From the NCBI GenBank assembly GCA_015060225.1, contig SUYX01000017.1:1-44988 (forward strand): a stretch of 44,988 nt of DNA. Direction: 5' to 3'. Under the pieces are notes generated by a model, which did not search any database, was not told the origin of the DNA, and saw nothing but the letters and a program-made list of their open reading frames with translations. The DNA is from Bacteroidales bacterium (GTDB lineage: Bacteria; Bacteroidota; Bacteroidia; Bacteroidales; UBA932). Of this stretch, positions 1 through 44,988 are shown piece after piece; within the stretch, counting starts at the first letter, position 1; every line of letters starts with the position of its first letter. Made by a program: the position numbers and the translations under genes.

Positions 1-1907
1 GTTCTGATGAGCACGGCGTTCCAATTACAATAAAGGCAAAGAAAGAGGGTTGCACCCCACAGGATGTTGTGGACAAGTACCACAAAATAATAAAGGACTC
101 GTTCCAGGAGTTGGGAATAAGCTTTGACGTATATTCACGTACCAGTTCTGCAACCCACCACAAGACTGCAGCCGCATTCTTCAAAAAATTGTACGATGAG
201 GGCAAGTTTGTGGAGAAAGAGAGCGAGCAGTATTATGATACCGAGACCAACACTTTCCTTGCAGACCGCTACATCACCGGTACCTGCCCCAAATGCGGTG
301 CAGAAGGTGCATACGGAGACCAGTGCGAGAAATGCGGAAGCACCCTGAGCCCGGATGAGCTCATCAACCCAAAATCTGTAATCAGCGGCGGGGAACTTGT
401 AAAGAAACCTACCAAACACTGGTATCTTCCTTTGGACCAGTATGAGGGATGGCTCAAACAGTGGATTCTTGAGGGGCACAAGGAGTGGAAAACCAATGTT
501 TACGGCCAGTGCAAGAGTTGGATTGACGGGGGCCTTCAGCCAAGAGCGGTAAGCCGCGACCTCGATTGGGGAGTTCCAGTACCTGTAGAGGGTGCAGAGG
601 GCAAAGTGCTTTATGTTTGGTTTGATGCCCCTATCGGATACATCTCAAATACAATAGAACTTCTTCCCGACGAGTGGGAGAAATGGTGGAAGAGCGAGGA
701 TACCAAGATGGTACACTTCATAGGGAAAGACAACATTGTATTCCACTGTATAGTGTTCCCTTCTATGCTGAAGGCTTACGGAGACGGTTTCATCCTTCCT
801 GAGAATGTCCCTGCAAACGAGTTCCTCAACCTTGAGGGTGACAAGATCTCAACCTCACGCAACTGGGCAGTATGGTTGCACGAGTACCTTGTAGATTTCC
901 CTGGCAAACAGGATGTTTTGAGATATGTACTTTGTGCAAACGCACCTGAGACCAAAGACAACGACTTTACCTGGAAAGACTTCCAGACCCGCAACAACAG
1001 CGAGCTGGTGGCAATCTACGGAAACTTTGTAAACCGTGCAGTTGTACTTACCCACAAATACTTTGAGGGTAAAGTTCCTGCAACAGGAACCCTTACAGAT
1101 GTAGACAAGGAGGTTCTTGCAGAGATTCCTCAGATTAAGGCTTCTCTGGAGCACAACCTCAGCACATACAAGTTCCGCGAGGCATTGAAAGATGCCATGA
1201 ACCTTGCCCGTCTTGGAAACAAATACCTCACCGAAACCGAGCCTTGGAAACTTGCCAAGACAGATATGGAGAGGGTTGCAACAATCCTGAACATCTCATT
1301 GCAGTTGTGCGCAAACCTTGCAATCGCATTTGAACCGTTCCTTCCATTCTCATCTGCAAAACTTGTAAAGATGCTCAATCTTGAGAAGATTTCATGGAAC
1401 GAGTTCGGCGGTGCAGAGATTCTTGCAGCAGGACATCAGTTGAACCCTGCAGAACTTCTGTTTGCCAAGATTGAGGATGCAGAAATCCAGGCACAGATAG
1501 ACAAACTGAATGCAACCAAGGCTGCCAACGAGGCTGCTGCTGCAGAGGCTGCAGGTACCCCTGCACCGCTTCCACAGAAAGAGGAGTGCACATTTGATGA
1601 CTTCATGAAGATGGACATCCGCACTGCAACCGTACTTGAGGCTGTAAAGGTTCCTAAGACAGACAAACTTCTCCAACTTACAATTGATACTGGAATAGAT
1701 ACCAGAACTATTGTTTCCGGCATTGCAGAGCACTATACTCCTGAGGAGATGATAGGTAAACAGATCTGTATCCTTGCAAACCTTGCGCCACGCAAAATTA
1801 AAGGGATTGAGAGTAAGGGAATGATCCTTATGGCAAAAGATGAAAGCGGCCGCATGCGCTTTGTCACACCGGCAGAAGCCGTGGACAACGGAGCCTGCGT
1901 AGGCTAA
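1..1907 (+). CDS. metG: Methionyl-tRNA synthetase (5' end outside window)
   Basis: This enzyme charges tRNA-Met with methionine in the cytoplasm. The frame is open from the window edge (first full codon at 3), so about 45 N-terminal residues, including the HIGH motif, are missing. Visible features are the SDEHG segment of the catalytic core at the window start, a zinc knuckle with two CxxC pairs (about 285-345), and the KMSKS-type loop in the form KISTS (about 843-857). After the anticodon-binding helical domain comes an Ala-rich linker (about 1510-1570). A C-terminal tRNA-binding OB-fold of the EMAP/Trbp111 type runs from about 1585 to the end. The 634 visible residues plus the missing start give about 680, the usual length for MetRS with this appended dimerising domain. 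A hairpin terminator follows directly. The identification is secure. Confidence 0.97.
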
Positions 1908-1932
1908 CGGTCTGATTATCCATAATAGAGAC

Positions 1933-1975
1933 AACCCCGATTCACATCATAAGACATGAATCGGGGTTTATTTTT
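1933..1975 (+). terminator. Hairpin terminator after metG
   Basis: A perfect 12-bp stem (1933-1944 with 1957-1968) encloses a 12-nt loop and is followed by a T-rich stretch (TATTTTTC) on the plus strand. It lies between metG and the converging beta-barrel gene and may also slow transcription from the other side, although the minus-strand tail is not T-rich. Confidence 0.85.
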
Positions 1976-1994
1976 CTACACTTTTTATCAATAA

Positions 1995-2666
1995 TTACCA
2001 GGCACTAAAACTCAAAAAAAGACCTATATGGAACCAATTTGGAGAATCATTACTCAAAGCCGCTCTATATTCAGCAGTTACACCCCATCGCCCATAAGAC
2101 CCTGAACCAACATCCAGACTTCCACCTATATTCCAGTTAACAGAGGAACGTTTTATACCGTCTATATTTTTATATATGGTCACTACTGGTTTTTCTCCAG
2201 GGGAATTCATCTCCATTTTTCCACTAATTATATAATTGATTCTTGGTCCAGTATATAAATTAAAATCTGATTTTTCTGTTAATGGCAGAGCAAATCCTAT
2301 CTGAAGCGGTATATTTAACTGGGTTTCTGATGCTGTTAAGTATGTTCCCCGATCATACTTAACTTTACGAAAACCACCCATATATCCTAAACCTCCACGA
2401 ACAAAAGCACGGTCTGAAATATATCGCCCTCCAACTAAATCCAATCCTAGAAAAAATTGGGCATCAAGGCCATCTTCATCCATCTTAGCATAATAGAGAG
2501 TAACCTGACCATTGAATTCACCTTTTAACTTTCTTGTCCCATTCTCATCATTCATCAGTATCCTCTCATAATCTGACATGTCAACTGATTCCCCATCAAC
2601 AAATTGTCCATAAGCATTGGAAACAATACCCATTAACAAAACAGCAATAATAATCTTTGTTTTCAT
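1995..2666 (-). CDS. Outer-membrane beta-barrel protein (PorT/OMP_b-brl_2 type)
   Basis: The 223-residue product has an N-terminal signal peptide (charged start, hydrophobic run, cleavage likely after AYGQ near residue 21). The body is rich in alternating aromatic and polar strands (for example YISDRAFVRGGLGYMGGF) and ends in a C-terminal aromatic (FSAW). This is the pattern of small 8-10 stranded Bacteroidota barrels recognised by the OMP_b-brl families. The ligand or role cannot be read from the sequence. A -7 box (TACATTTG) lies at 2705-2712, upstream of the ATG at 2666. A palindrome at 2735-2749 falls near the expected -33 region. The gene converges on metG. The class is fairly sure; the function is unknown. 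Confidence 0.8.
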   Translation of the reverse strand: MKTKIIIAVLLMGIVSNAYGQFVDGESVDMSDYERILMNDENGTRKLKGEFNGQVTLYYAKMDEDGLDAQFFLGLDLVGGRYISDRAFVRGGLGYMGGFRKVKYDRGTYLTASETQLNIPLQIGFALPLTEKSDFNLYTGPRINYIISGKMEMNSPGEKPVVTIYKNIDGIKRSSVNWNIGGSLDVGSGSYGRWGVTAEYRAALSNDSPNWFHIGLFLSFSAW

Positions 2667-2704
2667 AATTTTGTGATTTAGTTATTCATTCTGTTATCTT
2701 AGCA

Positions 2705-2712
2705 CAAATGTA
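2705..2712 (-). promoter_or_regulatory. -7 box of the beta-barrel gene
   Basis: Read on the minus strand this is TACATTTG, matching the Bacteroidota -7 consensus TAnnTTTG. It lies about 39 nt upstream of the ATG of the beta-barrel gene. No exact TTTG is found at the -33 position. Confidence 0.5.
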
Positions 2713-2734
2713 AAAAATATGCAAATTGCCGTTA

Positions 2735-2749
2735 TCAACAGACTGTTGA
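2735..2749. promoter_or_regulatory. Perfect palindrome upstream of the beta-barrel promoter
   Basis: TCAACA-GAC-TGTTGA has 6-bp arms around a 3-nt centre. It lies about 22 bp upstream of the -7 box of the beta-barrel gene and 27 bp from the stop of the XRE regulator. Such a position fits an operator. Which protein binds is unknown; the adjacent XRE protein is the obvious candidate. Confidence 0.35.
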
Positions 2750-2775
2750 ATATTTGTCTATACTACTGTTGGTGA

Positions 2776-3030
2776 TTATTCACACCCTTTCTGCTTATAC
2801 TCATTAGTATAAAATTCAAAGAAATCGCATCCGAGAATAGAGGAAATTCTCAACAAGAGCGCAGTATCAATACTCTCTCTTCTAAAAATTGAATAGATAT
2901 TTGTACGGTCGCAACACAACTTCCTTGCAAACCAGGTTACCGAACGCTCCTGCTTATAAAACTCTTCTTCAATAATTTTCCCAATATGAATCATAGAATG
3001 ACAATCAAATAACCAATCAATGAACCCCAT
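2776..3030 (-). CDS. Small XRE-family HTH regulator
   Basis: This is a small cytoplasmic DNA-binding protein of about 84 residues from the ATG at 3030. A later Met at 2994, which begins MIHIGKII, matches the usual start of this family and could be the true one. The helix-turn-helix is recognisable in the segment RSVTWFARKLCCDRTNIYSIF followed by a LLLRISSILGCDFFEFY helix. This is the compact Bacteroidales XRE type that consists of little more than the HTH. It lies between a structured RNA gene and a beta-barrel gene, all on the minus strand. Its target is unknown; the palindrome at 2735-2749 just downstream could be a binding site. The family call is good, the role open. Confidence 0.8.
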   Translation of the reverse strand: MGFIDWLFDCHSMIHIGKIIEEEFYKQERSVTWFARKLCCDRTNIYSIFRRESIDTALLLRISSILGCDFFEFYTNEYKQKGCE

Positions 3031-3063
3031 ATTCAAGATTCATTTTGACAAATCATTACATGT

Positions 3064-3287
3064 ACAATAAAAAGAAAAGTGTGGAGTAAACGTTTATCTT
3101 GTTGGAGGCTCTGGAAAACCTTGCGTAAATAAACAATACCCCACACTTGCAGGTATATATCTGACATATATAAACATAGCAAGTGAGAAAGTCATAGCCA
3201 AGTCCACACGCTTATGAAATTTTCCAGATTTCCAACAAAGGACAAAAGCTAAACACTTTCTTTCTAATATGTATGCCAAAACTCGGC
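3064..3287 (-). ncRNA. ssrS: Probable 6S RNA (long rod-shaped hairpin with central bubble)
   Basis: No credible protein is encoded here, but the two halves pair along their whole length. The closing stem is 3071-3082 with 3253-3265. A large central bubble follows (3083-3098 opposite 3239-3252). The apical arm has 3099-3105 with 3232-3238, an internal loop, 3111-3118 with 3220-3227 (8 bp exact), 3123-3126 with 3208-3211, 3144-3150 with 3179-3185 (7 bp exact) and a terminal 3154-3160 with 3166-3172 around a 5-nt loop. A perfect -7 box (TAACTTTGC, 3291-3299) sits just upstream on the minus strand, and the 3' strand of the closing stem runs into TTTTCTTTTT. A rod of about 225 nt with an open central bubble is the known architecture of 6S RNA, which mimics an open promoter and binds housekeeping RNA polymerase. 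The structure is seen; the 6S identity is inferred from shape. Confidence 0.68.
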
Positions 3288-3290
3288 ACC

Positions 3291-3299
3291 GCAAAGTTA
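3291..3299 (-). promoter_or_regulatory. -7 box of the structured RNA
   Basis: Read on the minus strand this is TAACTTTGC, an exact match to the extended Bacteroidota -7 box. It would start transcription about 5-7 nt downstream, at the 5' end of the folded RNA. No clear -33 TTTG is visible. Confidence 0.6.
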
Positions 3300-3444
3300 G
3301 AAAATGTTTATAACATTCGGGGGTATTGGATTACAAATTTCAATCAATTATCAAAAAAAAACAATACTATCTTAAAGAAACTTTATCTAAAAAACTGGAT
3401 AACAGTCCATTCACATTTTCCCCTCCGCTAAAACAGATAATGCA
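3300..3444. other. AT-rich intergenic stretch with no feature seen
   Basis: Between the 6S-like RNA promoter and the terminator of the HU-CCDC81 gene the sequence is AT-rich, with a run of A residues. I see no convincing coding frame, hairpin or promoter in it apart from the -33 region of the RNA gene. Confidence 0.5.
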
Positions 3445-3476
3445 AAAATGGGCCACACTACTGTGCAGCCCATTTT
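3445..3476 (-). terminator. Terminator whose loop contains the upstream gene's stop codon
   Basis: A 9-bp perfect stem (3445-3453 with 3468-3476) is followed on the minus strand by TTTTTGC. The stop codon TAG (3458-3460) of the HU-CCDC81 gene lies in the loop, so the last codons form one arm of the terminator. Confidence 0.8.
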
Positions 3477-4156
3477 CTCATTATCTCAAGTTCCTCTTCG
3501 GTATAAAGAATCCGTTTGAGCAACTCCATAAAATCCTCCTTGAACAGAACCACAAAAAGTACCAATATCAGAAGGAGAATGACAATGACGGCGCTCCACA
3601 CCACCCATTTCTGCACTTTTCTCTTCTGTTCCATAGTATGAGGTATCTTTTTCTCTTTTTCAATTGCAGGGGCAAGTTTCTCCTCAGGGACCCGCGGAGT
3701 CTGCGACACCTTCGGTTCCTGCTCCACCTTAAGCTCTTCAATCACCACTCCCTCTACAACATCCTGCACTTGATTAACCGTTTCATTTTCCTCCAAAGAA
3801 ATTGCCTCCAAGGAGAAACTGTCGGGAGCAAAATCAAAATCAGGGTCAACCGAGAATGAAATTACCCCTTCCCCCTCATCCTTGAATATACCCAACCCGG
3901 GCACCTGTGAAATGCCTTCTGCCTGCAGTTCCTCCCTTATTCTTCCCGACAACTCCACCTGCCACTGCTCAAATTCACCCTCTGCCTCACCTTGTCTGAA
4001 AAGCAATTTCTTGCCTGGAGGCAAAATTGTCTTGCCATCCTCCAAAAAAGATGCTGGCGTTGTCTCCACCACCAGCTCACCGGTCTGCGGAAGCACAACC
4101 CTCTCATTTCTAATCAGTAACTCTTGAATTTGGGAACAAATAAGGTTAAAATCCAT
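3458..4156 (-). CDS. Membrane-anchored HU-CCDC81-type protein without SPOR domain
   Basis: The 232-residue N-terminal part matches the bacterial CCDC81-type HU modules: an opening like that of HU (ICSQIQELLIRNERVVLPQTGELVV) and a second module near residues 60-130 with PGLGIF and FDFAPDSFSL. A charged Glu/Lys/Pro linker follows, then one transmembrane segment (about 183-205) and a short tail of about 27 residues. In Bacteroidota such proteins usually end in a SPOR domain that binds denuded peptidoglycan; here the C-terminus stops shortly after the membrane. The predicted topology is a cytoplasmic HU-like part tethered to the inner membrane. A -7 box TATCTTTG is at 4182-4189. A role linking DNA or filaments to the envelope is inference. 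Confidence 0.72.
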   Translation of the reverse strand: MDFNLICSQIQELLIRNERVVLPQTGELVVETTPASFLEDGKTILPPGKKLLFRQGEAEGEFEQWQVELSGRIREELQAEGISQVPGLGIFKDEGEGVISFSVDPDFDFAPDSFSLEAISLEENETVNQVQDVVEGVVIEELKVEQEPKVSQTPRVPEEKLAPAIEKEKKIPHTMEQKRKVQKWVVWSAVIVILLLILVLFVVLFKEDFMELLKRILYTEEELEIMRKWAAQ

Positions 4157-4181
4157 AACTGTCGAAATTTCTTAAGTATTA

Positions 4182-4189
4182 CAAAGATA
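4182..4189 (-). promoter_or_regulatory. -7 box of the HU-CCDC81 gene
   Basis: TATCTTTG on the minus strand lies about 25 nt upstream of the ATG at 4156. No clear -33 TTTG is present. Confidence 0.5.
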
Positions 4190-4218
4190 AAATTTTTAAC
4201 ATTTTTTTGCTAAAAAAA

Positions 4219-4250
4219 TTTGGAGCATAAAGAAAAATGTCCTACTTTTG
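4219..4250 (+). promoter_or_regulatory. Promoter of tRNA-Asn
   Basis: TTTG (4219-4222), 20 nt, TACTTTTG (4243-4250): a complete Bacteroidota -33/-7 pair, 38 nt before the mature tRNA 5' end. Confidence 0.7.
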
Positions 4251-4287
4251 TACCCGCTAAGCAAAACAACTGCTGGCAAACATAAAT

Positions 4288-4361
4288 TCCTGAATAGCTC
4301 AGTTGGTTAGAGCATCTGACTGTTAATCAGAGGGTCCCAGGTTCAAGTCCTGGTTCAGGAG
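4288..4361 (+). tRNA. tRNA-Asn (anticodon GTT)
   Basis: This is a 74-nt cloverleaf. The acceptor stem is TCCTGAA (4288-4294) with TTCAGGA (4354-4360) and discriminator G. The D arm carries AGCTCAGTTGGTTAGAGC, the anticodon stem-loop CTGACTGTTAATCAG has anticodon GTT, and the T arm is CCAGGTTCAAGTCCTGG. CCA is not encoded. A hairpin terminator follows. The 3' part from 4314 is repeated exactly downstream at 5170-5219, which marks this tRNA as the integration site of the toxin-antitoxin module. Confidence 0.97.
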
Positions 4362-4363
4362 CA
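4314..4363 (+). repeat. Left copy of 50-bp tRNA 3'-end repeat (att-like)
   Basis: Positions 4314-4363, covering the anticodon arm to the 3' end of tRNA-Asn, are identical base for base to 5170-5219. Such direct repeats of a tRNA 3' end are produced when an integrative element recombines into a tRNA gene. This copy completes the working tRNA. Confidence 0.85.
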
Positions 4364-4364
4364 G

Positions 4365-4393
4365 AAAAGCACTCAAAATTTGAGTGCTTTTTT
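4365..4393 (+). terminator. Terminator of tRNA-Asn
   Basis: An 11-bp stem (4365-4375 with 4381-4391) with a 5-nt loop runs into a T stretch. A diverged version of the same hairpin follows the second att copy at 5221-5250. Confidence 0.85.
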
Positions 4394-4423
4394 TGTTTTA
4401 TTTGCTTGTGAAAAAGAAATAAT

Positions 4424-4454
4424 TTTGATAAAAGAAACTAATTAGTTACTTTTG
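4424..4454 (+). promoter_or_regulatory. Promoter of the toxin-antitoxin operon
   Basis: TTTG (4424-4427), 19 nt, TACTTTTG (4447-4454) is a full Bacteroidota promoter. The toxin ATG is 20 nt after the -7 box. The island therefore carries its own promoter, separated from the tRNA by a terminator. Confidence 0.7.
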
Positions 4455-4474
4455 CGTTGTAATAGTAGCGAAAG

Positions 4475-4807
4475 ATGAAAAGGGAACTGATTTACTCACA
4501 AGAATACTTGGAGTTTGTGCAAAGCACCTCAAAAAGGGCACAAGAGAAATTGCTGTATGCAACATCCATTTTGGAAAGTGTAACGCCAGTTCCTATAAAA
4601 TTTGTAAAGAAGCTTACAAATACAGATTTTTATGAGTTGCGCATTTCTGTAGACAACGAAGTTCGTGTCATATTGTTTGCAGTGGACAATGACAATATTA
4701 ATCTTGCCACAAGTATCATTTTCCTTAACGGTTTCATAAAGAAAAGCACTAAGGACTATGAAAAGGAGATAATAAAGGCTATTAACATTTTAAGAGATGT
4801 GTTATGA
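4475..4807 (+). CDS. RelE/ParE-superfamily toxin (HigB/Gp49-like)
   Basis: The 110-residue protein has the compact alpha-beta fold pattern of RelE-type mRNA interferases: an N-terminal helical part, then the strands FYELRISVDNEVRVILFAVDND and INLATSIIFLNGFIKKSTKDYEKEIIKA. The motif with NGFIKK and a nearby helix is characteristic of the phage-derived Gp49/HigB group, which cleaves translated mRNA on the ribosome. Its stop overlaps the antitoxin start by 4 nt (ATGA at 4804-4807), so the order is toxin first, as in higBA. Flanking tRNA repeats show it came with an inserted unit. The family call is good; the exact activity (ribosome-dependent cleavage) is inferred. Confidence 0.85.
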   Translation: MKRELIYSQEYLEFVQSTSKRAQEKLLYATSILESVTPVPIKFVKKLTNTDFYELRISVDNEVRVILFAVDNDNINLATSIIFLNGFIKKSTKDYEKEIIKAINILRDVL

Positions 4808-5166
4808 ATACAACAAACACCAGATTAACAGCAGAAGAATTGCAGAAGTTGCGCAAGACGGACTTCAGTAAGAAGAAAGGTTTTGTTAAGGCATCTGAGG
4901 TGTTGGCAAAGGCGGTTGGCGAAACAGGTACTCCAGAGCGGGAAGAATTTGATGCCAAGGCAAGAGCCTGGTACTATGGGGAAGTTTTGCGTGAGCGCAG
5001 AAAAGAACTTGGCATGACCCAAAAAGAATTGGCTGAGAAAGTAGGCAGAGAAAGGACATATATCAATAGAATTGAACAGGGAGAGACAGATTTGCAACTC
5101 TCATCATTCATCAGAATTGCAGATGCTCTAGGTATATCATTACGGCTAGATGTAAATATTGCATAA
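4804..5166 (+). CDS. XRE-family antitoxin (HigA-like)
   Basis: The 120-residue protein has a C-terminal Cro/cI helix-turn-helix (residues 61-113: LRERRKELGMTQKELAEKVG, then RTYINRIEQGE). The N-terminal part (about 1-55) is charged and probably wraps the toxin. It starts at the ATG that overlaps the toxin stop, which implies translational coupling. By family it neutralises the toxin and represses the shared promoter at 4424-4454. The gene ends three bases before the right att repeat, so the pair fills the island completely. Confidence 0.87.
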   Translation: MNTTNTRLTAEELQKLRKTDFSKKKGFVKASEVLAKAVGETGTPEREEFDAKARAWYYGEVLRERRKELGMTQKELAEKVGRERTYINRIEQGETDLQLSSFIRIADALGISLRLDVNIA

Positions 5167-5169
5167 CAA

Positions 5170-5219
5170 ATCTGACTGTTAATCAGAGGGTCCCAGGTTC
5201 AAGTCCTGGTTCAGGAGCA
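5170..5219 (+). repeat. Right copy of the 50-bp tRNA 3'-end repeat (att-like)
   Basis: Exact copy of 4314-4363. It contains the anticodon arm, variable region, T arm and acceptor 3' strand but no tRNA 5' half, so it is not a working tRNA. It is followed by a diverged copy of the tRNA terminator, so the total repeat is about 85 bp with changes only in the terminator loop region. Confidence 0.85.
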
Positions 5220-5220
5220 A

Positions 5221-5252
5221 AAAAGCACGCAAGAAATTGAGTGCTTTTTTTT
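5221..5252 (+). terminator. Second, diverged copy of the tRNA terminator
   Basis: AAAAGCAC pairs with GTGCTTTT, with one mismatch and a CAA/TTG extension, followed by a long T run. It terminates transcription leaving the toxin-antitoxin genes. Confidence 0.75.
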
Positions 5253-5413
5253 ATGGTAGTGAGGCCCCTCCCGGAACACTCCCCAGAAGCACCCTTCCGG
5301 AGCACCCTCCGAAACACCGGCCATCCACGCCAGGCACCCTCAGCGTGGATAAAACACCCATCAAAACACCTTCCGTCCACAAAATACCACCCGCCTGTGG
5401 ACAAATCTACCAT
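5253..5413. repeat. C-rich, hairpin-dense element of unknown nature
   Basis: This 161-bp stretch is unlike its AT-rich surroundings. Its ends pair (ATGGTAG 5253-5259 with CTACCAT 5407-5413). Inside are three perfect inverted repeats: 5271-5276 with 5295-5300, 5323-5330 with 5343-5350 (8 bp) and 5375-5381 with 5396-5402 (7 bp). On the minus strand small hairpins with GGTG-type tetraloops follow each other (GGAG-GGTG-CTCC, GAAG-GGTG-CTTC, GGGG-AGTG-TTCC). The motif CACCC recurs at short intervals as a degenerate 12-15 bp unit. Short reading frames through it show no recognisable protein. It could be a structured RNA, a REP-like repeat or part of the neighbouring integration site. Confidence 0.5.
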
Positions 5414-5441
5414 CGGAAGAACATAACATGTAAATAAAAAA

Positions 5442-5478
5442 CAAACCCCACAACCTCATCCTTTGGCTGCAGGGTTTG
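5442..5478 (-). terminator. Terminator of the HU-family gene
   Basis: A 14-bp stem including G-U pairs (5442-5455 with 5465-5478) encloses a 9-nt loop and is followed on the minus strand by TTTTTTATTT. The 80 bp between it and the HU stop show no other feature. Confidence 0.8.
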
Positions 5479-5558
5479 CCCGACTTAACCTAACTTAAAA
5501 AACTATTTCATTTAAATAACATCTGTCAATTGAAAATGTTCATAAAATCATGATTATT

Positions 5559-5816
5559 TCAATCCAGCATCTGTGTCTTGAATTTTACCACCTTCTTCCC
5601 TGGGATTGTAATCATCTCCCTGGTATTGAGGCTCATCGTCCTTCTTGGCTTGCGGTCCTTTATCATAAAGGAACCGAAACCACGGAGGAAAACATCCTCC
5701 TTTTTCTTTAGAGTGTCCTGTACAATATCAAGTACTGAGTTCAAAAAGTCATTGCTTTCAGCTAATGTAAGTCCGGTCTTCTGTGAAAGTCTTTTTACCA
5801 ACTGTTTCTTGTTCAT
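5559..5816 (-). CDS. HU/IHF-family DNA-binding protein
   Basis: This is an 85-residue nucleoid protein from the ATG at 5816; a TTG nine codons upstream is less likely because MNKKQLVKRL is the canonical HU beginning. The N-terminal helical dimerisation part (about 1-40) is followed by the hallmark GFGSF turn and a DNA-binding arm with KDRKPRRTMSLNTRE, ending in IPGKKVVKFK. The arm lacks the usual RNPxTG form but keeps basic residues. It bends or wraps DNA as a dimer. Single gene with its own terminator, divergent from the mscS-type gene. Confidence 0.93.
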   Translation of the reverse strand: MNKKQLVKRLSQKTGLTLAESNDFLNSVLDIVQDTLKKKEDVFLRGFGSFMIKDRKPRRTMSLNTREMITIPGKKVVKFKTQMLD

Positions 5817-5892
5817 AGCAACCAGATTTTTCCTCAATAACAAAATGTAAAAAGCATTGTTTAATGAATAAACGGAAAATACAATTGCAGCA

Positions 5893-6888
5893 ATGAAAAA
5901 GAAAGAGACAGAAAAAGGCTGGGTAAGATATTACTTCAGAAGGCTATGGTGGAAAGTGCTTCTTACAGCAATACTTATGGGAGCTATAATCGTGGTCCCA
6001 CTCATCTGGGAGAATGAGAACAAATTTGTAAGTCTTTTGCTCAGATTTGATGCCATTGCCATAACAGCCATGTTCATGACTATATTGAGCGTCGTTCTCA
6101 ATGTTACCTATGAACTGCTCAACAGCAGACCCAAATACAAGAAAACCCCACTCAAGGGAATGGTACAGATTATAAAGATAACCATATTTTTTGTTGGAGG
6201 AATTATCATTGTAGCTATCCTGCTGGACAAATCCCCTGCCAAACTGCTTGCCGGCTTGGGTGCATTTGCAGCAGTACTCTCCTTCATATTCAAGGACACC
6301 ATCCTTGGATTTGTATCAGGAATACAATTGAGTTCAAATGATATGGTCCGTAAAGGGGATTGGATAGTTGTTCCAAATACACTTGCCAACGGTACTGTAA
6401 TTGACATCTCCCTGATAACCGTAAAAGTACAGAACTTTGATAACACAATAGTTACTGTACCAACATACTCACTTGTATCATCCTCCTTCCAAAACTGGAG
6501 GGGAATGGATGAGAGCGGAGGACGGAGAATGACCATAAACCTCAACATAGATATGGATTATGTCCATTTCTGTACTCCCGACGAGCTTGCCTCTTACAGT
6601 TCCCTTGTACAGCTGCCTGCCCGTTCAGAGGATATCACAAATCTTGAAATCTACAGGATGTATCTTACAACATATATCCATCGTCACCCTGGTATAAACA
6701 ACAGCATCCTTACAATGGTAAGATATATGGACCCTACATCCACCGGCCTTCCTGTACAGATTTACTGCTTCTCTGCCAACAAGAGTTGGGTTATCTATGA
6801 GGGGATGAAATCCCAGATTACAGAGCATGCAATAGCAATGGCTCCAAAATTCGGACTCAAGATTTTCAATTGGGGAGAAAGTTCTTAA
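5893..6888 (+). CDS. MscS-family mechanosensitive channel (YbdG-like)
   Basis: The inner-membrane channel has 331 residues. Transmembrane segments are seen at about 20-40, 54-74, 91-113 and 118-146. The last is the pore-lining helix with small residues (AKLLAGLGAFAAVLSF) running into the conserved GFVSGIQL segment. The beta domain (KGDWIVVP, VQNFDNTIVTVPTYSL) and the C-terminal alpha-beta cage follow. The end (MDPTSTGLPVQIYCFS, then MAPKFGLKIFNW) resembles E. coli YbdG rather than MscS itself. It releases solutes on hypo-osmotic shock. The cutC gene starts 8 nt after its stop, so the two are probably cotranscribed. Confidence 0.92.
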   Translation: MKKKETEKGWVRYYFRRLWWKVLLTAILMGAIIVVPLIWENENKFVSLLLRFDAIAITAMFMTILSVVLNVTYELLNSRPKYKKTPLKGMVQIIKITIFFVGGIIIVAILLDKSPAKLLAGLGAFAAVLSFIFKDTILGFVSGIQLSSNDMVRKGDWIVVPNTLANGTVIDISLITVKVQNFDNTIVTVPTYSLVSSSFQNWRGMDESGGRRMTINLNIDMDYVHFCTPDELASYSSLVQLPARSEDITNLEIYRMYLTTYIHRHPGINNSILTMVRYMDPTSTGLPVQIYCFSANKSWVIYEGMKSQITEHAIAMAPKFGLKIFNWGESS

Positions 6889-6896
6889 ATTTGTGC

Positions 6897-7640
6897 ATGG
6901 ATATAAAATTTGAGATATGCTGCGGCAATCTGCAGAGTGCGCTGAATGCACAGCTGGCAGGTGCCAACAGGGTTGAACTCTGTTCAGCCCTTTCACTGGG
7001 TGGACTGACCCCCTCATACGGTTTTATAGAACAGGCCCGTAGACGGCTTAAGATAGATATAAACGTACTTATAAGGCCTCGACAGGGAGATTTCCTCTAC
7101 GAGAGCGAGGAGGTGGCTGAAATGATTTCAGACATTCAGGCATGCGCCAGACTGGGGGTAAACGGAGTTGTAATAGGGGCGTTGGACCCTTATGGCAATG
7201 TAGATATGGACAGCTGTAGGGCAATGGTTGCTGTAGCAAAGCATCTTGGCCTTTCTGTCACATTCCACAGGGCAATAGACCGTGCTGCCAATATATTTGC
7301 AGCACTTGAAGATGCCATAGCGCTTGGAGTTGACAGGGTACTTACGTCGGGAGGAAAACCCACTGCAATGGAGGGGTTGGAGATTCTTGCCAAAATGAAC
7401 AGGTTTGCAAGCGGAAAAACTATAATAATGCCCGGCGCAGGGGTTAATTCCGACAATATAAAGGAAATCCTCGCCACTACAGGGGCCAGAGAGATTCACT
7501 TCTCTGGTTCCACCACATATGACTCCCCTATGATCTACAGGGAAGGAGTATCCTTCACCCCCTCAAATATGGGAGGTGACTTTACCCGTACCGAGAGTTC
7601 AGTGGATAAAATCAGGGAAACAATTGGTGCTGTGAAATAG
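6897..7640 (+). CDS. cutC: CutC family protein
   Basis: The 247-residue TIM-barrel protein has CutC signatures: FEICCGNLQSALNAQLAGANRVELC near the N-terminus, the IRPRQGDFLY segment, the FHRAID motif and the DRVLTSGG loop. The ATG at 6897 is chosen because GGGGAGAAAG lies just upstream inside the mscS 3' end; a TTG at 6870 would lengthen the protein without homology. CutC was linked to copper homeostasis in E. coli, but its biochemical activity is not settled. It converges on the M81 gene with only 2 bp between the stops and no terminator hairpin visible. Confidence 0.93.
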   Translation: MDIKFEICCGNLQSALNAQLAGANRVELCSALSLGGLTPSYGFIEQARRRLKIDINVLIRPRQGDFLYESEEVAEMISDIQACARLGVNGVVIGALDPYGNVDMDSCRAMVAVAKHLGLSVTFHRAIDRAANIFAALEDAIALGVDRVLTSGGKPTAMEGLEILAKMNRFASGKTIIMPGAGVNSDNIKEILATTGAREIHFSGSTTYDSPMIYREGVSFTPSNMGGDFTRTESSVDKIRETIGAVK

Positions 7641-7642
7641 CA

Positions 7643-9187
7643 TCACTCCACGAACGGAACCAGCCTGGCTTTAAGGTCAGGGTCCGGCATATCCTTGTCA
7701 ATAGGATACATCGGACGGTTTATCCGTTTGTAAGGCAGCCCTGCAAGATCCTGGTTCACACCGCCAAGGGTAAGGGCCATCATCCAGTCTGCCTGCATAT
7801 TGTAGAGTTCCGGTTCAAGATAGCCTATCTTTACCATCACAATGTCTGCTGTGCGTGGGTTCAGGCCGAGTTTTGTAAACTCATGCTCCTTGTGGAAGCC
7901 TTTCCTTACTTCAGTTACAATTACATCAATGCTTCCTACCTTTACAGCCACCTCTGAATTTGTAGGGTGGTCATATATTGCAGTTACAGTACCTTTCAAC
8001 CTTACCGGTGGGGCATAGCGGTCATCTACCTCCGCTCCGGCAACCATATCAATCTTGCCACCCACTCCAACTTCCTTGGCTTTTGCCACAAAGTCTTTGT
8101 CGGGAAGAGATGCATATATCAGTTGCGGACCTTTTGCACTCTTGAACTCAGGACGCTTGAGGAGTTGGGTGAGGGTCCAGGTTACATCTCCTGCACCTCC
8201 TGCTGTAGGGTTGTCTCCGGTATCACTTATGTAGTAAGGTCTCTTTGCATCTTTCTTGAGTGCATTTGCAAGGCACTCCTCAAGAGTAGTTGTAGGGGCC
8301 ACAAAATCAAACTGATGACGGACATCCCAGAAGTATCGGGCTATCTCCTCTGCAGCCTTTACAACAGCCTCCCTGTCATCTCCTGTAGCCATAACTACGG
8401 CATGGTTGCGGGGCTCATCTGCCCAGGCATAGCCAATCCATATAGAGGCATCAATTACCCCCTCACGCTCCGGATATGTCATGTCGTAAAGAGATTTTGC
8501 AGGCTCTACTCGGGTAGATGTCTGCTCCCCAGGCAAAAGGATTGGGACAGGGACATATGCCTTATAAGCAGGTTTCCCTTTGCCGCTCTCCAAACGCTCT
8601 ATAAGGATTCTGGCAGCCCTCTCGCGGGTCTCCCAAGCATCCTCATGAGGGGCCATACGGTAGCAGCAGATCAAATCTGTATTCTCAGCCAAAGTCCATG
8701 AAACATTGCCATGGAGGTCCATTGGAGCAGTTACCACAACATCATTCCCGATAACTTCCCTTATCCTCTTTATCATGTCACCCTCCGGATCATCCAGACC
8801 CACAACACTCATAGCACCGTGAAGGTCATATACAAAGCCGTCCAATGGAAGATTGGCCCTGAGGGAATCCAGTATTATATTCACAAACTTCTCATATGTC
8901 TCCCTGGTTACAGCTCCTCCAGGGGTGGCCCTTGCTACAAGTGCAGGAATCCACTCTGCCCTATCTCTCAAAGGTTGGCCCTCCCTCAAATATGGAATCA
9001 TATCAAATACATCATCTCCAATTGCAACATTGAACGACTCCTCCGTACTTCTGGCCGGAGAGAATGTAGATGACTCTATTTTAATGCCGGCTATTGCAAT
9101 CCTTGGGAGTTTCTTTTCCTTTGAGCATGAAGCAAGGAAGAGAGCCATTACAGCCAGAATAGATAAATTTGTGATAAAATGTTTCAT
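7643..9187 (-). CDS. M81-family metallopeptidase (MlrC-like), predicted lipoprotein
   Basis: The 514-residue protein starts at ATG 9187, with a type II signal peptide and lipobox LASC (Cys21); upstream in-frame codons lack homology. The body matches the M81/MlrC family: an AGIKIESSTFSP start, the DLHGAM and PMDLHGN metal-site segments, and GDNPTAGGAGD near the middle. The C-terminal MlrC domain includes DIVMVKIGYLEP. Family members cleave or are proposed to cleave small peptides and related amides, the best known acting on linearised microcystin. A lipoprotein form would work in the periplasm or at the cell surface, unlike the usual cytoplasmic enzymes. A -7 box TATCTTTG lies at 9215-9222. 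Substrate unknown. Confidence 0.9.
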   Translation of the reverse strand: MKHFITNLSILAVMALFLASCSKEKKLPRIAIAGIKIESSTFSPARSTEESFNVAIGDDVFDMIPYLREGQPLRDRAEWIPALVARATPGGAVTRETYEKFVNIILDSLRANLPLDGFVYDLHGAMSVVGLDDPEGDMIKRIREVIGNDVVVTAPMDLHGNVSWTLAENTDLICCYRMAPHEDAWETRERAARILIERLESGKGKPAYKAYVPVPILLPGEQTSTRVEPAKSLYDMTYPEREGVIDASIWIGYAWADEPRNHAVVMATGDDREAVVKAAEEIARYFWDVRHQFDFVAPTTTLEECLANALKKDAKRPYYISDTGDNPTAGGAGDVTWTLTQLLKRPEFKSAKGPQLIYASLPDKDFVAKAKEVGVGGKIDMVAGAEVDDRYAPPVRLKGTVTAIYDHPTNSEVAVKVGSIDVIVTEVRKGFHKEHEFTKLGLNPRTADIVMVKIGYLEPELYNMQADWMMALTLGGVNQDLAGLPYKRINRPMYPIDKDMPDPDLKARLVPFVE

Positions 9188-9214
9188 ATTTAGTAAATTT
9201 GTAACCGTTGCATA

Positions 9215-9222
9215 CAAAGATA
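9215..9222 (-). promoter_or_regulatory. -7 box of the M81 lipoprotein gene
   Basis: TATCTTTG on the minus strand, 27 nt upstream of the ATG at 9187. A possible plus-strand box TAAATTTG near 9194 could serve the divergent Dabb gene. Confidence 0.5.
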
Positions 9223-9252
9223 CTAAAAACTTCATTTAACAATACACAAAAC

Positions 9253-9555
9253 ATGCTTGTACACATAGTTATGTGGCGCTTTAAGGATTTTGCAAACGGC
9301 GCCTCCAAAGAAGAGAACCTCAAACAGATGAAACAGCGCCTTGAGGGGCTTGTAGGAGTAGTGCCTGAACTTGTATCTGCAGAAGTAGGGATTGACTTCA
9401 AGCACACTGATATGAGTTATGACGCCGTACTCATAAGCAAGTTCCGCAGCGAGGAGGACCTTGCCGCATACAAGGTTCATCCTGCACATGTAGAAATAAG
9501 CAGTTTCTGCAAAAGTTGCCGCGAGAGCAGGGTTGTCTGCGATTATTGGGAATAG
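9253..9555 (+). CDS. Dabb (stress-responsive alpha/beta barrel) domain protein
   Basis: The 100-residue protein from ATG 9253 begins MLVHIVMWRFKDFA, the typical Dabb opening, and has the VGIDF strand, SYDAVLISKFRSEEDLAAYKVHPAH and the ending RVVCDYWE. These small dimeric ferredoxin-like proteins are widespread, and most have no known reaction. Longer in-frame starts upstream add residues without homology. It is divergent from the M81 gene and 24 bp upstream of a FISUMP gene, with which it may be cotranscribed. Confidence 0.92.
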   Translation: MLVHIVMWRFKDFANGASKEENLKQMKQRLEGLVGVVPELVSAEVGIDFKHTDMSYDAVLISKFRSEEDLAAYKVHPAHVEISSFCKSCRESRVVCDYWE

Positions 9556-9579
9556 TTTAATAAAAATGATTTATCCGTT

Positions 9580-10581
9580 ATGAAATCAAAACTGTTATTA
9601 GCAATTGCCGTTGTCTTTATTACCCAAGCCACACAGGTTAATGCACAGGATGTTTTTAAAAAATTTGGTAAAAATTTAGGGAATGCCGTAAAAAAAGAAT
9701 TGGTAAAAAAATTTAATGAAGGCAAACAGACACATTCCCGACAGCAACCGGAAACCAAGCAGCAGGCCCAACCGCAATCCAAGCCAAAGTCTCCGGAAAG
9801 GAAGATACTCGTCTTGGATGAAGGAGAGAACATTATCCGGGATACCACATTGGATTATATAGATGAATATGGCATCAATCATGGAGGAGGTATCCTCATT
9901 GGAGGCATATTATGGGCACCGGTAAATTGTGGCTATCACGCAACTGATTATCCTTACGGAAAACTTTTCCAATGGGGAAGAAAGCATGGACAAGGCTATG
10001 GTGTACCATATAATGATGAAAAGCACAATGTCCATCCGGACAAGACAACTGCAGAAATTGTCCCTGCACCGGTAACTCCTGCTGAAGCCCGCAAACATCC
10101 AAACAGGTTTTATGCCCGCTCGGAGTACTCTTCTTTCAATTGGACAAAAAATGACATGAAGCTATGGAATCTCTTTACAGATGACGGAACAATTTTTAAA
10201 AACGAAGCAAATGACCCATGTCCTAAAGGGTGGAGATTGCCTGAACTTTTTGATTTTTACAATTTGACAGAACACTATTCCGAATTTACAGAGTATCCGA
10301 ACGGTGGGCCAAAAGGGAGATGGTTCTCCGGCCCTGAACCTTACGGCACAAATGTACAGAGGATTTTCCTTCCTGCCACAGGATCCCGAACCAGGGATGG
10401 GCACAGTATCAACCGCGATGTATCAACAGGATATTGGACTCTCCGTCATGGTGGAGGGGAAGGTCTGATATGGACTTTGTATTTTTCCGGTGACAATGTG
10501 GAGGTTTCACCATACGGTTTTCCTCACGAAGCGAATCCCGTACGCTGCGTGAAAGACATTAAGGGGCAGAAAATGAAGTAA
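9580..10581 (+). CDS. Secreted FISUMP-domain protein
   Basis: The 333-residue product has a signal peptide (cleavage likely after VNAQ, about residue 22). A polar region rich in Lys and Gln follows (about 25-70). The C-terminal two thirds form a FISUMP domain: ILWAPVNCG, LFQWGRKHGQGYG, the CPKGWRLPE motif, then GYWTLRH and the final ANPVRCVKD. This domain is abundant in Bacteroidota and Fibrobacteres surface and secreted proteins; its function is not established. A bidirectional terminator follows. A second FISUMP protein is encoded at 26050-27108. Confidence 0.88.
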   Translation: MKSKLLLAIAVVFITQATQVNAQDVFKKFGKNLGNAVKKELVKKFNEGKQTHSRQQPETKQQAQPQSKPKSPERKILVLDEGENIIRDTTLDYIDEYGINHGGGILIGGILWAPVNCGYHATDYPYGKLFQWGRKHGQGYGVPYNDEKHNVHPDKTTAEIVPAPVTPAEARKHPNRFYARSEYSSFNWTKNDMKLWNLFTDDGTIFKNEANDPCPKGWRLPELFDFYNLTEHYSEFTEYPNGGPKGRWFSGPEPYGTNVQRIFLPATGSRTRDGHSINRDVSTGYWTLRHGGGEGLIWTLYFSGDNVEVSPYGFPHEANPVRCVKDIKGQKMK

Positions 10582-10600
10582 TCTCTACCGTATAAAATAG

Positions 10601-10626
10601 AAAAAGGGGCTTGCAGGCCCCTTTTT
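10601..10626. terminator. Bidirectional terminator between the FISUMP gene and ettA
   Basis: A 10-bp stem AAAAAGGGGC (10601-10610) with GCCCCTTTTT (10617-10626) has a 6-nt loop. It gives a T run on both strands and serves the converging FISUMP and ettA genes. Confidence 0.9.
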
Positions 10627-10627
10627 C

Positions 10628-12304
10628 TTATTCCATAAGTTTCTTGTACTTGAACTTCTTAGGTTCAACATTACCAAGACGCATCTTCTTATTCTCCTCG
10701 TACTCAGAATAGGTTCCTTCATAGAAGTAAACCTTTGAATCACCCTCAAATGCAAGGATATGGGTACATATACGGTCCAGGAACCAACGGTCATGGGAGA
10801 TGATTACAGCACAACCTGCAAAGTTCTCCAAACCCTCCTCCAATGCACGGATTGTATTTACATCCACATCATTGGTAGGCTCATCCAACAGAAGCACATT
10901 GGCCCCCTCTTTAAGGGTTAGGGCAAGATGGAGACGGTTTCTCTCACCACCGCTCAATACACCGCATTTCTTCTCCTGGTCTGCTCCGCTGAAGTTGAAG
11001 CGTGAAACATATGCCCTGGCATTAACCTCCTTGTTCCCAAGTTTTACAAATTCAGAATTCTCTGCAATTGTCTCATAAACTGTCTTCTCAGGATCTATGC
11101 TCTTGTGCTGCTGGTCCACATATGCAACTTTCACTGTCTCACCAACCTTGAACTCACCTTTATTTGGTGTATCATATCCCATAATAAGACGGAACAGGGT
11201 AGTTTTACCGGCTCCGTTAGGACCAATCACACCAACAATGCCGGCAGGTGGCAACTTGAAGTTCAACCCCTCATAAAGCACCTTGTCTCCAAATGCCTTG
11301 GTAACATCAATTGCCTCAATTACATTGGTTCCCAAACGGGGTCCGTTAGGGATGAAAATCTCAAGTTTCTCCTCCTTCTGTTTGCCGTCTTCATTGAGCA
11401 TCTTCTCATATGCTCCCAAACGGGCCTTAGATTTTGCATGACGTGCTTTAGGGGCCATTCTAACCCACTCAAGCTCCCTCTCAAGAGTCTTGCGGCGTTT
11501 GCTTTCCTGTTTCTCCTCCATCTTCAGTCTGTTTGACTTCTGGTCCAGCCAAGAAGAATAGTTTCCTTTCCAAGGGATACCCTCACCTCTATCAAGTTCA
11601 AGGATCCATCCTGCAACATTATCAAGGAAGTAACGGTCATGGGTAACAGCAATCACAGTACCCTTATACTGCTGCAGATGCGCCTCAAGCCACTGGATAC
11701 TCTCTGTATCAAGGTGGTTGGTAGGCTCATCCAACAAAAGGACATCCGGCTCCTGCAACAGAAGGCGGCAAAGGGCAACCCTTCTCCTCTCTCCTCCCGA
11801 CAAATTCTTCACAAGGGCATCAGGTTCCGGGCACATAAGTGCATCCATCGCCCTCTCCAGTTTGGAGTCAAGCTCCCATCCCCCTACCTGCTCTATCTTC
11901 TCTGTAAGTTCACCCTGCCTCTCTATAAGTTTGGCCATCTGGTCGTCATCCATAGGCTCCATAAACTTCATGTTTATCTCTTCATACTCCTTAAGTACAT
12001 CCACAACCTCCTGTACACCCTCTTCTACAATCTCCCTTACAGTCTTGTTGTCATCAAGCTGCGGTTCCTGCTCCAAATAACCTACAGAGTAACCGGGAGC
12101 CCAGACAACCTCACCTTTGTAAGATTTCTCAATACCGGCAATAATCTTCATAAGGGTTGATTTACCGGAACCGTTCAAACCTATGATACCAATCTTTGCA
12201 CCATAGAAGAATGAAAGATAAATGTCCTTAAGGATAGTCTTGTTGTTGGCAGGCAACACCTTGCCCACACCATTCATGGAAAAAATAATTTTCTCGTCTG
12301 CCAT
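10628..12304 (-). CDS. ettA: Energy-dependent translational throttle ABC-F protein EttA
   Basis: This is a 558-residue soluble ABC-F ATPase starting at ATG 12304 (MADEKIIFSM), the usual start and length for EttA. The first cassette has Walker A GLNGSGKST (42-50), LSGGE and LLLDEPTNHLD. The interdomain linker is rich in Arg/Lys (the P-site tRNA interaction region), and the second cassette has GPNGAGKTT, LSGGERNRLH and LLLDEPTNDVD. EttA binds the ribosomal E site and gates the first peptide bond according to ATP/ADP level. Its own -7 box (TATCTTTG, 12324-12331) lies immediately upstream. The reading frame is open upstream into an AraC-type HTH frame with no stop between. Confidence 0.95.
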   Translation of the reverse strand: MADEKIIFSMNGVGKVLPANNKTILKDIYLSFFYGAKIGIIGLNGSGKSTLMKIIAGIEKSYKGEVVWAPGYSVGYLEQEPQLDDNKTVREIVEEGVQEVVDVLKEYEEINMKFMEPMDDDQMAKLIERQGELTEKIEQVGGWELDSKLERAMDALMCPEPDALVKNLSGGERRRVALCRLLLQEPDVLLLDEPTNHLDTESIQWLEAHLQQYKGTVIAVTHDRYFLDNVAGWILELDRGEGIPWKGNYSSWLDQKSNRLKMEEKQESKRRKTLERELEWVRMAPKARHAKSKARLGAYEKMLNEDGKQKEEKLEIFIPNGPRLGTNVIEAIDVTKAFGDKVLYEGLNFKLPPAGIVGVIGPNGAGKTTLFRLIMGYDTPNKGEFKVGETVKVAYVDQQHKSIDPEKTVYETIAENSEFVKLGNKEVNARAYVSRFNFSGADQEKKCGVLSGGERNRLHLALTLKEGANVLLLDEPTNDVDVNTIRALEEGLENFAGCAVIISHDRWFLDRICTHILAFEGDSKVYFYEGTYSEYEENKKMRLGNVEPKKFKYKKLME

Positions 12305-12775
12305 ATCTTTATACAAATTTGTACAAAGATACTTTTTTTTGAGCAAATAACAGCTATCATCCGGGCACTCAAGTATACTCCTGTAAAAAGCCCTTACTGT
12401 AGGGAAACCGCTCGCTTCAGCAATGCCTTTGGCAGAGAATCCCTTATTTATAATGGAACATGCATACCTGAGTCTGAGGGTTGACAAATAAGGTTCAAAT
12501 CCAGCCTTTTTCCTCCGGTTGAACATTCTGGAAAGATATGTCCTGTTTGTACCCACCTCCTTTGCCAGAAGTTCCAATGTAAGGCTGTCGTTGAGAAAAA
12601 GATATCGGGAAGACATCACCTCATCCACCCTCTGCTCAATTTCCCACAGTTTGTCCTTTCCCCCACTGAACTTGATTACGCACTCCTCCCCATCCTGCTC
12701 AGATATCTCTAAAGGTTCGTATAACTCCATGTATTCAGAAATGTTTCCTGCAATCTTGTGCAACTGCTTTACCAT
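12305..12775 (-). CDS. AraC-type HTH frame with no stop of its own, open into ettA
   Basis: From ATG 12775, which follows the stop of the upstream membrane AraC gene by 4 nt, 157 codons run in frame into the ettA ATG. Residues about 50-135 form an AraC-type double HTH (LTLELLAKEVGTNRTYLSRMF, then GIAEASGFPTVRAFYRS). They resemble the neighbour's HTH (EVARRIGTNKTYLSRAL). After the second HTH the conserved G-x-(S/T)-P-x-x-(F/Y)-R end is missing. The last codons read through the poly-A and promoter sequence of ettA (KKKYLCTNLYKD). It could be an eroded regulator that lost its stop, or a real AraC-EttA fusion made from an upstream promoter; erosion seems more likely. Confidence 0.6.
12324..12331 (-). 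promoter_or_regulatory. -7 box of ettA inside the upstream open frame
   Basis: TATCTTTG on the minus strand lies 20 nt before the ettA ATG. It supports an independent ettA transcript that excludes the AraC-like codons. Confidence 0.6.
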
Positions 12776-12779
12776 CCAT

Positions 12780-13877
12780 TTACAGAAGGTAATCGTCAAT
12801 GTCCACCGCTTCATTTCTTTCCAGTTTGGCTTTAACTATCCTGCACCAGTCTCCCGGTGTATAACCCGTATTATACTTGAAAACTATTGAGAAATTGCTC
12901 TGTGAGCTGAATCCGCACGGTTCACTCAAATTCCGTATCTCCTTTTTGGGATCTTTAAGATAAAGCATGCATATTTCCCTTATCCTGTAATGATTTACAA
13001 ACTGACAGAAATTCTTGGAGACACGGGTGTTCAACGCCCTTGAAAGATAAGTCTTGTTTGTCCCTATCCTCCGCGCAACCTCCCCTATCTTTATCTCATA
13101 ATTGCGGTAGAGTTTCTCCTCCTCAAACAGCTTCATCACATTGTAAAGTATCCTGGCATCCTCCACCACACTCTCATTGATTATCCCACCATCATCCTCC
13201 AGACACTGTTCCTCCTTATTGATGGCCTTACCCAACAGATAAGCCTTCTTCTTCAACTCCAACATCTGGTCATAATTCCAGCAGGCAGGCTTATACCGGC
13301 AGATATAGCCCAACGGGAATAACGCCATAATAGTTATCAGAATCCAGCCTACATAACTGTTCTTGCTGCATATAGGGTAAATCAACAATATACATCCAGC
13401 CGCAAGGAGTGGGATAAAACCCACAGAAACGGCTCCCCTGAATTTTCCCAGATTAAAGACACTCTTAAGAAGTTTGTCATCTTCACATTTGAGGAAACAG
13501 GTACCATAAAAAAAGGACAGGACAACCAGAACGGAAATAGGGAAAAGCAGACTGCCATACTCTGAAGGCAACAGTTTTGCAATACCCTCAAGTGCCATAA
13601 GGGATATCAAAGCTACTGCTGCCCATTTTATTACAGCCTCAGCCACTTTGGGGAAAAGAAGATACCAAAAAAAGCAGATGGCAAAAATGGCAAGGTGCAC
13701 AGAAAGTCTTGGCACCAGTTGCTCTTCACCACCCGGTAAGATAAAGGCAAAAGGGACAAATGCCTGAAGTACCAGAATCTCGTTCCCCTGTAAAATAAAA
13801 CCACTCTTCCGCCATTTTGCGAAGAATCTGGAAAAAACAAGCAGATAGATGATTACGATAAAAATTTTTAATAACAT
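12780..13877 (-). CDS. Membrane-anchored AraC-family transcriptional regulator
   Basis: The 365-residue protein (start ATG 13877, chosen because a -7 box TACATTTG lies just upstream near 13903-13910) has several hydrophobic segments in its first 220 residues: IFIVIIYLLVF, AIFAICFFWYLLF, AAVALISLMAL, FPISVLVVLSFFYG, AAGCILLIYPIC and YVGWILITIMALFPLGYI. A cytoplasmic AraC-type double HTH fills about residues 258-350, with the full ending NTGYTPGDWCR. This architecture, polytopic membrane part plus AraC HTH, is common in Bacteroidota and suggests sensing in or at the membrane. The signal and targets are unknown. The eroded second AraC frame follows after 4 nt. Confidence 0.82.
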   Translation of the reverse strand: MLLKIFIVIIYLLVFSRFFAKWRKSGFILQGNEILVLQAFVPFAFILPGGEEQLVPRLSVHLAIFAICFFWYLLFPKVAEAVIKWAAVALISLMALEGIAKLLPSEYGSLLFPISVLVVLSFFYGTCFLKCEDDKLLKSVFNLGKFRGAVSVGFIPLLAAGCILLIYPICSKNSYVGWILITIMALFPLGYICRYKPACWNYDQMLELKKKAYLLGKAINKEEQCLEDDGGIINESVVEDARILYNVMKLFEEEKLYRNYEIKIGEVARRIGTNKTYLSRALNTRVSKNFCQFVNHYRIREICMLYLKDPKKEIRNLSEPCGFSSQSNFSIVFKYNTGYTPGDWCRIVKAKLERNEAVDIDDYLL

Positions 13878-13933
13878 TTGTAGTACTTTATTATATGTTT
13901 CCACAAATGTATGGACTCTCATTACTATAAAAT

Positions 13934-13956
13934 AAAAAAGGGACCTTACAGGTCCC
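13934..13956 (-). terminator. Terminator of the leuS-yitT-yitT operon
   Basis: GGGACC (13940-13945) pairs with GGTCCC (13951-13956) around a 5-nt loop, extended by A/T pairs, with TTTTTT on the minus strand. It ends the operon just before the AraC gene promoter. Confidence 0.85.
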
Positions 13957-13988
13957 AATTTTTTCTCTTTTTGGCATTTCTCTTTTTG

Positions 13989-14927
13989 TCATTTCTTTAT
14001 CTGGTCAAAACCTTTGCCATAAACTCCTGATACACTTGCCACTGACAAGAATGCATCCCTGTCAATTTCCCGTATCATCCTATAGAGCAAACTCATGTCA
14101 TCCTTGCGCATCACAACCATTACAATCTTGCTCTGCTGCTTGGTATACCATCCCTGTCCGTCTATTAGGGTAACGCCCCTTCCTGTCTGTGATGTTATGG
14201 CATCAGCCAGCTCCGCATATTTCTTTGAGAAAATGAATATCTGCAAGGACTGTTTTGTTCCCGATATGAACATATCTACAGAATAACTGCATGCACCAAT
14301 TACTATATAGCCATATAGGATGGTTGCAAACCTTTCTCCCCAACTCTCAACTCCAACAACAGCACCTGTTGCATCTGTAATCTCACTTGGAGGCAACAGC
14401 AATGAAGAGGCAATTATGAAGATATCCAGAAGCAGGATTACCCTGCCGGCTGAGACATTCCTGTACTTTACTATCATCAGGGCCACAATATCCGTACCTC
14501 CGGTACTTCCTCCCTGAGAAAAACTTATACCTATACCCAAACCTGCACATACACCGCCAAAAATGGCACTCAGAAGTTTTCCATTGGAAATTGCAATTTC
14601 TTCTATGAAGATATCGGGAATAAGAGGTGGAACGACCTCATAGAAGATGGATGTTACAATTATTGCATATACTGTCTTCATTCCAAATCCTTTACCCAGC
14701 ACCTTCAGAGCTATAAGGAGCAGAATCAGGTTTATGACAAAGAACGATACACTCACAGGAATATCAAAAGCGTAAAGAAGTATTGCTCCTATACCTGTAA
14801 CACCACCACCAACCATATTATTTGGAATGACAAAAACTATCCATCCCAATGCATACAGAAGAAGTCCGAACGTCATAATTACATAGGACTTCACCTCTGT
14901 AAAAATTTTTAAAAACTTGCTTTCCAT
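13989..14927 (-). CDS. YitT-family membrane protein (copy 1)
   Basis: The 312-residue protein has about five to six transmembrane segments in the first 230 residues (YVIMTFGLLLYALGWIVFVIP, the glycine-rich GGGVTGIGAILLYAF, SVSFFVINLILLLIALKVLG). The conserved [20 protein letters not shown] motif is present. A soluble C-terminal DUF2179 domain (TSQTGRGVTLIDGQGWYTKQ to FLSVASVSGVYGKGF) completes the YitT architecture. The function of this family is not known. It lies 18 bp downstream of a paralogue in the leuS transcript. Confidence 0.92.
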   Translation of the reverse strand: MESKFLKIFTEVKSYVIMTFGLLLYALGWIVFVIPNNMVGGGVTGIGAILLYAFDIPVSVSFFVINLILLLIALKVLGKGFGMKTVYAIIVTSIFYEVVPPLIPDIFIEEIAISNGKLLSAIFGGVCAGLGIGISFSQGGSTGGTDIVALMIVKYRNVSAGRVILLLDIFIIASSLLLPPSEITDATGAVVGVESWGERFATILYGYIVIGACSYSVDMFISGTKQSLQIFIFSKKYAELADAITSQTGRGVTLIDGQGWYTKQQSKIVMVVMRKDDMSLLYRMIREIDRDAFLSVASVSGVYGKGFDQIKK

Positions 14928-14945
14928 TTCTATTTGCGATTCTTG

Positions 14946-15845
14946 TTATTTTGTCAGTTTCTTCCTTTTCTTCCCCTTTACCATCTCAAATCCGTTTCCG
15001 TAGACACTCATGGCTGAGCATACAGATATGAATGCCTTATTGTCAACCTCCATAATGGCCTGGGAAATTTCTGCAAGCTGCTGTTTACGTGCTACTACTA
15101 CCAGAAGTTTTCCTTCCTGTTTTGAATGCCATCCCATAGACTGAAGGGCCGTTACCCCCCTGTCAAGATCATTGGAAATCATATCTGCCATCTCATTGTA
15201 CTTTGAGGTGAAAATCAGTATCTGCACAGACTGCTTTGAACCTGTAATGAGCACATCAAGCATATAGGAGAAGGAAACCATCTGAATGTAACCGTAAATT
15301 ACATCCTGCAGCCCCTTCTCAGGCAAGAAATAAATTGATCCCACAATGAGGAGGTCGCAATAAAGGAACACCTTCCCCAATGACACCTCCCTATACTTGG
15401 AGACTATCAGCGCTATTATATCTGTCCCCCCCGTACTCCCTCCTTGGGCAAATATCCAAGATATGCCAATAGCAGTAAGCGAACCTCCCAATATGGCGTT
15501 TATAAAGGTATCCGGGATATCAGAAAACTCCGTTATCCACTGGAATTCAGGCAATATCTTAAACATTGCACTGGCCAGGAATATTGCATATATAGTCTTT
15601 AATCCAAATGCATTCCCCAATACGATGGTTCCTGCTATGAGGAGTCCCACATTTATGATAAGGTATGAATACGATATCTCAAACCCCGTTGCATAATAGA
15701 TTATTGAAGATATACCTGTAACACCTCCACCGGCCACTCCGTGCGGAATAAGGAACGCAACCCAACTGAAACAGTACAGTAATACCCCCAAGGATATTAT
15801 CACATAGGATTTGAACTCCCTCAATATGTTTGAAAAACTTAACAA
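14946..15845 (-). CDS. YitT-family membrane protein (copy 2)
   Basis: This 299-residue paralogue of the downstream gene has the same order of elements: [36 protein letters not shown] and a C-terminal DUF2179 domain from about 220 ([30 protein letters not shown]). The start is a TTG at 15845, because no ATG or GTG lies between the upstream in-frame stop (15861-15863) and the conserved region. This start overlaps the leuS stop by 7 nt, which suggests translational coupling. The tandem duplication may form a hetero-oligomer, but nothing in the sequence proves it. Confidence 0.9.
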
Positions 15846-18622
15846 ACTACGTTTATGATTTTACCTGGAACAACAATCACTTTCTTTATCCCTTTATCTC
15901 CAACATATTTGGCAGTATTCTCATTCTCCCGTACAAGTTTTTCAACCTCTGCTGGAGAAAGGCTCTTTGAGAGTTCCATCTTGAACCTCATCTTTCCGTT
16001 GAAGGATACAGGATACTCAAATGTATTCTCAACTGTATATGCCTCAACATACTCAGGGAATGAAGCATAAGAAACACTCTCCTTATTGCCGAGAAGACTC
16101 CATAGTTCCTCTGTAATGTGAGGGGCAAACGGAGAAAGGAGTACAACAAGCTTCTCAAGAATCTCCTTCTTGTTGCATTTGAGATCCTGAAGTTCATTGA
16201 GTGCAATCATGAATGCACTTACAGATGTATTGAACGAGAAGTTCTCAATATCTGTACCAACCTTGTTTATAAGTTTGTGCAGTGCCTTCAATTCTGCAGG
16301 AGAAGCCTTCTCATCTGATACAACCCAGTTGCCTTCCCTGTCCCAGAACATTCTCCAGAATTTCTTGAGGAATCTGTTTACACCATCAATACCTTTGGTA
16401 TCCCAAGGCTTGCTCTGCTCAAGAGGGCCAAGGAACATCTCATACAATCTCAATGTATCTGCTCCGTAGCTGTTGCATATGTTGTCGGGATTAACCACAT
16501 TGAACATGGATTTGCTCATCTTCTCAACTGCCCATCCGCAGATGTACTCACCGTTCTCGAGGATAAACTCGGCAGTTGCATAATCAGGCATCCACGCCTT
16601 GAAAGCCTCAAGATCAAGCCTGTCGTTGTTCACAATGTTTACATCAACATGAATTTCAGTTGTATCGTACTGGTCTTTAAGGCCATAGGAAACAAATGTA
16701 TTTGTATTTTTTATCCTGTAAACGAAGTTTGAACGGCCCTGGATCATACCCTGGTTGATGAGTTTCTTGAACGGCTCCTTCTCCACCACATAACCGAGGT
16801 CATAAAGGAACTTGTTCCAGAACCTTGAGTAGATAAGGTGACCTGTAGCATGCTCTGTACCACCGATGTAGAGGTCAACATTCTTCCAGTAGGCATCCAC
16901 ATCCTTGTCAACCAGTGCATTGTCATTTGCAGGATCCATATATCTCAAATAATATGCACTTGAACCTGCAAAACCTGGCATTGTACTCTTCTCCAGCGGA
17001 TATCCTTTGTATGTCCAGTTCTCAGCCCTTGCCAATGGCGGTTCTCCATCCTCTGTAGGGAGGAATTTGTCAACCTCAGGCAACTGCAGTGGAAGTTCCT
17101 CCTCAGGAACCGGTGTTGCAATGCCGTCTTTATAGTAGATTGGGAACGGCTCACCCCAGTATCTTTGTCTTGAGAAGATGGCATCCCTCAATCTGTAATT
17201 TATCTTTCTCCTTCCAATGCCGAGCCTCTCAACCTCATCAATTGCAGCAGGAATTGCCTCTTTTACTGATTTTCCCGACAAGAATCCGCTGTTGCACATG
17301 ATTCCCTCCTTGGCATCAAAACTCTCTGCGCTCACATCACAACCTTCAATAAGAGGAATGATTGGAAGATTGAAAGTCTTTGCAAAGTTGTAGTCACGGC
17401 TATCGTGTGCAGGAACTGCCATGATTGCACCTGTACCGTAACCTGCAAGAACATACTCGGAAACCCATACAGGAACCTGCTCATTGGTGAAAGGATTTAC
17501 TGCATATGAACCGGTAAATACACCTGTAACTTTTCTGGTCTCTGCAATTCTCTCACGCTCGGTCTTTTTCTTGGCCTCAAGAAGATATGCATCAACTGCA
17601 TCTTTCTGCCCTTTGGTAGTAAGTTTTGCCACCCACTCACTCTCAGGGGCAAGAACCATAAATGTAACGCCAAATACTGTATCTGCACGGGTTGTAAAGA
17701 TTGTCATATCATATTCTGCAGCCTCACCCTCGGCAGGATCTGTATTGGCTACCTTGAATATCATCTCTGCACCCTGGGATTTTCCAATCCAGTTCTTCTG
17801 CATCTCCTTAAGGGCATCTGTCCACTCAAGCTCCTCCATATCTGCAAGGAGCCTCTCTGCATATGCAGAAACCCTCAGCTGCCACTGTTTCATCTTCTTC
17901 TGCTCTACAGGATGTCCGCCTCTGACAGAAAGTCCCTCTTTTACCTCATCATTTGCAAGCACGGTACCAAGTGCAGGACACCAGTTCACTGCTGTCTCAC
18001 CCTGATATGCTATTCTGTACTGCATAAGGATATTGCTCTTCTCCAATTCAGAAAAAGCATTCCACTGGTCTGCTGTAAATGAAGGTACATCACCGCAGGC
18101 TGCATCAACATTAACATTGCCCTCTACAGCAAAAATCTCTTCCAACTCAGAAATAGGGCATGCCTTTGCAACTTTGTTGTTGTAATATGAACCGAACATC
18201 TTCAGGAAAGCCCACTGTGTCCATTTATAATAACCCGGCTCACAGGTTCTGATCTCCCTGCTCCAATCGTAAGAGAAACCTATGCGGTCCATCTGCTCAC
18301 GGTACCTGTTGATGTTCTTCTCGGTAGTTACAGCCGGATGCTGACCGGTCTGAATGGCGTACTGCTCTGCAGGAAGGCCAAATGCGTCATAACCCATAGG
18401 GTGAAGCACATTGAATCCCTTAAGTCTCTTGTAGCGGCTGTAGATATCACTTGCAATATATCCCAGAGGGTGCCCTACATGCAAGCCCGCTCCAGATGGA
18501 TATGGGAACATATCCAATACGTAATATTTTGGTTTTGAGACATCTGCCTCTACTTTAAAAGTCCCGTTATTGGCCCAGAATTCCTGCCACTTTTTCTCAA
18601 TGTCTAAAAAATTGTACTCCAT
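15839..18622 (-). CDS. leuS: Leucyl-tRNA synthetase
   Basis: The 927-residue class I synthetase starts at ATG 18622 ([13 protein letters not shown]), the family's usual start; a further upstream in-frame codon is inside the promoter. The HIGH motif is HVGH (48-51). The CP1 editing domain carries [13 protein letters not shown] and the ALAxPAHDxRD-like [15 protein letters not shown]. The KMSKS motif is intact (about 16505-16520), followed by the anticodon-binding helical domain and a short C-terminal domain. A -7 box TACATTTGC (18647-18655) gives leuS its own promoter. Two YitT genes follow without a gap. Confidence 0.98.
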
Positions 18623-18646
18623 TTTCAGATTGTATTTATTCAACCT

Positions 18647-18655
18647 GCAAATGTA
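18647..18655 (-). promoter_or_regulatory. -7 box of leuS
   Basis: TACATTTGC on the minus strand, 24 nt before the leuS ATG, within the 45-bp gap after the M28 peptidase gene. Confidence 0.6.
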
Positions 18656-18667
18656 GTACAATTTTAC

Positions 18668-19996
18668 TTATTTCTTTATCTTAAATGAGCCCGTTTTTGA
18701 AAGTTTGAACTCCACCGGAACAGATATCCTCACACTCACCGGTTTCCCCCCAATGGTAGCCGGCTTCCATTTTGGAGATGCCTTTATAACCTTCACCACT
18801 TGGGCATCAATTTCATCATCCACACCCCTCACTACCTCTACATCCTTAACCTTGCCATCCTTTCCAACAGTAAACTCTGCAATTACCCTTCCCTCAATGC
18901 CGCTTCGGATTGCACTGTCGGGATACTTGATATATTCATAAACCCACCTGTTGAGGAACTGCTTTTCATCACCGTGCAGGAATGAAGCCCTCCTGTCCAC
19001 TGTTGTTTGGGTATAAACCTTCTCCTTTCCGTCTTTTGGATTTCCTCCTCTATCCATAGAAGCACTCCTTATCCTCTCATCCCTGTTGGCAATAACCTCA
19101 GCCATTGCAGAAACATATTCTGCCAACCTCTCCATCTGCATGTAATCCAGTTTGTCGGGAGTATCCCTCACTGTATGGTAATCCCGGTGCATTCCTGAGG
19201 TAAACAGCACTGAAGGAATCCCCTTCTCATAGAAATTTCTGTGGTCCGAAGGGAAATGGTCAGTAGGGGTATATTTTGGTACTATACTCAATGCCCTTCC
19301 CGACAATTCATCTACTATTTCCAGCATCTCCACATTGGCCTCCGATACAAATACCTGAATGGCATTCTCCCTTCCGCTCCGGCCTACCATATCCAGGTTT
19401 ATCATTGCCACAATGTCATCCGTATGTTTGAAGGAACGGTTAAGGAAATACCAGCTCCCCAACATCCCCATCTCCTCTGCACCGAAAAGGGCAAAAATCA
19501 CCGACCTGCGGAACATGAAGTGCTGTGATGCCACTTCTCTGGCCACCTCAAGCAATGTTGCAACTCCTGATGCATTATCATCCGCTCCAAAATAAATCTG
19601 CTCAACATCCCTACCATCCCTCTTGAGCACAGAAGTGCCCAAATGGTCATAATGGGCCCCCACCACAACATACTCATTCCTCAATTCCGGATCATAGCCC
19701 TCTACTACACCAATCACATTCTGCGAATGAAGGGTATCCCCATTCTGTGCAATATAAAAATCCTCCCCTTCTTTAGGTGTAAGCATTGTAACACCTGCAT
19801 CAATCAGCTGGTTATACAGATAACGGGCTACCTCCTTCTCCTGTTCAGTGCCTGCTCCCCTTCCCAAACGGGCAGCATCTGCAAGATATGCCACATTCCG
19901 TTTGAGACGTATCTCAACTGAATCCGGCTCCTGAGCCTGCAGTTTACCCTGAAAAATTGTCAGGACAAACAAAATCGCCAATAAAAAACTTCTCAT
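18668..19996 (-). CDS. Secreted M28 peptidase fused to a TonB C-terminal domain
   Basis: The 442-residue protein has a signal peptide (cleavage likely after LQAQ, about residue 22). The M28 aminopeptidase domain has the di-zinc site: VVGAHYDHLG (H115, D117), GADDNASGVATLLE, FGAEEMG, NLDMVGR and the late HRDYHTVRDTPD histidine. From about residue 350 a TonB C-terminal domain follows (YPDSAIRSGIEGRVIAEF, VGKDGKVKDVEVVRGVDDEID, PVEFKL). The enzyme part removes N-terminal residues from peptides in the periplasm. TonB_C domains normally contact TonB-dependent receptors, so this fusion may dock the peptidase to an outer-membrane partner. The domain calls are secure; the docking is inference. Confidence 0.92.
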   Translation of the reverse strand: MRSFLLAILFVLTIFQGKLQAQEPDSVEIRLKRNVAYLADAARLGRGAGTEQEKEVARYLYNQLIDAGVTMLTPKEGEDFYIAQNGDTLHSQNVIGVVEGYDPELRNEYVVVGAHYDHLGTSVLKRDGRDVEQIYFGADDNASGVATLLEVAREVASQHFMFRRSVIFALFGAEEMGMLGSWYFLNRSFKHTDDIVAMINLDMVGRSGRENAIQVFVSEANVEMLEIVDELSGRALSIVPKYTPTDHFPSDHRNFYEKGIPSVLFTSGMHRDYHTVRDTPDKLDYMQMERLAEYVSAMAEVIANRDERIRSASMDRGGNPKDGKEKVYTQTTVDRRASFLHGDEKQFLNRWVYEYIKYPDSAIRSGIEGRVIAEFTVGKDGKVKDVEVVRGVDDEIDAQVVKVIKASPKWKPATIGGKPVSVRISVPVEFKLSKTGSFKIKK

Positions 19997-20049
19997 AATC
20001 CATCTTTAAACAGTTCAGATTCCTTCTGCCAAATCCGTACCAGAATAAA

Positions 20050-20077
20050 AAACAAAGAGGGGGACCATGTCTCCCTC
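20050..20077 (-). terminator. Terminator of gcvT
   Basis: A 9-bp stem (20057-20065 with 20069-20077) with a 3-nt loop and TTTGTTTTTT on the minus strand. Confidence 0.85.
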
Positions 20078-20095
20078 CCTGTTATATGTATAAAA

Positions 20096-21202
20096 CTATT
20101 TGCTGAAGAATGGCGGTTTTACTACAATTGCCTTAAGGAGTTTCTCCCTTACCTTAATGTAGATTGTAGAACCCAGTTTGTAATAAGGGGCAGCAGCATA
20201 CGCAAGACCTACAGCTTTACCACAAGTAGGGCCCATAGTACCTGATGTCACAACACCTATAACATTGCCGTTCTCGTCACAAACCTCATAACCGTGGCGT
20301 GGAACACCTCTGTCAACCAACTCAAAACCGCAGAGTCTCCTTGTAAGGCCATCTGCTTTCTGTTTAAGCATGTAATCCCTGTCAACGAAATCACCTTTTA
20401 CATCATTGAATTTGGTGATCCATGCCAGATTTGCCTCAAGTGGAGAGGTAGTATCATCAATGTCATTGCCATACAGACAGAAACCTGCCTCAAGTCTCAA
20501 AGTGTCGCGGGCACCAAGGCCTATAGGACGGATACCCTCAGGGGCACCAGCCTCAAATACACCTTTCCAAAGTTTGTCAGCATCTTCATTGGCTACATAA
20601 ACCTCACATCCGCCTGAACCGGTATAGCCGGTTGTTGAGAAGATTGCATTTGGAATACCTGCAACTGTACATTTCTTGAATGTGTAATACTCCATATCCT
20701 CTACCGGAGCATCACAGATTCTCTGCATGATCTTGAGAGCATTTGGGCCCTGGATTGCCAACTGGCAAATCTCATCTGATGCATTGTAAAGTTCCTTGCC
20801 TGGAGTGATGTTGAATTTAGGTGCAATTGCACACAAATGGTTCCAGTCTTTCTCAATGTTTGCTGCATTTACAACAAGGAAATAGGTCTCGCTGTCTATG
20901 CAGTATACAAGAAGATCGTCAACTATACCGCCCTTTCCGTTAGGGAAGCATGAATACTGTACCTTCCCGGGTACGAGTACTGAAACATCATTTGATGTTA
21001 CATACTGGCAAAATGCAAGGGCATTGGGGCCTTTAACCCAGAACTCACCCATATGTGAAACGTCAAACACACCAACGTTGTTCCTTACAGCGTTGTGCTC
21101 ATCTTTAATGCCCACATACTCAATAGGCATATTGTACCCTGCAAAAGGTACCATCTTTGCACCCAACTCAATATGTTTCTGGGTAAAAGCTGTTGTTTTC
21201 AT
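20096..21202 (-). CDS. gcvT: Glycine cleavage system T protein (aminomethyltransferase)
   Basis: This 368-residue folate-binding protein transfers the methylene group from the lipoyl-bound aminomethyl intermediate to tetrahydrofolate and releases ammonia. Diagnostic segments are [30 protein letters not shown], the [12 protein letters not shown] motif, [23 protein letters not shown] and [20 protein letters not shown] near the end. The length is normal. The P and H protein genes are not in the window, so it is encoded apart from the rest of the system. It follows a SPOR lipoprotein gene after 25 bp and is closed by its own terminator. No glycine riboswitch is visible upstream. Confidence 0.97.
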
Positions 21203-21227
21203 ATTATTCTAGTGTTTTGTTTTAATT

Positions 21228-21722
21228 TCAGTCCTCTTTATGTAGCCCCATAGACGCACCATACACCCATATATCCTCATAATATTGGATAGATGTATCT
21301 TCTGCAGCCTTCTCCATGAGTTTCACCGCCTCATGAAGCCTTTCCCTGCTGCCCAATGAAACCATCATATAGCCGTTCTTGAGGGGAATCTGCATTGCAT
21401 CCCTGTAGCCTTTGGCTTCAAGTCCCTTTTCCATCCTTTCGGCATTTGAAAAATCCTTGAAGCACCCCACAATCACATGGTATCCCTCAATGGCAGCCCT
21501 CTTTGCCGCCTGATCTGCCTGTACCAAAGAATCCTGCACAAAACGCTCCCTCTCTTCCTTTGCCTTCTGCTGCTCTTCCATAATTTGCATCTGCTCCTTC
21601 ATCCTTGCAATTTCACTGGAAGTGGGCATCCCCAACTGCCCTTTTATGCAGTCACAACTTTGTAATACTCCGGCAAGAAAGATAGCCGGCAACATATATT
21701 TGATTCTGTTGGAAAAACTCAT
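21228..21722 (-). CDS. SPOR-domain lipoprotein
   Basis: The 164-residue protein has a lipoprotein signal (lipobox LQSC, Cys23). An acidic/basic coiled stretch rich in Glu, Lys and Gln follows (about 40-80). A C-terminal SPOR domain (about 80-150) shows YHVIVGCFKDFSNAERMEKGLEAKGY and GYMMVSLGSRERLHEA. SPOR domains bind peptidoglycan strands lacking stem peptides, so the protein probably bridges the outer membrane and cell wall. It is the first gene of an operon with gcvT, driven by the strong promoter at 21747-21777. Confidence 0.9.
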   Translation of the reverse strand: MSFSNRIKYMLPAIFLAGVLQSCDCIKGQLGMPTSSEIARMKEQMQIMEEQQKAKEERERFVQDSLVQADQAAKRAAIEGYHVIVGCFKDFSNAERMEKGLEAKGYRDAMQIPLKNGYMMVSLGSRERLHEAVKLMEKAAEDTSIQYYEDIWVYGASMGLHKED

Positions 21723-21746
21723 CTCTACTCTTAAGTAAGGTTCTTA

Positions 21747-21777
21747 CAAAAATATGAAATAATGATGCAATCACAAA
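21747..21777 (-). promoter_or_regulatory. Promoter of the SPOR lipoprotein-gcvT operon
   Basis: On the minus strand TTTG (21774-21777), 19 nt, TATTTTTG (21747-21754): a full -33/-7 pair, 24 nt before the ATG. Confidence 0.7.
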
Positions 21778-21817
21778 AAAAATGTATATTTACAACTGCA
21801 AATGACAATAGGTGCAA

Positions 21818-23038
21818 ATGGTAAAAAAGTGCAAGAGTGATATCAAAGCAAAAATGGTTGTAGCGGCAATACTGTTTGTATGCCTCCCCTGCTTTATTTA
21901 TGGGGGGAAGAGGAACAGACAGACACCAGTAAAAACAATCCTGCCACCACCCGCCCTGATACAAAATACATCTGTAAATGTTGCACCTTCCCTTCTTCCA
22001 TGCAAGTTCCTGAATATATATGATACTGTATCTATAACCTTCATTGGAGATGTAATGCAACATGGCAAGCAATTGAAGGATGCCCTCATCCCGGGAGCAG
22101 ACCCGTTGCAGCCGCAATCCTATGACTATTCATATACATTCAAATATGTTGAGGAGCATCTTAAGAGTGCAGACCTTGCGGTGGCCAATATGGAATTTCC
22201 GCTTGGAACACCTCCTTACAGCGGATATCCTCTCTTTTCAGCACCTGAATCCATATTGTGGCAGGCACAGAAGAGCGGAATAGACCTTTTTCTCCTTGCC
22301 AACAACCATTTGCTTGACAAAGGGAGAAGAGGATTCCTCAACACTATTAAATGCTATGAAGAGGCTGGCGCAAAATATATTGGAATATACCGCAACAAGA
22401 ATGAAGAAGAACTTCTGAACCCTGTTTTCTATAACATAAAAGGGATAAGGATTGCAGTGCTCAACTTTTCATATGGTACAAACGGGTTCAACATTCCGGA
22501 GCCCTGCACCATGAACATGATGGATACGCTGCACATAAAGGAGTGTATTGCCAGAGCAAAAGATAAAGGGGCTGATGTAATAATCTGCACGCCCCATTGG
22601 GGGGAAGAGTATATGCTGGGGCCGTCGGGAAGACAGAAAAAAATTGCCCGGATGCTCAAGAGGGAAGGAGTTGGAATTATTGTTGGAAGTCATCCTCACG
22701 TTCCCCAATCTGCAGAGTATTCAAAGGAGGGGATATTGTTCTACTCACTTGGGAATTATATAAGCAACCAGACTACTCCCGACTTTACACAACTGGAGCT
22801 TATGGTTACCGTTAAAATTGCACGGAACTGGATTACTGACGAGGTGGAGCTGCTGGAGCCACATATTGAATATCTGTGGTGTTTCAAGAAGGATGAATTT
22901 GCCCCCCACTATACCGTTGTTCCCATAAAGGACATTATTGGCAAACGGGATGAGATGAAGAACAAATACCAGTACGACAGGATGGAAAGGACATACCTGG
23001 AGTTTATCAGGCAGGACCGGATAAGGAAATTGGAATAA
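21818..23038 (+). CDS. CapA-family (PGA_cap) metallophosphatase-like protein
   Basis: The 406-residue protein from ATG 21818 has an N-terminal hydrophobic anchor (VVAAILFVCLPCFIYG). A CapA/PGA_cap domain follows: FIGDVMQHGKQL, ADLAVANMEFPLG, LLANNHLLDKGRRG, ICTPHWGEEY and GIIVGSHPHVPQ, ending ILFYSLGNYISNQ. These are the metal-coordinating motifs of calcineurin-like phosphoesterases in the capsule-related CapA group. In Bacillus CapA takes part in poly-gamma-glutamate export; in Bacteroidota the role is not established. No capB or capC lies nearby. PhoH follows after 12 bp, so the pair is likely one transcript. Confidence 0.9.
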   Translation: MVKKCKSDIKAKMVVAAILFVCLPCFIYGGKRNRQTPVKTILPPPALIQNTSVNVAPSLLPCKFLNIYDTVSITFIGDVMQHGKQLKDALIPGADPLQPQSYDYSYTFKYVEEHLKSADLAVANMEFPLGTPPYSGYPLFSAPESILWQAQKSGIDLFLLANNHLLDKGRRGFLNTIKCYEEAGAKYIGIYRNKNEEELLNPVFYNIKGIRIAVLNFSYGTNGFNIPEPCTMNMMDTLHIKECIARAKDKGADVIICTPHWGEEYMLGPSGRQKKIARMLKREGVGIIVGSHPHVPQSAEYSKEGILFYSLGNYISNQTTPDFTQLELMVTVKIARNWITDEVELLEPHIEYLWCFKKDEFAPHYTVVPIKDIIGKRDEMKNKYQYDRMERTYLEFIRQDRIRKLE

Positions 23039-23050
23039 TATATACCGTAT

Positions 23051-24058
23051 ATGGCAGAGAAAAAGATTGAACTGACAGAAATAGACCCTGTAGATATTTT
23101 TGGGGTAAATGACAAGCTGATAAACAGGCTGGCAAATTATTTCCCAAAATTGAAGGTTGTCCCCAGAGGCAATACAATCTCATTGAAGGGGAGCAGCAAG
23201 GATATTACAAGTTTTCAGACACATATTGATCTCCTTATTGCAAAAAGGAGGAAGAAAAGGAGCCTTAACCTGGATGATGTTGACCAGCTGTTTGAGGAGG
23301 CTGATTTTGGCAGAGGTGCCGGCAGTACACTCAACACCCTGGAAATGACTGAAAACGGCTTGAAAGGCGGGGTAGCAGATGAAAAGAGTGACATTATAGT
23401 TTTTGGAAATGACGGCAAGATTGTAAGGGCCCGTACCAAAAACCAGAAGAAGCTGGTAGAAGACTATTATAAAAATGACCTTGTATTTGCGTTGGGACCT
23501 GCCGGAACAGGCAAGACATATACTGCTATAGCATTGGCTGTAAGAGCATTGAAAAACAGAGAAGTAAAGAGGCTCATCCTTACCAGGCCCGCCGTTGAAG
23601 CAGGTGAAAGGCTCGGATTCCTGCCTGGAGACCTAAAAGACAAGCTTGACCCATATCTGCAGCCGCTATATGACGCCCTTATGGATATGATTCCACCTCA
23701 AAAGCTGAAGATCTTTATGGAAGACGGTACAATTCAGATTGCGCCGTTGGCATATATGAGGGGACGAACACTTGAAAGTGCATTTGTGATTCTGGATGAG
23801 GCCCAAAACACCAGTTTGGGACAGTTGAAGATGTTCCTTACCCGTATGGGAAACAATGCCAAATTCATAGTAACCGGGGATACCACCCAGGTAGACCTTC
23901 CCAACAAGGCAGATTCAGGCCTTGCCAAAGGGGTAGAGCTGCTTAAAGGATTGAAAGGTGTGGGGGTTGTAAACTTCAATAAGGATGATATTGTAAGGCA
24001 CCCGCTTGTAAGCAAGATAGTAAAGGCATTTGAGGGCGAGGAGAACACTGGGGTGTAG
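23051..24058 (+). CDS. phoH: PhoH-family ATPase (YbeZ-like)
   Basis: The 335-residue cytoplasmic protein has an N-terminal nucleic-acid-binding region (FPKLKVVPRGNTISLKG) and a P-loop domain with Walker A GPAGTGKT (149-156) and Walker B FVILDEAQN. The conserved GERLGFLPGDLKDKLDPYLQPLYDAL and TRMGNNAKFIVTGDTTQVDLP segments are present. PhoH/YbeZ proteins are ATP-dependent and linked to RNA metabolism and ribosome maturation with YbeY. The length is typical. It follows the CapA-like gene and ends at a long bidirectional terminator. Confidence 0.95.
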   Translation: MAEKKIELTEIDPVDIFGVNDKLINRLANYFPKLKVVPRGNTISLKGSSKDITSFQTHIDLLIAKRRKKRSLNLDDVDQLFEEADFGRGAGSTLNTLEMTENGLKGGVADEKSDIIVFGNDGKIVRARTKNQKKLVEDYYKNDLVFALGPAGTGKTYTAIALAVRALKNREVKRLILTRPAVEAGERLGFLPGDLKDKLDPYLQPLYDALMDMIPPQKLKIFMEDGTIQIAPLAYMRGRTLESAFVILDEAQNTSLGQLKMFLTRMGNNAKFIVTGDTTQVDLPNKADSGLAKGVELLKGLKGVGVVNFNKDDIVRHPLVSKIVKAFEGEENTGV

Positions 24059-24073
24059 ATTTATCTATCAAAC

Positions 24074-24128
24074 ATTAAGGGAAAAATAGAGCGAACTCTA
24101 GTTAGGTTCGCCCTATTTTTCCCTTAAT
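24074..24128. terminator. Long bidirectional terminator
   Basis: A 23-position stem with one mismatch (24074-24096 with 24106-24128) and a 9-nt loop. A/T-rich arms give a T stretch in either direction. It separates phoH from the converging TPM gene. Confidence 0.88.
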
Positions 24129-24181
24129 ATCTATTGATATCACCAACTGTTTTGGCAACATTACCTCTATAATTGTTCCAC

Positions 24182-25033
24182 CTACCAGGAACCGCCGGCA
24201 CCGCCGCCCCCGAAAGAGCCTCCGCCAAATCCTCCGAAGCCGCCTCCGAAACCACCTCCAAAGCCGCCTCCAAAGCCGCCGCTGCTACGGCCCCTTGAAC
24301 CGGAAGCATTGCCCAGTATTGATCCCAATATGAATGCATCCGTTGCAGTAAAATTCCTTCCTCCCCTATTATTGCCTCCACCTATGTTCTGATTTTTATC
24401 TGATGTCAATGCCACCAGCACACAAACAAAGATTATGACACAGAACAGGAATGCCAATGCTGCAGCAAGTCCGTCATCTTCTTCTCCGCGTGAATACTCA
24501 TCTGTAGATATCTCTCCGCTTATTACAGGCAACAATACATTCAAGGCAGCCTTTACTCCCGAATAATAGTCATTCTCCCTGAAATGCGGTATCATCTGGC
24601 GCTCAATTACCTTACGGGCCAAGGCATCAGTAACTGCCCCCTCCAGACCGTAACCGGTAGCTATGAATACCTCCCCTTTAGAACTGCCTGTTTTGGGTTT
24701 TACAAGTATTACAATGCCGTTATCAAACTTATCCTGACCAACTCCCCACTTCTCACCTATTTCATATGCAAGTTGGGCCTTGTCATATCCATACAGTTGA
24801 GGCACGGTAACAACCGCTATCTGATTTGAAGTGCTGTCGGCAAAGGCATCCAGCACCCCCTCCATCTCCATAACTTGTGCTCCGGTAAAGATTCCCGCAA
24901 AATCATTTACAAGACGCGGCGGATTGGGCCTCTGCGGCACCTGTGCAAAAGAGACACCAGCCACAAAGAACAACAGCAAAGCAAGGTATAGGCGGATTTT
25001 ACTCTCCAAACGAAATTTCATCGGGCTGTTCAT
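24182..25033 (-). CDS. Exported TPM-domain protein with Gly/Phe-rich tail
   Basis: The 283-residue protein (ATG 25033, or the Met four codons later at 25021) has a signal peptide cleaved near GVSFAQ. A TPM domain spans about 35-165 (LVNDFAGIFTGAQVMEMEGVL, YELGEKWGVGQ-like YEIGEKWGVGQD, GIVILVKP, IATGYGLEGAVTDA). One transmembrane helix lies at about 194-214 (ALAFLFCVIIFVCVLVAL), and a long tail of FGGG repeats ends in GGSW. TPM proteins include a plant photosystem II repair factor and many bacterial envelope proteins; the activity is unclear. It is last in the lemA-TPM-TPM group and overlaps the preceding stop by about 35 nt. Confidence 0.9.
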   Translation of the reverse strand: MNSPMKFRLESKIRLYLALLLFFVAGVSFAQVPQRPNPPRLVNDFAGIFTGAQVMEMEGVLDAFADSTSNQIAVVTVPQLYGYDKAQLAYEIGEKWGVGQDKFDNGIVILVKPKTGSSKGEVFIATGYGLEGAVTDALARKVIERQMIPHFRENDYYSGVKAALNVLLPVISGEISTDEYSRGEEDDGLAAALAFLFCVIIFVCVLVALTSDKNQNIGGGNNRGGRNFTATDAFILGSILGNASGSRGRSSGGFGGGFGGGFGGGFGGFGGGSFGGGGAGGSW

Positions 25034-25436
25034 TTATATCATCTGTCCTGTATGGAAAATACTGTTTTAGGGATTCTCCGGCTTCCTTTACAGCTTGTGC
25101 AAGGCCTTCCACATATCTGCCTTGAGAGAATGCTTCCCCCATCTTATCCTTTATGGAATTCCAGAAATTGTCGGGAACAACCTTGTTTATGCCGGCATCC
25201 CCAATAATTGCAAACTTGCGGCTCTCAACAGCAACATATATCAGTACTCCATTGCGTGCGGCTGTGTTGTACATTTTAAGATAATTGAATACATAGACAG
25301 CCCGCTGCAGAGGGTCTGAAGGGCATTTTGATTCTATATGCACCCTTATCTCCCCCGAGGTATCCAGTTCTGCCTCTTTAATGGCCTGCTCTATCCGCAG
25401 TTTTCCCTGTTTGCCTATGAATTCCTTAACCTTCAT
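24999..25436 (-). CDS. Cytoplasmic TPM-domain protein
   Basis: The 145-residue TPM-domain protein has no signal peptide: it begins MKVKEFIGKQGKLRIEQAIKEAE, then has the LDTSGEIRVHIESKC strand, NGVLIYVAVESRKFAIIGDAGIN and VVPDNFWNSI. The C-terminal SFGE and stop lie within the next TPM gene's start region. In many bacteria this short form is encoded between lemA and a longer exported TPM protein, as here. The partner role is inferred from that arrangement. Confidence 0.88.
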   Translation of the reverse strand: MKVKEFIGKQGKLRIEQAIKEAELDTSGEIRVHIESKCPSDPLQRAVYVFNYLKMYNTAARNGVLIYVAVESRKFAIIGDAGINKVVPDNFWNSIKDKMGEAFSQGRYVEGLAQAVKEAGESLKQYFPYRTDDINEQPDEISFGE

Positions 25437-25445
25437 CTGAATAAT

Positions 25446-26036
25446 CTAGAACTCTACTTTTGGTGCAACCTCTGCCCCCTCCTGTGCCTCAAAGTAAGGT
25501 TTCTTCTCAAAACCGAACATCCCTGCAACTATATTTTTAGGGAACTGTCTGATTGTTGTGTTGTAGTTTCTGGCAGATTCATTGTATTTGTTCCTCTCAA
25601 CCGCAATCCTGTTTTCTGTCCCTTCCAACTGGGACTGCAAAGCAAGGAAATTCTCATTAGCTTTAAGATCAGGATAATTCTCTGTTATTGCAAGCAGTTT
25701 GCCCAAAGCGGCGCCAAGTTCACCCTGAGCCTTCTGGTATTTTGTCAACTCCTCAGATGTAAGGTTTTCGGGATCTACTGTTATCTGGGTAGCCTTGCTC
25801 CTTGCACTTATAACCCCCTCCAAAGTCTGCTGCTCATGCTGTGCATATCCTTTTACAGTAGCAACAAGATTTGGAATAAGGTCGGCTCTTCTCTGATATA
25901 CATTCTCTACCTGCGACCATGATGCCTGCACCCCCTCATCCATCTTTACCATTTTATTATAACTGCTCTGGAACCAGAAAAAGATTCCAAGAACAACTGC
26001 ACCAACAACCAATAGTACTGTCAATCCTTTTTTCAT
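25446..26036 (-). CDS. lemA: LemA family protein
   Basis: The 196-residue protein has one N-terminal transmembrane anchor (VLLVVGAVVLGIFFWFQ). The LemA helical bundle follows: YNKMVKMDEGVQASWSQVENVYQRRADLIPNLV, the GYAQHEQQTL segment and ARNYNTTIRQFPKNIVAGMFGFEKKPYF at the end. LemA family proteins are membrane-bound with the helices outside; their function is not defined, though they recur next to TPM genes. It is 13 bp after the FISUMP lipoprotein gene and 9 bp before the first TPM gene, so all four are likely one transcript. Confidence 0.95.
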   Translation of the reverse strand: MKKGLTVLLVVGAVVLGIFFWFQSSYNKMVKMDEGVQASWSQVENVYQRRADLIPNLVATVKGYAQHEQQTLEGVISARSKATQITVDPENLTSEELTKYQKAQGELGAALGKLLAITENYPDLKANENFLALQSQLEGTENRIAVERNKYNESARNYNTTIRQFPKNIVAGMFGFEKKPYFEAQEGAEVAPKVEF

Positions 26037-26049
26037 CTTATTCTCTTTT

Positions 26050-27108
26050 TTAGTTATTCTTCAATCTCACACATCTTACAGAAGCACCCATTCCGTCTTT
26101 TAAACAACTGTTTACGGAAAAATTAGGGAACTCGCTGAAAATATACCTGTAATAGGCATTATTGCTGTCCCTCTCAGTTGAACTCCACCAGAAGCCATAA
26201 GAGAGTACATTGCTGAAGTGATTATATTCATTTGAACTTGAGCCACCGGCCAAAGCATTCCAACCGTACTCGTTGGTAATGTTGACATCTGGGGAATATG
26301 GCCAAACCCAACTCCCGTTGAATTTTGCCTTGGCCATAAGTTTTGAAGCAATTCCTTTCCAGTCATCCTTGAACTCTACCTCCACACCTCCATTCACTGC
26401 CTTTGCAAGATCTGTCCAGTCCTCCGCTGTAGGGATGCTCCATCCTTCAGGGCATACACCCTGTACACCGTTGCCCAAGCCCGAAGCGGAAACTCCGCCA
26501 GTTGCATCATTCCATGTATATAGCCTTCCAAACAGATATGCACCCGCTTCTGTCTTTCCATAACCTTCACCTGCCCCTGCCCAATTGAGATTCTGGGCAA
26601 ACCAGTCAAGATTTCCTACAGTTACAACCCCGTACACCTTGCCGTCTCTGGGATCTGTAAAGGTATTCCCTGAAGCAGGTACTCCGGTAAGCGAACCTTC
26701 ACCTACCGAGATAAGCTTGTTTGTATATATTGCGCTATAATAATCATCTCCGGCATTTGCAGTAACAGTAATGGGATATGTAGCCAATGAATCGGGTATC
26801 CTCAATCTGATTGTCTCCTTGCCTGCACCGGAAACAGATACTGAATCCAATGCTCCAAACGCCCATGTGTAGCTTGTCCCCTCAGTAGATACTCCCGAGG
26901 CTGTAACCTCAATAATCTCTCCACACATGGCATAGATGGGAAGGTCAAAGCGGGGTGATCCCTCAAGATATTTCATATCCGACCCCTCATCCTCATCATC
27001 CTTGCTGCATGAAGTCATAACAAGGGCCATGGAAAGCATAAACAATGCCAGTAATTTTGCTGTCTTAAAAAACTTTGGGCCTGCCGCCCATACTCTCTCT
27101 GTTTTCAT
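26050..27108 (-). CDS. FISUMP-domain lipoprotein
   Basis: The 352-residue protein has a lipoprotein signal (lipobox MTSC, Cys34) after a longer than usual N-terminus. A probable Ig/PKD-like domain follows (about 45-140: PIYAMCGEIIEVTASGVS, YTWAFGALDSV). The C-terminal FISUMP domain (about 150-352) has GVVTVGNLDWFAQNLNW, GAYLFGRLYTWNDA, VCPEGWSIPTAEDW, GFWWSSTERDSNNAYY and the final SVRCVRLKN. It is more typical of the family than the paralogue at 9580. A -7 box TACTTTTG lies at 27135-27142. It leads the lemA-TPM-TPM group. Function unknown; surface exposure is likely. Confidence 0.9.
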   Translation of the reverse strand: MKTERVWAAGPKFFKTAKLLALFMLSMALVMTSCSKDDEDEGSDMKYLEGSPRFDLPIYAMCGEIIEVTASGVSTEGTSYTWAFGALDSVSVSGAGKETIRLRIPDSLATYPITVTANAGDDYYSAIYTNKLISVGEGSLTGVPASGNTFTDPRDGKVYGVVTVGNLDWFAQNLNWAGAGEGYGKTEAGAYLFGRLYTWNDATGGVSASGLGNGVQGVCPEGWSIPTAEDWTDLAKAVNGGVEVEFKDDWKGIASKLMAKAKFNGSWVWPYSPDVNITNEYGWNALAGGSSSNEYNHFSNVLSYGFWWSSTERDSNNAYYRYIFSEFPNFSVNSCLKDGMGASVRCVRLKNN

Positions 27109-27134
27109 TTAGTATAATTGGTAAAAGATGAGCA

Positions 27135-27142
27135 CAAAAGTA
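27135..27142 (-). promoter_or_regulatory. -7 box of the FISUMP-lemA-TPM operon
   Basis: TACTTTTG on the minus strand, 26 nt before the ATG. A plus-strand TAAATTTG at 27153-27160 may be the box for the divergent apbE gene. Confidence 0.5.
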
Positions 27143-27211
27143 ATATTTTTTCTAAATTTGTACTAAAATCGTGCCACTAAAAAGACATTCCAAGGTATAA
27201 AAAGGGGCAAT

Positions 27212-28261
27212 ATGGGAAATATCATAACACACAAATGGTTATATGTGGCAATTGCAGTCCTTGCAATCATCACAATTACAACAGGATGCAGCAACCGCGC
27301 AGCCAAATACCGCACATTGGACGGTTTTGCCCAGGGAGGCACCTTCCATCTGGTATACGAACTGCCTGACAGCAATAGAATTGCCAATCTTCCCGACAGT
27401 CTGACACTTTATTTTTTACAAATTGACAAATCCCTAAGCGGATACGATTCATCCTCAATAGTTTCACAAATAAACAGAGGTGAGAACCCCGCACTGGATT
27501 CCCTGTTCATTGAGTGTTTCAACAAGTCAAAAGAGGTTTATGAAGCTACCAAAGGGGCATTTGACATCTCTGCAGCACCTCTGTTTGACATTTGGGGATT
27601 CGGATTCAAGGGGAAGGAAACGGTAACTGGGGCAAAGATTGACAGCATCAGGCAGTTTGTGGGAATGGACAAGCTCTCCATTGTATACGACACTGTTTCC
27701 AAAGCCCATTATCTGCAGAAAGCCGATCCGCGGATGAAAGTAAACTTCAATGCCATTGCCCAAGGATACACATGCGACTACATCTGCAGAAAGCTTGAGG
27801 AGATGGGAATCAGCAATTATCTCCTTGAAGTTGGTGGGGAAATCATGTGCAAAGGGGTGAATGCCAAAGGCAATGAATGGAACATTGCAATAGACAAGCC
27901 TCTCGACGGCAATTTTATACCGGGTGAAGATGTACAGGCAATCATTGAATTGTCGGGAAGAGGATTGGTTACATCCGGCAATTACAGGAAATTCTATATT
28001 GAGGATGGAGAGAAATTCTCCCATACAATAAACCCTGAAACAGGCTACCCTGTTAAACACAACCTTTTGAGTGCCACCGTAATTGCCCCTACAGCTACAA
28101 TGGCGGATGCATATGCCACATTCTTTATGGTCATAGGATTGGAAAAGGCAAAGGAGTTTCTTGAAGGGAAAGACAACATGGATGCCCTCCTTGTTTATGG
28201 TGAGCAGGAACAGATGAAAGTATTCTCCACAGCCGGGGTAAAACAGAAAAAATTACAATAA
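27212..28261 (+). CDS. apbE: FAD:protein FMN transferase (ApbE), lipoprotein
   Basis: The 349-residue protein has a lipoprotein signal (lipobox TTGC, Cys26). It attaches FMN covalently to Thr/Ser of target flavoproteins outside the cytoplasm. The ApbE body shows TFHLVYELP-type start, GAFDISAAPLFDIWGFGFK, VNFNAIAQGYTCDYI, YLLEVGGEIMCKG, FSHTINPETGYPVKHNLLSATVIAPTATMADAYATFFMVIG. The usual target, the Na+-translocating NADH:quinone reductase or an RnfG-type subunit, is not in the window. An 18-bp gap leads to the deacylase gene, so they may be cotranscribed. Confidence 0.95.
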   Translation: MGNIITHKWLYVAIAVLAIITITTGCSNRAAKYRTLDGFAQGGTFHLVYELPDSNRIANLPDSLTLYFLQIDKSLSGYDSSSIVSQINRGENPALDSLFIECFNKSKEVYEATKGAFDISAAPLFDIWGFGFKGKETVTGAKIDSIRQFVGMDKLSIVYDTVSKAHYLQKADPRMKVNFNAIAQGYTCDYICRKLEEMGISNYLLEVGGEIMCKGVNAKGNEWNIAIDKPLDGNFIPGEDVQAIIELSGRGLVTSGNYRKFYIEDGEKFSHTINPETGYPVKHNLLSATVIAPTATMADAYATFFMVIGLEKAKEFLEGKDNMDALLVYGEQEQMKVFSTAGVKQKKLQ

Positions 28262-28279
28262 CACATAAAACACAGCACA

Positions 28280-30016
28280 ATGGAAAACAAAAATCTGAAG
28301 CAGAATTTGGATGAAGGTACCAGGATGTCCCGCAGGGGATTCCTCAAGACTGCCGCTGCAGGAGCAGGTGCAGCAGGAATGGCAATGATTGGAGCATCAT
28401 CATTCGGTTCATTCTTAACCTCATGCACTACCAAAGAGCATTTTGATACCATCATTGCAAATGGCGTGGTATATTGTGGAGACGGCAAAGCACCACTGAA
28501 GAACGCCATGGTGGGTATAAGAAACGGCAAAATTATGGAGATTGGAAAGCTGGGCAACCTCAAGAACCTTGCAGAACACTGCAAAGTGATTGATGCAGAA
28601 GGGATGGCAGTTTCTCCAGGTTTCATTGATATACACTCACACACAGACACCAACCTTCTGGTTGCACCTGTAGGTGACAGTAAGATTTACCAGGGCGTTA
28701 CTACAGACATAGGCGGTAACTGTGGAGATTCACCATTCCCTTACTCAGATGAGTATTTCGCTTCCAAGAAAGATACCCTGAGACACGGTTTCCCTTTCTG
28801 GCAGGATCTTGACGGTTTTTACGATGCCCTCAGAGCAAAGAAAATTGGTATAAACTACAAGACATATACCGGACAGGGACAGCTGAGATCTGCAGTTGTA
28901 GGTGACAATGCAGTAAAAGCTACACCTGAACAGATGAAGAAGATGCTTGCTCTGCTTGATGCGGAAATGTCTATGGGCAGCCTCGGACTATCTTGCGGTC
29001 TTGAGTATGCACCGGGTTCATACGCAAGCAACGAGGAGATTGTTGAACTGCTTAAAGTTGTTGCAAAACACAACGGCCTGTTTGCAATCCACATGAGGAA
29101 TGAGGACGACCGCGTAGAGGAGGCAATTGCAGAGGCCATTGACCTTGCACGCAAATCTGGTGTAAGACTTCAGATTTCCCATCTTAAGGCGCAAAACGCA
29201 GCCAACTGGCACAAGGCTCCAAACATGCTCAAACTCATTGAGCAGGCAAGGGCCGAGGGTATTGACGTGGCATTTGACCGTTACCCTTACATAGCATTCT
29301 CTACCGGAATGAACTGCTTTGTTCCACTTGACATGAGACAGGGATCAATGGAGGAGGTTCAGGCAAGAATCCGCAATCCGAGGACAGAGAAGATTATTGC
29401 CGAATACGCAGACAGCCGCCTGAAGAGATTGGGAGGCCCTCAGAATGTACTTATTGCAGCATGTGACAAACCTGAAAACGCAATGTTCTCAGGCAAAAAT
29501 GTTGAGGAGTGCTGCAAGCTTACAGGTCTTGAGCCTTGGCCTATGATAAAGAAGATTCTCCTTTCCGAGTATTACCTTCAAATGGTGGGCTTTGCAATGA
29601 AGGATGAGAATGTACAGATGTTCCTTTCACACGAGTTGGGTATGCCTGCTTCAGACGGAAGCGTTTACTCTCCACAGGGTCCGTTGAGTACAGAGATTCC
29701 TCACCCAAGATCATACGGAACATTCCCAAGATTCTTTGGAAAATACATCAGAGAGGATAAGATCTGTGACCTTCAGACAGCCATCCATAAATGTACAGCA
29801 CTTCCTGCATCAAGAATAGGCTTGAAGGAGAGAGGTCTTCTTGTACCGGGATATGCAGCTGACATCACCATTTTCAACCCTGAGACCATTGCTGAGGCCT
29901 GCACATACCAGAACCCTCACCAGTACTCTCCAGGCATTGAGCATGTGATTGTAAACGGTGTACACACATTGGAGAAAGGCAAATTCCTTGGCGAGTTTGG
30001 CGGTATGATTGTATAA
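28280..30016 (+). CDS. Tat-exported D-aminoacylase-like amidohydrolase
   Basis: The 578-residue protein has a twin-arginine signal (MSRRGFLK, Arg18-Arg19) followed by an Ala/Gly-rich hydrophobic stretch and a lipobox-like LTSC (Cys49), so it is probably a Tat lipoprotein. The amidohydrolase fold of the N-acyl-D-amino-acid deacylase group follows: metal site DIHSHTDTNLL, QGVTTDIGGNCGDSPFP, LQISHLKAQ, DRYPYIAFSTGMN, and the C-terminal composite domain GYAADITIFNPETI. Such enzymes release D-amino acids from N-acyl or related substrates; Tat export fits a zinc enzyme folded before transport. The true substrate, possibly wall-derived material, is not shown. Confidence 0.92.
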   Translation: MENKNLKQNLDEGTRMSRRGFLKTAAAGAGAAGMAMIGASSFGSFLTSCTTKEHFDTIIANGVVYCGDGKAPLKNAMVGIRNGKIMEIGKLGNLKNLAEHCKVIDAEGMAVSPGFIDIHSHTDTNLLVAPVGDSKIYQGVTTDIGGNCGDSPFPYSDEYFASKKDTLRHGFPFWQDLDGFYDALRAKKIGINYKTYTGQGQLRSAVVGDNAVKATPEQMKKMLALLDAEMSMGSLGLSCGLEYAPGSYASNEEIVELLKVVAKHNGLFAIHMRNEDDRVEEAIAEAIDLARKSGVRLQISHLKAQNAANWHKAPNMLKLIEQARAEGIDVAFDRYPYIAFSTGMNCFVPLDMRQGSMEEVQARIRNPRTEKIIAEYADSRLKRLGGPQNVLIAACDKPENAMFSGKNVEECCKLTGLEPWPMIKKILLSEYYLQMVGFAMKDENVQMFLSHELGMPASDGSVYSPQGPLSTEIPHPRSYGTFPRFFGKYIREDKICDLQTAIHKCTALPASRIGLKERGLLVPGYAADITIFNPETIAEACTYQNPHQYSPGIEHVIVNGVHTLEKGKFLGEFGGMIV

Positions 30017-30070
30017 TATGTTCAAGTTGTAGAAATAGAGTGACCAAAAGGTCATAATTATAAAGAAATA

Positions 30071-30105
30071 CCCCCGTTAGAATACTCTCTAACGGGGGTT
30101 GCTTA
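30071..30105. terminator. Terminator between the amidohydrolase and M16 genes
   Basis: An 11-bp perfect stem (30071-30081 with 30088-30098) with a 6-nt loop. T-tracts are short on both strands, but the position between converging genes supports termination. Confidence 0.75.
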
Positions 30106-30183
30106 TTCAGAAATGTGACTTTTCTACTTTGGCAGAATTCTTCCACAAAACATGTGTGAATTGTGGACAAAATACCCTATCAT

Positions 30184-33000
30184 TTACTCTGCAGGATTCA
30201 TCACAAGCTCTAACTCGTTGCCCTGTGAAAGAATCTCCTGAACAAGCTTCTGGATAGACTCAGGGGTAGCAACTTTCTCTACAGTCTCTACATAGTCTTT
30301 GTAGTTGTTCCTGCCGTGAGAGTAGTACTGATATGCAAGGTTATGCCAGTAACCGTTGTTAATCTGTCTCTCAGGGAATGATTTTATCATATTCTCCCTT
30401 GCTTTTGTTACATACTCTGCATTAGGGCCATTCTGTGCGATATCCTTCAATCCCTGTTTTGCAAGCTCAATAAGTTTTGCAGCTTTTGCCACTTCGGTAT
30501 CAAAGATTATCAACAATGCAAACTCAGGTTTAGGCTCACCAGATACCTCGCCCATTGTGCTCACTCCATATGTACCTCCCTCATCCTCACGGATAGTCTT
30601 GGTATAAAGCTGGTCAAGTACATTGTTCAATACAGACATTCTTATATCGTTCTCAAGGTTTTTCTCCATCTTGCCAGTGTAAATGATGGCTACAGATGTT
30701 TTAGGAGTCTCCATAGGGGTGGTGAAATGGTTCTTCTGGATACCTTTTGGTGACTGGATTCCCTCATCTACCCATGAAGTACCTTTTCTTGAGAGTGTAG
30801 GAAGAGAACCTATATATTTCTCAACCATTGGTTTTAGCTCATCAAGGTTTACATTACCTGTGATGTACACTTTCAGGCCTGTCTGGTCTGCCATAAGTTG
30901 GGTATAACCTTTCTTTATGTTCTCTATACTTACTTTATCAAGCATCTCCTCCGAAAGGAACGGTCTTCTTGGCGAATTGCTCAGCATTGCCTCCTGCAAT
31001 GCTTTGGAGAATACCATATTAGGCTGTTTGAGGATATTAGGGACAATAGCCTTCAACTGGTTGAAACCTGCCTCAAACTCAGATGCCTCAAAACGTGGCT
31101 GGGTATAGTAGAGATACATCAGCTGCATCATTGTTTCCATATCTTTAGGAGAACCTGATGCCGACACGCCATGCTCCAGTTCACCAATATATGGAGCCAC
31201 TCCTACAACCTTGCCTGTCAGCATTTTCTTCAGCTGGCTCTCAGGGAATTTGCTCACACCGCTGTCGTTGAGATATATAGCAAATACATTGCTCTCAAAT
31301 GACGGCATAAGTTCGTCTGCAAGAACTGAACGTCCACCGTTTGCAACAGTTTTAACCATTACCTCATCTTTCTTGTACTCTGTAGGTTTTACAATTACCT
31401 GCATTCCATTTTCCAATGTCCATACGGTTGTACCAAACTCACCGGCCTCCTCTTTTTTAACCTTAGAACCGTTAAGGGTTGAAGGATCCATCAGAGGCTC
31501 ATTTGACACTGCAGCTTTAGGAGCCTCAATCTCAGCATTTTTAACTGCAGCAAGGACAGCTGTAAGTTCTGCCTCGGTTGGAACTGCCAATCCCTCTCTT
31601 TCCGGAGCAGTGTAGAACAATACTATATTATTGTCTCCGTATAGCTGTTTTGCAGCCATATTTACCATATCAGGAGAAAGCATTGCAAGATATTGCTGTA
31701 CTGTATTATATGCATACTCCGGATCCATATATGGCTCACCTTGTGTGAAATGGCTTATAAACATATCTACAAACTGAGGGTTCTGGCGGCTCTCGGCATT
31801 GTTCATTGACCTCTCATATCTCTTGAGGATATTGGTTTTTGCACGGTCAAACTCGTCGGGAGTAAAACCATATCTCCTTACCCTCTCCAACTCTGTCATA
31901 AGTGCTGTAAAGGCAGGTACTGCCTCACCGTCCTTAGATGAAACATCCGCTATAAGGGCGTGAAGGTCATTGCTCAAATTTCCAAAACCAAAACTTGCAT
32001 TGAGGAATGGGGCATCAGCTTTTCTTGCTATATCACTCAACCTCTCATTCACCATTGCACTTACAAGACTCTCCATAAGGTCATTCAGCATTGCCAACCC
32101 CAAACCGCGGTACTGCATAGGTATAGCAGGGCTCTTTACCGCCAACATTACACCTGTAGTGTTGTTTTCCTTATCTGTAAAGATAGATACAAGCGGTGTT
32201 GTATTGTCAGGTACAACAACCGGCTCTTTTGCCTTAGGATTTTCAGCTTTAGGCAACTGTCCGAACAAATTCTTGATTTTACCCACAACAGCCTCTGCAT
32301 CTACATCTCCAACAACAATGATTGACTGCATATCAGGTCTGTACCATGTCTTGTAGAAGTTTACAAGTGACTCTGGCTTAAAGTTCTTCAGATTCTCCTC
32401 TGAACCGATCAGAGATACATTCTCCAAAGCAGAACCTTTGAACAATATCTTCATCATAGCTACCTGCTGTCTCCACTGGTATGTATCACGTGTCCTCTTC
32501 TCCTCAAGAATGACACCACGTTCAGCATCAATCTCTGCAGGATCGTTGGTTACAAATGCAGACCAGTCAAACAGGATAAGTAGGGAACTGTCTATTATGC
32601 CCTCTCTTGTTACCGGCACATTGTTGAGCATATAGGATGTCATCTCATAACCGGTTCCTGCATTTATATTCTCACCAAATGCACAACCTATGCTCTCCAT
32701 ATAAGAGATAATTCCTTTTCCTGGGAAATGTTTTGTACCATTGAAACACATGTGCTCAAGGAAGTGCGCCAAGCCATCCTGGTCAGGAGTCTCCTGCACT
32801 GCACCCACATTGGTTACAATATAGAAATCTGCCCTTTGTGCAGGTTTCTCATTATGCATTACATAATAGGTAAGTCCATTGTCCAACTTACCGTACAATA
32901 CTTTTTTATCCAACTCCAACGGAGCCTGAGGATTAACCTGTGCAAAGCCTAAAAAGGCTACGAGGCTCAGCACAACTGATAGAAACAATCTTCTTTTCAT
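30184..33000 (-). CDS. M16-family zinc metalloprotease (insulinase type)
   Basis: The 938-residue protein from ATG 33000 has a signal peptide (cleaved near GFAQ, about residue 21). It has two tandem M16 halves. The first carries the inverted zinc motif HFLEH (79-83), with the downstream glutamate in the ERGVILEEKR region. The second half (from about 530) repeats the fold without the zinc ligands, as is usual. Length and layout match periplasmic PqqL-like and Bacteroidales M16 proteases that degrade peptides inside a closed chamber. A -7 box TAAATTTG at 33034-33041 lies upstream. An in-frame upstream Met at 33045 would precede this promoter and is rejected. Confidence 0.95.
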   Translation of the reverse strand: MKRRLFLSVVLSLVAFLGFAQVNPQAPLELDKKVLYGKLDNGLTYYVMHNEKPAQRADFYIVTNVGAVQETPDQDGLAHFLEHMCFNGTKHFPGKGIISYMESIGCAFGENINAGTGYEMTSYMLNNVPVTREGIIDSSLLILFDWSAFVTNDPAEIDAERGVILEEKRTRDTYQWRQQVAMMKILFKGSALENVSLIGSEENLKNFKPESLVNFYKTWYRPDMQSIIVVGDVDAEAVVGKIKNLFGQLPKAENPKAKEPVVVPDNTTPLVSIFTDKENNTTGVMLAVKSPAIPMQYRGLGLAMLNDLMESLVSAMVNERLSDIARKADAPFLNASFGFGNLSNDLHALIADVSSKDGEAVPAFTALMTELERVRRYGFTPDEFDRAKTNILKRYERSMNNAESRQNPQFVDMFISHFTQGEPYMDPEYAYNTVQQYLAMLSPDMVNMAAKQLYGDNNIVLFYTAPEREGLAVPTEAELTAVLAAVKNAEIEAPKAAVSNEPLMDPSTLNGSKVKKEEAGEFGTTVWTLENGMQVIVKPTEYKKDEVMVKTVANGGRSVLADELMPSFESNVFAIYLNDSGVSKFPESQLKKMLTGKVVGVAPYIGELEHGVSASGSPKDMETMMQLMYLYYTQPRFEASEFEAGFNQLKAIVPNILKQPNMVFSKALQEAMLSNSPRRPFLSEEMLDKVSIENIKKGYTQLMADQTGLKVYITGNVNLDELKPMVEKYIGSLPTLSRKGTSWVDEGIQSPKGIQKNHFTTPMETPKTSVAIIYTGKMEKNLENDIRMSVLNNVLDQLYTKTIREDEGGTYGVSTMGEVSGEPKPEFALLIIFDTEVAKAAKLIELAKQGLKDIAQNGPNAEYVTKARENMIKSFPERQINNGYWHNLAYQYYSHGRNNYKDYVETVEKVATPESIQKLVQEILSQGNELELVMNPAE

Positions 33001-33033
33001 CTCCAAGTAATTATTTGAGTTTAAAATTTGTTC

Positions 33034-33041
33034 CAAATTTA
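33034..33041 (-). promoter_or_regulatory. -7 box of the M16 protease gene
   Basis: TAAATTTG on the minus strand, 33 nt before the ATG at 33000. Confidence 0.45.
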
Positions 33042-33130
33042 ACAATAATTGCTTTACATTGTCTTATAAAGGGGGGTTATTTTGGCATACAATTTGAATT
33101 TTAATATCATATACTTAAAAACTTAATGTT

Positions 33131-33850
33131 ATGAAACGGACAATTCTGCTGGCAGCAATCTTATTATGCTGCATTGGAAGCACATTTGCACAAAACACTA
33201 CACAAAAAGCCAATTACATTGAGGTTTCGGCAAGAGTAAGCAAAGATATTGTTCCCGACGAAATTTATCTTTATATCATAATCACCGAAAGGGACAACAA
33301 AGGCAAGATATCTGTAGAGCAACAGGAGAAGGATATGATTGCAACTCTTAAAGACTTAGGCATCAATGTGAAAGAAGCGCTCACTGTTAACAGTATGGGG
33401 AGTTCCCTCAAAAACAAAGCTCTGAAAAAGAGCAATATATTTCTCTCAAAGAACTACACCCTCAAAGTCAATTCATCATCATTGGCCTCTGATGTTATAG
33501 AAGGGCTCAACAACCTTGACATTGCAAGAGTTGGCATATCAAGCATAAGTGTTTCCGACTCCCTGGAGAGGGAAGTCAAGAACATGCTCCTGACAGAAGC
33601 GGCACAAAAGGCACAGGAAAACGCCCGCATATTGGCTGAGGCTGTAGGATGCAAAGCAGGGAAAGCCATATACATGCAGAACTACTACACCTTTGATTCC
33701 GCCTCCAACGGCAGAATGCTGATGAAATCTTTTGCAGGCCCACAAATGGTGGACGAAAATGCTCTTATCGTTGAAGAAGAGTCTGTTGAACTTGAGGTGA
33801 CAAAGAAAAGCCTGTCAATAACTGTAAATTGCCATTTCCTTCTGGAATAG
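33131..33850 (+). CDS. SIMPL-domain (DUF541) exported protein
   Basis: The 239-residue protein has a signal peptide (cleaved near STFAQ, about residue 21). The SIMPL domain follows: YIEVSARVSKDIVPDEIYLYIIITERD, a central helix pair, and ARVGISSISVSDSLEREVKNMLLTEAAQKAQENARILAEAVGCKAGKA. The family includes BP26 and YggE, periplasmic proteins of unclear role, some linked to stress tolerance. It is divergent from the M16 gene and converges on the DUF2147 gene with only 5 bp between stops. Confidence 0.9.
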   Translation: MKRTILLAAILLCCIGSTFAQNTTQKANYIEVSARVSKDIVPDEIYLYIIITERDNKGKISVEQQEKDMIATLKDLGINVKEALTVNSMGSSLKNKALKKSNIFLSKNYTLKVNSSSLASDVIEGLNNLDIARVGISSISVSDSLEREVKNMLLTEAAQKAQENARILAEAVGCKAGKAIYMQNYYTFDSASNGRMLMKSFAGPQMVDENALIVEEESVELEVTKKSLSITVNCHFLLE

Positions 33851-33855
33851 GCAGT

Positions 33856-34227
33856 TCACTCAACAAGTCGGGTAAAGACCTCATTTTTTGATATTATACC
33901 CTTGGTGGCATGTACAATCATTGTATCTCCGCTAAGGGTAATTTTTGCACGTGCAGCAATGTTCAGTCTTGGATCATATACCCAAGGGCACTTGTAGCAC
34001 CCCTGCGCACTGTTATATTGTACATCCTTCATTACCAGCATCCCTTCATAGCTGCTGTGCGGTGGCATAGCCCAGATGATCTTGCCGGAATATGTTCCAT
34101 CGGGATTCCGGGAAATCTCTATTTTGGAATCTTGTCTGGAGGTTAGCCAGATTCCCTCTATCCCCTCTTTTTGAACCGGCATTGCCATAAGGAAAGAGGT
34201 GAGTACTGTAATTACCATTTGTTTCAT
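33856..34227 (-). CDS. DUF2147 exported protein
   Basis: The 123-residue protein starts at ATG 34227 (MKQMVITVLTSFLMAM, a short signal peptide). An upstream in-frame Met would add 29 residues with no homology. The DUF2147 body shows the opening EGIEGIWLTSRQDSKIEISRN, the strand TYSGKIIW and the closing KITLSGDTMIVHATKG. It is a small lipocalin-like beta protein, predicted periplasmic; function unknown. No terminator hairpin is visible between it and the converging SIMPL gene. Confidence 0.82.
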   Translation of the reverse strand: MKQMVITVLTSFLMAMPVQKEGIEGIWLTSRQDSKIEISRNPDGTYSGKIIWAMPPHSSYEGMLVMKDVQYNSAQGCYKCPWVYDPRLNIAARAKITLSGDTMIVHATKGIISKNEVFTRLVE

Positions 34228-34300
34228 ATAGTGAACGGATATTTGTTTGTTGACATGTAAAGCAACAACACATCTGCGGTTATGTTCACCATTATAAAAC

Positions 34301-34330
34301 AAAAAAGGCTGCACCCTTGCGGATACAGCC
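34301..34330 (-). terminator. Terminator of the rpsF-rpsR-rplI operon
   Basis: A 10-bp stem (34307-34316 with 34321-34330) with a GCAA tetraloop on the minus strand, followed by TTTTTTG. Confidence 0.9.
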
Positions 34331-34349
34331 CATATTGCGGTTGAAGAAA

Positions 34350-34799
34350 TTACTCTGCAACAACCTCAACTTTGATGGTAGCCTTGATGTCCTTGTAGCA
34401 TTTTACAGTTGCATCGTAGATACCAACCTCCTGAAGTTTAGCAGCATCAACAATAGTGATGTTTCTTCTGTCAATCTCAAAACCTTTCTGGCCAAGAGCC
34501 TCAGCAACCTGAATATTGTTAACTGAGCCGAAGATTTTGCCGGTTGAGCTTACTTTGGTTGCAACAGTTACCTGTACACCCTCAAGTTTAGCTGCCAAAG
34601 CCTGTGCATCCTCCCTAAGTTTAGCCTCCTTGTGAGCTCTCTGTCTCATGTTCTCTGCATGTACTTTCTTTGCAGATGGAGTAGCCATGATGGCTATTCC
34701 CTGAGGAATAAGATAGTTTACAGCGTAGCCGTTCTTAACTACTACGATATCATCCTTGTGACCCAAGTGGTCAACGTCCTGTTTTAGTATAATTTCCAT
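34350..34799 (-). CDS. rplI: 50S ribosomal protein L9
   Basis: The 149-residue protein has the diagnostic L9 N-terminal domain (MEIILKQDVDHLGHKDDIVVVKNGYAVNYLIPQG), the long connecting helix (about 40-75) and the C-terminal domain (GKIFGSVNNIQVAEAL, GIYDATVKCYKDIKATIKVEVV). L9 binds 23S rRNA domain V and reaches out from the ribosome. It is third in the rpsF-rpsR-rplI operon and is followed by a terminator. Confidence 0.98.
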   Translation of the reverse strand: MEIILKQDVDHLGHKDDIVVVKNGYAVNYLIPQGIAIMATPSAKKVHAENMRQRAHKEAKLREDAQALAAKLEGVQVTVATKVSSTGKIFGSVNNIQVAEALGQKGFEIDRRNITIVDAAKLQEVGIYDATVKCYKDIKATIKVEVVAE

Positions 34800-34811
34800 C
34801 TTGTATCCTCC

Positions 34812-35084
34812 TTATTTCAATAAATCTGTTACATATGGTAGCAAAGCAAGGTGACGTGCGCGTTTAACTGCCTGAGCAACCTTTTTCTGGAATTTAAGAG
34901 AAGTACCGGTAAGTCTTCTAGGAAGAATCTTACCCTGCTCGTTGAGGAATCTCTTAAGGAACTCTGCATCCTTGTAATCTACATATTTGATACCTGCTTT
35001 TTTGAAACGGCAGTATTTTTTCTTCTTAACCTCTACTGTAGGAGGGTTAAGGTAACGAATTTCGTTGTTTACTGGATTTGCCAT
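34812..35084 (-). CDS. rpsR: 30S ribosomal protein S18
   Basis: The 90-residue protein has the S18 core [62 protein letters not shown]. It binds S6 and 16S rRNA in the platform. The single Cys in KYCRF is the remnant typical of many S18 forms. It lies between rpsF (16 bp) and rplI (12 bp) in one operon. Confidence 0.98.
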
Positions 35085-35100
35085 AATTTTTACCTCCTAA

Positions 35101-35442
35101 TTATTTTTGTTCAGTCTGGTTAGCTCTTCTTTTCTCAGCGTATGCAACTGCATGTTTATCCATTGCAAAAGTCAAGAAACGGATGATTCTCTCATCACGT
35201 CTGTACTGTGTCTCAAGTTTTGAAATGAATGCAGGCTCAGCCTTGAACTCTATAAGGTGATAAAAACCTGTGGTTTTTTTCTGGATTGGATAAGCCAATT
35301 TCCTTAGACCCCAATCCTGCTCATATACAACCTCACCGCCATTCTCCTTGATAAGATCCAAGTATTTGGCTACCGCTTCCTTCATCTGGGCATCAGACAA
35401 AACGGGAGTTGCAATGAAAACGGTCTCGTACTGTTTTAACAT
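35101..35442 (-). CDS. rpsF: 30S ribosomal protein S6
   Basis: The 113-residue protein has the S6 fold: [23 protein letters not shown], the [34 protein letters not shown] segment and [16 protein letters not shown]. It forms a heterodimer with S18. It leads the operon, driven by a complete promoter at 35525-35556, and its transcript begins with a hairpin (35479-35519). Confidence 0.98.
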
Positions 35443-35478
35443 TTTGTTAAAAAATTAAATTAATAAATAGTTTAGTTA

Positions 35479-35519
35479 CAAGCAGTTGGAATCCAAAAAG
35501 AGAGAATTTCCACTACTTG
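35479..35519 (-). promoter_or_regulatory. Leader hairpin of the rpsF mRNA
   Basis: Positions 35479-35486 pair with 35512-35519 (one G-U) and 35488-35491 with 35508-35511, leaving one bulged base and a 16-nt loop. It is the first thing transcribed after the promoter. It could be a binding site for S6:S18, although it lacks the CCG bulge of the known S6:S18 mRNA motif. Confidence 0.45.
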
Positions 35520-35524
35520 GGGCT

Positions 35525-35556
35525 GCAAAGATATAAACTTTTGCTTAATATACAAA
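35525..35556 (-). promoter_or_regulatory. Promoter of rpsF-rpsR-rplI
   Basis: On the minus strand TTTG (35553-35556), 19 nt, TATCTTTGC (35525-35533): an ideal Bacteroidota promoter. Its -33 box overlaps the T run of the upstream terminator. Confidence 0.8.
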
Positions 35557-35599
35557 AAAACTGCTGCCCATCCTTCCATTTCAGGAACTGACGGGCAGC
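35553..35599 (-). terminator. Terminator upstream of the rpsF promoter
   Basis: GCTGCCC (35563-35569) pairs with GGGCAGC (35593-35599), with an inner TTCC/GGAA helix, and TTTTTTTG follows on the minus strand. It is 178 bp downstream of the TPR-HTH gene. A separate -7 box (TATCTTTGC, 35645-35653) lies between, so a short RNA of about 85 nt ending here is possible; otherwise I see nothing in 35600-35776. Confidence 0.8.
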
Positions 35600-35776
35600 G
35601 GTTCAACTATAAAAATACTTGCTTAAAACTCAAATTTCACTGATGCAAAGATATGTCAAATATCCTTTTCTACCTAAAAATCCGGGCTTTTTAATATTGC
35701 AAAGCCATTTTGTATAGCACTGGTTTACAAGTATTTAATCTTTACAATTCCTTACAAAATCTTGCAAGGGCTTTTC

Positions 35777-37318
35777 TTAGCTGAAATTCATCTGCGGATC
35801 ATCCGCAATAAGGCTCTGAAGTGACTTTTTCAGACGGCTCTTCCTCACATAAATATTTTGTGGAGTATCATTAAGGATAACACTAATCTCCTGCGCTGAA
35901 AAACCGGCATAAATAAGGTTGAGAAGTTTTATGTTATCCTCTTTCAAATTGGGGAACATATCCCTCACCTTTTTAATCACATCATTGTTCTTTGCATTCA
36001 CCACCTGCTCCATCACCTCAAAATTGTCGCCACTTAGCTGAAGCTTCATAAGGTCATCCACCTTCTTGTGAAGTTTCTTTGAATTGCCGGATTCATAATA
36101 TGTCCTTACAAGCTCCCGGACCTCGGCAAAACGGTTTTCAAGAAGCTCTTTCAGTTCCTTCTCCTTTGCTTTCTGCACATCAAGTTGTGACAACAGGTTC
36201 TCCTTTGAATTCTCGGCAGTAGCCACTCTTGTACCCAAACTCTCAATATTGTCTGCATACTGTGCCAAAAGAATGTTCTTCTCATTCATCCTCCGTCTAT
36301 ACTTCCTCACAAAAAATGTCATCCCTGCAGCCACAACCAAAAACAACAATATATAAAGGGCCACCATACGGAGATTCCTGACTTTCATATTGTAATTCTC
36401 CTCCTCAAGCCTTCTCTGCCAGAACTGCTGCTCAGCCTCCCTCACAGATTCGCTTCTTGCAGCAAACTCAATGGAATCCTTTATCTGTATATACTTGACC
36501 ATTGCCTGCGACGCCTCTCTCCAATTTCCGGTTTTCAGTGCAACCTGGGCAGAGATGTCATACAGTTCCAAAAGACTGGCGGGAGACTCCACTTCCCCAT
36601 TCATTTGTCGGGAATATTTCTTCAGGTATCCCGACGATTTCTCCACATCACCCTTCTTCAAATATATTTTTGCAAGAAGCGGATAATCCAAAGGGTTCTC
36701 TATGCTGTCATTGAATTTGTTATATGTACTGTCCAACTGGGCAAGAGCCTTGGCTTCACCGCCATCCAAGCGGCAATACTGGGCAGCAATTGCAGTGGAA
36801 TATCTCATAAGGGCGTCATTGAAGAGATTCTCCTTACTCACCACAGCACTGTCCTGTGGGCTGAACAACATTTTGTTCCTCATCTGCAGCGCCTGCTGTA
36901 TGGCTTCCCTATAATAGGCAATGGACTCCATTACGCCTCCATTAACAGCATAAACCCTGGCCATCCCCTCATACACAAACATCTTGTGCTCCCTGACATC
37001 AATCCCGGCCATGTCAAAAAAATCCAGAGCTCTGGAAAACATCTCCAGCGCATTGGCATAATCCATCTTATAGGCATACAGCTCCCCTTTGTGACGGCAT
37101 ATCTGCCCCTTCAACACAACTTTATCCGTAGATGAGCACAACTCCTCAGCCAGCAGAAACTCCTCCATGGCATCATAATACTTGTGTTCCCTCTGATAGG
37201 TCTGTCCGGTATAGAAGTGGTACAGAGCCAACTCAAGTTCAGGAGAAATTACTTCTTCAGAATGAGTACAGGCTACAGCCAGCAATACTATAAATATATA
37301 CCTTATAAATCTCATCAT
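35777..37318 (-). CDS. TPR-transmembrane-HTH regulatory protein
   Basis: The 513-residue protein has an N-terminal signal with a lipobox-like VAC (Cys17). Tetratricopeptide-like helical repeats cover about 25-300 (LALYHFYTGQTYQREHKYYDAMEEF, ALEMFSRALDFFD). One transmembrane helix lies near 320-343 (VALYILLFLVVAAGMTFFV), followed by a coiled coil. The C-terminal LuxR-like HTH is about 455-510 (LKEDNIKLLNLIYAGFSAQEISVILNDTPQNIYVRKSRLKKSL). This periplasmic sensor, membrane, cytoplasmic DNA-binding layout is common in Bacteroidota, but ligands are rarely known. A -7 box TAACTTTG is at 37335-37342. Confidence 0.88.
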   Translation of the reverse strand: MMRFIRYIFIVLLAVACTHSEEVISPELELALYHFYTGQTYQREHKYYDAMEEFLLAEELCSSTDKVVLKGQICRHKGELYAYKMDYANALEMFSRALDFFDMAGIDVREHKMFVYEGMARVYAVNGGVMESIAYYREAIQQALQMRNKMLFSPQDSAVVSKENLFNDALMRYSTAIAAQYCRLDGGEAKALAQLDSTYNKFNDSIENPLDYPLLAKIYLKKGDVEKSSGYLKKYSRQMNGEVESPASLLELYDISAQVALKTGNWREASQAMVKYIQIKDSIEFAARSESVREAEQQFWQRRLEEENYNMKVRNLRMVALYILLFLVVAAGMTFFVRKYRRRMNEKNILLAQYADNIESLGTRVATAENSKENLLSQLDVQKAKEKELKELLENRFAEVRELVRTYYESGNSKKLHKKVDDLMKLQLSGDNFEVMEQVVNAKNNDVIKKVRDMFPNLKEDNIKLLNLIYAGFSAQEISVILNDTPQNIYVRKSRLKKSLQSLIADDPQMNFS

Positions 37319-37334
37319 TTTATAATGTTCAGGA

Positions 37335-37342
37335 CAAAGTTA
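37335..37342 (-). promoter_or_regulatory. -7 box of the TPR-HTH gene
   Basis: TAACTTTG on the minus strand, 16 nt before the ATG at 37318, with TTTG 21 nt upstream inside the loop of the pepD terminator. The predicted leader is only about 10 nt. Confidence 0.55.
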
Positions 37343-37352
37343 GCACATAAAA

Positions 37353-37384
37353 TTGAAGGCGGCCAAAAAATTGACCGCCTTCAA
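37353..37384 (-). terminator. Terminator of the acyltransferase-DUF4831-pepD operon
   Basis: A 13-bp stem with one G-U pair (37353-37365 with 37372-37384) around a 6-nt loop, followed by TTTTATG on the minus strand. Confidence 0.85.
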
Positions 37385-37401
37385 CATCATTTTTGAATGG
37401 A

Positions 37402-38859
37402 TTATTTCTTAGGAGCCTCTTTAAGAACCTCAACTACAAAATCATACCATTTGCCCACTGAATCAATCTCAACCCTCTCATCAGGTGAGTGAGGAGAGAA
37501 GATTGTAGGACCGCATGAAACCATATCCCAGTTAGGGTAAGTACCGCCAAGGATACCGCACTCAAGACCTGCATGGATAGCCATAACTGCAGGCTGTTTG
37601 CCATAAAGCTTCTCATACACAGCCTTCATCTCCTTAAGGATTGGAGATGCCATATTTGGAGCCCATCCAGAATATCCGCCTCTGAATGAAACCTCAGCAC
37701 CCGCCAACTCAAATACTGCACGCATTCTCTCAGCAAGGTCATCTTTTGCTGTATCTACAGAACTTCTCATCAAAGAGTGTACGTTAATTACACCATTCTC
37801 GGATTTTACAATGGCCATATTGTTTGAAGTCTCAACCAAACCAGGCATTGCATCACTCATTCTCTCTACGCCGCTTGGACAACCATACAGTGCTTTGCAC
37901 AAATTGAGGGCAACTTTCTGCTCAATAGCCTCTGCAGCAAGAGGAGCATCCTCAAGGTAAACTTTAGCATCCTTGTCAGTTGCAGCATATTCTACTTTCA
38001 CCTCAGCCTCCACTTTTGCAACAACAGCTTTTGCTGCTTCAAGTTTGTCAGCAGGAACTGCAATTACAGCAACTGCCTCCCTTGGGATTGCATTACGCAT
38101 ATTGCCACCCTCAACAGAAACAAGTCTTGCATCAAGATCCCTCAACAAAGGAAGCAAAGCCCTTGTCATAACCTTGTTTGCATTTGCACGGTAAAGGATT
38201 ATATCCATACCTGAGTGGCCTCCTACAAGACCTTTAACATTAAGGACCTGGCCTACATAACCTGCAGGAACTGCCTCAGTATTGTATTTGAAAGTAGCAG
38301 AACAATCCAAACCGCCTGCACAACCTACATAAAGTTCACCCTCAGTCTCTGAATCAAGGTTAATGAGGATATCACCTTTAAGGACACCCGGTTTAAGAGC
38401 GCGGGCACCTGTCATACCGGTCTCCTCATCAATTGTGATAAGGACCTCAAGAGGACCATGTACCATATCTTTTGACTCCAATACTGCCATAGCCACAGCA
38501 CAACCCAAACCGTTGTCAGCACCAAGAGTAGTACCGGTTGCATAAACCATATTGCCTACAATTCTAGGTTTGATAGGGTCCTTCTTGAAATCGTGCTCAA
38601 CATCGTTGTTCTTCTGAGGAACCATATCAATGTGGGCCTGAAGGATAATACCCATCCTGTCCTCCATACCTGGAGTTGCAGGTTTACGGATAATCACATT
38701 ACCAATCTCATCCTGGAAAGACTCCAGACCAAGTTTTTTCCCAAACTCACAAATGTATTTCGCTGCCTCCTGCTCAAATTTAGAAGGGCGAGGGATCTGT
38801 GTCAAATCATAGAAATTTTTCCACACAACTTGTGGAGACAAATCTGCTATTGTACTCAT
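37402..38859 (-). CDS. pepD: Aminoacyl-histidine dipeptidase (PepD, M20 family)
   Basis: The 485-residue cytoplasmic dipeptidase of the Xaa-His/carnosinase type has two zinc-binding parts: ILQAHIDMVPQKN, TLGADNGLGCAVAMAVLE and ITIDEETGMTGA. A lid/dimerisation domain is inserted at about 200-390, and the final metal ligand lies in AIHAGLECGILGG near the C-terminus. Length is as in E. coli PepD. It is last in an operon with DUF4831 and an acyltransferase, 30 bp after DUF4831. It fits the peptide-use theme of the window together with the POT transporter. Confidence 0.95.
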   Translation of the reverse strand: MSTIADLSPQVVWKNFYDLTQIPRPSKFEQEAAKYICEFGKKLGLESFQDEIGNVIIRKPATPGMEDRMGIILQAHIDMVPQKNNDVEHDFKKDPIKPRIVGNMVYATGTTLGADNGLGCAVAMAVLESKDMVHGPLEVLITIDEETGMTGARALKPGVLKGDILINLDSETEGELYVGCAGGLDCSATFKYNTEAVPAGYVGQVLNVKGLVGGHSGMDIILYRANANKVMTRALLPLLRDLDARLVSVEGGNMRNAIPREAVAVIAVPADKLEAAKAVVAKVEAEVKVEYAATDKDAKVYLEDAPLAAEAIEQKVALNLCKALYGCPSGVERMSDAMPGLVETSNNMAIVKSENGVINVHSLMRSSVDTAKDDLAERMRAVFELAGAEVSFRGGYSGWAPNMASPILKEMKAVYEKLYGKQPAVMAIHAGLECGILGGTYPNWDMVSCGPTIFSPHSPDERVEIDSVGKWYDFVVEVLKEAPKK

Positions 38860-38889
38860 ATCAATGTGTATTTTATAGTGTTATAGAAA

Positions 38890-39963
38890 TTATTTCATCA
38901 ATGTTTCAATAGGGAAACTCATAATTTTACCCAACTGATATACAGGCACCCTTGTCTGGATAAGCACTTTCTGTCCGTCCATTACCTTTACAACAACAGT
39001 AACAGGTTGTCTGTATGCCACTTTCCCTTTGGTTGCCAAAGCAGCCTCCTCAACAGAGGTTGGGTCAATTTTTTCTGCATCCTCAACAATCTCAAGCACA
39101 ACTGGTCTTCCCTGCATATTATTGGCAGGAAGCAATCCCTGCTGGTCAGAAATCCTGAATGCTATATACATCATCTTTTTAGGGAAAGCCTGTGGCACAA
39201 CATCAAATGCAACGGTCTGCTCATCCTTGACACTCTTGCCCACAAACATGCTCATATACTCATCCTCAAGCCTTTTGATCTCTGCCAATGTTGCCGACAT
39301 CGCCTCCCCTGAGAATGTTGCATCTGTATCACCGGTAATGATCTCAATCCTTTTCTGGCGCAGCTTGAATATCATATCGGCAGTCTCCTCTGCCTTTTTC
39401 TCCAAACTTTTCACCACTGTCTGTTCCTGCTTCACAGGAATCTTCTCCATCCCATCAGCACCCGCAACAGTTTTATACAGGGTAGTAGTTGCATTATAAA
39501 TATTGGAAGCAGCCCCCTGAAGGAAATCATCCGGGTTGGCAACACTTGGGAAACGCCATTGGGCAGGCTTGCCTGTATACGCATCCGAAAGGGCCACAAG
39601 TCCCTGGCTGCTCATCTGAAGGAAATTTGCTGCAGCAGTCTTTGAACCCTGCAAGTTCACAACAGCCGAAACAGCCGGATCAGCCTCTATGCAAGGTACC
39701 ATCTCTATGGACTTTATCTTATAAAACTCCCCGCTTGCCGGCCTCACATCAACACCCAGGTATTTTTTCGCATACTGGGCATATGGACCTGCCTGATATG
39801 ATTCATGTTCAGCCGTAACCTTAAGCACTATGGTTGTCCTTGGCAAGGAATACACTACAGTTCCTGCCGGAGCTGTCTCTTCCGGACTCAAAACCTGCGC
39901 TGCAGCAGAAGAAACTGCCCCTGCCACAAAAAGCGCTGCAAAAAACAATTTAAATTTCATCAT
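38890..39963 (-). CDS. DUF4831 family exported protein
   Basis: The 357-residue product starts at tandem Met codons (39963 and 39960) with a signal peptide (FKLFFAALFVAGAVSSAAAQ, cleaved after AAAQ). An upstream extension in frame belongs to the acyltransferase gene region and is rejected. The body matches the Bacteroidales DUF4831 pattern: VVYSLPRTTIVLKVTAEHESYQAGPYAQYAKKYLGVD, a central helical part with RQKRIEIITGDTD, and FPKKMMYIAFRISDQQGLLPANN. No function is known. It lies 4 nt after the acyltransferase stop and is in one operon with pepD. Confidence 0.85.
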   Translation of the reverse strand: MMKFKLFFAALFVAGAVSSAAAQVLSPEETAPAGTVVYSLPRTTIVLKVTAEHESYQAGPYAQYAKKYLGVDVRPASGEFYKIKSIEMVPCIEADPAVSAVVNLQGSKTAAANFLQMSSQGLVALSDAYTGKPAQWRFPSVANPDDFLQGAASNIYNATTTLYKTVAGADGMEKIPVKQEQTVVKSLEKKAEETADMIFKLRQKRIEIITGDTDATFSGEAMSATLAEIKRLEDEYMSMFVGKSVKDEQTVAFDVVPQAFPKKMMYIAFRISDQQGLLPANNMQGRPVVLEIVEDAEKIDPTSVEEAALATKGKVAYRQPVTVVVKVMDGQKVLIQTRVPVYQLGKIMSFPIETLMK

Positions 39964-39967
39964 ACAA

Positions 39968-40933
39968 TCAATTATCAAACGGCTTCTCCCCATACAGACG
40001 CAGATATTCCTCCACCTCTTCTGGACGGAAATCCCTCTTCCATCTCTTATGGCTCCAAAGCCAGTTAACTTTATTGGCAAATATATCTTCCTGCAAATAG
40101 CATGCAAATCTTCTTGTCAACTCTCCATGAGGCACACCTTTGGTATTCTCCTCAATAAGCCTGAATTTCATTTCATACCTGCCCCTCTCCACTCGGTCTA
40201 TACCAAGATATACCATAGGTATTCCCAACTTGGAAGCAACATACTCGGCACCTCCGAGCATTTGGGTTGGCTGATTGAGGAATTTGGCAACAATCCTCTC
40301 CTCCTTTGGAGACTGGTCAGCAATGAAATAATAGAGCCCAGTAGCCCTCTTGTCCTTTAGAATATGCCTCAAAATATGCTTGGACTCCAAAATGCACCCT
40401 TTATTGCCACACTTGTCTGAAGCAAGCATCCTCATCTTAACCAGAAAAGCATCAACAGCCCTGTTCTTTGCCCTCTTGTAGCTCAAATATATGTGGTGGG
40501 AAGCAAAACCGCCAGTCTTCTCTACTCCATCCGGCCCTGCAACACCGTTGAAAAGTTCCCAATTTCCCATATGCCCCAGCACAACCACCACCTTAGGATT
40601 CCTGCTGCACAACTCATCCATCATGGATCTGTCGGGAACAGAAATCACCTCACATATCTCCTCTTGCGAAGCACTTATTGCCCAAATGCTCTCAAAGGTA
40701 ATGTCCATCATATATTTGTAGTACTCCTTTCTGAGTTTCTTTATCTCGCCATACTTCAACTGGGGAAAGCTGCGTGCCATATTTATATCTATCACACTTC
40801 TCCTGTAGCCGAACATGTTGAGGAAGAAGGCACACACATCCGAGAGGATATAAAACACCCTCCTCGGCAACAGGGAAACCGCATAGGTTATCCCCCACAA
40901 AGTCCAAAATAACAGTTTCTGAATTATAGTCAC
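39968..40933 (-). CDS. Lysophospholipid/lipid A acyltransferase (LpxL/HtrB family)
   Basis: The inner-membrane acyltransferase has about 321 residues. The catalytic HX4(D/E) motif is GHMGNWELF; YFIADQSPKEE and NWLWSHKRWK near the end are also family marks. An N-terminal hydrophobic anchor (KLLFWTLWGITYAVSLLP) precedes it. No ATG lies before the conserved region; a GTG at 40933 is the best start, with another GTG at 40969 possible. It adds a secondary acyl chain to lipid A or a related lipid. It heads the operon with DUF4831 and pepD. Confidence 0.9.
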   Translation of the reverse strand: MTIIQKLLFWTLWGITYAVSLLPRRVFYILSDVCAFFLNMFGYRRSVIDINMARSFPQLKYGEIKKLRKEYYKYMMDITFESIWAISASQEEICEVISVPDRSMMDELCSRNPKVVVVLGHMGNWELFNGVAGPDGVEKTGGFASHHIYLSYKRAKNRAVDAFLVKMRMLASDKCGNKGCILESKHILRHILKDKRATGLYYFIADQSPKEERIVAKFLNQPTQMLGGAEYVASKLGIPMVYLGIDRVERGRYEMKFRLIEENTKGVPHGELTRRFACYLQEDIFANKVNWLWSHKRWKRDFRPEEVEEYLRLYGEKPFDN

Positions 40934-41028
40934 AAAAACAAATTTAAGGAAAAATTGCCAAACACACACAAAAAATGCTCAATCTTTTAATATCTCACAT
41001 TCTTTTATCCTAAAAACAATAATTATTT

Positions 41029-41058
41029 TTTGCAAAAAGAGGCTTTTTTATAACTTTG
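41029..41058 (+). promoter_or_regulatory. Promoter of the POT transporter gene
   Basis: TTTG (41029-41032), 18 nt, TAACTTTG (41051-41058), with a leader of about 60 nt before the ATG at 41127. The rest of the 190-bp gap to the acyltransferase gene is AT-rich with no other feature. Confidence 0.6.
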
Positions 41059-41126
41059 TCAAAGTTTGCCTTTATTGCAACCCTAAAGCACTGAAAATTT
41101 CATTATTAAATTTAACAACTAATATT

Positions 41127-42632
41127 ATGTTCAAAAATCAACCTAAAGGATTAATTCCTGCAGCTCTTGCCAATATGGGCGAGCGCTTTGGATTTTATAC
41201 CATGATGGCAATTCTTACATTATTCCTTATGTCTAAATTTGGACTAACAGGAACAGAAGCTGGAGGATTGTACTCATTCTTTTACGGAGCTATCTACATC
41301 CTTGCATTGGTAGGTGGTCTAATTGCAGATAAATTGAGGAATTATAAAGGGACAATCATCGCTGGCCTTATAGTGATGTCATTGGGATACCTTCTTTTGG
41401 CCATGCCTGCTCTAATTACCTCAAAATACATTGCTCTTGGTGCTTTACTTGTAATTGCATTCGGCAATGGTCTATTCAAGGGGAATCTTCAAGCCCTTGT
41501 AGGTCAGCTTTATGACAACGAGCAATATGCTTCAAAGAGAGACTCAGGATTCCAGATTTTCTATATGTTTATCAATATTGGAGGTTGTGTTGCTCCTTTC
41601 ATGGCTACTAGCGTAAGAAACTGGTTTGTTAAATCTCAAGGTTTCCTATACAACTCAGATCTACCATCTCTATGCTGGCAGTACAATAGAGGAGAGATGT
41701 CTCAAGAAGTTTTTAATGGAAGATTTACACAACTTGCAACAGAGGTTTCCGGTGGCGTAACTCCGGATATGGCAAGTTTTGCTTCAAACTACCTAGAAGC
41801 ATTTAACACTGGCTTTCATTATGCATTCTCGGTTGCAATCATTGCAATGCTTATTTCCCTAGTAATATTTTTGGTGAGCAAGAAATCTCTTCCTAATCCA
41901 AAAGGTAAGACTTCTTCATCGAAGACTGCCGTTTCAACTGAAGAAATCAAGCAAGATGCCAAAGAGATCAAGCAACGCCTACTTGCACTATTTGCTGTAT
42001 TTGGGGTTGTTATCTTCTTTTGGTTCTCATTCCATCAGAACGGTCTTACACTGACAATGTTTGCAAAAGATTATACTCTATTGGAACTATTCGGTAAACC
42101 TATTTCAGCTGAGATTTTCCAATCTATAAATCCATTTGTTGTTGTATTCCTCACACCTGTAGTAATGTGGGTATTCTCGGCATTAAGCAGAAAAGGTAAA
42201 GAACCTTCAACTCCTAAGAAAATTGGCATTGGTATGGGTATTGCCGCATCAGCATTCGTAATTATGGCATTAGGTTCTATTGGTTTACCTAAATTTGCAG
42301 AAGTAAATGAGATGGGTGGCCTAGATGCAGCTGCACGTGTAACACCTTTCTTACTTTTTGCAACATATTTCATCCTAACTATTGCAGAGTTATTCATTTC
42401 TCCTCTAGGTCTATCTTTTGTATCTAAGGTTGCACCTGCTCATCTTCAAGGCGTGATGCAGGGTTGCTGGTTAGGAGCAACAGCAGTTGGTAACTTCTCC
42501 TTGGTCTTAGGATCTATTATGTATGAAAATATCTCTATTTCTGTAACTTGGAGTGTATTTGCCATTGTATGCTTTATATCAATGGCGGTAATGTTCTCTA
42601 TGGTAAGCTGGTTAGAAAGAGTTTCAAAATAA
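41127..42632 (+). CDS. POT/PTR2-family proton-coupled peptide transporter
   Basis: The 501-residue major-facilitator transporter has 12 or more hydrophobic segments. The N-terminal POT motif is GERFGFYTMMAIL; the second conserved region is KGNLQALVGQLYD followed by DSGFQIFYMFINIGG. The C-terminal half has ELFISPLGLSFVSKVAPAHLQGVMQGCWLGATAVGN. It imports di- and tripeptides with protons. Codon use differs from the neighbours: leucine CTA and CTT are frequent and the gene is visibly more AT-rich. It is a single gene with its own promoter and terminator. Confidence 0.95.
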   Translation: MFKNQPKGLIPAALANMGERFGFYTMMAILTLFLMSKFGLTGTEAGGLYSFFYGAIYILALVGGLIADKLRNYKGTIIAGLIVMSLGYLLLAMPALITSKYIALGALLVIAFGNGLFKGNLQALVGQLYDNEQYASKRDSGFQIFYMFINIGGCVAPFMATSVRNWFVKSQGFLYNSDLPSLCWQYNRGEMSQEVFNGRFTQLATEVSGGVTPDMASFASNYLEAFNTGFHYAFSVAIIAMLISLVIFLVSKKSLPNPKGKTSSSKTAVSTEEIKQDAKEIKQRLLALFAVFGVVIFFWFSFHQNGLTLTMFAKDYTLLELFGKPISAEIFQSINPFVVVFLTPVVMWVFSALSRKGKEPSTPKKIGIGMGIAASAFVIMALGSIGLPKFAEVNEMGGLDAAARVTPFLLFATYFILTIAELFISPLGLSFVSKVAPAHLQGVMQGCWLGATAVGNFSLVLGSIMYENISISVTWSVFAIVCFISMAVMFSMVSWLERVSK

Positions 42633-42653
42633 CAGACATTATTAAATTATCAT

Positions 42654-42690
42654 AAAGCCGAGTCCAAAAAAATGTGACTCGGCTTTTTAT
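42654..42690 (+). terminator. Terminator of the POT transporter gene
   Basis: An 11-bp stem (42654-42664 with 42676-42686) with an A-rich 11-nt loop and TTTTTATTTTT downstream. Confidence 0.9.
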
Positions 42691-42710
42691 TTTTATCCAA
42701 AAAGAAAATC

Positions 42711-42719
42711 TATCTTTGC
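42711..42719 (+). promoter_or_regulatory. -7 box of the GT2 gene, immediately before its ATG
   Basis: TATCTTTGC ends 6 nt before the ATG at 42726. With the usual start point 5-7 nt after the box, transcription would begin at or very near the start codon, giving a leaderless or nearly leaderless mRNA. Confidence 0.55.
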
Positions 42720-42725
42720 GCTGTC

Positions 42726-43841
42726 ATGAGTAAAGTTGCCGTTGTAATACTTAACTGGAACGGAGAAAAGTTCCTGAAAAAATATATCCCGGTCCTGGTT
42801 GCCAATACACCTGCCTCAATGGAGGGGAAGAAGGTGGAACTGGTTGTGGCTGACAACGGTTCAACCGACAACTCCCTTGCATATCTGAAGGAGAACCATC
42901 CACAGGTGAGAATTATTCCGTTCAAGGAGAACTTCGGCTTTACCGGAGGTTACAACAGGGCACTGGCACAGGTAGAGGCGGAGTATTTCATACTCCTCAA
43001 TTCAGATATCCTTGTCCCTTGCAGCTGGCTGGAGCCTCTGGTGGAATTTATGGATTCCCATCCCAAGGTCGGAGTATGCCAGCCCAAGATGCTCTCTGAG
43101 GGGAGACACCAGCAGCTGTGCATTGCTGCAACAGGTAAAGAGGATACATCAGGGAGCTTTATTCCTGAGGAATCTGTCGGGAAGGAGATGTTTGAATACG
43201 CCGGGGCTTGCGGAGGGTTCATAGATATATTGGGATTCCCTTTGTGCAGGGGAAGGATCCTTTCTGATGTGGAATTTGACAACGGTCAGTATGACAATCC
43301 TATGCAGGTATTCTGGGCTTCCGGAGCCTGCATGATGGTACGCAGCAGCGTATGGAGGGAACTGGGAGGCCTGGATGAAAAGTTCTTTGCCCATATGGAG
43401 GAGATAGATTTCTGCTGGAGGGCACAACTGGCAGGGTATCAGGTGTGGGCTGTACCCCAGAGCCATGTGTTCCATGTGGGGGGAGGCACCCTACCTAACA
43501 ACTCCCCAAGGAAACTCTTCCTCAATTACCGCAACAACCTCCTCATGCTATACAAGAATCTTCCTGTTTCTGAAGGGTGGAGCGCTTTCGGGAAGAAAAG
43601 AGGGAACCGCAACCTGCATATTTTCATAAGGATGTGTGTGGACGGGCTCACCGCAATAATATATCTGCTGCAGCTGAAATGGAGTTTCTTCACATCCGTA
43701 ATAAAAGCGCACAATGAGTTCCGCAGGATGAAAAAGGAAACGGCAGTCACCCTCAAGGATAACCGCCGCTACCAACCTGTCGGCATCTATCCCAAGAGCC
43801 TTCTGGTAAGCAAGGCCCTTGGCAGACGCATAAAATTTTAA
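42726..43841 (+). CDS. Family 2 glycosyltransferase
   Basis: The 371-residue protein has a GT-A fold starting right at the N-terminus (VAVVILNWNGEKFLKKYIPVL, then VVADNGSTDNSLAYL). A DxD-like LLNSDILVP motif and the catalytic-site motif EEIDFCWRAQLAGYQVW are present. A hydrophobic C-terminal segment (TAIIYLLQLKWSFF) suggests membrane association. It resembles rhamnosyltransferase-like enzymes of cell-surface polysaccharide synthesis; the sugar cannot be told. It stands alone, not in a polysaccharide cluster, and converges on the PG0541-like gene with 8 bp between and no terminator seen. Confidence 0.92.
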   Translation: MSKVAVVILNWNGEKFLKKYIPVLVANTPASMEGKKVELVVADNGSTDNSLAYLKENHPQVRIIPFKENFGFTGGYNRALAQVEAEYFILLNSDILVPCSWLEPLVEFMDSHPKVGVCQPKMLSEGRHQQLCIAATGKEDTSGSFIPEESVGKEMFEYAGACGGFIDILGFPLCRGRILSDVEFDNGQYDNPMQVFWASGACMMVRSSVWRELGGLDEKFFAHMEEIDFCWRAQLAGYQVWAVPQSHVFHVGGGTLPNNSPRKLFLNYRNNLLMLYKNLPVSEGWSAFGKKRGNRNLHIFIRMCVDGLTAIIYLLQLKWSFFTSVIKAHNEFRRMKKETAVTLKDNRRYQPVGIYPKSLLVSKALGRRIKF

Positions 43842-43849
43842 AAACTATC

Positions 43850-44143
43850 CTAAATAGTGGAATCAACAACCCAACTGAAGGCCCTCAAGCCCATAAGGGG
43901 GTTGTTTTCATCCAACACTTTCAATCTACTCATAAAATCCTCCGCAATTCTGTCATCAACAATTGATATCATTGCAGAGTTGAGAGTAGGCCAGGCATGG
44001 TCTCCAAGGTGAGGGTCACCACCTTTTGACCCTCTACCCGAAACCTCTTCCCAGTTTGTAAAGCCCTTTACACCGGCTTTCAGCATAATATCCAGAATCT
44101 CCTCTTTAAAAGCCTGGTTATATGATATAAAAACTGCTTTCAT
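43850..44143 (-). CDS. PG0541-family transporter-associated protein
   Basis: The 97-residue cytoplasmic protein from ATG 44143 (MKAVFISYNQAFKEEILDIML) has a PII-like ferredoxin fold pattern: KGFTNWEEVSGRGSKGGDPHLGDHAWPTLNSAMISIVDD. It is found in Bacteroidota next to RND pump genes, named after Porphyromonas gingivalis PG0541, and is thought to be a regulatory or metal-sensing partner; its role is unproven. It starts 24 bp after the RND gene's stop, in the same operon. An upstream Met six codons earlier is possible. Confidence 0.85.
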   Translation of the reverse strand: MKAVFISYNQAFKEEILDIMLKAGVKGFTNWEEVSGRGSKGGDPHLGDHAWPTLNSAMISIVDDRIAEDFMSRLKVLDENNPLMGLRAFSWVVDSTI

Positions 44144-44167
44144 CTCTTTTCTTTTTTGCATTTTACA

Positions 44168-44988
44168 TTACTTTGCAAGGGCTTTCATAGCCTTAATCTC
44201 CGCTTTCCTCTTTTTCCTGAGACCGTTACCTGCAAACACTGCATACATTACAGGTACAATCAACAAGGTAATGAGGGTAGATACAGAAAGTCCCCAAGCC
44301 ACACAAGTACCCAAACCTCTCCACATCTCAGAACCCTCACCGGTTCCAATTGCCATTGGTACCATACCCAACACTGTTGTCATTGTGGTCATGAGCACAG
44401 GACGGAGACGGGATCTTCCCGATGTTACAATCGCATGTACAATTCCCATACCCCTCTCTCTACAAAGGATGATATAGTCTATAAGCACAATACCGTTCTT
44501 AACCACAATACCCATAAGCATGATAAGACCAATCATGGACATTACGTTCAGAGGCTGTCCTGTAACAAGGAATCCCAAAATCACACCCACAAACGCAAAT
44601 GGGATTGAGAACATGATCACAAACGGATATGTAAGTGACTCGAACTGTGCCGCCATTACAATGAACACAAGGATAATGATAAGGGCCATCAGCATAATGA
44701 GGTCTCCAAATGTCTCCTGCTGGTCTTCATAAGTACCACCCAACTGCCAGCTGATACCCATTGGCAATGCCAATTTGTCCATAAAGCCGTTTGTGGCCGA
44801 AACCAGGTCAGACATTGCCATACCCTGAGGAACAACAGCAGAAACAGTAACAAGTCTCTCACGGTCTTTACGCTCAATTGCAGGAGGGGTAAGAATCTCT
44901 TTAACCTCACCCAAGTCACGCAATCTGATACCCTGTCCCATTGCATTGTAGATAAGGATGTTCTCAATATCCTCAACTGTAGTACGGA
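44168..44988 (-). CDS. RND efflux pump inner-membrane subunit, C-terminal part
   Basis: The frame is open to the window edge, so only the last ~273 residues of a protein normally over 1,000 long are present. They cover the end of the periplasmic docking/porter region (AMGQGIRLRDLGEVKE, then TPPAIERKDRERLVTVSAVVPQGM). The C-terminal membrane bundle follows: LIMLMALIIILVFIVMAAQFESLTYPFVIMFSIPFAFVGVILGFL, NVMSMIGLIMLMGIVVKNGIVLIDY and RPVLMTTMTTVLGMVPMAIG. This is the AcrB/HAE1 (hydrophobe/amphiphile) pattern. It pairs with a PG0541-like protein downstream; the adaptor and outer-membrane genes should lie upstream, outside the window. Confidence 0.95.
   Translation of the reverse strand, partial: RTTVEDIENILIYNAMGQGIRLRDLGEVKEILTPPAIERKDRERLVTVSAVVPQGMAMSDLVSATNGFMDKLALPMGISWQLGGTYEDQQETFGDLIMLMALIIILVFIVMAAQFESLTYPFVIMFSIPFAFVGVILGFLVTGQPLNVMSMIGLIMLMGIVVKNGIVLIDYIILCRERGMGIVHAIVTSGRSRLRPVLMTTMTTVLGMVPMAIGTGEGSEMWRGLGTCVAWGLSVSTLITLLIVPVMYAVFAGNGLRKKRKAEIKAMKALAK

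Follow-up and report, generated by a model that had tools for sequence, protein, structure and literature searches.

How does a toxin-antitoxin pair come to stand alone between two copies of the end of a tRNA gene? The question is raised by a 44,988-nucleotide stretch of DNA, hereafter the window, from a gut bacterium of the Bacteroidales (GenBank assembly GCA_015060225.1, contig SUYX01000017.1). An initial annotation had recognised in it an exact 50-bp repeat of the tRNA-Asn 3' end, a diverged repeat of the tRNA terminator and, between the repeats, only a toxin gene with its HTH antitoxin and no integrase; examination of the locus bore out each of these points. The 3' 49 nt of the tRNA gene and one further nucleotide make up a direct repeat that is identical at 50/50 bp with a spacing of 856 (Table 1), and the match extends to a 63-nt block of 97% identity and to a gapped 82-bp block of 95% identity that includes the terminator. 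The toxin and antitoxin genes are the only ones between the two copies, and a search for tyrosine recombinases (PF00589, E 1e-10) gave no match on the contig of the window. The tRNA-Asn (GTT) is the only tRNA called by ARAGORN in the window, and its 49-nt tail, with up to 3 mismatches allowed, occurs twice in the own genome (a MAG, 86% complete, with 2.15 Mb on 64 contigs), both times at this locus. Scored with the RF00005 covariance model, the intact gene reached 73.2 bits and the distal remnant 35.3 bits, so that the distal copy (35 vs 73 bits) is no working tRNA.

Table 1. Features of the tRNA-Asn locus and the basis of each assignment.
Feature	Position	Strand	Basis
tRNA-Asn (GTT), complete, 3' part brought by the insert	4288..4362	+	ARAGORN; 73.2 bits with RF00005
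Proximal repeat copy, imported, now completing the tRNA	4314..4363	+	polarity from the empty site
Proximal terminator, imported, unlike the host type	4369..4394	+	sequence; alignment with relatives
Putative promoter/operator of the pair	4430..4460	+	similar stretch precedes the homologues in G009 and G020
Palindrome ACTAATTAGT in the putative promoter/operator	4437-4446	+	
TACTTTTG in the putative promoter/operator	4447-4454	+	
Toxin, 110 aa, PF05973 (Gp49)	4475..4807	+	Pfam E 7e-9
Antitoxin, 120 aa, HTH_3	4804..5166	+	Pfam E 7e-15
Distal repeat copy, the displaced original 3' end of the host tRNA-Asn	5170..5219	+	3 bp past the antitoxin stop
Original terminator of the host tRNA-Asn, now behind the operon	5225..5253	+	matches the empty site of G007 and the DNA downstream
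Entire insert in register, 856 bp	4314..5169	+	repeat spacing and empty site

The two genes overlap by 4 bp and form one short operon of a toxin-family protein and an HTH antitoxin, the arrangement of a type II toxin-antitoxin system, both with Pfam matches above cut-off. Proteins of the Gp49 family are presumably RelE/HigB-like, and the second motif of the operator region, TACTTTTG, is one that we take to resemble the Bacteroidota -7 element. The antitoxin scored below the cut-off of the HigA model TIGR02607 (21.3 vs 47.7 bits), so that NCBIfam does not warrant the name HigBA; the toxin had no NCBIfam match and no match in the PDB at E 0.01, and the PADLOC matches were weak and generic. Compared with the homologous pair of the relative G009, the toxin gave dN 0.027 and dS 0.66 and the antitoxin dN 0.029 and dS 0.65. 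Both genes are thus under strong purifying selection (dN/dS about 0.04), which suggests that the pair is probably active and makes its retention by addiction plausible. A dispersed 88-bp element, whose core CCCGACTTAACCTAACTTAAAAAACTATTT has 5 exact copies in the own genome, lies at positions 5434-5521 of the window and also adjoins the pair in G009 and G020.

Retrieval of the tRNA-Asn regions of relatives provided the empty site with one repeat that the initial annotation had proposed to look for. In G007, the gene order is that of the window (metG, HU-CCDC81-like, tRNA-Asn, DNA-binding HU-like, mechanosensitive channel gene, cutC), the tRNA-Asn is single and the pair is absent from the site; blastn of the window against G007 gives two blocks flanking the position of the insert, and no toxin match was found in that genome at E 1e-6. 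Had the 3' end of the tRNA simply been duplicated in tandem on the spot, without any mobile unit, a direct repeat with an exact core could also have arisen; this reading is refuted by the empty site, and it is opposed by the missing toxin match in G007 and by the terminators, of which the proximal is unlike the host type and the distal matches it; we regard it as having practically no chance of being right. Of the neighbouring genes, the HU-CCDC81-like gene upstream of tRNA-Asn (window 3458-4156) is fast-changing (51% identity to G018, vs 98% for metG), and its position is mostly conserved despite this.

The empty site also gives the repeat a polarity. Since the distal terminator and the DNA beyond it match G007, the distal copy is the old end of the host tRNA, and the proximal end with its terminator arrived with the insert. 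The initial annotation had confined the change between the copies to the terminator loop: the tRNA core indeed shows no change, but the stem of the distal terminator differs by one substitution (CACTC to CACGC) and the two tails diverge beyond the T-run also. Tail against tail, the tRNA part has 0/50 differences and the terminator part about 5/32 (hand count on the alignment; Fisher p 0.007). As drift on a non-working distal copy would strike both parts alike, the tails are best taken as coming from two lineages; conservation of the tRNA part and variability of the terminator between these explain the pattern, and the selection or conversion on the tRNA part that had been suggested is not needed. 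The insertion is recent, because the remnant carries 0/50 changes (95% bound 5.8%) while five host genes have diverged from those of G007 by a dS of 0.30-0.70.

Taken together, this comparison of sequences indicates that a foreign tail came with the pair in a recent event, that the tRNA was kept whole and that the host end was moved behind the pair. The toxin-antitoxin operon would have come from outside and inserted at tRNA-Asn as a unit of 856 bp, equipped with a tRNA 3' end and a terminator of its own; the imported end would keep tRNA-Asn whole, and the old end and terminator of the host, now behind the operon, probably terminate its transcript. As in genomic islands, the tRNA 3' end is repeated at the far boundary, the tRNA is whole and the site is empty in a relative (G007); with two genes only, the element carries no integrase gene inside. 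Like a cis-mobilizable element (CIME), it has att-like ends and neither integrase nor transfer genes. It is also a gene unit flanked by long direct repeats whose sequence occurs once in a relative, such a single-copy relative being shown for the window only.

We searched for further insertions at the same tRNA across the genus. The tRNA-Asn was located in 35/38 relatives, which with the window makes 36 genomes; the relatives have 36 such genes (two in G012), 30 of them followed by at least 2.5 kb of sequence. Each tail was searched for copies of at least 22 nt (E 1e-3) in the sequence retrieved around tRNA-Asn. A copy outside a complete tRNA was found in 3/36 genomes, the cargo being different in each: besides the window, the copy of G017 (50 nt at 98%) lies 2.3 kb downstream, the cargo being a C10 peptidase and a protein of 219 aa, and that of G030 (33 nt) lies 1.7 kb downstream, its cargo being a 270-aa protein. 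Other cargo at this tRNA, for which the initial annotation had proposed to look, is thus present, and no integrase families were found among the cargo proteins of G017 and G030. The distal copy is followed in G030 by the tRNA-Asn neighbour of G029 and in G017 by that of G027.

Several other occurrences of repeated tRNA-Asn sequence were set aside. G088 (L067, 6994-7920) has the look of a twin, with a spacing of 852, but its HSP20 gene is enclosed by two complete tRNA-Asn genes that resemble each other in their upstream DNA, and it was not counted; the two tail matches in each of G099, G166 and G175 lie at contig ends and may be assembly overlap. In a scan of viral sequences, 5 contigs were obtained and all contained a complete tRNA-Asn; four of these look like phage-borne tRNA genes. 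The fifth (L178) carries tRNA-Asn at 10860-10934, flanked 3' by genes of phage tail type and on the opposite side by an M16 peptidase gene; it could represent a prophage at the tRNA-Asn of another bacterium. Rearrangements around the gene were also seen: the two tRNA-Asn genes of G012 (L033, 208-282 and 11233-11307), both complete, stand in inverted order at a distance of 11 kb and have identical terminators, and the HU-channel-cutC block beside tRNA-Asn is reversed in G009 and G012 and differently placed in G018 and G019.

Repeats of a tRNA 3' end with a restored tRNA are what a non-autonomous, CIME-like element would leave, that is, positions 4314-5219 bounded by attL and attR, with a tyrosine recombinase acting in trans and the toxin-antitoxin pair as sole cargo; the crossover would then lie in the tRNA part, in the anticodon stem-loop or T-arm. 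The repeat of the window starts with the 5' strand of the anticodon stem, a start shared with known tRNA attachment cores, which counts against an entry by homology. A search of the 39 genus genomes for PF00589 (E 1e-10, positions compared by eye) gave matches in 39/39, household Xer proteins probably among them. This would supply a recombinase, but no match was found within 12 kb of any located tRNA-Asn in the genus, many contigs being short and the genomes incomplete; the nearest stands about 13 kb away, on the upstream side, in G038.

Other small units between copied gene ends were found in the own genome and its relatives. In a survey of the tails of the 44 tRNAs called on the stretches taken from the own genome (possibly overlapping), the only tail copy outside a tRNA, besides that of the window, was at tRNA-Met (L089, contig C47). 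There, tRNA-Met is followed by genes for a Fib_succ_major protein and an AraC-type regulator, a 28-nt tail copy, a DUF4160/DUF2442 pair and a longer tail copy, whose 5' end is mismatched although ARAGORN calls it a tRNA. The tail copies with their terminators separate two cargo units in tandem, and no integrase was found among the four proteins scanned. Protein-coding genes are used as well. On contig C26 of the own genome (L140), a 120-bp stretch from the 3' third of the GGGtGRT gene (PF14057 in Pfam) has a 97% copy downstream, with small cargo between. In G020 (L141, contig C5) the end of the same gene is repeated, and the first unit begins with a tyrosine recombinase with Arm-DNA-bind, SAM-like and Phage_integrase domains. 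Finally, on contig C50 of the own genome (L098, reverse strand 3648-4739), an ORF of 363 aa with an SH3_3 domain lies between the DUF2461 gene and a copy of 251 bp (89%) of the 5' part of that gene; the copying of a 5' gene end is more easily reconciled with homology than with an integrase acting on 3' ends. Such units are recurrent here, and among those observed one includes an integrase.

The edges of the units can be judged best from the DUF4160/DUF2442 pair, which recurs behind the GGGtGRT gene of G009 (L053, 1590-3655), where small toxin-antitoxin-like units follow one another, the others being a window-type pair and a nucleotidyltransferase gene. The copies of this pair at the tRNA-Met site of the own genome and at the GGGtGRT site of G009 share 707 bp at 94.6% identity, starting with an operator-like palindrome and ending in the stop codon (the stops themselves differ, TAA and TGA), and the flanks give chance-level matches only. 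At its dS of 0.22-0.27, shared flanks would remain visible, so that these edges appear to be truly sharp. The window's pair has the same edges as that of G009, but the argument is weak in its case, since at a dS of 0.65 any shared flanks would be unrecognisable. The sharp edges bear on the residue suggested in the initial annotation, a larger tRNA-Asn island from which other cargo and the integrase were deleted and the pair kept because its loss harms the cell. Deletion down to an addictive core would give tight edges on both sides, and the purifying selection on both genes, pointing to an active pair, agrees with it. We nevertheless consider this reading improbable: a recent insertion has hardly had time for numerous deletions, the right edge is tight at unrelated sites as well, and the DUF4160/DUF2442 pair is sharp-edged at a divergence where lost flanks should still show.

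Homologues of the toxin (E 1e-6) are present in 15/39 genus genomes. Those of at least 68% identity are patchy (3/38 other genomes: G009, G020 and G011) and all lie at other places, at odds with the course that the initial annotation held against insertion, namely the pair at this site in all relatives with clock-like divergence. A scan of the contig database gave 24 toxin loci, that of G009 included, and an order-wide search at E 1e-25 gave matches in 5/393 genomes, the own included, with 4 further loci; the records include Candidatus Cryptobacteroides and other Bacteroidales MAGs. For each pair, the 700 bp on one side were compared with the 700 bp on the other, and direct repeats from 20 bp upwards (E <1e-3) were scored. 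After merging identical pairs, dropping L133 (no toxin match) and later adding L181-L184, 45 loci were available, all gathered by homology to the window's toxin and so not independent by descent. A repeat brackets 13/45 of them (10/42 in the first count, before L181-L184) and is absent from 32/45. In a tight class of 6/45, the distal copy begins at most 15 bp past the antitoxin stop: window 3 bp, L164 1 bp, L171 5 bp, L125 and L126 7 bp each, and L137 13 bp.

The controls, mostly from the genus and its family, were bracketed less often. Single ORFs gave 6/420 bracketed and 1/420 tight, the one tight match (L098) looking like another insertion; gene pairs gave 8/78 and 3/78, or 6/76 and 1/76 without the toxin loci L164 and L171 among them; random stretches gave 17/400 bracketed, tightness being uncounted. 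For the tight class, the Fisher p is 4e-6 against single ORFs (3e-5 without the window) and 0.01 against gene pairs; for any bracket it is 2e-10 and 0.004, respectively. The contrast with gene pairs is thus weaker than that with single ORFs.

Seven of the 13 brackets (window, L137, L164, L170, L171, L182 and L183) can be read as ends of genes or as terminators. In L164 the last codons of proS and its terminator are copied 1 bp past the antitoxin stop, in L171 the end of a Peptidase_S24 gene (gap 5 bp), and in L137 that of a thioredoxin-like gene (gap 13 bp), which is opposite in orientation and faces the pair. A short gap between the antitoxin stop and a facing gene is in itself nothing special, as 36% of 124 control convergent pairs are at most 15 bp apart. 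L183 has a copied terminator (gap 19 bp), L170 a terminator-like stretch behind tRNA-Met, and L182, a locus from another family, a copied GGGtGRT gene end 514 bp past the stop. L163 has the order proS, terminator, pair of L164 and is 80% identical to it throughout, without the distal copy; it may represent a donor-like state, or one from which the copy has since been lost. The initial annotation had spoken of a tRNA-targeted island: insertion at tRNA-Asn stands, but the phenomenon goes beyond tRNA islands, with ends of protein-coding genes copied too. Of the remaining brackets, those of L125, L126 and L139 are read as a dispersed motif and those of L153 and L158 are unclassified; L184 was rejected as a footprint, its repeats being WD-type protein repeats. 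A motif like GGGCGGACANAGTCAATTTTACCG brackets the related toxin-antitoxin pairs of L125, L126 and L139 in part of the genus.

The varied copied ends, the foreign and host origins of the two copies and a tight right edge without room for arm sites favour entry of the operon by homology at a conserved gene end. We prefer this explanation for tRNA-Asn, while giving it slightly less than an even chance. Its weak points include the 32/45 toxin loci without a bracketing repeat, the lesser contrast with gene pairs and the recurrence of tRNA-Asn, tRNA-Met and the GGGtGRT gene as sites. At tRNA-Asn, three cargos unrelated to each other, and at the tRNA-Met of the own genome, a tandem array of two units, are classical for tRNA-specific integrases. 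The GGGtGRT end, which serves the recombinase unit of G020 and smaller units, also brackets the toxin pair of L182, which favours a preferred site and hence an integrase. A CIME-like element moved in trans is accordingly a serious contender, tentatively held and clearly short of an even chance: the distal copy follows the antitoxin stop after 3 bp, which leaves no room there for arm sites, and the bracketing of one toxin family by several unrelated gene ends would call for several integrases. Entry by homology may be generalised to small toxin-antitoxin operons as moving units, naked cassettes from operator to stop that enter the corresponding gene of another genome without integrase, with the end of a neighbouring gene as passport and any conserved gene end as attachment site; this wider proposal we hold to be unlikely, if conceivable.

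Among known systems, the locus seems to resemble most closely an insertion with long target duplication, reportedly first described for restriction-modification genes of Helicobacter pylori by Nobusato et al. in 2000, the work of Furuta et al. in 2010 also being said to treat such insertion of restriction-modification units. In the locus as in this kind of insertion, a unit without mobility gene and with selfish, addictive cargo lies between direct repeats, long and variable, of which a relative has one copy. The cargo of the window is, in contrast, a type II toxin-antitoxin pair (PF05973 and HTH_3) and not a restriction-modification system, the copies of the repeat differ in origin, one being foreign and one native to the host, and the targets include a tRNA. 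The literature describes restriction-modification units inserted with long, variable target duplications (PMC3874152, PMC3031569), of the order of 100 bp (PMC3874152), and the Helicobacter case (PMC1643837, PMC4978471). Tandem ssrA islands, some possibly cis-mobilizable and 16 of them carrying an integration module (PMC3146451), likewise hold cargo between repeats of an RNA-gene 3' end, partly in tandem and partly without integrase; the window's insert differs in having 856 bp and two genes, and the PF00589 search found no autonomous partner at the site. Chromosomal type II toxin-antitoxin loci are also small pairs between conserved genes and patchy across strains, according to a review (PMC7167474), and sporadic loci are described in pseudomonads in another paper (PMC7280312); in the window, unlike these, a copied gene end is a visible footprint. 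In the titles and abstract openings among the matches listed, in which subscription journals are thinly covered, no toxin-antitoxin pair standing by itself between one foreign and one host gene end was seen to be reported.

Chromosomal toxin-antitoxin pairs are very common, and how they move between hosts and integrate is called unelucidated in the review cited above (PMC7167474). A copied foreign gene end is a footprint that can be searched for in any genome, and it may show how pairs that bring no mobility gene with them are able to move. It also makes the question testable, through the foreign end, the age of the insert and the need for recA or an integrase in its removal.
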